NCBI GenBank assembly: GCA_002011745.1
Contig: MTOU01000010.1
Span: 1 to 37,945 of the forward strand
From: Nitrospirae bacterium JdFR-85
Lineage (GTDB): Bacteria > Nitrospirota > Thermodesulfovibrionia > Thermodesulfovibrionales > JdFR-85
DNA: 37,945 nt
Reading direction: 5' to 3'
Shown: positions 1 to 37,945 of the stretch, one piece after another
Position numbering within the stretch: position 1 is the first letter of the stretch
Layout of the letters: every line of letters starts with the position of its first letter
The notes under the pieces: generated by a model
What the model was told of the DNA's origin: nothing
The model's database searches: none
Seen by the model: the letters and a program-made list of their open reading frames with translations, nothing else
Program-made: the position numbers and the translations under genes

Positions 1-902
1 CTGTATATAGCCTTGAAGGCAGGAGTTATTACAAACATGTCTTCCAATTCTATAGAACGGCTCTTCTCCTCTTCACTCATAAGTTCTTCATAGAGTTTTT
101 CTCCAGGCTTTGCACCCACTTCTATGATTTTGATATCAGAGGGCTCATACCCGTATCTGGGAGCAAGAATCTCTATCATCACCTCAGCAAGATCAGGAAT
201 CCTTACAACAGGCATCTTTGTTACAAAGACCTCACCACCCTTTGCTATTGTGAGGGATTTCAGCACCAGATAGGCGGCCTCTTTTATTGTCATAATGAAG
301 CGGGTCATCCTCATGTCAGTAACTGTTACAGGGCCTCCCTTCTTAATCTGTTTCATAAACACAGGGACAACCGAGCCTCTGGAGCCTATGACATTGCCGA
401 ATCTTGTACTGCTGAATACTGTAGTGCGATTATTTCTAAGTGCATTTGCTGCTGTTATAAGTTTTTCCCCCATGAGCTTGGAAGCTCCCATTACATTAGT
501 AGGGTTCACTGCCTTGTCACTGCTGGTGAAAAGGACATATTTTACATTGCATGCAGTGGCTGCCCTGATGATGTTCTCCACGCCAATGATATTTGTCTGG
601 ACTACATCAAAGGGATTGTATTCTGAAAGAATAACATGTTTGAAAGCTGCTGCATGGATTATTATATCCACACCCTCAGCAAGTTTCTTTATTTTTTCAA
701 AATCTCTTACATCTCCAAGAAAACAGTGGACATTAGTGCTGCTGGAGTACTCTTCCATTAAAAAGAAGACCTCTGATTCGTTGTTGTCCATGAGCCGTAG
801 TTCTTCTGGTTCACACTCATGGAGTAATCTAACAATCTCCCGCCCTACTGTACCTGTAGCGCCTGTTACAAGAATCCTTTGGTTTTTATAAAATTCTTTC
901 AT
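1..902 (-). CDS. CapD/FlaA1-type nucleotide-sugar 4,6-dehydratase (3' end outside window)
   Basis: This is an extended short-chain dehydrogenase of the polysaccharide-biosynthesis CapD/FlaA1/PseB family, which typically dehydrates UDP-GlcNAc in the cytoplasm on the way to modified surface sugars. About 300 residues are visible and the frame is still open at base 1, so the gene is partial. Residues 14-20 (GATGTVG) form the NAD(P)-binding Gly-rich loop. TSSDKA followed by MGASK carries the family version of the catalytic region, where Met replaces the usual Tyr of YxxxK. RMTRFIMT further on is also characteristic. It has no N-terminal membrane segments, so it is the short soluble type rather than the membrane-anchored one. 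The ATG at 902 has no clear Shine-Dalgarno; an extended -10 lies about 40 bases upstream. The neighbouring UDP-HexNAc dehydrogenase supports a capsule, O-antigen or EPS role. The exact substrate and stereochemistry cannot be read from the sequence. Confidence 0.9.
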   Translation of the reverse strand, partial: MKEFYKNQRILVTGATGTVGREIVRLLHECEPEELRLMDNNESEVFFLMEEYSSSTNVHCFLGDVRDFEKIKKLAEGVDIIIHAAAFKHVILSEYNPFDVVQTNIIGVENIIRAATACNVKYVLFTSSDKAVNPTNVMGASKLMGEKLITAANALRNNRTTVFSSTRFGNVIGSRGSVVPVFMKQIKKGGPVTVTDMRMTRFIMTIKEAAYLVLKSLTIAKGGEVFVTKMPVVRIPDLAEVMIEILAPRYGYEPSDIKIIEVGAKPGEKLYEELMSEEEKSRSIELEDMFVITPAFKAIY

Positions 903-940
903 TATGTTTATTTAGGATAAAAGAATTTACTATTTTTGCT

Positions 941-949
941 ATTATATCA
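941..949 (-). promoter_or_regulatory. Extended -10 promoter for the CapD-like gene
   Basis: Reading the minus strand, TG at 949-948, one base, then TATAAT at 946-941 forms a perfect extended -10. It lies in the AT-rich 83-base gap between the two nucleotide-sugar genes, about 40 bases before the ATG at 902. No good -35 is seen at the right spacing, as is common for extended -10 promoters. It suggests an internal promoter within the sugar gene cluster. Confidence 0.45.
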
Positions 950-985
950 TTTATTTAGCATTGGGTACTTATTGTTAAAAAGAAT

Positions 986-2293
986 TTATGCCTTAAAGAT
1001 CTTCTTGCTGTTTATACCATGCCTTGAGAAGGCATTCCTGGTATCAACAATACATTTTGCATGTTTCTCAATAAAAGAATAATCATACACTGAATGATCA
1101 GTAACGAGCAGAACCAGGTCTGACTCTTTTAATACATCCTCAGTTAGCTCAACTGAAGTCATATCTATATCGGGATAGTGGCGATGGCCTCTGCATACAG
1201 GTACATAGGGGTCGTTGTACATCACCTCAGCACCATGGTTCTTCAAGAGTTGGATGATCTTCAGAGCAGGAGACTCTCTCTGGTCATCCACATCCCTCTT
1301 GTAGGCGACTCCAAGGACAAGTACTTTAGCACCATTGAGTGTCTTTTTAAATTTATTCAGCACATGTATTGTCTTTTCCACTACATAATAGGGCATATAA
1401 GTATTAATCTCACCAGCCAGTTCTATAAATCTGGTATTAAACTCATACTCCTTGGCCTTCCAGGTGAGATAGAAGGGATCTATGGGAATACAGTGACCAC
1501 CAAGCCCAGGGCCTGGATAGAATACCTGAAAGCCAAAGGGTTTTGTCTTTGCAGCCTCTATTACCTCCCATATATCTATACCCATCCTGTCAAAGAGTAT
1601 CTTTAACTCATTCACAAGAGCAATGTTTACAGCACGATAAATATTCTCAAGTAATTTTGTCGCCTCTGCCACCTTTGGTGAGGATACAGGCACGGTCTCT
1701 ACAACAATCTGCTCATAAAGGGCCTTAGCAACTTCAAGACATCTGTCTGAATAGCCCCCTACCACCTTTGGGATAGCATGGGTTGGAAAGTCTTTATTAT
1801 TAGGGTCCTCTCTTTCAGGAGAGTAGGCAAGATAGAAGTCCTCACCGGCCTTCAGTCCTGTCTCCTCAAGAATGGGTTTCATTTCTTCTTCTGTGGTGCC
1901 AGGGTATGTGGTAGACTCAAGCACGATGAGCTGGCCTCTTCTCAGATACTGGGCAACTGTCTTTGTAGTATTCACCACATAGGTCATATCAGGCTCGCGG
2001 TATTTATTAAGTGGGGTAGGCACACACAGGATAATACAGTCCATATCGCGGAGTCTTGAGAAATCTGAAGTAGGTTCAAAGAGTTTTGAATACTGAGTTA
2101 TGAGTGCAGAATCAATGTGTTTTATATAACTTTTCCCCTCTCTTAATAGCTTAACCTTCTCTTCATCAATATCAAATCCTACTACGCGAAACCCTGCCCT
2201 GCAGAATTCAAATACAAGTGGCAGGCCCACATAGCCAAGGCCAATAATTCCAATAAAGGCCTTTCTTGCTTTTATAAGGCTAAGTAGATTCAT
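986..2293 (-). CDS. wbpA: UDP-N-acetylhexosamine 6-dehydrogenase (WbpA/TviB-like)
   Basis: This cytoplasmic nucleotide-sugar dehydrogenase oxidises C6 of a UDP-HexNAc to the uronic acid in two NAD-dependent steps. The protein has 435 residues, normal for the UDP-glucose/GDP-mannose dehydrogenase superfamily. The N-terminal Rossmann motif GIIGLGYVGLPL lies at residues 15-26. The central catalytic Cys is in GPGLGGHCIPIDP, near residue 267, and the following PFYLTWKAKE matches the WbpA (UDP-GlcNAc) group better than Ugd or AlgD. The C-terminal UDP-binding domain contains VLGVAYKRDVDDQRESP. The start at 2293 is chosen from the family N-terminus because no clear Shine-Dalgarno precedes it. It is followed by the CapD-like gene after 83 bases. 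Together they would supply an uronic-acid or dideoxy sugar precursor for surface polysaccharide. GlcNAc versus ManNAc specificity is inferred, not proven. Confidence 0.88.
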   Translation of the reverse strand: MNLLSLIKARKAFIGIIGLGYVGLPLVFEFCRAGFRVVGFDIDEEKVKLLREGKSYIKHIDSALITQYSKLFEPTSDFSRLRDMDCIILCVPTPLNKYREPDMTYVVNTTKTVAQYLRRGQLIVLESTTYPGTTEEEMKPILEETGLKAGEDFYLAYSPEREDPNNKDFPTHAIPKVVGGYSDRCLEVAKALYEQIVVETVPVSSPKVAEATKLLENIYRAVNIALVNELKILFDRMGIDIWEVIEAAKTKPFGFQVFYPGPGLGGHCIPIDPFYLTWKAKEYEFNTRFIELAGEINTYMPYYVVEKTIHVLNKFKKTLNGAKVLVLGVAYKRDVDDQRESPALKIIQLLKNHGAEVMYNDPYVPVCRGHRHYPDIDMTSVELTEDVLKESDLVLLVTDHSVYDYSFIEKHAKCIVDTRNAFSRHGINSKKIFKA

Positions 2294-2319
2294 AAATAGA
2301 ATAGTTGTGTTCTTGGAGA

Positions 2320-2731
2320 TTAAAGGGGCAATTCATATGAGAAATACAGCTTAATACCTTTCTGTTCTGCATACTTTCTTGCAAGAAGAGAAGCTTGATA
2401 GGTCACTGCAATCAGCATCTTCTCGCCTTCCAGAACACTCTCTGCTTTCTTAATGAATCTTATAAATGCATCTATATTAGTCTTCTTTAGTTGGGTCTTA
2501 CTCTCACCCTTCTGGGCCTCAGCGAGTTCTTCTACTACAGCTTCAAGCCTTGTTAGTCTCTGCTCAGTTCTTCGTTCGGCTTCAGTAAGCTCTGCCACGG
2601 TATCTTTGCCTCCTTTGTACGGTGTTAAAAGTTCACTATCCACTCTCCCTATCGCCTCTGCAATTTTCTTAGCAGCGGAAGGAGTGATCTCATCCTTATA
2701 GTTCTTCGTATATTCGAAGAGTATCTATCAT
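2320..2731 (-). pseudogene. Frameshifted, shortened coiled-coil/nuclease-family protein remnant
   Basis: The minus-strand ATG at 2731 opens MIDTLRIYEEL and stops at TAA. Shifting by one base around position 2697 continues it as KDEITPSAAKKIAEAIG, so one extra T appears to have split the gene. The downstream frame has an apparent GTG start at 2643. It contains a charged coiled coil (LTEAERRTEQRLTRLEAVV) and then jumps to a short C-terminal segment ending KGIKLYFSYELPL. From recall of the family, such proteins (restriction-like DUF1640/DUF3782 type, common in thermophiles) carry a PD-(D/E)XK-like core between these parts. That core seems to be missing here, so the gene has probably suffered both a frameshift and an internal deletion. 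The 107-residue remainder could still be translated. The family assignment is by resemblance only. Confidence 0.5.
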
Positions 2732-2806
2732 GATAAAAAAATTATAACATAGATGGATTTGTTAAGGTTTTTTATTGTGTCTAATTGTGTTTATCAGAGT
2801 TTTTAT

Positions 2807-2959
2807 TCAAAAGAGTCGGGGTAGAATGAATTTGCCCACAATCAACCCTGCGACAATTGCAATAATAAAGGCCCAATATCTACGCCAGAGCGTTTTAATA
2901 CGACGTTTGGTTGTCTTTCCCTTTATGGATTTATATCTTTTATGATCTTTTTTTTCCAT
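2807..2959 (-). CDS. 50-residue single-pass membrane protein, function unknown
   Basis: A short reading frame from ATG at 2959 to TGA at 2807 encodes a very basic N-terminal half (residues 1-27, many Lys and Arg) followed by one hydrophobic helix, about residues 29-47, containing WAFIIAIVAGLIVG, and the C-terminus PRLF. By the positive-inside rule the N-terminus would face the cytoplasm. No family is recognised. The coding composition (a TM segment with Gly spacing, flanked by Trp/Arg/Tyr) is unlike random AT-rich DNA. No clear Shine-Dalgarno is present, and its 5' end overlaps the preceding small frame by 37 bases, which could allow translational coupling. A -35/-10 pair at 3130-3102 could supply the transcript. 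Confidence 0.5.
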   Translation of the reverse strand: MEKKDHKRYKSIKGKTTKRRIKTLWRRYWAFIIAIVAGLIVGKFILPRLF

Positions 2960-3111
2960 TTTTTAAATTTGTTGACAGGCTCAATAATTACATATGTAAT
3001 TTGATCTGGCCGGAAGTCAACAAAAACCTTCTGGATGCTTTTGGTTTGTGATGAAACAGAAATTTTTAATATCCCTCCTCTTTTAGAAGACTGATGATAT
3101 ATATTTAGCAT
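2923..3111 (-). CDS. Short hypothetical reading frame, start uncertain
   Basis: An open frame ends at 2923 and overlaps the 50-residue membrane protein. Its later part (KISVSSQTKSIQ, then FVDFRPDQITYVIIEP and a Lys-rich tail) alternates polar and hydrophobic residues like beta strands. The only ATG (3111) lies between the -35 and -10 elements of a good promoter, so it would not be on that transcript. Inside the transcript there is a strong Shine-Dalgarno (GGAGGG, 3078-3073), but the codons at the right distance are ATA and ATT (3063). If the frame is real it may use a rare ATT start, giving about 46 residues. It has no recognised homologue, and it may instead be an untranslated leader of the downstream small gene. 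Confidence 0.3.
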   Translation of the reverse strand: MLNIYHQSSKRGGILKISVSSQTKSIQKVFVDFRPDQITYVIIEPVNKFKKWKKKIIKDINP

Positions 3112-3130
3112 ATTAATTGGTTATTGTCAA
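3102..3130 (-). promoter_or_regulatory. Sigma-70 type promoter for the small-gene pair
   Basis: On the minus strand a perfect -35 TTGACA (3130-3125), a 17-base spacer and TAAATA (3107-3102) form a strong candidate promoter in the gap downstream of cysC. It would drive the two overlapping small reading frames at 3063-2807 and possibly the genes beyond. Confidence 0.5.
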
Positions 3131-3156
3131 GGAAAAAATAAGTGCGGAATACTTTT

Positions 3157-3774
3157 TCATTCATGGACTATTTTAAGTATTTCTCTTTTAAATAAAATGT
3201 CCATTATTCTGTTGACACTCTCTTCTACAGACAGTTCCTTTGTGTCCAGTATTATATCCGGATTTTCTGGTTCCTCATAGGGAGATGAAATCCCTGTAAA
3301 CTCCTTTATTTCTCCTCTACGCGCTTTCTGATAATGACCCTTTTTGTCCCTTTTCTCACATACCTCAACAGGGCATCTGCAGTAGACCTCTATGAAGTTT
3401 TCCCCTCCCACAAGCCTCTTTACTTTCTCTCTGTCTTCCTTGAAGGGAGATACAAAGGCTGTGATAGCTATGACTCCTGCCTCGAGAAATAACTTGATCA
3501 TCTCGCCTATACGACGGATATTCTCTGCCCGGTCTTGTCGGCTGAAACCGAGGTCTGAACAGAGGCCATGTCTCACATTATCTCCATCGAACACAAAGGT
3601 TCGGCATCCCAGTTCATACAGACGCCTCTCAAGGGCATGACCAATTGTTGATTTCCCAGAGCTTGGAAGTCCCGTGAACCAGACACAGACACTGCGGTGT
3701 CCATTCAGCCTTTCACGATCTCTTCTTGTTACATGAGGATTATGCCAGACAACATTGTTGTTCTTCTCAGACAC
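3157..3774 (-). CDS. cysC: Adenylyl-sulfate (APS) kinase
   Basis: APS kinase phosphorylates adenosine 5'-phosphosulfate with ATP to give PAPS, the sulfuryl donor for sulfated metabolites and polysaccharides or for assimilation. The 205-residue length fits the family. The Walker A P-loop GLPSSGKST is at residues 35-43, followed by FDGDNVRHGLCSDLGFS (substrate-binding DGDN and RxGL), ENIRRIGE, the AFVSPFKEDR segment, and the late FTGISSPYEEPENPD motif. The gene starts with GTG at 3774 preceded by AAAGGAG, which decides the start. No sulfate adenylyltransferase is next to it. It sits alone in an exopolysaccharide region, so a role in making PAPS for sulfated surface glycan is plausible, but that is inference. 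Confidence 0.95.
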   Translation of the reverse strand: MSEKNNNVVWHNPHVTRRDRERLNGHRSVCVWFTGLPSSGKSTIGHALERRLYELGCRTFVFDGDNVRHGLCSDLGFSRQDRAENIRRIGEMIKLFLEAGVIAITAFVSPFKEDREKVKRLVGGENFIEVYCRCPVEVCEKRDKKGHYQKARRGEIKEFTGISSPYEEPENPDIILDTKELSVEESVNRIMDILFKREILKIVHE

Positions 3775-3816
3775 TTTCTAACTCCTTTCATCAAGATTTT
3801 GTGTATTAATTAAGGA

Positions 3817-4155
3817 CTATTTATTATACTTCTTTAGATCCTTTTTTAACTTCTCTATCTCAAGCCTTATTTTTTCATGCTTCCTGCATCTTTTCTTTCA
3901 GAAACTTGTTGTGTCAGTTCTGTCTTCTTTATGCCCGCAGCTGTAAGTATATATCTAAAGGCTATCCTATTTCTTGAATTTTTAAATCTCTGTGTCTTTT
4001 ACAAAACCTTTGTTTATAAGGCTTTTAAATAGATAGTTTGCTTTTTCCAGGCTGATACCAAGCCCTTTGGATAGTTCTCTCTGAGATATCTCAGGATGTT
4101 GTGAAAGTAACCTGAGTGTTTTAAGATATTTTGATATATTGTGAATGGAGAATGT
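3817..4155 (-). pseudogene. Degenerate MarR-type EPS-associated transcriptional regulator
   Basis: Three minus-strand segments in different frames join into one recognisable protein. The first (about 4150-3995) gives a winged-helix HTH: YLKTLRLLSQ, HPEISQRELSKGLGISLE, then ANYLFKSLINKGFVKD, ending at a TAA. The next frame gives FKNSRNRIAFRYILTAAG then IKKTELTQQ. The third gives the C-terminal coiled coil KIRLEIEKLKKDLKKYNK with its own stop TAG at 3817. The order and content match the EPS-associated MarR-like regulators found beside exopolysaccharide clusters. At least two frameshifts plus stops mean no intact product. This explains most of the otherwise empty 548 bases between cysC and malQ. 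The remainder (about 4156-4263) is AT-rich with nothing else recognisable before the malQ promoter. Confidence 0.75.
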
Positions 4156-4263
4156 AAAAAAGCAAGCTACCGCTTCTTCAAGGATTCAGTTTCCTTTCAA
4201 TTTGTTATATGTTAAGAAGGCTGTGTTCAAGCAGTAAATTAATTCTATCACAAAGTTTATTTT

Positions 4264-4293
4264 TTGTAAAGAGATGAAAAATCATTATATAAT
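4264..4293 (+). promoter_or_regulatory. malQ promoter
   Basis: A near-consensus -35 TTGTAA (4264-4269), an 18-base spacer and a perfect -10 TATAAT (4288-4293) lie 30 bases before the malQ start. A Shine-Dalgarno AGGGAGG (4311-4317) follows, five bases from the GTG. It likely drives the malQ-GH13 pair. Confidence 0.65.
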
Positions 4294-4322
4294 TCAAAAA
4301 TAGATTTGTAAGGGAGGCCCCT

Positions 4323-5819
4323 GTGAACAGAAGCAGTGGTATTCTGCTACATGTTACATCTCTGCCCTCGAGGTTTGGGATAGGAGATTTTGGTCCAGAA
4401 GCATACCGGTTTGTTGATTTCCTGAATCAAGCTGGCCAAAGGCTCTGGCAGATCCTCCCCCTGAATCCCGCCACTGCAGATTCAGGAAACTCTCCATACA
4501 ATAGCTACTCTGCTTTTGCTATGAATCCGCTCTTTCTCAGTCCAGAATTTCTTGTAAAGGAGGGATTTCTTAAAGATGCAGATATAGAAAAACATGTGTT
4601 TTCTCCTAAAAGATACATTGATTATTCAGAAGTATATAAATTTAAAGAGAGGTTGCTCACCATCGTCTTTCAGAGGTGTGGGCCATGGATTGAGAAAGAT
4701 GATGAATTTAAGAGATTTCAGGCTGACAATAGCTACTGGCTTGAGGACTATGCCCTTTTTAAGGCCTTAAAGGAACGCTTTATGGGGAAGGTCTGGAGTA
4801 GATGGCCTGAAGATATACGCTATCGCGAGCCAGAAGCAATAAATAGATGGAAAGAAAGATTAAGAGAGAAGGTGTTGAAGGAAAAGGTTTCTCAGTTTCT
4901 CACCTTCAGGCAGTGGATTCTGCTCAAGAAGTTTTGTAATGAAAGAGGTGTTAAGGTCTTTGGTGATATGCCTGTATATGTGAGCTATGATAGTGCTGAT
5001 GTATGGGCCCATCATGAGATATTCAAACTAAATGAGAAGAGAGAGATGACTCATATGGCTGGAGTACCTCCAGATTATTTCAGTGCCAATGGTCAACTAT
5101 GGGGTAATCCCCTTTATAAATGGGAGGTGCTAAAAGAGAGGAATTATGACTGGTGGATTAAACGCCTTGAGCATAACCTCAGGCTCTTTGATGTGCTAAG
5201 GATAGACCACTTTAGGGGATTTGTGGCCTACTGGGAGGTGGAGGCAACAGCAGAGAGTGCACTGTCTGGCAGATGGGTAGAAGCACCTGCAAAGGATTTT
5301 TTCTCAAGGCTCCTCCAGATATTTGGAAGGCTTCCTATTATTGCTGAAGATCTTGGATTTATTACACCTGATGTAAGGGAAATAATGGACTACTTTGGTT
5401 TCCCTGGGATGAAGGTGCTTCTTTTTGCCTTCAATGAAGACAATCCACAACATCCCTATCTTCCCCATAACTATAAAGAGAATTTTGTAGTCTATACAGG
5501 CACGCATGATACTAATACTGTGGTGGGATGGTTCAGGAGAGAGGCGACGAGAGATATGAAACGGAGGCTTTCAGAGTATATAGGTAGAAGAGTCTCAGAA
5601 AGGAATGTCCACTGGGAGATGATACGACTCGCCATGGCCTCTGTTGCTCGTATTGCGATAATTCCGATGCAGGATTTGCTGGGGCTTCCAGAAGAGGCTC
5701 GGATGAATCTTCCATCAAGCAGGGATGGTAACTGGAGATGGAGGGTCCTTAAAAAGGAGCTTACCAGTGTACTTGCAAAAAGGCTTAGAAGAATGACACT
5801 TATATATGGAAGACTCTAA
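4323..5819 (+). CDS. malQ: 4-alpha-glucanotransferase (amylomaltase)
   Basis: This GH77 enzyme transfers alpha-1,4-glucan segments between maltodextrins and releases glucose; it works in the cytoplasm on glycogen or maltodextrin. The 498-residue length and the opening RSSGILLHVTSLPSRFGIGD are typical. QLWGNPLYKW is a family landmark. The nucleophile Asp is in VLRIDHFRG (about residue 295), the acid/base Glu in IIAEDLGFITPDV (about 341), and GTHDTNTVVGWF carries the third carboxylate. It starts with GTG at 4323, set by the AGGGAGG site just upstream. It is followed after eight bases by a GH13 glycosidase, so the two probably form an operon for intracellular alpha-glucan turnover. Confidence 0.96.
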   Translation: MNRSSGILLHVTSLPSRFGIGDFGPEAYRFVDFLNQAGQRLWQILPLNPATADSGNSPYNSYSAFAMNPLFLSPEFLVKEGFLKDADIEKHVFSPKRYIDYSEVYKFKERLLTIVFQRCGPWIEKDDEFKRFQADNSYWLEDYALFKALKERFMGKVWSRWPEDIRYREPEAINRWKERLREKVLKEKVSQFLTFRQWILLKKFCNERGVKVFGDMPVYVSYDSADVWAHHEIFKLNEKREMTHMAGVPPDYFSANGQLWGNPLYKWEVLKERNYDWWIKRLEHNLRLFDVLRIDHFRGFVAYWEVEATAESALSGRWVEAPAKDFFSRLLQIFGRLPIIAEDLGFITPDVREIMDYFGFPGMKVLLFAFNEDNPQHPYLPHNYKENFVVYTGTHDTNTVVGWFRREATRDMKRRLSEYIGRRVSERNVHWEMIRLAMASVARIAIIPMQDLLGLPEEARMNLPSSRDGNWRWRVLKKELTSVLAKRLRRMTLIYGRL

Positions 5820-5827
5820 GGATACAG

Positions 5828-7300
5828 ATGAAAGGACATAGAAGACTCTTAGAGATAAATACAGTGCTCTGGCTTTCAGAGTTGTCTGAGAATTATGGAG
5901 AGTCCTTCAGTCTGGCAGATGTGCCTGATGAGGAACTGGATCGGTTCAGAAAAACCGGATTTGATTACATATGGTTCATGGGAGTATGGAAGAGGAGTCG
6001 AAGGGGATTTGAGATATTTCGTCAGAGCAGAGATTTTGATGCCTTCCGTCCTATACTTGATGCTACCTTGCCAGGCTGGACAGAGGATGACCTCATAGGC
6101 TCTCCTTATTCCATAGCCAGCTACGAGCCAGATCCATTAGTTGGTACATGGGATGACCTTAAAAGACTGAGGGAGAGGCTTCATGAAAGGAATATGGGCC
6201 TTGTTCTTGACTTTGTTCCAAATCATACTGGTCCTGATTTCCCTTGGGTGAGTCAAAATCCAGAATTCTACATTCTTGTAGATGAGAGAGAGTATATAAG
6301 AAATCCATCAAATTATACGGTTATTGAGAAAGACGAAAATAGATGGTATTTTGCCAGAGGACGGGATCCATACTTTCCTCCATGGACAGATACCCTCCAG
6401 TTAAACCACTTTAATCCCCATATGAGGAGAGCACTTGTTGAGGAGTTGAAGAAGATATCCACATATTGTGATGGTGTAAGGTGTGATATGGCGATGCTTG
6501 TTCTTAACGATATATTCCAGAATGTATGGGGATGGGCAAAGGAGAATAATGTCTATGAAGAGCAGAAAGAGGAATTCTGGACAGTGGTTCGTGCCTCTGT
6601 GCCAGAGCTTATCCTCATTGCAGAGGCATACTGGGACACAGAGCGAAGACTTCAGCAAATGGGCTTTGATTATGTCTATGACAAAGGACTCTATGACCGG
6701 CTAAGATACGCTTCTTGTACTGATCTAATCATGTATCTTAAAGCAGATGTGAGCTATCAGGAGAGACTTCTGAGGTTTATTGAGAATCATGATGAGGAAC
6801 GGGCAGCCTCTGTGTTCCCGAAAGACAGGCTAATGGCCTCTGCCATTCTGTTTTCAACCCTTCCAGGGATGAAGCTCTATCACCATGGACAGCTTGAAGG
6901 AAGAAAGACAAAGGTGCCTCTTCAGCTCAGACGGGCCAAAAGAGAAGAGCCTGACCAGGAGATGTTCTCCTTTTACAAGAGACTGCTTGAGTTGACCAGT
7001 GTTAGAGTCTTTTTCTCAGGCAGATGGGAGCTTCTTGAGGTTCCTTCTGATTCGGATATTATTTCCTATGTTTGGTCAATAGAGGATGAGATGATTGTTG
7101 TGGTTGTCAATTTTTCACCACATCCGTCTTCTGGAAGAGTTTACCTAAAAGGATTAAATGAGCAGAGGCAGTTTTTTCTGAAAGAACTTTGGCAGGAAGC
7201 AGAGACAGTTATAACAGGACTTAAGCTCCAAACAGAGGGGATTCATATAGAGTTGAAAGGATATGAGTGGAGAATTTTTTATTTAGTTGGGAGTAATTAA
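5828..7300 (+). CDS. GH13 alpha-amylase-family glycosidase
   Basis: This is a (beta/alpha)8-barrel glycoside hydrolase of family GH13, 490 residues. The four conserved regions are visible: LVLDFVPNHTG (region I), CDGVRCDMAML with the nucleophile Asp near residue 220 (region II), LILIAEAYWD with the acid/base Glu near 266 (region III), and RFIENHDEERAA with the transition-state Asp near 321 (region IV). There is no signal peptide, so it acts in the cytoplasm. The C-terminal 100 residues look like the usual beta-sandwich domain C (VVNFSPHPSSGRVYLKG). It is translated right after malQ, with AAGGA of its Shine-Dalgarno overlapping the malQ stop. The specific activity (alpha-amylase, maltodextrin hydrolase or transferase) cannot be fixed from the motifs. 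Confidence 0.9.
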   Translation: MKGHRRLLEINTVLWLSELSENYGESFSLADVPDEELDRFRKTGFDYIWFMGVWKRSRRGFEIFRQSRDFDAFRPILDATLPGWTEDDLIGSPYSIASYEPDPLVGTWDDLKRLRERLHERNMGLVLDFVPNHTGPDFPWVSQNPEFYILVDEREYIRNPSNYTVIEKDENRWYFARGRDPYFPPWTDTLQLNHFNPHMRRALVEELKKISTYCDGVRCDMAMLVLNDIFQNVWGWAKENNVYEEQKEEFWTVVRASVPELILIAEAYWDTERRLQQMGFDYVYDKGLYDRLRYASCTDLIMYLKADVSYQERLLRFIENHDEERAASVFPKDRLMASAILFSTLPGMKLYHHGQLEGRKTKVPLQLRRAKREEPDQEMFSFYKRLLELTSVRVFFSGRWELLEVPSDSDIISYVWSIEDEMIVVVVNFSPHPSSGRVYLKGLNEQRQFFLKELWQEAETVITGLKLQTEGIHIELKGYEWRIFYLVGSN

Positions 7301-7320
7301 ATATATGACCCCTTATGGTT

Positions 7321-7350
7321 TTGATGGGTGGGGGTGGAATATGTTAAAAT
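7321..7350 (+). promoter_or_regulatory. Candidate promoter for yacG
   Basis: TTGATG (7321-7326), an 18-base G-rich spacer and TAAAAT (7345-7350), with TG close upstream of the -10, precede yacG by about 33 bases. Both hexamers differ from consensus at one or two positions. Confidence 0.35.
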
Positions 7351-7383
7351 GAGGTAATAATATTCGGCCTGCCTACAAGGGTT

Positions 7384-7578
7384 ATGAAGATAAGATGTCC
7401 CATATGTAAGGATCTAACCACATGGGAAGAGAATCCATACAGACCCTTCTGTTCAGAGAGATGTAAGTTGATTGACCTGGGGGCCTGGGCTTCAGAGTTT
7501 TACAGGATCCCGGGTGAGTCAATATCGAGGACCGAAGATGGAGATATTCAGGAAAATCGCAGAACAGAGGATTATTGA
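7384..7578 (+). CDS. yacG: YacG-type zinc protein (DNA gyrase inhibitor family)
   Basis: A 64-residue protein with the YacG zinc-ribbon: CPIC at residues 5-8 and C24-x3-C28 within [16 protein letters not shown]. coli YacG binds GyrB and inhibits gyrase; the zinc knuckle and the following [16 protein letters not shown] helix are the conserved part. Start ATG 7384 follows AAGGG at suitable spacing. The polar C-terminal 20 residues are not conserved and are read through the 5' end of the next gene (41-base overlap in another frame), so expression is probably coupled. The family call is firm; gyrase inhibition in this organism is assumed. Confidence 0.9.
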
Positions 7579-7909
7579 GGCAATGGAGAGGGGTGATTTT
7601 GATGACCTGCCTGGTAAGGGCAAGCCCCTGAAGCTTGAGGATGACTCCTGGGTGCCAGAAGACCTAAGAGCAGCCTACAGAGTGCTGAAGAATGCTGGAT
7701 GTCTTCCTCCAGAGATGGAACTGAAAAAGGAAATTATAACTCTTAAAGACCTGATTGAGACCCTTGATGATAACAAAGAAAGACTGAGAAGACTGAGAGA
7801 GTTGAACTTTAAGATACTACAGTTTAACATTATGCGGAAAAGGCCCTTTAATCTTTCTGATTTTCCAGAGTATGAGGGACGGATCATAGAAAAGTTTACA
7901 GAACCTTAA
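7538..7909 (+). CDS. DUF1992 (DnaJ-homologue subfamily C member 28 conserved domain) protein
   Basis: A 123-residue protein of the DUF1992 family, which corresponds to the conserved domain of DNAJC28; no J domain is present and the function is unknown. Diagnostic segments are [31 protein letters not shown] near the N-terminus (quoted here as [11 protein letters not shown] followed by [13 protein letters not shown]), then [17 protein letters not shown] and a predicted coiled coil (residues 65-95). An upstream in-frame start at 7472 exists, but ATG 7538 begins exactly at the family N-terminus and has GAGG eight bases ahead, so it is preferred. It overlaps yacG by 41 bases and its stop overlaps the stop of the convergent HEAT-repeat gene. 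Confidence 0.85.
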
Positions 7910-7918
7910 GAAGGTTCT
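7900..7918. terminator. Convergent terminator hairpin spanning two stop codons
   Basis: AGAACCTT (7900-7907), loop AAG, AAGGTTCT (7911-7918) form a perfect 8-bp stem. On the plus strand it is followed by a T-rich run (TTCTTTCC), and on the minus strand by a weaker one. It contains both stop codons of the convergent DUF1992 and HEAT-repeat genes, so it can terminate both. Confidence 0.55.
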
Positions 7919-8325
7919 TTCTTTCCATCGCTGTTAAGTTCATTAATAATTTCTCTTACAAGTAGAGAAACCTCCTGCACAGAGTCGTTCAGAAGAGGCT
8001 TCAGATAGGAGATAGCATCCTTCCCTATAATAAGTGAGATCAAATAAGCAGCGTCCCCTCGGGTGGTGGGATTTTTGTCCTTTAGCAAAGGCAGCAGAGA
8101 TTCCAAGGCACTTTTTACTCCTTCAGCATCGGATTCAGCAAGCTCTTCCATAAGGGCTGTAGTGCCTATCCTTACACGGATTCTGGTATCCCTTATTAAG
8201 TCTCCGATTATACTATAAAGAGAGGGATCATATCTAAACATGTCAATAATGTTTTCTAAGAAGCCCTTCTCCATATAATCGGCTATTGTTTGTCTTAGAG
8301 CTTCTCTGCTATCTCTATCATACAT
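7906..8325 (-). CDS. HEAT-repeat protein
   Basis: A 139-residue all-helical protein. Segments such as VRIGTTALMEELAESD, LLPLLKDKNPTTRGDAAYLI and LKPLLNDSVQEVSLLVREII show the HEAT-repeat pattern (paired helices with conserved Pro/Asp/Arg turns); about three repeats are visible. No catalytic motif or signal peptide is present, so it is probably a cytoplasmic scaffold or protein-binding module with no known partner. ATG 8325 is preceded by AGAGG at eight bases and lies inside the end of mqnB (31-base overlap), so translation is likely coupled to mqnB. A link to menaquinone synthesis is only suggested by that overlap. Confidence 0.75.
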   Translation of the reverse strand: MYDRDSREALRQTIADYMEKGFLENIIDMFRYDPSLYSIIGDLIRDTRIRVRIGTTALMEELAESDAEGVKSALESLLPLLKDKNPTTRGDAAYLISLIIGKDAISYLKPLLNDSVQEVSLLVREIINELNSDGKKEPS

Positions 8326-9008
8326 TGTTGTATCCTCTGGGCTGCCTCTTTAGTTTTCCAGAGACGTTTCTGTCTTTTGCCTACATAGTTGCTGATTCCC
8401 CTTAATTCGGCAAACTCAACGCTGTATTTTCTGCAGACATGGGCCACTGCTACGCCTTCCATGTTTTCACATATAGGTCTGTATCTCCTTCTTAGAGCAT
8501 TTGCCCTGTGGCGTGTTCCTGTTACAGTAGAGACCGTTATGAAGGGGCCTGTTCTGAAATTGATCGATAAGGAGGTGAGGATATGGAGTATCTTTTCTGT
8601 CAGTGTCTTGCTCACATCAAAAAGATTGAAATACTCTCTTCTTTCATCTCTCAACAGAGGTAGGTTAATGAATTTTAGATCCATAAAGCCTCTTTCTGTT
8701 GTCACCCCTTCGTCTGCATAACACTCTGAAGTGGCAACTGCAATATCAAGAATGCTCAGACCAGAGCCGGGGAAGGCACCTCCTATGCCGAAGTTTATCA
8801 CCCTATCTACGCCAAAGACCTCAATTGCCAGTGCTGTTGCATAAGCAGAGTTTGTTTTGCCAGGACCAGAGATCACCATTAGGACTTCTCTTTTGCCAAG
8901 TTTTCCTTTTATGAATAGGGCTCCACCTCGGCTCATCTGCTCTGAAATTCTTGCTCTCTCAATTAGTTCTTCCATCTCTACTTCTACAGCAGCTATAAGA
9001 CATAACAT
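8295..9008 (-). CDS. mqnB: Futalosine hydrolase (nucleosidase)
   Basis: MqnB cleaves futalosine to dehypoxanthine futalosine and hypoxanthine in the futalosine route to menaquinone. The 237-residue protein has the purine nucleosidase/phosphorylase fold: VISGPGKTNSAYATA, then INFGIGGAFPGSGL, ATSECYADEGV, the TVSTVTGT strand and the substrate-binding CENMEGVAVAHV (the Glu-Met-Glu-type motif). The pattern matches MqnB rather than MTA/SAH nucleosidase, where the equivalent is MEGAA with different flanks. AAAGGAG before ATG 9008 sets the start. It is divergent from the PBP gene with only 36 bases between starts. Its presence implies menaquinone as quinone, fitting an anaerobic respirer. The other mqn genes are not in the window. 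Confidence 0.88.
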   Translation of the reverse strand: MLCLIAAVEVEMEELIERARISEQMSRGGALFIKGKLGKREVLMVISGPGKTNSAYATALAIEVFGVDRVINFGIGGAFPGSGLSILDIAVATSECYADEGVTTERGFMDLKFINLPLLRDERREYFNLFDVSKTLTEKILHILTSLSINFRTGPFITVSTVTGTRHRANALRRRYRPICENMEGVAVAHVCRKYSVEFAELRGISNYVGKRQKRLWKTKEAAQRIQQCMIEIAEKL

Positions 9009-9044
9009 AATTCTGACTCCTTTCGTTATTATAATAAACTAAGC

Positions 9045-11321
9045 ATGAGAAAGTGTTTTTTGGCAGTGATACTATTCCTGGTGGCTGTTGCCTCAGGGGG
9101 GTTTTACCTGTTTGTGGTGAAGGATCTGCCTACAGTACAGCAACTACGCACAGGTAAGCCTCCTGTCACTTATATCTATGCAGCCGATGGGGTTTTAATA
9201 GGACAACTGAGCTCACTGCCAGGCAGATATGTAGATATCAAAGAGATGCCTGAACACCTGATCAAAGCAGTTGTGGCTACAGAGGATAGCCGTTTCTTCA
9301 GACATAAGGGAATTGACTATGTAGCAATTGTAAGGGCTGCTGTAAAGGATATACTTCATGGCAGATTTAAAGAAGGGGGAAGCACTATTACGCAGCAGCT
9401 TGCAAAGATACTTTATCTCTCAAAGGAAAAGACCATTATAAGGAAACTGAAAGAGGCCATAATAGCCATAAAATTAGAGAGACACCTGAGTAAGGAGGAG
9501 ATACTGGAACTGTATCTCAACAGGGCCTATTTTGGTGGAGGTGCTTATGGGGTGGAGGATGCCTCAAGACTTTATTTTGGCAAAAGTGTTAAGAAGTTAA
9601 ATATAAAAGAGGCTGCACTTCTGGCAGGTCTGCTTAAGGCACCCAACCTCTACTCTCCCTTCAAAAACCTGAGGAGGGCAGAACAGCGGGTAGCCATTGT
9701 GCTCAAAAGGATGGAAGAAGAAGGGTATCTCAGACCCTCAGAACGGAAGGCTGCAGAGTCTATAAAACTGAACTATAAAACAGAGGCAAGGGATGATATA
9801 TATGGTTATTTCCTTGATATGGTGAGGGAGTATCTTGAGGAGAAGTACGGTCACGATGCCATCTATAAGGATGGGCTTAAGGTCTATACAACACTCAGGC
9901 GTTGGGCACAGATATCCGCCACAAGGGCACTGAGGAGAGGGCTTGAAAGAGTGGATAAACTCAAGGGATGGCGAGGCCCAATTGCACATAGGAATGACTT
10001 AGATGTGCAGAAGGAGCTTGGTTCCCTTATGTCTGGCGAGTCACTTAAGCAGTTCAAGGGTAGGCGCCTTAAGGCAACAGTGTTGAGAGTATATCCAGAT
10101 AAGGCTATACTCAAGGTGAATGGTGCATATGCACAATTGAAGAAGAAGGATGCCCTATGGGCGAGAAAGGTGGTTAAGAACAGGAAAGTTAAGTATCTGA
10201 AGAGATTTTCCCTACAGAAAGTTCTCTCGCCAGGTGATATAGTCCTTGTGAAAGTGAAGGGAGTCAGAGAGGGGATAGCCTATGTGAGTTTAGAGCAGAC
10301 TCCCCTTGTTGAGGGAGCCCTTGTAGCAGTTGAGCCAGCTACTGGATTTATACAGGCACTGGTTGGTGGATATTCATACCGGAAGAGTCAGTTCAATAGG
10401 GCATTGTATGCAAAAAGGCAGGCAGGCTCTGTATTCAAACCCTTTGTATATGCTCTTGCTTTTGACAAGGGCCTTACGCCTGCTACTGTGTTTAAGGATG
10501 AACCTGTGGAGTATCCTAAAGGTGATGGAGGATACTGGCGTCCAATGAACTATGATCGGAAGTATCATGGAAGAGTGAACCTGAGAGAGGCCTTGGTGCA
10601 ATCATTGAATATCCCAACTGTAAAGGTAGCAGAGCAGATAGGTCTTTCTGAGTTGATTTCCTTTACAAAAAGGATAGGTTTTTCAGACATTCCAGAAGAC
10701 CTCAGCCTCAGCCTCGGCTCCGTAGTGGTGACTCCCCTTGAAGTTGCAAGGGCATATACTGTTTTTCCAAACTATGGACGTCTTGTAGAACCTATATTTA
10801 TAAAAAAGATAGTAAATAGTAAAGGGGAGATGGTAGAGATAGGCACAGCTTCAAGCAGGATGATTATATCTGATGGAGTAGCTTTCCTGATTACAGATAT
10901 CCTGAGGGAGGCAATAAAGAGGGGTACAGGGAAGGAGGCATCTGGTCTTTCAGTGGCTACAGCTGGTAAGACTGGTACCACAGACAACTTCAGAGATGCA
11001 TGGTTTGCAGGCTACACTCCTAATCTGCTGGCAGTAGTCTGGATAGGATATGATAATGGGGCCAGTATAGGAAGGGGCATGAGTGGAGGTAGAATCGCAG
11101 CACCTGTGTGGAAGGAGTTTATGTCAGCCCTGATAAAGACAGATGAGAAGAAGGAGTTTAGAAGACCTGAGAGTGTTGTTGTCTATTATGTGGATAGAAA
11201 GACGGGTCTCAGAGTGATTATACCCTCTAAGAGTTCTTATAGGGAGTACTTTATTAAAGGAAAGGAGCCTGAGTTCAAGACACTAAAAAAGATTAAAGAA
11301 TTTTTAAAGAGCATTCTGTAA
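9045..11321 (+). CDS. mrcA: Class A penicillin-binding protein (PBP1A-type)
   Basis: A bifunctional peptidoglycan glycosyltransferase/transpeptidase of 758 residues, anchored by one N-terminal helix (residues 5-27) with the enzymatic domains in the periplasm. The GT51 domain (about 45-215) has ATEDSRFFRHKGID with the catalytic Glu, GGSTITQQLAK, and the RKLKEAIIAIKLE and ELYLNRAYFGGGAYG motifs. An OB-like insert precedes the transpeptidase domain, which has S-x-x-K in AGSVFKPF (Ser about 461), SLN (about 519) and KTGTT (about 641). The only TATAAT (9030-9035) is ten bases from the ATG, there is no Shine-Dalgarno and no good -35, so the message could be nearly leaderless. Upstream, mqnB diverges. 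Confidence 0.95.
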   Translation: MRKCFLAVILFLVAVASGGFYLFVVKDLPTVQQLRTGKPPVTYIYAADGVLIGQLSSLPGRYVDIKEMPEHLIKAVVATEDSRFFRHKGIDYVAIVRAAVKDILHGRFKEGGSTITQQLAKILYLSKEKTIIRKLKEAIIAIKLERHLSKEEILELYLNRAYFGGGAYGVEDASRLYFGKSVKKLNIKEAALLAGLLKAPNLYSPFKNLRRAEQRVAIVLKRMEEEGYLRPSERKAAESIKLNYKTEARDDIYGYFLDMVREYLEEKYGHDAIYKDGLKVYTTLRRWAQISATRALRRGLERVDKLKGWRGPIAHRNDLDVQKELGSLMSGESLKQFKGRRLKATVLRVYPDKAILKVNGAYAQLKKKDALWARKVVKNRKVKYLKRFSLQKVLSPGDIVLVKVKGVREGIAYVSLEQTPLVEGALVAVEPATGFIQALVGGYSYRKSQFNRALYAKRQAGSVFKPFVYALAFDKGLTPATVFKDEPVEYPKGDGGYWRPMNYDRKYHGRVNLREALVQSLNIPTVKVAEQIGLSELISFTKRIGFSDIPEDLSLSLGSVVVTPLEVARAYTVFPNYGRLVEPIFIKKIVNSKGEMVEIGTASSRMIISDGVAFLITDILREAIKRGTGKEASGLSVATAGKTGTTDNFRDAWFAGYTPNLLAVVWIGYDNGASIGRGMSGGRIAAPVWKEFMSALIKTDEKKEFRRPESVVVYYVDRKTGLRVIIPSKSSYREYFIKGKEPEFKTLKKIKEFLKSIL

Positions 11322-11387
11322 CATAGATATACCTTATCAGGGTATGGTAGAATGTACAAAGAAACATTTATAAGGAGGAGGCTTCTT

Positions 11388-11699
11388 ATGAGGAGGACAA
11401 TAGCTATTCTGGTATTTTTAGCTTTTCTTTCTATTAGTACTTCTGGACTGGCCCAGCCAGATGGGCTTTATAACAAGGCACTTTATCTCTATGTGAAAGG
11501 AGACTTCCGGGGGGCTGAGAAAGTACTAAGAGAATACCTCAAAAGACGTCCAGAGCCTTCAGCATACTATCTGCTCGGCTATGCCCTTTATGAACAGAGG
11601 AGATTTTCAGAGGCTATAAGATACTTTGAAGAGGCTTATCTGATTGAGCCAGATTTTGTGCCTGAGAAGATTGATTTTGGTAGGGCTAAAAGCCCTTAG
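11388..11699 (+). CDS. Small exported TPR-repeat protein
   Basis: The start at 11388 is chosen because AAGGAGGAG (11372-11380) sits eight bases ahead and the product then opens with a signal peptide (MRRTIAILVFLAF, cleavage after about GLA). An in-frame ATG at 11352 would add 12 residues before it. The mature part (about 80 residues) has two TPR units: LYNKALYLYVKGDFRGAEKV and AYYLLGYALYEQRRFSEAIR with the next helix YFEEAYLIEPDF. TPR proteins of this size usually serve as periplasmic protein-binding modules. It follows the PBP gene by 66 bases, so a cell-wall role is possible, but nothing else indicates the partner. Confidence 0.75.
   Translation: MRRTIAILVFLAFLSISTSGLAQPDGLYNKALYLYVKGDFRGAEKVLREYLKRRPEPSAYYLLGYALYEQRRFSEAIRYFEEAYLIEPDFVPEKIDFGRAKSP
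11682..11696. terminator. Short hairpin between convergent genes
   Basis: AGGGCT, loop AAA, AGCCCT gives a perfect 6-bp stem spanning the end of the TPR gene. It lies between convergent genes whose stops are six bases apart. Neither side has a strong T run, so termination is likely but not certain. Confidence 0.4.
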
Positions 11700-11705
11700 G
11701 TAACC

Positions 11706-12221
11706 TTAGCCTGTCTCTTTTTTCTTCTTCATTCTGGAGAGGTAGACGATACAGTCTTCGCATATTTTGCCAGACTCACGGTTACATATGAGTCTGTTTA
11801 GCTCCCAGCAGGGTTTACTTCTGTCTATGTAGGCAGAACATTTTTCTCTTCTGTCTTTTGGACAGTCTGTTATCTCCCAGCAAGGTGCATAATCAAGGAG
11901 CTTTTTAATGCCTTCTATGCTTATCTTCTTTACATGTATTAACTCTCTTAGGCATCTCAGCCATTTAATATCATTTTCTGAATAGTAACGATTTTTATTT
12001 CTTCGAGCAGGTTTTATTAAGCCATGTTTTTCATAGAGCCTTAGGGTCTGATCTGTGGTACCAAGTAGTTCAGCTACAACACCAATCGGATAAAGAGGCA
12101 TTGACATCTTCTCTTCTTCGGATAGTTCCTTTTTTAATCTCTTTTTTCCCATTTTCTTTCTTAAGCTTTTGTTTTTTAATTTAATTTTTAAGGTGTCTTT
12201 AATATTAGTATTTTTTTTCAC
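11706..12221 (-). CDS. MerR-family regulator with cysteine-rich C-terminal domain
   Basis: The central part is a MerR winged helix (about residues 43-112): YPIGVVAELLGTTDQTLRLY, KHGLIKPARRNKNRYYSEND, then IEGIKKLLDY, closest in style to the HspR/MerR branch. The C-terminal 58 residues hold seven cysteines in a repeated Cys-Trp pattern: APCWEITDC, REKCSAY, KPCWELN, and C-x7-C-x2-C near 146-157, suggesting a metal or Fe-S site that could sense redox or metal. The N-terminal 40 residues are Lys-rich and low in complexity. The GTG at 12221 has no Shine-Dalgarno; ATG 12107 (SMPLYPIG) begins at the domain and has a weak purine-rich site, so the true start may be there. It diverges from pilM and may control it or itself through the inverted repeat at 12256-12283. 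Confidence 0.8.
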   Translation of the reverse strand: MKKNTNIKDTLKIKLKNKSLRKKMGKKRLKKELSEEEKMSMPLYPIGVVAELLGTTDQTLRLYEKHGLIKPARRNKNRYYSENDIKWLRCLRELIHVKKISIEGIKKLLDYAPCWEITDCPKDRREKCSAYIDRSKPCWELNRLICNRESGKICEDCIVYLSRMKKKKETG

Positions 12222-12255
12222 TAAAATGCAAGTTGTTAAGATTTATACTATTTAT

Positions 12256-12283
12256 ATTTCAAAAATGCTTTGATTTTTGAAAT
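12256..12283. repeat. Perfect 11-bp inverted repeat, candidate MerR operator
   Basis: ATTTCAAAAAT (12256-12266), a six-base centre, and ATTTTTGAAAT (12273-12283) form a perfect dyad in the 213-base gap between the divergent merR-like gene and pilM. Read on the minus strand it lies between TTTCAA-like and TATAAA elements about 20 bases apart, the arrangement MerR regulators use. There is no T run after it, so it is not an obvious terminator. Confidence 0.5.
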
Positions 12284-12399
12284 TAACATATACTATAATT
12301 CTTCAGTAAATATAATTTCAATTTTCCCAAGGAGGGAAGAAAGTTTGAGGGACTCGAAAATAACTTCAAGCTTTTTATTAAGAGATCTGAAAAAAGTTC

Positions 12400-12428
12400 T
12401 TGACATTATGATTTTTTTTTGGTATATA
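12400..12428 (+). promoter_or_regulatory. pilM promoter placed for a leaderless transcript
   Basis: A perfect -35 TTGACA (12400-12405), exactly 17 bases, then TATATA (12423-12428). Transcription would begin about 12435, which is the A of the pilM ATG. There is no Shine-Dalgarno before that ATG. An overlapping TATAAT (12427-12432) would have a 21-base spacer and start inside the gene. Confidence 0.6.
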
Positions 12429-12434
12429 TAATAC

Positions 12435-13487
12435 ATGCCTTTTGGACCGAAGGCACCCATAGGGCTTGATATTGGTTCAGGAATGTTAAAAGTCTCTCGC
12501 TTGAAAGAGAAGAAGGGGGGGTATGAACTTGAACTCTTTGAGTCTCTTCCTCTTGCCCCAGAGTTAATTGTTGATGGTTCAGTTATAGATTCTCTTAGGC
12601 TTGTAGACTCTATTAAAGAGCTTATAAGAAAGGCCAAAGTAAAGACGAAAGAGGCGGTTATTTCTGTTTCAGGGCATTCCTCAGTGATTGTTAAAATGAT
12701 AACCCTTCCTGAGATGACTGAAGAAGAGCTTGAAGAATCTATAAAATTTGAGGCTGAACAGTATATACCCTTTGATATAAATGATGTGAGTCTTGATTTT
12801 CAGATAATTGGGCCACGTGAGGAGCCCGGACAGATGGATGTGATATTGGTGGCTGTGAAGAATGATGTTATAAATGATTATATATCAGTAGTAAAAGAGG
12901 CGGGGTTAAATCCTGTAATTGTTGATGTGGATATGTTTGCTATAGAGAATCTCTATGAGGTGAATTATGAGATTGAACCTAACAGGATTGTAGGCCTTGT
13001 AGACATAGGTGCAAGTTCAATAAAAATGAATATCATAAAGGGTGGTATGCCTTCATTTACAAGGGATACACCCATTGGTACAAACATATTGACCGAGGCC
13101 CTTCAGAGAGAGTTTAATCTCTCTTATGAAGTGGCAGAGAGGCTTTTAAGGGGTGAGGCAGTGGAGGATGTGAGTGAAGAGGCAGCAGAACAGGTGGTTG
13201 CAGAAGCCTCAGATGAGATAATAGCAGAGATTAGCAGATCAATTGATTATTATCGTACATCTATGATGGGTGAAGAGGTAGTGGAGTTGATTCTCTCTGG
13301 AGGTGGGGCTTTAATAAAGGGGCTTTCTGAGAGGATAAAAGAGAGGACAGGTATAGATGTGTCTATAATTGATCCTTTTCAGAATATTACTATCTCTAAA
13401 AAGCTTGATGAGTCTTACTTAAGGGATATTGCACCTATTGCTGCAGTATCCCTTGGACTTGCCCTTAGGAGGATAGGGGATAGATGA
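12435..13487 (+). CDS. pilM: Type IV pilus assembly protein PilM
   Basis: PilM is an actin/FtsA-like cytoplasmic protein that binds the N-terminal tail of PilN and links the motor to the alignment complex. The 350-residue product has the ATPase-fold phosphate motifs: IGLDIGSGMLKV near residue 9, the second VGLVDIGASSIKMNI near 186, and the adenosine-type LILSGGGALIKGL near 280. MPFGPKAPIGLDIG matches the family N-terminus exactly, so ATG 12435 is right even though no ribosome binding site precedes it. It overlaps pilN by four bases (ATGA). It is the first gene of pilMNOPQ. Confidence 0.95.
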   Translation: MPFGPKAPIGLDIGSGMLKVSRLKEKKGGYELELFESLPLAPELIVDGSVIDSLRLVDSIKELIRKAKVKTKEAVISVSGHSSVIVKMITLPEMTEEELEESIKFEAEQYIPFDINDVSLDFQIIGPREEPGQMDVILVAVKNDVINDYISVVKEAGLNPVIVDVDMFAIENLYEVNYEIEPNRIVGLVDIGASSIKMNIIKGGMPSFTRDTPIGTNILTEALQREFNLSYEVAERLLRGEAVEDVSEEAAEQVVAEASDEIIAEISRSIDYYRTSMMGEEVVELILSGGGALIKGLSERIKERTGIDVSIIDPFQNITISKKLDESYLRDIAPIAAVSLGLALRRIGDR

Positions 13488-14044
13488 TAAGGATTAACCT
13501 TATACCAGTAAAGAAGAAGAAAAAGAGACCTAAGCCTGTGCCTAATTATATAGTTGGAGGGACAATCTTCACCGTAGTTGTAATAATTGTAGCAGTCTTT
13601 ATTACATACAATATAAGAGCTGAGATTACGTCTCTTAAAAATACAAAGGCGAGAAATGAGCAGAGGCTTGCGGAGTTAAGAAAAAAGTTAAAGGAACTCA
13701 AAAACTACGAAAGACTGGTTGAAGATGTAAAGAAAAAGAAGGAGATCATCATACAACTCCGGAAAAATCAGGCTATACCTGTTAAGGTGCTTGATGAGTT
13801 AAGTAGAAAATTACCTGACAGTGTATGGTTTAAACGTCTTGAGGTAAAGGGCAAAAAGGTAGTTATTGAAGGGCTTGCATTTACAAACACTGATATTGTT
13901 ATGTTTGTGGATAAATTGAAACGGTCTGATGTTTTTAGTTCTGTGTTTTTGGTTGAGAGTAAAAGACAGCAGATTGCTGAGAAGGAACTGAGGGAAAAGA
14001 TAACAGTATACAATTTTAAATTGTCACTTGTAATAGCAGGTTAA
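13484..14044 (+). CDS. pilN: Type IV pilus inner-membrane assembly protein PilN
   Basis: PilN is a single-pass inner-membrane protein that pairs with PilO and whose cytoplasmic tail docks PilM. The N-terminus MIRINLIPVKKKKK carries the conserved INLxP docking motif followed by a basic stretch. One membrane helix lies at about residues 23-45 (VGGTIFTVVVIIVAVFITYN). A coiled coil follows (about 46-92) and then a ferredoxin-like periplasmic domain (DELSRKLPDSVWFKRLEVKG). The length of 186 residues is usual. Coupled to pilM through ATGA and separated from pilO by one base. Confidence 0.93.
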   Translation: MIRINLIPVKKKKKRPKPVPNYIVGGTIFTVVVIIVAVFITYNIRAEITSLKNTKARNEQRLAELRKKLKELKNYERLVEDVKKKKEIIIQLRKNQAIPVKVLDELSRKLPDSVWFKRLEVKGKKVVIEGLAFTNTDIVMFVDKLKRSDVFSSVFLVESKRQQIAEKELREKITVYNFKLSLVIAG

Positions 14045-14045
14045 A

Positions 14046-14681
14046 ATGGCACTTAAACTGAAAATAAACCTTGAAAATGTTCCTAAGTGGGGTAGATATG
14101 CCATAGCTATAGGAATACCTGTAGCAATTATTCTTCTTTACTTTCTCTTTTATTATAAGCCGAAACAGGAAGAGATCACTAAATTGAAAAAGATTGTTGT
14201 AAATCAGGAAAAAGAGATTGCGAATGCCGAGACGAAACTGAGAAAGTTACCTGAGTTAAAAAGGAGATATAACATTTTAAAGAGTGAATTTGAAGACCTA
14301 AAGAGACAGCTACCTGAAGAGAGGGAGATATCAGGACTTCTCAAACAGGTATCAGATCTTGGTGTAGAGTCGGGACTTATAATAAAGTACTGGAAACCGG
14401 CGAAGAAAAGACTACATTCAAGTCGGATAGTGTATGAGATCCCTGTTAAAGTTGAGATGATGGGTTCATACCATAATTTAGGAAGATTCTTCAGTTCCCT
14501 TACTACACTGGATAGAATAGTGAATATTACAAATATAAGACTTGCAAACCCAAAGCCTGCAGTAGATGAGGCAGTGATCGATATTTACTTTAATGCCTTA
14601 ACATTTTCTGCAGTACCAGAAGAGGAACTGCAGAAAATGAGAGCTAAGGCCAAGGGTAAGAAGGGGAAGAAGAGAAGATGA
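14046..14681 (+). CDS. pilO: Type IV pilus inner-membrane assembly protein PilO
   Basis: PilO forms the periplasmic PilN-PilO heterodimer of the alignment complex. The product (211 residues) has a short cytoplasmic tail, a membrane helix at about 18-38 (YAIAIGIPVAIILLYFLFYY), a Lys/Glu-rich coiled coil (about 40-95), and a periplasmic ferredoxin-like domain with the typical MMGSYHNLGRFFSSLTTLDR segment. It ends in a basic KGKKGKKRR tail that is longer than usual. Its stop overlaps the pilP start (ATGA). Confidence 0.93.
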   Translation: MALKLKINLENVPKWGRYAIAIGIPVAIILLYFLFYYKPKQEEITKLKKIVVNQEKEIANAETKLRKLPELKRRYNILKSEFEDLKRQLPEEREISGLLKQVSDLGVESGLIIKYWKPAKKRLHSSRIVYEIPVKVEMMGSYHNLGRFFSSLTTLDRIVNITNIRLANPKPAVDEAVIDIYFNALTFSAVPEEELQKMRAKAKGKKGKKRR

Positions 14682-15145
14682 AAAGAGTAGTCTTATTGTT
14701 TGTCTGTCTTGTTTTTGTGCTTCAGGGAGCAGGCTGGGCTGAGCAGGAAGGACAAGCCAGTAAGGGTATTGTGGCTAAGGAGGTAATAAAGTATGATCCA
14801 GCTGGCAGGAGAGACCCTTTTCTCTCTATAATTGCCATCACAAAGCAGAAGATAAAGAAGATGGCGAAAAAGAGAAGGAGTCTCAATCCTCTTGAAAACT
14901 ATGACCTTACAGATATTAAACTACTTGGGATTGTTTATGATGGTAAACAGTACTATGCCTCTGTACTACTGCCTGATGGTAAGGGATTTACTGTAAAAGA
15001 AGGGATGAGGATTGGAATAAATGGTGGAAAGATTATTAAGCTTTTAGCTGATAGAATGATTGTAAGAGAATACTTGCCTGATATAAAAACAGGGAAATTA
15101 AAACCAAGAGATACAATTTTGAAGCTCCATAAAGAGGAGGAATAG
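14678..15145 (+). CDS. pilP: Type IV pilus assembly lipoprotein-like protein PilP
   Basis: PilP links the inner-membrane PilN/PilO to the secretin PilQ in the periplasm. The 155-residue product has an N-terminal signal peptide (VVLLFVCLVFVLQGAGWA). There is no lipobox Cys at the cleavage site, unlike classical PilP lipoproteins, so here it may be soluble or signal-anchored. The conserved YDPAGRRDPFLSI motif and the beta domain LLGIVYDGKQYYASVLLPDG with the later GMRIG are family markers. It is between pilO (four-base overlap) and pilQ (three-base gap). Confidence 0.9.
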   Translation: MKRVVLLFVCLVFVLQGAGWAEQEGQASKGIVAKEVIKYDPAGRRDPFLSIIAITKQKIKKMAKKRRSLNPLENYDLTDIKLLGIVYDGKQYYASVLLPDGKGFTVKEGMRIGINGGKIIKLLADRMIVREYLPDIKTGKLKPRDTILKLHKEEE

Positions 15146-15148
15146 ATA

Positions 15149-17320
15149 ATGATGAGAAGAGTAATAATATTTATAGCTTTTATCGGATTAATATTTTATG
15201 GATGTGCAAATAAGGCTTCTGTTAAGCAGGGGGAGAGTATATCAAAACCTGAGGTTAAAACAGCAGAATCGGTTCTGCCAGAGATAACCTCTCTCGAGGT
15301 CTCTTCAGATTCAGTCACTATAAATGTTGATTCTCCATTTGAATATACTGTCTACAAGCCTGGTGATCCTTTTAAGACCATTGTGGAACTAAAAGGGGTC
15401 AAGCCTGGCAAATACACTGGAAGAATTGAGGGAGAAGGAAAGATCTCTGAGATGAGATTGTCTTATTTGAAGACTCCTGTGGAGGGAACACGAATAGAGA
15501 TTACCCTTGCTGAACCATCTGAGTTTTCTGCTGAATATGGGGGAGGCAGGCTTGTCTTGAAGGTGATCTCAACAGAGACAGAACAAGCAGGTGTCTCTAT
15601 TGTTGAGGTGGGTCCCTCTATAAATGAAACACCAGAAACAGAGGAAGAGATAATTCCTGAGAAGATCGAGATTCCAGAGGCAGAGTATGTAGAAGAGGTG
15701 ATAATGAGCAGGGAAGGTGACAAGGTTATGGTTACCATTAAGGGAGATGGAAGGTTAGTCCCTGATATATTCCCCTTAGAAGGAAGACTTGTGATCGATC
15801 TGCCAGGAGTTGATATGAGGGCAGAGTTACCAAAAGAGGTGATTAAACCTTTGAGAGGCATCAGATGGGGTGAACATGAAGACAAAACAAGGATAGTTCT
15901 TGATCTTGAACCTAATACATCCTTTGATGTGGTTTCTATAGATGATAGGATAGATATAGCTTTGAGGTCAGCATTACTTATGAGTGAGAGGATTGAGGAA
16001 GAGATTGAAACCAAAGCAGAAGGGGTAGCTGCGGAGGTGGGAGAATTAAAAGAGACACCTGAGCAAAAGTTCCTACCGGAAAGGGGTGTTCTTGAAGAAG
16101 GCAAATACAGGGGCAGAAGAATATCCCTTGATTTCCAGAATGCTGATATAGTTCCTATTTTTAGACTGTTAGCAGATGTGAGTGGATACAATATAGTGGT
16201 TGATCCTAAGGTGAAGGGTAAGATAACAATGAAGTTGATAAATGTGCCTTGGGATCAGGCTCTTGATATTATTCTCAAGACACATAAACTTGACAAAGTA
16301 GTGGAAGGGAACATTATTAGGATAGCACCTGCAGAGGATATAGCAAGGGAGAGAGAAGCAAAAGCGAGAATGTTGGAAGCACAGCGGAAGGCAGAGCCTC
16401 TTATTACGCAGGTCTTTCCAATTAGTTATGCTGACGTGAAAAAAGTGAAGAGTGCTATTGTGAATGCCAAAATACTCTCAGAAAGGGGCAGTGTGAGTGT
16501 TGATGAGAGGATCAGTTCTATTATAGTAAAAGATATAGAGAGTAATATGCCTAAGATAGAGCAGCTGATAAAAACCCTTGACAAACCAACTCCTCAGGTG
16601 ATGATAGAGGCAAGGATAGTTGAAGTGAACACAAATGTAACAAGAGAGTTAGGTATTAGATGGGGTATTAATACCCATTCATATGATAAGTTAATAAATC
16701 TTGGAGGTCTTACTCCTTATATGGTTGATTTCCCTTCAGGTGCGGGAGCAGGTTCAGGTTCTGGAATAACCTTTGGATTTCTCAACAAGGCAAGGACCTT
16801 AGGGCTTGATTTAGAGATTTCTGCCCTTGAAACATCAGGTAAACTAAAAATAGTCTCCAATCCCAGAATTATTACGATTGATAATCAGGAGGCTATGATA
16901 TCTCAGGGTAAGAGTATTCCTGTGAGAAAGCTAACCTCTGAAGGAACAGTCTCAACAGAATACAAGGATGTTAAACTGGAGTTGAAAGTAAAACCTCATA
17001 TCACACCCGATGGTTCCATAATTCTTAAGGTGGAAGCCAAGAAGGAGGAGCTTGATCCAACGGTTCCCTCTGTAGAGGGTGTACCAGGGACAGACAAAAA
17101 AGAGGCAAAAACAAAGGTTATCATAAAAGACGGAGAGACATTAGTTATAGGCGGTATCTACAAGACAGTTGATAATAATTCATCCTCGGGTGTTCCAGGT
17201 GCAAAGGATATCCCGATTATTGGCTGGTTATTCAAGAATAAAAAGAAAGAGAAGCAGACTAATGAGTTGCTTATATTTATAACACCCAGGATTCTCAAGG
17301 CTACACCAAAGGGAGAATAA
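15149..17320 (+). CDS. pilQ: Type IV pilus secretin PilQ
   Basis: PilQ is the outer-membrane secretin ring through which the pilus passes. Order of domains in the 723 residues: signal sequence ending IFYGC, two AMIN peptidoglycan-binding domains (about 45-140 and 175-275), an STN/N0 domain (about 325-395, ISLDFQNADIVPIFRLL and VDPKVKGKITMKL), an N1 domain (about 405-485), and the secretin core (about 490-712, VMIEARIVEVNTN, GASGKLKIVSNPRI-like and LLIFITPRIL). The start at 15149 has GAGGAGG upstream. The signal ends in a Gly-Cys that resembles a poor lipobox, which is unusual for a secretin. It closes the pilMNOPQ set; pilin, motor and prepilin peptidase genes are elsewhere. Confidence 0.95.
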   Translation: MMRRVIIFIAFIGLIFYGCANKASVKQGESISKPEVKTAESVLPEITSLEVSSDSVTINVDSPFEYTVYKPGDPFKTIVELKGVKPGKYTGRIEGEGKISEMRLSYLKTPVEGTRIEITLAEPSEFSAEYGGGRLVLKVISTETEQAGVSIVEVGPSINETPETEEEIIPEKIEIPEAEYVEEVIMSREGDKVMVTIKGDGRLVPDIFPLEGRLVIDLPGVDMRAELPKEVIKPLRGIRWGEHEDKTRIVLDLEPNTSFDVVSIDDRIDIALRSALLMSERIEEEIETKAEGVAAEVGELKETPEQKFLPERGVLEEGKYRGRRISLDFQNADIVPIFRLLADVSGYNIVVDPKVKGKITMKLINVPWDQALDIILKTHKLDKVVEGNIIRIAPAEDIAREREAKARMLEAQRKAEPLITQVFPISYADVKKVKSAIVNAKILSERGSVSVDERISSIIVKDIESNMPKIEQLIKTLDKPTPQVMIEARIVEVNTNVTRELGIRWGINTHSYDKLINLGGLTPYMVDFPSGAGAGSGSGITFGFLNKARTLGLDLEISALETSGKLKIVSNPRIITIDNQEAMISQGKSIPVRKLTSEGTVSTEYKDVKLELKVKPHITPDGSIILKVEAKKEELDPTVPSVEGVPGTDKKEAKTKVIIKDGETLVIGGIYKTVDNNSSSGVPGAKDIPIIGWLFKNKKKEKQTNELLIFITPRILKATPKGE

Positions 17321-17346
17321 TTTTCGGTAATATAGAAGGAGGAGTT

Positions 17347-17964
17347 ATGCAGAAGAAGATACTAAAGATATCCTTAATATTATTGGTAGGGTTTCTGCTT
17401 TTTAGCTGTGGTGCAGGCCCTGGTTCCCCTGGGAGTTCAGGATTCGAAAATGTGGGTGCCTATATTGATGTGGTAGAGGCAGTGCACATGGACCCCTCAG
17501 GTGAATATGGTGATGTATGGCAGTTTGATCTGATACAGGATATATGTGATGCTGGCCCGCCTCCTGAGTATGAGAAATGGGGTGATGATTTTGCCATACT
17601 TAAATTCAAGGCATCCAGTTATGATCCAAACTTCCCAGGAGGCACAATGTACATCAAAAGATACAAGGTGGAGTTTACTCCACAAAACTTTAACTTTGGG
17701 CTACCTCCCGTGGTTGAGTATGACCTCACCTATTCCCTTGCAATAGAGCCAGATGGTGATGAGGTAACAGGAGTATTTCTTGTATTGAGATTTGGTGATA
17801 AGACAGAGATTGTTGATGCTATAGATAGAGGTATTTTTAGCCCCTCTGAGTATCCCCTTACATATGATATGAAGATAACTTTTTACGGAGAAGATATGTA
17901 CGGTAATAATTTTAGCTTCATATGGCATAGAACTATTGATTTATTCAATGTTTATAGATGTTAA
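17347..17964 (+). CDS. Predicted lipoprotein, unknown function
   Basis: The product has a lipoprotein signal: Lys-rich start, hydrophobic helix and lipobox LFSC with Cys at about residue 21, followed by a Gly/Pro/Ser-rich linker. The mature 180 residues are beta-rich (FAILKFKASSYDPNFPGG, YKVEFTPQNFNFG, GVFLVLRFGDKTEIV) with no recognised family and no catalytic motif. AGGAGG precedes ATG 17347. It is 26 bases after pilQ, with another lipoprotein 36 bases later, so the three are probably co-transcribed. In other pilus operons accessory lipoproteins follow pilQ; the same role here is only inferred. Confidence 0.8.
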   Translation: MQKKILKISLILLVGFLLFSCGAGPGSPGSSGFENVGAYIDVVEAVHMDPSGEYGDVWQFDLIQDICDAGPPPEYEKWGDDFAILKFKASSYDPNFPGGTMYIKRYKVEFTPQNFNFGLPPVVEYDLTYSLAIEPDGDEVTGVFLVLRFGDKTEIVDAIDRGIFSPSEYPLTYDMKITFYGEDMYGNNFSFIWHRTIDLFNVYRC

Positions 17965-18000
17965 TAGTAATTTAAGAATATATAGGGAGGAAATATAATC

Positions 18001-19134
18001 ATGAAGAGATTCGGATTTTTAATAGGATTAATATTGACTCTAATGATAGTTCTTTTCCTGAACAGTTGTGGTGGTGGAGCTGGAGATGATTATACACCTC
18101 CAGGTATAAATCCAGGTCAACCTGCTGAATTAAGGCTCTATCCTGATAGAAATGTAGTCCAAACAGGTGCTTATGTGAGTTTAAGAGCTTTTTTGATTGA
18201 TGCTAATGGTCGTCCCGTGTCTGGGCAGGTGGTAAATTTTACAAACCTTTCCATATATGGGATTCTTAGCAGTACGACTGCCGTTACAGATGATCAGGGG
18301 GTTGCGAAGGTAGAAATAAGGTCTACCACTGATGGAATAGCCACTATAGTGGCTGAAAATAGCGGTCTCAGGGATCGAAGAAGTGTAGTATTTACGTCAA
18401 ATGATACTATTAATGGTCTTGCTATATTCCCTGTCACTGTACAGATGGATGTGGATGGTGATGGGGATGGAGTATATAATGAGCCTGAGGATTTAAATAT
18501 GCTTCAGGGTTCAGGGGATGATACTATATTGGTCAGAGCGACTGTTTCAGTTTTTGGACAGTTAGTGGTTAATGCAGAGGTTACATTTACTACTGATTTT
18601 CCAGATGATTATGCCTATTTCCCCTTTGGTACAGATACAGACAATGACGGAAAAGGAGATTATCTGCAGACCTATACAAATAGTGCAGGTCAGGCTTATG
18701 CCACTATAAAGGTAGAGGCTGGTAATGTTTTCTCATCTGGTTCATATCTGAATATATTTGCACAGACAGAATCAATCTATGTGCCTGAATTTGACAGTTA
18801 CTTTATAGGTTATGGTGCCACAAGTGTGTTCCTTGAACCTGTGGTGATAGCAGATGTTTCCATTTATGCAACACCAGATGTGGTTACCGCAGGTGGCACA
18901 TCAACTCTCACAATAGGTGTAAGTCTCTCTACAGGTTATCCAGCTCCTGACGGTACGGTGGTACAGCTTTCAGCCACATGTGGTGCCATAGACAAGCCTT
19001 TTGTACAGACCCAGAATGGGGTTGCCTCAGCAACATTCACTGCTCCTTCTGAGGTTGCAGCTACAACTGTTTGTACCGTAACAGCAGCTGCTGGTGGTGT
19101 GGAGGATAGCGTTAATATTACGGTTAATCCGTAA
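18001..19134 (+). CDS. Ig-like (Big_1/invasin-type) lipoprotein with calcium-binding-like loops
   Basis: The product starts with a lipoprotein signal ending in LNSCGGG (Cys about 23), so it is likely outer-membrane anchored. Residues about 40-130 form a bacterial Ig-like domain of the Big_1 kind: AELRLYPDRNVVQTGAYVSL, PVSGQVVNFT, then DDQGVAKVEIRSTTDG. Asp-rich loops DVDGDGDGVYNEPEDLN (about 156-172) and DTDNDGKGDYL resemble calcium-binding EF/thrombospondin-type loops. Another Ig-like repeat ends the protein (DVVTAGGTSTLTIGVSLS, GVASATFTAPSE). Such proteins act as surface adhesins or scaffold parts. It is the last gene before a palindrome and the subtilase genes; AGGGAGG lies before its ATG. 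Confidence 0.78.
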   Translation: MKRFGFLIGLILTLMIVLFLNSCGGGAGDDYTPPGINPGQPAELRLYPDRNVVQTGAYVSLRAFLIDANGRPVSGQVVNFTNLSIYGILSSTTAVTDDQGVAKVEIRSTTDGIATIVAENSGLRDRRSVVFTSNDTINGLAIFPVTVQMDVDGDGDGVYNEPEDLNMLQGSGDDTILVRATVSVFGQLVVNAEVTFTTDFPDDYAYFPFGTDTDNDGKGDYLQTYTNSAGQAYATIKVEAGNVFSSGSYLNIFAQTESIYVPEFDSYFIGYGATSVFLEPVVIADVSIYATPDVVTAGGTSTLTIGVSLSTGYPAPDGTVVQLSATCGAIDKPFVQTQNGVASATFTAPSEVAATTVCTVTAAAGGVEDSVNITVNP

Positions 19135-19151
19135 GGAAATAAATAATTTAA

Positions 19152-19178
19152 GTAGGGGGAGGTTTGATCCTCCCCTAC
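19152..19178. repeat. GC-rich palindrome, REP-like or terminator
   Basis: GTAGGGGGAGG (19152-19162), loop TTTGAT, CCTCCCCTAC (19169-19178) make a 10-bp stem with one bulged G. It lies 18 bases after the Ig-like lipoprotein gene. No T run follows on either strand, so a classic terminator is not evident. The GTAGGGG arms resemble short interspersed palindromes, but a second copy was not found in this window. Confidence 0.5.
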
Positions 19179-19251
19179 AGAAGGTAAGAGATGGGTAATG
19201 GATTTCTTTGGTGTGGGGAAGGTGAGACCTATTAAATACAAGGAGGCATTT

Positions 19252-21003
19252 ATGAGAAGGTTATTTATGACAGGTATAATCTGTATTGTTTTTATATTCT
19301 CGATTAATATTAGAGACGCCTCTTCTCTTACATTACAGGAGGTGAAGAATAGAGTCCTCGCTACCTTGGAGAGTGTCTCTGAGGATGCCTATAAGCCTGG
19401 AGAGGTAATAGTCAAGTTTCGTGAAGGTGTGGTGCAGACTCAAGCAACCCAACTGCACCGTAGTCTTGGTGCACAGGTGGTGAGAGAGATGAAGGGTTTA
19501 GGAATAGAGCTTGTGAGACTACCAGAAGGAGTCTCTGTAAAAGAGGCTGTACGGCAGTACATGGCAGATCCGGCGGTGGAGTATGCAGAGCCGAATTATA
19601 TTTATAAAATAAAAGATACCTTCCCGAATGATACTTACTTCTCACAGCAATGGGCACTCCACAACACAGGTCAGATGCTTAATGCAGTGCCTGATGCAGA
19701 TATGGATATGCCAGAGGCATGGGATATCGCCACAGGTAGCAGGGATTTTATTGTTGCTGTTATAGATACAGGTGTGGATTATAGCCATCCTGATCTTGCA
19801 CTTAATATCTGGATTAATAAAAATGAGGTACCAGATAATGGGATTGATGATGATAACAACAATTATATAGACGATATAGTAGGCTGGGACTTTGTGTTGA
19901 ATACAAATCAGCCTTTTGATGCCCTTTATCACGGCACCCATGTGGCAGGTATTATAGGTGCCTTAGGGGACAATGATATGGGTATAACAGGAGTAAACTG
20001 GTATGTGAGGATCATGCCCCTTAAGGCAGGAGATGAAAATGGTCTTCTATATCTTGATGCAATATTGGATGCGATCCATTATGCAGCAGATATGGGAGCT
20101 GATGTTATAAATGCAAGTTATGGAGGATATGCCTTCTCTCAGTCTCAATATGATGCAATATCCTATGCTGACTCCAAAGGTGTACTCTTTGTGGCAGCAG
20201 CAGGGAATGAGACCAATGATAATGATTTGAATCCAGTTTACCCTGCAAGTTATGACCTTCCCAATATTATCTCAGTAGCTGCCTCTGACCAGGATGATCA
20301 GTTTGCCACATTTTCGAATTACGGTGCCACCTCAGTTGATGTTGTAGCCCCTGGGAATCATACTATCAGCACATGGCCTACATATGTGGAGCCTTTGGGA
20401 TATGAGACAATTGAGGGTACCTCAATGGCATCACCCCATGTGGCAGGGCTTGCTGCACTGCTGATGGATTATTATCGGAATTTCAATATATATCAGATAA
20501 AGGCCACCATAGAGAGCTTTGTTGACAAACTTCCACAATTCAATGGTTATGTTGCATCTAATGGAAGGGTAAATGCCTATAAGGCTCTTTCTTCGCTATT
20601 GGTCCCATCTGGACTTGTCTCTACAGCCTCAGACCCCACTGCTGTTAAACTCACCTGGCAGGATAATGCCACTGGAGAGTCTGGCTACAGGATAGAACGT
20701 AAGGAAGAAGGTGAGGCTTCCTTCCAGCAGATTGCCACTGTAGGAGCAGACACCACAGAGTATACTGATACCAATGTGGAAGCAGGGAAGACTTATACCT
20801 ATAGGGTAATAGCCTACAACTCCATAGGAGAGTCTCCTCAGTACTCTAATGAAACTACCATAACAGTACCTACCACAACAACGACCTCTTCTGGAGGCGG
20901 TGGGTGCGCAATAGTGGCTTCTGATACTCATACAACCCTTGACATAGGGCTTATCCTTGGTGCTGTGATAGCACTCTTGTGGTTGAGGAGACAGAGGCAC
21001 TGA
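19252..21003 (+). CDS. Secreted subtilase (S8) with FN3 domain and C-terminal sorting-like tail
   Basis: A secreted serine protease. ATG 19252 is chosen because AGGAGG (19241-19246) precedes it and a signal peptide then follows (LFMTGIICIVFIFSINI). An inhibitor-like prodomain (PGEVIVKFREGV, about 40-120) precedes the S8 domain with the triad: Asp173 in VIDTGVDYSHPD, His227 in HGTHVAGII, Ser391 in GTSMASPHVAGLAAL, plus AAGNETND (oxyanion Asn). Asp-rich inserts (GIDDDNNNYIDDI) look like calcium sites. A fibronectin type III domain covers about 462-545. The tail is SSGGGGCAI, then a spacer, a membrane helix (IGLILGAVIALLWL) and RRQRH, i.e. a Gly/Cys-helix-basic layout typical of C-terminal sorting signals. 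A longer in-frame version could begin at 19198. Confidence 0.9.
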   Translation: MRRLFMTGIICIVFIFSINIRDASSLTLQEVKNRVLATLESVSEDAYKPGEVIVKFREGVVQTQATQLHRSLGAQVVREMKGLGIELVRLPEGVSVKEAVRQYMADPAVEYAEPNYIYKIKDTFPNDTYFSQQWALHNTGQMLNAVPDADMDMPEAWDIATGSRDFIVAVIDTGVDYSHPDLALNIWINKNEVPDNGIDDDNNNYIDDIVGWDFVLNTNQPFDALYHGTHVAGIIGALGDNDMGITGVNWYVRIMPLKAGDENGLLYLDAILDAIHYAADMGADVINASYGGYAFSQSQYDAISYADSKGVLFVAAAGNETNDNDLNPVYPASYDLPNIISVAASDQDDQFATFSNYGATSVDVVAPGNHTISTWPTYVEPLGYETIEGTSMASPHVAGLAALLMDYYRNFNIYQIKATIESFVDKLPQFNGYVASNGRVNAYKALSSLLVPSGLVSTASDPTAVKLTWQDNATGESGYRIERKEEGEASFQQIATVGADTTEYTDTNVEAGKTYTYRVIAYNSIGESPQYSNETTITVPTTTTTSSGGGGCAIVASDTHTTLDIGLILGAVIALLWLRRQRH

Positions 21004-21039
21004 TTTCTGTCTATTCTGCTGGAGAAGGGGTTGGTATAA

Positions 21040-23001
21040 TTGGTGAGAGATAAAAAGAGTGGTCTTATATTCTGGCCGCTTGTGGTATGTATATTTTTTT
21101 TGTCCTCTGTAACAGAAGGGCACTTCCCTCTTGAGAGTAATGATAGAAGATATGTTGAGGGAGAGGTAATTGTAAAATTTAAAGGCTCTGTCCTCGGAGT
21201 TCAAACCTTAATCCATCAACAGATAGGAGCAGAAGTAAGAAGGAGACTTGTAAGAAGTAATATAGAATTAATAAGGCTTCCAGAGAATTTATCAGTATAT
21301 GAGGCAGTCCAATACTATCTCAGTCATCCAGAAGTAGAGTATGCAGAACCCAATTATATCCTGAGTATCCAGAAGATTCCTGCAGACCCTCTGTATTCGA
21401 GTCAATGGGGGTTGCGGTTTATATCTGCTCCAGAGGCATGGGATATATCCACCTGTGATCAAGAGATAATAGTTGCAATGATTGATACAGGCCTGCAGAT
21501 AACTCATCCTGATATTTCTCAGAATCTTTGGCAGAACCCTGATGAGACAATAGACGGAACAGACAATGATGGTAATGCCCTGGTGGATGATATATATGGA
21601 TGGGACTTTGTAAATGGTGATAATGATCCTGCTGATGACCACGGACATGGTACCCATATAGCAGGTATTATCGGGGCTGTTGGCAACAATGGAATAGGTA
21701 TAACAGGTGTATGCTGGAGGGTGAAACTGATGCCATTGAAGATTCTTGATGCAGATGGTTATGGAACAGTAGCAGGGGAGATACAGGCTATTATGTATGC
21801 GATTGAGGAAGGGGCTGATGTGATAAATGCGAGTTTTGGGGGAGGTAGTTATAGCAATGCAGAAAGAGATGCTATCAGTATGGCTAAGGAGGCAGGAGTT
21901 CTATTTGTCTCTGCAGCAGGCAATGGAGGGGAGGATTATATTGGAGACAATATTGACCTTTTTCCTTTTTATCCAGCAAGCTACTCCTTAGAGAACATAG
22001 TATCTGTAACAGCCAATGGCAGTTCAGGCACCTTAGCTACTTTTGCAAATTTTGGAGCTACTTCTGTTGATCTTGCAGCTCCAGGTGTCTATATTCTCAG
22101 CACCCAGCTTGGAAATTCTTATATAGAGAAGACCGGTACCTCTATGGCAACAGCCTTTGTCACAGGTGCGGTGGCATTGATGAAGAGTATATATCCCTAT
22201 ATGGATTACTGGCAGATAAAGGAGATTATCCTGAGAACAGTGGACAAAAGGATGTCTTTGAATGGAAAAGTGCTTTCAGAGGGGACATTGAATCTCCAGA
22301 AGGCTGCACATTCACTGTTGAAGCCCTCGGCTCTACAGGCGGTTCAGGTGGAGCAGAACAGGGTAGAACTTTTCTGGATTGACAACTCCTCCTCAGAGGA
22401 CGGTTTTATTGTAGAGAGAGCTCCAGATGGGGAATTCGCAGAGATTGGTAGAACAGAGGCAGGTATTACCTTCTTTGAGGATACATCAGTGAGTGATGGT
22501 TCTCTCTATAGGTATAGAGTAAAATCCTTTATAGAAGGTGTGGGCAGTGGAGAGGTTTCAGAAGAACTCACTGTTGTGACACCTCTTAACCCCCCTACAG
22601 AACTTTCAGTGCTTGGTGTGGGCTCTACAGAGGTGAGTATAGGATGGGTTGATAATTCTTCTTCAGAGGAGGGCTACATTGTAGAGAGGGCTGAAGGAGA
22701 TGGAGGATTTGTTTTAGTGGCAACACTGCCTCAGAATACCCAACAGTATTCAGACCACGGGCTTTTCCCTTCCACCAGATACCGTTATAGGATAAAGGCA
22801 TACAACACAGTAGCAGGGGAGTCAGAATCGGTGGAGATTGAGGTGACAACAACTGAAAAAGTTTCTTCAGGAGGAGGCGGAGGATGCTCTATAACTCGTG
22901 GGCCTGTGGAGTCTTCAAAGGCTGTTTCAGAGGTTCTTCTGTTTCTGTTTCCTCTCCTGATGCTTATGCTAAAAAGAATAATTACTAAGAGAGTCTCTTG
23001 A
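21040..23001 (+). CDS. Second secreted subtilase (S8) with two FN3 domains and sorting-like tail
   Basis: A paralogue of the preceding protease. The product (about 653 residues) starts at TTG 21040 or GTG 21043, both after GGAGAAGGGG, and opens with a signal sequence (GLIFWPLVVCIFFLSSV). The prodomain contains GEVIVKFKGSV. Catalytic residues: Asp149 in MIDTGLQITHPD, His203 in HGTHIAGIIGAV, Ser368 in GTSMATAFVTGAVAL, with SAAGNGGEDY. Two FN3 domains follow (about 430-515 and 518-605; both carry WxDNSSSE and YRYR). The tail has SSGGGGGCSI, a helix (LLFLFPLLMLML) and KRIITKRVS, the same architecture as its neighbour. The 36-base gap suggests a common transcript and tandem duplication. The last 17 bases overlap the convergent transglutaminase gene. 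Confidence 0.9.
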   Translation: MVRDKKSGLIFWPLVVCIFFLSSVTEGHFPLESNDRRYVEGEVIVKFKGSVLGVQTLIHQQIGAEVRRRLVRSNIELIRLPENLSVYEAVQYYLSHPEVEYAEPNYILSIQKIPADPLYSSQWGLRFISAPEAWDISTCDQEIIVAMIDTGLQITHPDISQNLWQNPDETIDGTDNDGNALVDDIYGWDFVNGDNDPADDHGHGTHIAGIIGAVGNNGIGITGVCWRVKLMPLKILDADGYGTVAGEIQAIMYAIEEGADVINASFGGGSYSNAERDAISMAKEAGVLFVSAAGNGGEDYIGDNIDLFPFYPASYSLENIVSVTANGSSGTLATFANFGATSVDLAAPGVYILSTQLGNSYIEKTGTSMATAFVTGAVALMKSIYPYMDYWQIKEIILRTVDKRMSLNGKVLSEGTLNLQKAAHSLLKPSALQAVQVEQNRVELFWIDNSSSEDGFIVERAPDGEFAEIGRTEAGITFFEDTSVSDGSLYRYRVKSFIEGVGSGEVSEELTVVTPLNPPTELSVLGVGSTEVSIGWVDNSSSEEGYIVERAEGDGGFVLVATLPQNTQQYSDHGLFPSTRYRYRIKAYNTVAGESESVEIEVTTTEKVSSGGGGGCSITRGPVESSKAVSEVLLFLFPLLMLMLKRIITKRVS

Positions 23002-24880
23002 GAAGCTCTCTATAGAGTTGCTGGTATCTTGGAAGACTCTCTTTATACACGTGCCTTCCAAATCGGAGTTGATGATAGAGTTTTATAAACTCTTTTAGTT
23101 TTTCCTTTTCTTTCTCATATTCTGGTGGAAGGACTCTGAGGAGTTCTGAGGCAGTGACAGAGTTGTCCTTAGAAAGCTTTCTCTTTATTCTATAATACTG
23201 CTGACTTACAGGATGTAGTTTTCTCCGATGTGTGAGAGTTTTTATAATAGCAGCTGTCAGAACAATGGCAAGCACTACAAGGGTCGGGTATATAATATAA
23301 TGGATTTTGAATTCCTTCTGTTTCAGTCCCCTGAAGGGAGAAGAAAAGAATCTAAGGATTTTCACTTGGTCTGCGCTGCTGAAACCTACTACATACCTTT
23401 CCCACTTCAATCTGAGATAGTCTATCATGAGGAGTATCCCTGAAGGCGGAGATTCTGAGACTGCTGGGGTTGGGTCGAAGGTTATCCATCTACCTTCAAT
23501 TGCTGCCTCAACCCATGTATGGGCGTCTTTCTGTCTCACAATATAGTATCTACCATAACGATTAAATTCTCCTCCAAGGTATCCTGACACTACTCTTGCA
23601 GGTATTCCTATGGATCGAAGCATAAGAGCCATAGCAGTTGCATAGTATTCACAGTAGCCCTCCTTTGTATAAAAGAGGAAGTCTTCAATAGGACTGACCT
23701 CTTTGTTCTTCTGAAGGGCTTTCAGTGTATAGGTATAGTTCTGTTTCAGATACCTCTGAATTGCTCGGGCTCGCTGAATATCCGTGGTTGCATTGGCTGT
23801 TATACTCTCTGCAAGGGCCTTTACTTTCTCAAGACCTTGTGGCATCTGGAGATATATCTTAAGGTCTTCGTCTGTATAAAGAGGGGTATCAGAGCTATAA
23901 ACAGTATATCTGAACCTCTTTGATGCCTTGTTAGGTACATATACAGCCAGGTCAGGGGTTATGTAGATATTTTTAATCCTCTCTGCCTTTAATTTATGAG
24001 GAGTGTTCATAGAAAAGATCAGGTTTGTGTCTACAGGTTCAAGGATTATCTCCTGTCGGTACATCTTAGAAGGTATTTCTGGAGAGAGAGTGAAACTTCC
24101 TTTCTGGCTGACCAATCGTCTGCCTCTTGTGTCAAGGTCTATCCATGTATTGTCAGTATAAATCTCAAAGGTGATTCCTCTCCAGTAGGGTGTCTTTCTT
24201 GGAAAGGGCTCCACCTCAGCCCTCATCACCACAGTATAATCCAGCTTTATCTCCTCAAGGGCACCGAGCTTTACTGTATCAGAGAAGCCTGATTTTATTC
24301 CTCTACTCAGTCCCTTTCCCCAGAGACCTCCTCTGAATCTCGGCATAGCCACAAAGAGGATGGAGGTAAGCAGAATTATAATTAGAGTGATTGATGCTAT
24401 AGGTTTGAAGAATCCCCTTATCTGCATAATTCCTTCCTTTACAAAGTGTGAATAGGAAATGGCAAAGGCCATTGCTACCATGAACAGGAGAAATACTGCA
24501 CCGAATACCATCGATCTTGTTAGCTCTGAAGCAAGAAGAAGCTGTATTAGGGCCATGAAGAATACCTGCAATGGGTCCCAGGGGTCCTTAATATCAAAAC
24601 TCTTTATAGCATGGAACAGGAGGGTAAGGTGGGATACACCCACTATCAGGTCCTGAGATACTATAAAAGAATCAACAAAGAATACCAGGATAGTAACGGT
24701 AGAGAGGGTTCCAATAATATATCGATGGGCCTGTTTTTTGTTTTTTATTGCCCGCCAGTAGCCAATCAGCATCACAGAGCTTAAGGCAACAAACAGAGGG
24801 TTTAGTTCTCCTGTGGTTATAAGACTCAGGTTTCCGATAAGGGCTACAATCCCTGTGAGGAGCTTATATATTGCTGGCAT
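22985..24880 (-). CDS. TgpA-like membrane transglutaminase (DUF3488 + transglutaminase core)
   Basis: A 631-residue integral membrane protein with about six N-terminal helices (residues 1-200, DUF3488-type), an extracytoplasmic transglutaminase-like domain, and one more helix near 540-560 before a cytosolic DUF4129-like end. The catalytic triad is recognisable: Cys in EGYCEYYATAMALMLRS (about 410), His in KDAHTWVEAAI (about 450) and Asp in WITFDPTPAV (about 467). In this family the domain may cross-link or hydrolyse amides at the cell surface; the substrate is unknown. The start overlaps the upstream DUF58 gene by 17 bases, and the end overlaps the convergent subtilase gene by 17 bases. The moxR-DUF58-tgpA order is a widely conserved set. 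Confidence 0.88.
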   Translation of the reverse strand: MPAIYKLLTGIVALIGNLSLITTGELNPLFVALSSVMLIGYWRAIKNKKQAHRYIIGTLSTVTILVFFVDSFIVSQDLIVGVSHLTLLFHAIKSFDIKDPWDPLQVFFMALIQLLLASELTRSMVFGAVFLLFMVAMAFAISYSHFVKEGIMQIRGFFKPIASITLIIILLTSILFVAMPRFRGGLWGKGLSRGIKSGFSDTVKLGALEEIKLDYTVVMRAEVEPFPRKTPYWRGITFEIYTDNTWIDLDTRGRRLVSQKGSFTLSPEIPSKMYRQEIILEPVDTNLIFSMNTPHKLKAERIKNIYITPDLAVYVPNKASKRFRYTVYSSDTPLYTDEDLKIYLQMPQGLEKVKALAESITANATTDIQRARAIQRYLKQNYTYTLKALQKNKEVSPIEDFLFYTKEGYCEYYATAMALMLRSIGIPARVVSGYLGGEFNRYGRYYIVRQKDAHTWVEAAIEGRWITFDPTPAVSESPPSGILLMIDYLRLKWERYVVGFSSADQVKILRFFSSPFRGLKQKEFKIHYIIYPTLVVLAIVLTAAIIKTLTHRRKLHPVSQQYYRIKRKLSKDNSVTASELLRVLPPEYEKEKEKLKEFIKLYHQLRFGRHVYKESLPRYQQLYRELLKRLS

Positions 24881-25877
24881 AGTATACCCTGTCTACCATG
24901 GATGAAAGATGAGTAAGTGATGAGCCCTCAGATGGTAGCACCAAGATGGTGAGACCTTCCTCAATATCTTTGATAGAACAAGTAAAGTCCTCTCTCATTC
25001 TAATTACAGCGAGATGATCAAGGATTCTGTAGAGGTGTTCCATGCCAGAGCCGAAAGGAAACGCCTTGCCACAACTGAGGAGCCTTACATTCAGTCCCTG
25101 CAAGATATATTCATTAACAAGGGTAGCTGCCAGCGATACCGCTTTCTCAAAATGTTCCTCATTAGGAGTCTTAGAATTATCAATAATTATGGTTACCATA
25201 TCGGTCTCTTGTCTGTAGAACTCTTTTACCATGAATCTGCCTGTTTTTGCTGTAGCCTTCCAATGGATATTCCTCCAGAGGTCTCCTGGTTGGTATTCCC
25301 TTATACTCTGAAGATAATCTCCTGTGCGTACAGGCTGGGTTCCTGAAGTTTCTTGCAGGATGTACTCCTGTATACGGAGTTGTCTAAGGTCATAGAGTAC
25401 AGGATATACAATCACCTTTGTTGAGCCTGGGGGTCTGTGAGTGAGATAAAAGAATATGAAGGGAAATCCTGATCGGAGTTTTGTATCTTTTACTCTATAT
25501 AATCCCCTCTTGTGAAACATAATCTTTTTCAGGATCTCTCTTGAACCACTCGCAGGGATCCTATCAATAAATATTCCATCCTCCAGTAGCCCTGGCAGTA
25601 TGAATCTAAGAGAAAAAGATGGAATAAACCTCTTTGTGTTTCTGACTGTAAGCCTCAGTGTTGCATATGAAGCGGCGAATACAGGCTCTTCAACACTGAA
25701 TTCGACTTCTAACCCCTTAAGGTTGAAAAATAACATGGCAAGGGAAAATACAAGAGTTGACATAAGCATTGCGAAGGTGAGGTACATAAGGTTGTTGCCA
25801 GTATTGAAGGCTGCAAAACCTACGATTGCTACTGCAAGCAGAAACCTTTTCCCTTCCCTGGTTATAGAGATTCTCAT
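24864..25877 (-). CDS. DUF58 protein of the MoxR operon
   Basis: A 337-residue protein with two N-terminal hydrophobic helices (about 14-55; VAIVGFAAFNTGNNLMYLTF) then a beta-rich domain and the DUF58 signature VRTGDYLQSIREYQPGD followed by WRNIHWKATAKTG. The later segment TIIIDNSKTPNEEHFEKAVS resembles a vWA-type MIDAS strand. Such proteins form a membrane partner of the MoxR ATPase. Its ATG overlaps the moxR stop by four bases (ATGA). No catalytic function is claimed. Confidence 0.88.
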   Translation of the reverse strand: MRISITREGKRFLLAVAIVGFAAFNTGNNLMYLTFAMLMSTLVFSLAMLFFNLKGLEVEFSVEEPVFAASYATLRLTVRNTKRFIPSFSLRFILPGLLEDGIFIDRIPASGSREILKKIMFHKRGLYRVKDTKLRSGFPFIFFYLTHRPPGSTKVIVYPVLYDLRQLRIQEYILQETSGTQPVRTGDYLQSIREYQPGDLWRNIHWKATAKTGRFMVKEFYRQETDMVTIIIDNSKTPNEEHFEKAVSLAATLVNEYILQGLNVRLLSCGKAFPFGSGMEHLYRILDHLAVIRMREDFTCSIKDIEEGLTILVLPSEGSSLTHLSSMVDRVYYASNI

Positions 25878-26803
25878 ACAGGGACTTCGGTTTTGTTTAG
25901 TATCTCCTGTACAATCTCTTCTGCATCCCTTATAAAGGATTTGCTCCTCAGGAGTATCCTATGCCCAAGCACCAAAGGAGCCACTTCTTTTATGTCCTCC
26001 GGCAGGGTATAATCCCTGCCCTCAACAAGGGCATGCGCCTTGGCTGCCCTAAGCAGATGCTGAGCCCCTCTTGTGCTTGTGCCGAGCCTTACCTCAGGAT
26101 GACGTCTCGTAGCCCATACAATCTTCATCAGATAGTCAACCACATCCTCATCTACATGGACCTCTGTAGCCAGTCTCTGCGTCTTGAGAATCTGTTCCTT
26201 AGTTACCAGTGGTGTTATACCTTCAAGGTCCTCAAAATCCTTCATCTGAACAACAGCCCCTTTTTCATCCTCATAGGAGGGGTATCCAATTCTAAGGTGG
26301 AGCATAAATCTGTCCAGCTGGCTTTCAGGTAGAGGGAAAGTGCCATGATATTCAATAGGATTCTGAGTGGCAATCACCATGAAAGGCTCTGGTAGGGTAT
26401 ATATACTTCTCTCAATAGAGACCCTTCTTTCATTCATTGCTTCAAGCAGGGCAGACTGTGTCTTTGGATTTGTTCTGTTTATCTCGTCAGCAAGAACAAT
26501 ATTAGCAAATATGGGACCGGGCCTGAATTCAAAGTCTTTCTTGTCAGGATTGTAGATATGAACTCCTAAAATATCAGATGGTAGAAGATCACTGGTGAAC
26601 TGGATCCTCTGGAAGGTGCAGTCTGTTACTCTGGCAAGCCCAAGGGCAAGGGTTGTTTTGCCCACACCAGGAATGTCCTCAATAAGTAGATGTCCTCTCC
26701 CGATAAGAGTCACCAGGGCCATTTTGATGACCCTGTCTTTGCCTCTCAGAATAGTTGATAATCTGTCTCTTGCATCCTTTATCCATTCAACTGCCTGGAT
26801 CAT
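25874..26803 (-). CDS. moxR: MoxR-family AAA+ ATPase
   Basis: A 309-residue AAA+ chaperone-like ATPase of the MoxR/RavA clade. Walker A is in EDIPGVGKTTLALGLA (about residues 37-51), Walker B in IVLADEINRTNPKTQSALL with the MoxR-typical LLEAMNERRVSIE, sensor 1 in MVIATQNPIEYHGTFPLPE, and the arginine-finger region SQLDRFMLHLRIGYP. The lid domain ends LGHRILLRS. MoxR proteins assist maturation of metal-containing or vWA-partner proteins. It overlaps the DRTGG gene (ATGA) upstream and the DUF58 gene downstream, which indicates one operon. Confidence 0.94.
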   Translation of the reverse strand: MIQAVEWIKDARDRLSTILRGKDRVIKMALVTLIGRGHLLIEDIPGVGKTTLALGLARVTDCTFQRIQFTSDLLPSDILGVHIYNPDKKDFEFRPGPIFANIVLADEINRTNPKTQSALLEAMNERRVSIERSIYTLPEPFMVIATQNPIEYHGTFPLPESQLDRFMLHLRIGYPSYEDEKGAVVQMKDFEDLEGITPLVTKEQILKTQRLATEVHVDEDVVDYLMKIVWATRRHPEVRLGTSTRGAQHLLRAAKAHALVEGRDYTLPEDIKEVAPLVLGHRILLRSKSFIRDAEEIVQEILNKTEVPV

Positions 26804-27852
26804 AGAGTTTTAAGTAAAGAGGTGATATTCACCTCTTGTTTTACCAAGGTTTTAATATGCTCGAGTCTTTTAATATCTCTTATTCTCGATTTACCCATCA
26901 GGGATTCAATCCTGTCAACAGTATGAAATGTATCATGTCTGACAGAAAGCAGAGGAACGCCTTTTTCCTCTGCCCTGCTGATTATCACCTCATTTGGCAT
27001 GAGCCCTCCTGTGAGAATTATACACTTTGTTGAGGTCTCAAGGGCAGCCATCTGAATATCGGTTCTATGGGCTCCAGTTATAACTGCCTTGTTGGGAGTG
27101 ACACGGAAGTATTTCAGGGCATTGTTCACATCCATTGCGCCTATGGAAAAGTTCTCTACAAGCTCTTCCATCTTATCTTTACAGCATAGTACCCTTGCAC
27201 CGAGTACCTCAACCAGTCTTTTTATTGTAACTGCCGAGATAATAGGGTCTTCAGGTATTACCCCGAAGAGTTTGATGTTTTTTCTTTTGAGGAAACTCCT
27301 GACCTTTTTTTCGATAAAGTTCCTATCATCCTTCTTCACCCTGTTTATGATTATCCCTGCAAGCCGTTGATTGAGTATCTCAGAGGCTGCGATAATATCG
27401 TCAATACTCTCTTCACCCCTCCAGGACTCAACAATAACAGCCTTGGTCTTAGGTGTCTGTACTATCCTGATTCCGCTTACTCCAAACATGGAGCCCTCAA
27501 ATATGTCTGTAGTGCCTGCAATCAGTAATATATCCACATTTCTGATAGAGGTTATTGTATCAAGCACCTTCTTCTTTATGTTCTTCAGCCTTCCTGAGAG
27601 GGCCCTGGAGACAGTATCAATTGTATATATGAAGGGAGAAATGGTTTCAAGGGGTTGCTGTAGAGAAAGGACCTTCTGGAAAAAGAGGGCATCTGCATCC
27701 ACCATACTGCCTTCATGGATTACAGGTTCCTTGCCAATAGGTTTTATATATCCTATCTTAAGACCTCGGTCTTTCAGGTTCAATCCCAGCCCAAGGGTGA
27801 GGAAATTTTTGCCCGAATAGCTATTAATGGAGCCAATATATAGTCTTTTCAT
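26800..27852 (-). CDS. BioD-like P-loop / DRTGG domain protein (phosphotransacetylase N-terminal type)
   Basis: This resembles the N-terminal regulatory part of long phosphotransacetylases: a dethiobiotin-synthetase-like P-loop domain (about residues 1-205) followed by a DRTGG domain (about 220-330; VITGAHRTDIQMAALE, CIILTGGLMPNEVIISRAEE). ATG 27852 is chosen over the TTG at 27864 because GGAGG lies just before it. The Walker A region is INSYSGKNF, with Asn where Thr/Ser is usual after GK, so nucleotide binding may be altered. The gene starts one base after the stop of the ADP-forming acyl-CoA synthetase and ends four bases inside moxR. Adjacency to acyl-CoA synthetase suggests regulation of acetate/acyl-CoA metabolism, though this is inference. 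Confidence 0.8.
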   Translation of the reverse strand: MKRLYIGSINSYSGKNFLTLGLGLNLKDRGLKIGYIKPIGKEPVIHEGSMVDADALFFQKVLSLQQPLETISPFIYTIDTVSRALSGRLKNIKKKVLDTITSIRNVDILLIAGTTDIFEGSMFGVSGIRIVQTPKTKAVIVESWRGEESIDDIIAASEILNQRLAGIIINRVKKDDRNFIEKKVRSFLKRKNIKLFGVIPEDPIISAVTIKRLVEVLGARVLCCKDKMEELVENFSIGAMDVNNALKYFRVTPNKAVITGAHRTDIQMAALETSTKCIILTGGLMPNEVIISRAEEKGVPLLSVRHDTFHTVDRIESLMGKSRIRDIKRLEHIKTLVKQEVNITSLLKTL

Positions 27853-27853
27853 T

Positions 27854-29947
27854 TTAACCTCCAATACTGAGAATTATTCTTGCATCAAGGGCTATTGCTC
27901 CTTCTTTCCTGACCATAAGAGGATTTATATCAAGCTCCTGTATTTCGGGAAAGTCCATTACCAGTTGATTCAGTCTCAAAAGCCCCTCCACTATGGCCTC
28001 AATATCTACTGGGTCTTCCCCTCTTATGCCTTTCAAGATAGGGTATGACCTTACCTCTTGGAGCATATCCCTTATCTGTTCTTCAGTAGTAGGTGCCACC
28101 CTAAAGGATACATCCTTCAGAATCTCTACATAGATACCACCCAGTCCAAACATGAGCATATGCCCGAAGGTCCTGTCGAATGTGATGCCCAGGATCACTT
28201 CTTTACCATCTGTGACCATCTCATAGATATTCACACCCTTCAGTCTCGCCTGAGGGACTCTCCTCTTTACAGAGGATATAATCTCAAGAAATGCCTTCTC
28301 TGCATCTCTTCTATTCTTTATACCAAGTTTTACTCCTCCTACATCTGTCTTATGGAGTATATCTGAAGAGGAGACCTTCATAACCACAGGAAATCCTATT
28401 TTTGATGCCTCCCTGGCAGCCGCCTTTGCCTCAAGTACAAGAGCTCTCTTAGGGAAAGTAAAGCCATAGCATTGTAGACACTCCCTTGCCTCATCTTCTC
28501 CCAGATGTCTTATGCCCCGGGCCTTTGCATCCTCAATAATTCTTCTTGCCCCTTCAATATCCACCTCAAATCTTTTTATCTCGCCTGGAGGGGATTTCTT
28601 CCATACAGAGAATCGCACAAGTTTTTCATAGGCATTGATAGCCTCTTCAGGATAAGAATAGTTCGGGATAGACTGTTTCATCAACCTTTCTACAGCTTCT
28701 CTAACTGTGGAGCCTCCCATGAAGGAGGTGATAACAGGTTTGTCTGTGGAGTTTGATGTCTCGATAACAGCTTCTGCAATCTCCTTCACATCTGTCATTG
28801 CCTGTGGTGTCAGTATCACAAGGATACCATCTATATCAGGACTGTTGCGTACTTCCTGAAGAACTGTTTTATATCTCTGAGAGGTGGCATCTCCTATAAG
28901 ATCAATAGGATTGTATAGAGATGCACTTGGAGGAAGAAACTTTCGAAGTTTTTCAATAGTTGACTTCTGTAACACCGGCAAAGTAAGTCCTTTTTTCTCT
29001 GAATGGTCTGCAGCAATTATGCCTGGGCCTCCAGCATTTGTTATGATAAGGAGTCTATTGCCAGCGGGTAGTTTGCCACTGGTAAATACCCTTGCTATCT
29101 CAAAGAGTTCTTTGACCCCATCAACCCTGATGATGCCTGTCTGCCTGAAGGCAGCACTGAATGCAGTATCAGAGCCTGCAAGGGCTCCTGTATGAGAGGA
29201 TGCAGCCCTTGCCCCTGCACCTGTGCCACCTGATTTTATGAGTATAATAGGTTTTACAGAGGTACATCTTCTTGCCACCTCTATAAACCTCTTTCCATCA
29301 ACCACATCCTCAATATATCCGAGAATTACATCTGTCTCTTCGTCATTCATCAAGAACTCGATAAAATCAGTCTCGTTGAGATCAACCTTGTTGCCGAGAC
29401 TGATGAATTTTGAGAATCCCACATTATTGGCTACTGCCCAATCAAGTACAGCCACCCCCAGGGCGCCTGATTGAGAAAAGAAGGAGACTCTTCCCTTTGG
29501 AGGCATCCCTTTGGCAAAGGTGGCATTCAGATTGTATTCAGTGTCTATTACCCCAAGACAGTTGGGACCGAGTACCCTAAGCCCAGTGTCCTTGATAATC
29601 TCGCTGATCTGTTCTTCAAGAATACGCCCCTCTTTGCCAACCTCTCTAAAGCCTGCAGAGATTATGATAGCGACTTTCACATCTTTCTGGGCACATTCTC
29701 TCAAGGCCTGAGGCACCGATGTTGCTGGGATCGAAATAATGGCCAGTTCTATACTGTCTTTTATATCTGTGAGTGAGGGATAGGTTTTAAGACCTTCTAT
29801 TGTTGTGGCTGATGGATTCACAGGAAAGACCTTTCCAGTATAGCCATAGGTAATGAGATTCTTCAGAATAGAATGGCCTACCTTTGACGGGTTTCTTGAT
29901 GCCCCAACTATTGCAATAGATTTGGGTTTAAATAAGAACCGAAGCAT
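27854..29947 (-). CDS. ADP-forming acetate/acyl-CoA synthetase, fused alpha-beta
   Basis: An NDP-forming acyl-CoA synthetase (697 residues) that interconverts acyl-CoA, ADP and phosphate with acid, CoA and ATP. Domains: CoA-binding Rossmann-like (about 5-130; AIVGASRNPSKVGHSILKNL), succinyl-CoA-ligase-like (about 145-300; FFSQSGALGVAVLDWA and the phospho-His loop SSHTGALAGSD), a further ligase domain, then a C-terminal ATP-grasp domain (about 475-697; GFPVVMKVSSSDILHKTD and ELDINPLMV). It is the alpha-beta fusion common in bacteria and archaea. The ATG has no Shine-Dalgarno and lies just after an extended -10, so this transcript may be leaderless. It heads a five-gene overlapping operon. Substrate (acetate or branched/aryl acids) is not determined. 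Confidence 0.93.
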   Translation of the reverse strand: MLRFLFKPKSIAIVGASRNPSKVGHSILKNLITYGYTGKVFPVNPSATTIEGLKTYPSLTDIKDSIELAIISIPATSVPQALRECAQKDVKVAIIISAGFREVGKEGRILEEQISEIIKDTGLRVLGPNCLGVIDTEYNLNATFAKGMPPKGRVSFFSQSGALGVAVLDWAVANNVGFSKFISLGNKVDLNETDFIEFLMNDEETDVILGYIEDVVDGKRFIEVARRCTSVKPIILIKSGGTGAGARAASSHTGALAGSDTAFSAAFRQTGIIRVDGVKELFEIARVFTSGKLPAGNRLLIITNAGGPGIIAADHSEKKGLTLPVLQKSTIEKLRKFLPPSASLYNPIDLIGDATSQRYKTVLQEVRNSPDIDGILVILTPQAMTDVKEIAEAVIETSNSTDKPVITSFMGGSTVREAVERLMKQSIPNYSYPEEAINAYEKLVRFSVWKKSPPGEIKRFEVDIEGARRIIEDAKARGIRHLGEDEARECLQCYGFTFPKRALVLEAKAAAREASKIGFPVVMKVSSSDILHKTDVGGVKLGIKNRRDAEKAFLEIISSVKRRVPQARLKGVNIYEMVTDGKEVILGITFDRTFGHMLMFGLGGIYVEILKDVSFRVAPTTEEQIRDMLQEVRSYPILKGIRGEDPVDIEAIVEGLLRLNQLVMDFPEIQELDINPLMVRKEGAIALDARIILSIGG

Positions 29948-29955
29948 ATTTTAGA

Positions 29956-29964
29956 ATAATATCA
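29956..29964 (-). promoter_or_regulatory. Extended -10 immediately before the acyl-CoA synthetase gene
   Basis: On the minus strand TGA (29964-29962) then TATTAT (29961-29956) matches an extended -10 with one mismatch. The expected start site is about 29949, two bases before the ATG at 29947, and no Shine-Dalgarno is present. The preceding terminator isolates this gene from the upstream one. Confidence 0.4.
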
Positions 29965-29969
29965 AAGGG

Positions 29970-30000
29970 ACAAAAAAATAAAGGGGGAATTAGCTCCCCC
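29970..30000 (-). terminator. Rho-independent terminator after the Tyr-rich secreted protein
   Basis: Read on the minus strand: GGGGGA (30000-29995), loop, TCCCCC (29988-29983), then a run of T (TTTATTTTTTTG). The stem is 6 bp of G/C pairs. It is about 30 bases after the 132-residue secreted-protein gene and separates it from the acyl-CoA synthetase operon. Confidence 0.8.
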
Positions 30001-30032
30001 GAGGAAGGTTATATATTATTGTTATGCCCCTT

Positions 30033-30431
30033 TTAGGGATCTATTTCTCTGTAATAATACCACCTGGCATCTATCCTTCCCCTTTCATATTCATACCGCT
30101 CCCTCTCTCTGAAAATTCTTCTCATCTCATCACACCAGCCCTTTTCATAGGCATATGATGGTGGTGGACAAGGCCTGTAGCAGGGCTGTTGTTTGTAAAT
30201 ATAAACCTTTTTGTACACCACTCTTGTAGGCCTTGGGGTGTAGTAAACCCTTTCAGGACCATAGAAGATATCCTGTGCAATAGCGTTTAATACAGGTCTT
30301 CCAAAAAGGGCTATAGCGCCAGCAAGCAAGGCTGCAGATTCATTGTTCATTGCCTTTGCCTGTTTAGTAGGGACTAACAGAAATACCAGTGCGATGGTTA
30401 GGACAACTCCTATTACCTTTACTCCTTTCAT
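30033..30431 (-). CDS. Small secreted Tyr/Arg-rich protein, unknown function
   Basis: A 132-residue product with a clear signal peptide (VIGVVLTIALVFLLVP, cleavage after about AKA at residue 27). Residues 28-60 contain a small Ala-rich helix; the rest is unusually rich in Tyr, Arg and Pro (PERVYYTPRPTRVVYKK, then YKQQPCYRPCPPPSY). Three cysteines (about 83, 87, 99) could pair or bind metal. No family is recognised; it resembles small periplasmic proteins seen in diderm anaerobes. A strong AAAGGAGGTG precedes ATG 30431, and a terminator follows, so it is a single-gene unit with no partner. Confidence 0.75.
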   Translation of the reverse strand: MKGVKVIGVVLTIALVFLLVPTKQAKAMNNESAALLAGAIALFGRPVLNAIAQDIFYGPERVYYTPRPTRVVYKKVYIYKQQPCYRPCPPPSYAYEKGWCDEMRRIFRERERYEYERGRIDARWYYYREIDP

Positions 30432-30548
30432 ATTACACCTCCTTTCAATTATTTAATTTTATTATTTTATATACCAAGAACCGTGCCAGGATGGAATTTC
30501 CTTAAATATAGGCAAATTTAGTATAAGAGAGAGGATCTCTGTTCCTAA

Positions 30549-30812
30549 AAAGGAAAAGCTCTTCCTCATCTGGGGAATTATGATGTATCAGGTATGAAGA
30601 TTCAGGGTTGGGTTTATAGCTCTTGGTATAATGGGGCAGCCAATGGCTATGAATATTTTGAGGACGAGTTATGAGTTGATGGTTTAAATCGTACAAAAGA
30701 CAACACTACTGTCCTCCACGACAGAGGTGCCCTTCTGGCAACAACTCCCACCGAGATAGCTGACTGGTCAGACGTGATTATACTTATGTTAACAGGATCA
30801 GAAGATAAATAA
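30549..30812 (+). pseudogene. Interrupted reading frame with one in-frame TGA
   Basis: One frame runs from after a TAA at 30546 to TAA at 30810, broken only by TGA at 30672-30674. The first half reads LGNYDVSGMKIQGWVYSSWY up to EYFEDEL, and the second VDGLNRTKDNTTVLHDRG then ALLATTPTEIADWSDVIILM and LTGSEDK. The amino-acid composition looks like a real protein, not random sequence, yet no ribosome binding site or clear promoter is present and no family is recognised. A single nonsense mutation in a truncated remnant is the simplest reading; selenocysteine is unlikely because the context is not redox-like. The rest of the 388-base gap (30432-30548) shows nothing else. Confidence 0.4.
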
Positions 30813-30819
30813 TTTATCT

Positions 30820-31230
30820 TTATCTCTTGCCTATCTTTTCTGCTGCCTGTAGCCTTGTAAGAGCCCTCTGCAGAGATGCCTGTGCCCGTGCGAAATCTAT
30901 ATTCTCCTGCTTCTTTAACCTTTCTTCAGCCCTTTTCATAGCAGCCTTTGCCCTCTCTACATCTATATCCTCAGCCCTCTCTGCACTGTCAGCAAGAATT
31001 AATACCCTGTCTTCATAAACCTCTGCATAACCTGAATTCACAAATACATATCTTACACTACCATTCTGCTTGTATGTGAGAATCCCGATCTTTAATGTGG
31101 TAACAAATGGTACATGTCCAGGTAGTACCCCAAATTCACCTTCTGAACCTGGGGCAACAACTTCATTCACCTCTTCACTCAATACAGACCCATAAGGAGT
31201 AACTACCTCAAGTGTCAGCTTCTCTGCCAT
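30820..31230 (-). CDS. atpC: ATP synthase epsilon subunit
   Basis: Central-stalk subunit of F1 that couples rotation and can inhibit ATP hydrolysis. The 136 residues show the N-terminal beta-sandwich ([36 protein letters not shown]) and the C-terminal helical hairpin ([16 protein letters not shown]). Its ATG directly follows the atpD stop. It is the last gene of the operon. Confidence 0.97.
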
Positions 31231-32688
<1,458 letters not shown>

Positions 32689-32697
32689 TTAGCAAGA

Positions 32698-33564
32698 TTA
32701 TTCTTTCAGTGCTTCGGCTCCTCCTACGATATCCATCAGTTCTTTGGTTATGGATGCCTGCCTTGCCTTATTGAACTCGAGTGTAAGTCTGTCTATCATC
32801 TCTTCTGCGTTCTTTGTTGCGTTCTCCATTGCGGTCATTCTTGCTGCCTCTTCAGAGGCCTGAGACTCAAGCATTGCTCTGTACACAAGGATTTCTATAC
32901 TTTTCGGAAGCAGTCTATTGAAGACCTCTTGTTCCGACGGCTCAAAGAGAAAGTCTTTCATATCTACAGATTCATCCTTTTCAATCTCTCCTATAGGGAG
33001 GAGTCTAACCTCTCTCACCCTCTGTGCAACTACTGTCTTGAATTCATTATAAACCAGATAGAGCTCATCAAAGGTTTCATTTATATAGCTTTCCATAAGC
33101 TCCTGCGCCACTTCTTGGGCAGAGGAGTATGTAATCTTTCCAGACAGCCCTGTCCAAACCTGTCTCATCTTGATACCACGACGGCGGAAATAATCTCTCG
33201 CCTTTCTGCCTATTACACTTACACTCACTTGAAATCCTTCCTTTTTCAGTCTTTCGATCAACTTGACCCCTGCCCTTATTACATTGGAGTTGAAGGCACC
33301 ACATAATCCTTTATCACTGCTCAGAATAAGGACTTCTACAGTCTCCCTTGGCCTTACCTTTAACAGGGGATGTGTCTCTTCGTCTGAAGGTCTGGCAAGC
33401 GCAGAAAGGACTTCACTAATCTTATCAGAATAGGGTCTAAGAGCAAACATCTTCTCTTGGGCTCTGCGTAGCTTTGCAGCAGAGACCATCTTCATTGCCC
33501 TTGTGATCTTGGCAGTGCTTTTGATTGAATTGATTCTTCTCTTAATATCTCGTAAAGTCGCCAT
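32698..33564 (-). CDS. atpG: ATP synthase gamma subunit
   Basis: Rotor shaft of F1 (288 residues). The N-terminal helix RDIKRRINSIKSTAKITRAM and AAKLRRAQEKM, the SSDKGLCGAFNSNV strand and the C-terminal helix SEEAARMTAMENATKNAEEM are diagnostic. It lies 21 bases after atpA. Confidence 0.97.
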   Translation of the reverse strand: MATLRDIKRRINSIKSTAKITRAMKMVSAAKLRRAQEKMFALRPYSDKISEVLSALARPSDEETHPLLKVRPRETVEVLILSSDKGLCGAFNSNVIRAGVKLIERLKKEGFQVSVSVIGRKARDYFRRRGIKMRQVWTGLSGKITYSSAQEVAQELMESYINETFDELYLVYNEFKTVVAQRVREVRLLPIGEIEKDESVDMKDFLFEPSEQEVFNRLLPKSIEILVYRAMLESQASEEAARMTAMENATKNAEEMIDRLTLEFNKARQASITKELMDIVGGAEALKE

Positions 33565-33585
33565 TGTCTATCCCCTGTTCAGCTA

Positions 33586-35094
33586 TTAAGCCTGAAATGT
33601 GGACTTGAAAGATTTTATAGCCTCATCGAGTTTGTTTCTCAGGTCTTCATCAAGTGCCTTCTTCTCCATAATCTCTTTCTTCAGATCAGGTTTCTGACTC
33701 CTCACATAGCTGAGCAGTCCCTGCTCAAATGCCCTGATTGACTCCACAGGTAGATCATCAAGATACCCCTGAGTACCAGCGTAAAGAACAATTATCTGCT
33801 CATCAAGGGGCATTGGTTGATACTGGTCCTGTTTCAACAGTTCTACCATTCTTTTACCACGCTCAAGTTGCATAAGGGTTGCTTTGTCAAGGTCAGAACC
33901 AAACTGTGCAAATGCTGCCAGTTCTCTGTACTGAGCAAGATCAAGCCTTAAGGTACCAGCAACCTGCTTCATCGCCTTTGTCTGTGCAGCGCCACCAACA
34001 CGGCTTACTGACAGACCTACATTAATAGCAGGCCTTATTCCCGCATAGAAGAGGTCAGGCTCAAGATATATCTGACCATCAGTGATTGAGATAACATTTG
34101 TGGGAATATATGCAGAAACGTCTCCTGCCTGTGTCTCAATAATGGGCAGTGCTGTCAAAGAACCACCACCCTTTTCATCTGAGAGCTTTGCTGCTCTCTC
34201 AAGCAGTCTGGAATGAAGATAAAAGACATCACCAGGATATGCCTCACGGCCTGGAGGCCTTCTCAGGAGCAGTGAGAGCTGTCTGTATGCTGCTGCCTGT
34301 TTACTAAGGTCATCATATATGATTAATGCATGTTTACCATTGTCCCTGAAATACTCACCCATTGCACAACCACAGTAAGGGGCAATATACTGCAGTGGCG
34401 CAGGCTCTGAGGCTGTGGCAACTACTACCGTGGTATACTCCATTGCTCCATGTTCCTCCAGGGTTTGAACCACCCTTGCCACTGCTGCCCTTTTTTGTCC
34501 CACTGCTACATATATACAGTATACATCTGTATCCTTCTGGTTAATTATTGTATCTATTGCAATGGCCGTCTTTCCTGTCTGACGGTCTCCAATGATCAAT
34601 TCCCTCTGTCCCCTGCCGATAGGGATCATAGCATCTATTGCCTTTATCCCTGTCTGCAGAGGCTCTTTAACAGGCTGACGTGCAACAATTCCAGGTGCCA
34701 CAACATCAACCTGTCTTGTCTCTTTGGCTTCTATAGGACCTTTACCATCTATGGGTTGACCAATTGCATTTACAACTCTTCCAAGCAGTGCCTCACCAAC
34801 AGGCACTTCCATAATCCTGCCTGTTCTTTTAACTATGTCTCCCTCTTTGATGAGGGTATCCTCACCAAACAGAACTGCACCAACCACATCTTCCTCAAGG
34901 TTCAGGGCCATCCCAAAGACACCATTGGGAAACTCGAGCAGCTCGGAAGCCATACAGTTCTCCAGTCCATAGACCCTTGCAATACCATCACCTACACTGA
35001 GTACAGTTCCTATCTCACTTACATCTACCTTCTTCTCAAATTCTGTGATCTGCTTTCTTATTGCTTCACTGATTTCTTCAACCTTGATTTCCAT
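33586..35094 (-). CDS. atpA: ATP synthase alpha subunit
   Basis: Non-catalytic nucleotide-binding subunit of F1 (502 residues). [18 protein letters not shown] is the P-loop (about 170), [17 protein letters not shown] and [20 protein letters not shown] with [20 protein letters not shown] are alpha-specific. It starts four bases after the atpH stop, within a GGGGTGAG ribosome-binding context. Confidence 0.98.
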
Positions 35095-35098
35095 ACTC

Positions 35099-35644
35099 TC
35101 ACCCCTTTATTAACTCTTCTTTTAAAAGCCTTAACTGGCCTTTAATGCTACTGTCATACATGGTGCTTCCTACTTTTACCACAATCCCACCAATCAACTC
35201 AGGATCATGGACATATTCTATTTCTACATCTCTGTTGGTGAGTCTTTTTAGGGCCTCAAGAAGTCTCCTCTCATAGTCACCATTGAATCTTACAGGCGAG
35301 ATAACTGTAGCCTTTGCCTTTCTCTGTTTTTCATAGTATAAAGCGGTGTAGTGTCTTATTATATCTGGTAGGGATACAATTGCCCTTCTTTCAGTTATAT
35401 ATATAAGGAATTTTTTCAGTTCTTCAGAGAGATCTATCCTTTCTGCAAGGGCATCTATTCCTTTAAGTCTTTCCTCATCAGAGATAGTAGGAGACATAAA
35501 GAAGTTTTTCATCTGTTTATCAGCCTCTACAAGTTGCTGGATTATCTTCAGATGCTCCAGTGTGGTAGCAGCTTTTTCAACACCTGTAACATTAAAAAGC
35601 ATCTTTGCATATTTCTTTGCAAATTTACTTGCCTTAGTTGCCAT
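35099..35644 (-). CDS. atpH: ATP synthase delta subunit (OSCP-like)
   Basis: Stator connector between F1 and the peripheral stalk, about 181 residues. The start is taken at ATG 35644 ([18 protein letters not shown]), preceded by AGAGGT, rather than the TTG at 35650. The N-terminal six-helix region and C-terminal [20 protein letters not shown] motif identify it. Its start lies inside atpF (11-base overlap). Confidence 0.94.
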
Positions 35645-36218
35645 TTTCAAACCTCTTGATAGAGTCTTCTATTAATTTTTTCTGCTTCTCTTCTGTTAGC
35701 TCTTCTTTCAACCTTTTTTCAGCAATCTTCAGTGCCAATTCTGCTGCCTCAGCTCTCAGGGCAGCCTTGGCATTCTGAAGTTCAAACTCTATATTTGTCT
35801 TTGCCTGTTCTTTAATCTTTTCACTCATCTGTCTGCCTTCTTCAATCAGCCTCTCCTTTTCTGCTTCACCAGATGCCTTTGCTGAAGAGACTATCTTTTC
35901 TATCTCCTGGTCTTTTAATCTTAATTTTTCCTGTACCTCCTGTAGTGCCTTCTGTGCAAGTTCTTTTGCTTCTGTTGCCTCTTTCAGGGATTTGTCTATT
36001 GCTTCTGTTCTCTTGCGGAAGTATTCTTTCATTGGTTTTCCGAGGAACTTGACAAGAATGAATACAAGAATAGCAAAGTTTACTATCTTCCAGACCCACT
36101 CCATCACTCCACCACCATGTTCTCCTCCTGCTCCTTCTACAGCATAAGCACTGGAGACTATTACAATAGATACTAAAATTAATAAAAAGAGACCAAATAT
36201 GTTTTTTCTATTCTTCAT
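35634..36218 (-). CDS. atpF: ATP synthase subunit b, with signal-like leader
   Basis: Peripheral-stalk subunit b (194 residues). Unlike the E. coli form, the first 26 residues are a signal-peptide-like helix (FGLFLLILVSIVIVSSAYA) followed by a Gly-rich stretch, then the membrane helix VWKIVNFAILVFILVKFLGK (about 43-63) and a long coiled coil. This leader is typical of b subunits in several delta-proteobacterial and Nitrospirota lineages. Two bases separate it from the b' gene. Confidence 0.95.
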   Translation of the reverse strand: MKNRKNIFGLFLLILVSIVIVSSAYAVEGAGGEHGGGVMEWVWKIVNFAILVFILVKFLGKPMKEYFRKRTEAIDKSLKEATEAKELAQKALQEVQEKLRLKDQEIEKIVSSAKASGEAEKERLIEEGRQMSEKIKEQAKTNIEFELQNAKAALRAEAAELALKIAEKRLKEELTEEKQKKLIEDSIKRFENGN

Positions 36219-36220
36219 AA

Positions 36221-36640
36221 CTATACCTCTACAAGCTTTCTTACTATCTCTTCTGAGAACCTTTTCACGTCTTCTCCCAAAGCCTTTCTCGCCTTTTCAG
36301 TCTCCTGTCTAATTACTTCTTTCGCTTTCTCCAGTTCTTTCATTGCCTCTTCATGTGCCTTAGAGATTAGTTCTTTTTGTTGCGCCAGTCCTTCTTCTCT
36401 CAGAGAGTTATATATCTCTTTTGCCTTTTCCCTTGCCTCTGCTAATTCCTGATGATAACGTTTAAGTTCTTCATCTTTCTGTTCATTTAATCTTTTAGCT
36501 TCCTCAAGAGCACCGTCAATTGATTCCTTTCTCTGTTTGAAGAGATTAAGCATAGGACGGAAAAGGATAAAATTTAGAAGAATTAAAAGGACGAGAAAAT
36601 TTACTAATTGTACAAAGAACCACTTATTTAACTCAATCAT
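36221..36640 (-). CDS. atpF': ATP synthase subunit b'
   Basis: Second peripheral-stalk subunit (139 residues). It has one membrane helix (WFFVQLVNFLVLLILLNFIL, about 7-26), then FRPMLNLFKQRKESIDGAL and a Glu/Lys/Ala-rich coiled coil. It lacks the leader seen in b, so the pair forms a b/b' heterodimer. It is the first gene of the operon; no atpB or atpE is present here. Confidence 0.94.
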   Translation of the reverse strand: MIELNKWFFVQLVNFLVLLILLNFILFRPMLNLFKQRKESIDGALEEAKRLNEQKDEELKRYHQELAEAREKAKEIYNSLREEGLAQQKELISKAHEEAMKELEKAKEVIRQETEKARKALGEDVKRFSEEIVRKLVEV

Positions 36641-36685
36641 CCTGTCCCACTCCAGAATAAGGATTTATGTTGAAAGTGCCAGAAC

Positions 36686-36713
36686 TTTATCACAGATGAG
36701 GGCTGTTTGTCAA
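36686..36713 (-). promoter_or_regulatory. ATP synthase operon promoter
   Basis: On the minus strand TTGACA (36713-36708) is a perfect -35, with GATAAA (36691-36686) as a moderate -10 after 16 bases. This gives a leader of about 40 bases to the b' ATG at 36640, which has a GGAG-containing site. It likely drives all seven atp genes. Confidence 0.5.
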
Positions 36714-36778
36714 GGATTTTGGCAATAAATTTTTTTATAGTCTTAAAAGTTTTTTAAATTTTCCTTCTCTTTTTGTGA

Positions 36779-36784
36779 TATAAT
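36779..36784 (+). promoter_or_regulatory. -10 element before the Lys-tailed protein
   Basis: TATAAT at 36779-36784, with TG three bases upstream, is 31 bases from ATG 36815. The -35 region is AT-rich without a match. AAAGGAGG follows as ribosome binding site. It would serve the Lys-tailed protein and the selenoprotein gene after it. Confidence 0.4.
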
Positions 36785-36814
36785 AAATAAAAATTTTTTA
36801 AAAGGAGGTTTTTT

Positions 36815-37243
36815 ATGGGGTTTTGGGACAGGCTTAAAAGAGATATCAAGAAGGGGATTGATGAGGGTCTGGCAGCTCTGAAAGAGGGGACAGAGGTTAT
36901 TAAACACAAGGCTGAAGGTGTAACCAGTGATGTAAAAAAGAAGGTAAAGGTTTTTGAGATGAAACAGAAGATGCAGGCACAGTTGGCAGAGCTCGGTGGG
37001 AGAGTTTATGAAGTGGCCCTTGATAAAAGAAGGAATCCCTTTAGTGATGAAAAGGTGAAAAAAGTTATAGAAAAGATAAAAAAGCTCCATCTGCAGATCG
37101 AAAAACTGGAGGGTAAAAAGGAGGAGAAGTCCAGAAAGAGGGTATCAAAGACAAAGAAGGCCCAGAGCAAAAAGGCTTCCCCATCCAAGAAGAAGACGTC
37201 ATCCAAGGCTAAAAAGACAAAAGCCTCTAAGAAAAAGGTTTAA
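36815..37243 (+). CDS. Hypothetical helical protein with histone-like Lys/Ser/Ala tail
   Basis: A 142-residue cytoplasmic protein. Residues 1-95 are amphipathic helices and coiled coil (FWDRLKRDIKKGIDEGLAAL, MKQKMQAQLAELGGRVYEV, DEKVKKVIEKIKKLHLQIEK). From about 100 the tail is almost only Lys, Ser, Ala and Thr (KKASPSKKKTSSKAKK), like histone H1-type or other nucleic-acid-binding tails. No domain is recognised. AAAGGAGG before ATG 36815 sets the start. Its TAA is followed at once by the ATG of the selenoprotein gene, so they form a two-gene operon, but a functional link is unproven. Confidence 0.75.
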   Translation: MGFWDRLKRDIKKGIDEGLAALKEGTEVIKHKAEGVTSDVKKKVKVFEMKQKMQAQLAELGGRVYEVALDKRRNPFSDEKVKKVIEKIKKLHLQIEKLEGKKEEKSRKRVSKTKKAQSKKASPSKKKTSSKAKKTKASKKKV

Positions 37244-37486
37244 ATGAAGAGACTTAAGGTATTCACCTCTCCGGACTGAGCAGACTGTAAAGCCCTGAAA
37301 GAGTTTCTTTCAGCAGAGGGGATTCAGTATGAGAATAGAGATGTTTCTACAGATCCTGATGCTCGGAGAGAATTGATAGAAAAATACAATAGATTTGCTA
37401 CCCCAACAATTGTAATTAATGATAAAGTATTCGTGGGATTTAAAGAGAATCGGCAGGAAATAGAAGAGCTGCTCAGGAGGTTATGA
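37244..37486 (+). CDS. Glutaredoxin-like selenoprotein (Sec encoded by TGA)
   Basis: An 80-residue thioredoxin-fold protein that is complete only if TGA at 37277-37279 is read as selenocysteine. Residues 4-15 read LKVFTSPDUADC, i.e. strand beta1 then a U-x-x-C active site (U12, C15) where glutaredoxins have C-x-x-C. ALKEFLSAEGIQYENRDVS gives helix 1 and strand 2, FATPTIVI the cis-Pro loop, VFVGFKENRQEIEELL the last strand and helix. Everything after the TGA stays in the same frame to a normal stop. An 8-bp hairpin follows the TGA in the position of a bacterial SECIS (separate entry). The ATG abuts the preceding stop codon. It likely acts as a cytosolic thiol/selenol redox protein. A plain pseudogene is unlikely given the intact remainder and the location of the TGA at the catalytic position. 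Confidence 0.87.
37280..37313 (+). promoter_or_regulatory. Bacterial SECIS hairpin
   Basis: CTGAAAGA (37295-37302), loop GTT, TCTTTCAG (37306-37313): a perfect 8-bp stem with G as the first loop base. The loop begins 23 bases after the TGA. Known bacterial SECIS elements have a small apical loop starting with G and sit about 16-37 bases after the UGA, so this fits. The stem overlaps coding sequence, as required. Confidence 0.75.
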
Positions 37487-37489
37487 ATT

Positions 37490-37517
37490 ATATGGGGGGC
37501 ACTAAAGCCCCCCATAT
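37490..37517. terminator. Strong convergent terminator hairpin
   Basis: ATATGGGGGGC (37490-37500), loop ACTAAA, GCCCCCCATAT (37507-37517): a perfect 11-bp stem between the selenoprotein and the convergent ferredoxin gene. The T runs after it are weak on both strands, but the stem is the strongest in the window. Confidence 0.7.
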
Positions 37518-37518
37518 T

Positions 37519-37778
<260 letters not shown>

Positions 37779-37854
37779 CTATTATTCAGAAAATGGAATA
37801 TATTTTAATCATAATCTTATGGTCTTGGCAACAAATTTCTTTTCTTGGGTAATG

Positions 37855-37944
37855 TCAATCTTTCTGTGTAAATTCTTTAAGAGGGTGTAAACTCCAATGC
37901 TCATTCAAATAACTTATTACTGCATACACTATCCTCTCTATACT
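37855..37944 (-). CDS. C-terminal end of an unidentified gene (cut by the window edge)
   Basis: A minus-strand frame is open from the window edge to TGA at 37855. Its 29 residues (ERIVYAVISYLNEHWSLHPL then KEFTQKD) look like a helical protein end. Too little remains to identify it, and chance cannot be excluded. The stretch 37779-37854 between it and the ferredoxin promoter shows nothing else. Confidence 0.3.
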   Translation of the reverse strand, partial: SIERIVYAVISYLNEHWSLHPLKEFTQKD

Positions 37945-37945
37945 T

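Follow-up and report, generated by a model that had tools for sequence, protein, structure and literature searches.

The window analyzed here is a stretch of 37,945 nucleotides from Nitrospirae bacterium JdFR-85, and all positions refer to it unless another contig or locus is named. A gene at 37244–37486 on its + strand very probably (about 95%) codes for a functional selenoprotein with the glutaredoxin fold, in which a SECIS element directs selenocysteine (Sec) into the UGA codon at 37277–37279 and Sec12 and Cys15 form an oxidoreductase pair. The reading frame, the Sec machinery of the genome, the conservation of the TGA, the covariation of a hairpin and the fold were computed. The gene adds a well-supported selenoprotein clade to a group of uncultured Nitrospirota, in a form missed by ordinary gene calling. 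Most of the genomes compared were MAGs.

A glutaredoxin-like frame with one internal TGA

The frame starts with ATG at 37244 and ends with TGA at 37484–37486. Translated with TGA as Sec (U), its 80 codons give the product MKRLKVFTSPDUADCKALKEFLSAEGIQYENRDVSTDPDARRELIEKYNRFATPTIVINDKVFVGFKENRQEIEELLRRL. The TGA at 37277–37279 (codon 12) is the only internal stop and sits on the first active-site cysteine (S-P-D-U-A-D-C). Two further landmarks are invariant in alignments: Cys15 (TGT, 37286–37288), the predicted resolving cysteine of the UxxC motif, and Pro54 (37403–37405, A-T-P-T), in the cis-Pro loop of the thioredoxin fold. The product therefore carries the U-x-x-C (U12-A-D-C15) and the cis-Pro (P54) by which a Sec glutaredoxin is recognized. 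Pfam Glutaredoxin (PF00462) matched residues 5–62, across the TGA, with an E-value of 1.3e-15 and 57.8 bits against a curated cut-off of 22.9, indicating that the domain is present. The first-pass annotation, made from the letters of the window, had placed a TGA at the first catalytic cysteine in a frame open through the cis-Pro loop, and both points held.

It had also predicted that ordinary gene prediction would skip the gene or start it downstream of the TGA. The ORF listing contains no ATG/GTG/TTG ORF of at least 50 aa on the + strand at this locus, so ordinary gene calling would indeed miss it. Translation could instead start after the TGA, and the resulting short protein would have neither the first strand nor the catalytic residue. 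Such a start matches the expected automatic annotation of the locus, and in-frame ATG, GTG or TTG codons follow the TGA in some relatives. However, the stretch ahead of the TGA is conserved at the protein level (U follows S-P-T or A-P-N), no ORF of at least 50 aa starts after the TGA in the window, and the product would lose strand 1 and the active site. We consider a late start very improbable and retain the Sec reading of the whole frame.

Selenocysteine machinery in the genome

The window's genome (2.33 Mb, 47 contigs, 100% complete) contains a tRNA-Sec gene (selC) with anticodon TCA and genes for SelA, SelB and SelD. The four genes whose absence would have spoken against the proposal, and which the first-pass annotation had asked for, were thus all found in the same genome, as expected of a host of a selenoprotein gene. 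The selD gene is itself a Sec gene, with a TGA at the catalytic position (G-U-A-A-K) and, 17 nt after it, a hairpin with a GUU loop like that of the glutaredoxin hairpin, indicating that the organism already has another gene of the same signature. Among the 37 genomes tested, selA was found in all 37 and a clear tRNA-Sec in 29 at the strict threshold used.

These results bear on a rival reading in which the residue is not Sec: UGA would be reassigned, or read through by some other means such as insertion of Trp or a suppressor tRNA. No evidence for reassignment was found. TGA also terminates this ORF (37484), and homologues end at about this second TGA. The internal UGA occurs at the catalytic Cys position only, where relatives have Cys and not Trp. 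The Sec machinery is complete, and the gene has a SECIS-like hairpin. Reassignment is hardly credible here, and decoding of the UGA as Sec is preferred.

Two side observations concern the machinery. Genome G151 (L144, L166) has two selD genes; both contain Sec, and their SECIS hairpins differ. In each of the genomes G001, G009 and G164, a second tRNA-Sec-like match scores above the Rfam cut-off; it could represent either an additional selC or a related tRNA with a long arm.

Conservation of the TGA codon in a clade of relatives

A profile search over 176 genomes of the window's order found the gene in 25, of which 23 had one TGA and 2 had none. Codon-by-codon alignment placed every TGA at the same codon; the two exceptions have TGC and TGT. 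A scan of 84,980 named genomes added a TGA-containing member from a Zixibacteria MAG (L063), and its other clade matches were Nitrospirota MAGs. The clade thus has 26 members, 25 from Nitrospirota genomes of one order and one from the Zixibacteria MAG, with TGA at codon 12 in 24 and TGC or TGT in 2. In the tree, all 26 group together (support 100/99) and are separated from 21 Cys outgroup sequences. Cys occupies codon 12 in every outgroup homologue that extends to it, and in the two clade members just named, so Cys homologues at this residue, which were to be looked for, do exist. An in-frame TGA at the Cys position of homologues, with the frame open beyond it, is the pattern of a selenoprotein gene.

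In 396 genomes sampled evenly across the phylum, no members were found outside the same two families. In other phyla such as Desulfobacterota, a non-systematic scan found only Cys relatives where the codon was covered and aligned. The profile search did not find the gene in G001, a genus-mate of the window's organism.

The TGA could also mark a decaying or mis-sequenced pseudogene, namely a Cys glutaredoxin with a TGC/TGT-to-TGA mutation. TGA is one base away from both Cys codons, and an intact Cys homologue lies elsewhere in the window's genome (C1:122135). Against this, the same TGA is found in 24 genes of two Nitrospirota families and a second phylum, and genes that keep the TGA also keep the hairpin, except for one in which it is relocated. 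The remainder of each protein is conserved, and profile searches found no further stop inside the match in any clade member. Decay in close relatives, named beforehand as a sign that the proposal was wrong, was therefore not seen. A pseudogene is extremely unlikely; like reassignment and the late start, it was rejected on conservation, and a functional Sec gene is the reading we keep.

Sec rather than Cys in 24 of 26 members makes the clade a good case for asking why Sec is needed, and one genus has both versions. In that genus, L016 (Sec, with a relocated hairpin) and L014 (Cys) are sisters in the tree, and L015 (Cys) adjoins them. This pattern fits two Sec-to-Cys losses just as well as a single loss after which Sec was regained together with a new hairpin. 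For L016 and L014, a Sec-to-Cys-to-Sec reversal or a SECIS turnover is possible. The idea that the Cys form is tied to loss of the Sec machinery was rejected, as the Cys genomes G006 and G009 keep selA and selC.

A covarying hairpin downstream of the TGA

A hairpin with an 8-bp stem, CUGAAAGA-GUU-UCUUUCAG, lies at 37295–37313 on the + strand, with stem arms at 37295–37302 and 37306–37313. It starts 15 nt after the TGA, the UGA-to-loop spacing is 23 nt, and the 3-nt loop has G first. Published rules for bacterial SECIS elements specify a loop of 3–9 nt, a stem of 4–16 bp, G in the first two loop positions, a spacing of 16–37 nt and an MFE of -7.5 kcal/mol or lower (PMC13188914). Applied by hand, these rules accommodate the window hairpin, whose 40-nt segment has an MFE of -7.7 kcal/mol. 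The hairpin with a G-first loop at SECIS distance that had been read from the letters was thus recovered, and it covaries among relatives.

Fold energy was rejected as evidence. The UGA plus 49 nt (z = +0.98) and the 40-nt segment (z = -0.39) folded no better than shuffles, and better folding appeared only for the short hairpin chosen after the fact. Against a synonymous-codon null, the window hairpin, taken in its own register, had p = 0.0085. This per-sequence significance is modest (p about 0.01) because a large part of the hairpin falls in codons for conserved amino acids.

Of the 24 TGA genes, 23 have the hairpin. In an alignment of 22 TGA members, 97% of cells were paired and five of the eight pairs had changed on both sides; the covariation score exceeded that of every one of 500 column shuffles and of every slid register. 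RNAalifold predicted the same eight pairs with no prior pairing input. In members with a Lys-to-Arg change (AAA to AGA or AGG), the opposite Leu codon changed from CTT to CTC and the pair was kept. The Zixibacteria member L063 kept 8/8 pairs with a largely different sequence. The hairpin was lost in both Cys members. At the level of sequence, the evidence beyond chance is comparative, consisting of the shared position of the TGA in 24 genes, the covariation and the synonymous-codon null.

Ten of the 24 TGA members (L128, L130–L134, L137–L140) have a UUU or UUA loop and so depart from the G-first rule; the selD hairpins in their genomes, where read, keep GUU or GUG loops. L016 (1657–1701, - strand) keeps the TGA and has a different hairpin, AGGCCU-GUA-AGGCCU, nearer to it. 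The SECIS model thus fits the clade non-uniformly.

Fold and proposed mechanism

The 3D structure was modeled using AlphaFold2 with 18 homologues and with position 12 written as Cys. The mean pLDDT was 88.8, and the order of elements, beta-alpha-beta-alpha-beta-beta-alpha, was that of glutaredoxin. The best PDB matches of the model were Bacillus cereus BC3987 and Clostridium oremlandii cGrx1.

We infer the actual Sec insertion, the reaction chemistry and the reductant as follows. At UGA 37277–37279, the hairpin at 37295–37313 would serve the ribosome as a bacterial SECIS and be bound by SelB carrying Sec-tRNA(Sec), which the genome's own SelA, SelD and selC would produce. The UGA would be decoded as Sec, and translation would continue until the second UGA (37484). 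In the product, the Sec12-x-x-Cys15 pair would then act as a selenol/thiol-disulfide oxidoreductase: the Sec selenolate would attack a disulfide (or sulfenic acid) of the partner, and Cys15 would resolve the selenenylsulfide. This chemistry is assigned by analogy, because the catalytic Sec and resolving Cys of cGrx1 occupy the same alignment positions.

For the reductant, a search for gshB (TIGR01380), the one glutathione route searched, found no match in the window's genome, and the second glutathione-binding motif, read from the alignment, is G-F instead of G-G. These two features favor a reductant other than glutathione, and a thioredoxin- or ferredoxin-linked reductase appears more likely. 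Similarly, the surroundings of the active site and the lack of a gshB match suggest that a glutathione-independent, NrdH/YruB-like redoxin is more likely than a classical glutaredoxin. The original label, selenocysteine glutaredoxin, is thus supported in its Sec reading and its fold, with this one refinement of the type.

Relation to known Sec glutaredoxins

Sec glutaredoxins have been listed since 2005–2006 (PMC1088965, PMC1794560). Those surveyed, with UxxC, come from Geobacter sulfurreducens, Moorella thermoacetica, Alkaliphilus metalliredigens and the Sargasso Sea (PMC1794560, PMC1088965, PMC13188914), and the window gene shares their UxxC and a bacterial SECIS. Judged by titles, the literature searched contained nothing on a Sec glutaredoxin of Nitrospirae. 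The closest characterized Sec glutaredoxin is Grx1 of Clostridium (Alkaliphilus) oremlandii (cGrx1, PDB 7C10/7C12), a native selenoprotein with Sec first and Cys fourth in its active site (U13/C16) (PMC4479559, PMC7642778). It has the same fold as the window protein, with 42% identity over 77 columns and TM scores of 0.86/0.92. Differences are that its active site is U(C)PxC, whereas the present clade has U-x-D-C, and that it reduces a selenoprotein MsrA and is regenerated with glutathione, whereas the window's genome has no gshB match. No link to a copper ATPase is described for cGrx1 in the text consulted. By sequence, the best solved structure is the Bacillus cereus thioredoxin-like protein BC3987 (PDB 3ZIJ, E 9e-16), which is also the best by fold (38–40% identity) and has Cys in place of Sec (D-C-P-P-C in the alignment).

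Among NCBIfam models, the best match was the YruB family TIGR02196, nearly full length. The window protein scored 74.3 bits and 8 relatives scored 68–79, below the cut-off of 88.55, and the model description gives no selenoprotein family status. The UXX-star families (NF041212, NF041211 and NF041114) are small glutaredoxin-like proteins, many with Sec. The window protein scored 54.1, 47.4 and 19.2 bits against them, with cut-offs of 66, 100 and 72, respectively, and the 8 relatives scored 42.5–58.5 bits with NF041212, again under 66. In addition, UXX-star family 1 carries UxxT, whereas the resolving Cys is invariant in the present clade. Membership in UXX-star and YruB was rejected on the scores below curated cut-offs. 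As its scores fall under the nearest NCBIfam cut-offs, we class the group as a new clade within the established Sec glutaredoxins, the survey-listed ones being compared by description only.

Adjoining genes in the window

Directly 5' of the glutaredoxin gene lies a gene for a 142-aa coiled-coil-like protein with a Lys-rich tail (36815–37243, + strand). Its TAA abuts the glutaredoxin ATG, so the two are probably co-transcribed. It is directly upstream of the redoxin in 8/8 loci of the window's family, where it is divergent from ATP synthase genes, and its product matched no Pfam family above its cut-off. On the other side, a gene for a 62-aa 4Fe-4S ferredoxin (37519–37707, - strand; Pfam Fer4_13, E 5e-12) is convergent with the glutaredoxin gene and is kept at the same place in 8/8 loci of the family. 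Between the convergent genes, just 3' of the stop, is an 11-bp hairpin, ATATGGGGGGC-ACTAAA-GCCCCCCATAT (37490–37517). It is probably a two-way terminator; it has no clear T run and does not appear in the terminator scan listing.

A copper ATPase as recurrent neighbor

Among the 25 Nitrospirota members, 22 have a gene for a P-type ATPase downstream and in the same orientation: 5 of the 8 loci of the window's family and all 17 of family f13. The loci with a CopA neighbor are L050–L055, L057–L059, L061, L062, L126, L132 and L137–L140; L013, L047–L049 and L060; and L063. ATPases readable in full have two CxxC heavy-metal domains and a CPC motif, which is the Cu(I) type. At several f13 loci the redoxin stop overlaps or abuts the ATPase start (TAAATG, ATGA), and the Zixibacteria redoxin L063 sits between a CsoR-type repressor and CopA. 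None of the 55 Cys outgroup loci, some with short flanks, had such a neighbor. The 25 Nitrospirota loci are related, so the number of independent contexts is perhaps three rather than 25.

In the window, no CopA was found beside the redoxin, and the contig ends at 37945. A CopA relative of the window's genome, 67% identical, is on another contig (C1:20738–23140), so the redoxin–CopA link is inferred for this organism.

The adjacency suggests, from gene order, a copper-homeostasis role for the clade, and the CxxC metal-binding domains of the copper ATPase are the best candidate lead for a partner of the redoxin. In vitro, human Grx1 passes Cu(I) to ATP7B domains (PMC7057996). Judged by titles, none of the publications found was on a link between a selenoprotein glutaredoxin and a copper ATPase. 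We tentatively propose, at somewhat below even odds, that the clade is a copper-homeostasis selenoprotein whose redoxin keeps the CxxC domains of CopA reduced or hands them Cu(I). In f13, UGA read-through, and with it the selenium supply, could also set copA translation; in the window's genome, where the genes are separated, the pairing would be functional. Partners of such proteins are mostly unknown, and the recurrent neighbor offers a testable physiological partner; this association is the part that could surprise. At L046 and L056, a gene for a radical SAM-like protein occupies the site at which relatives have CopA.
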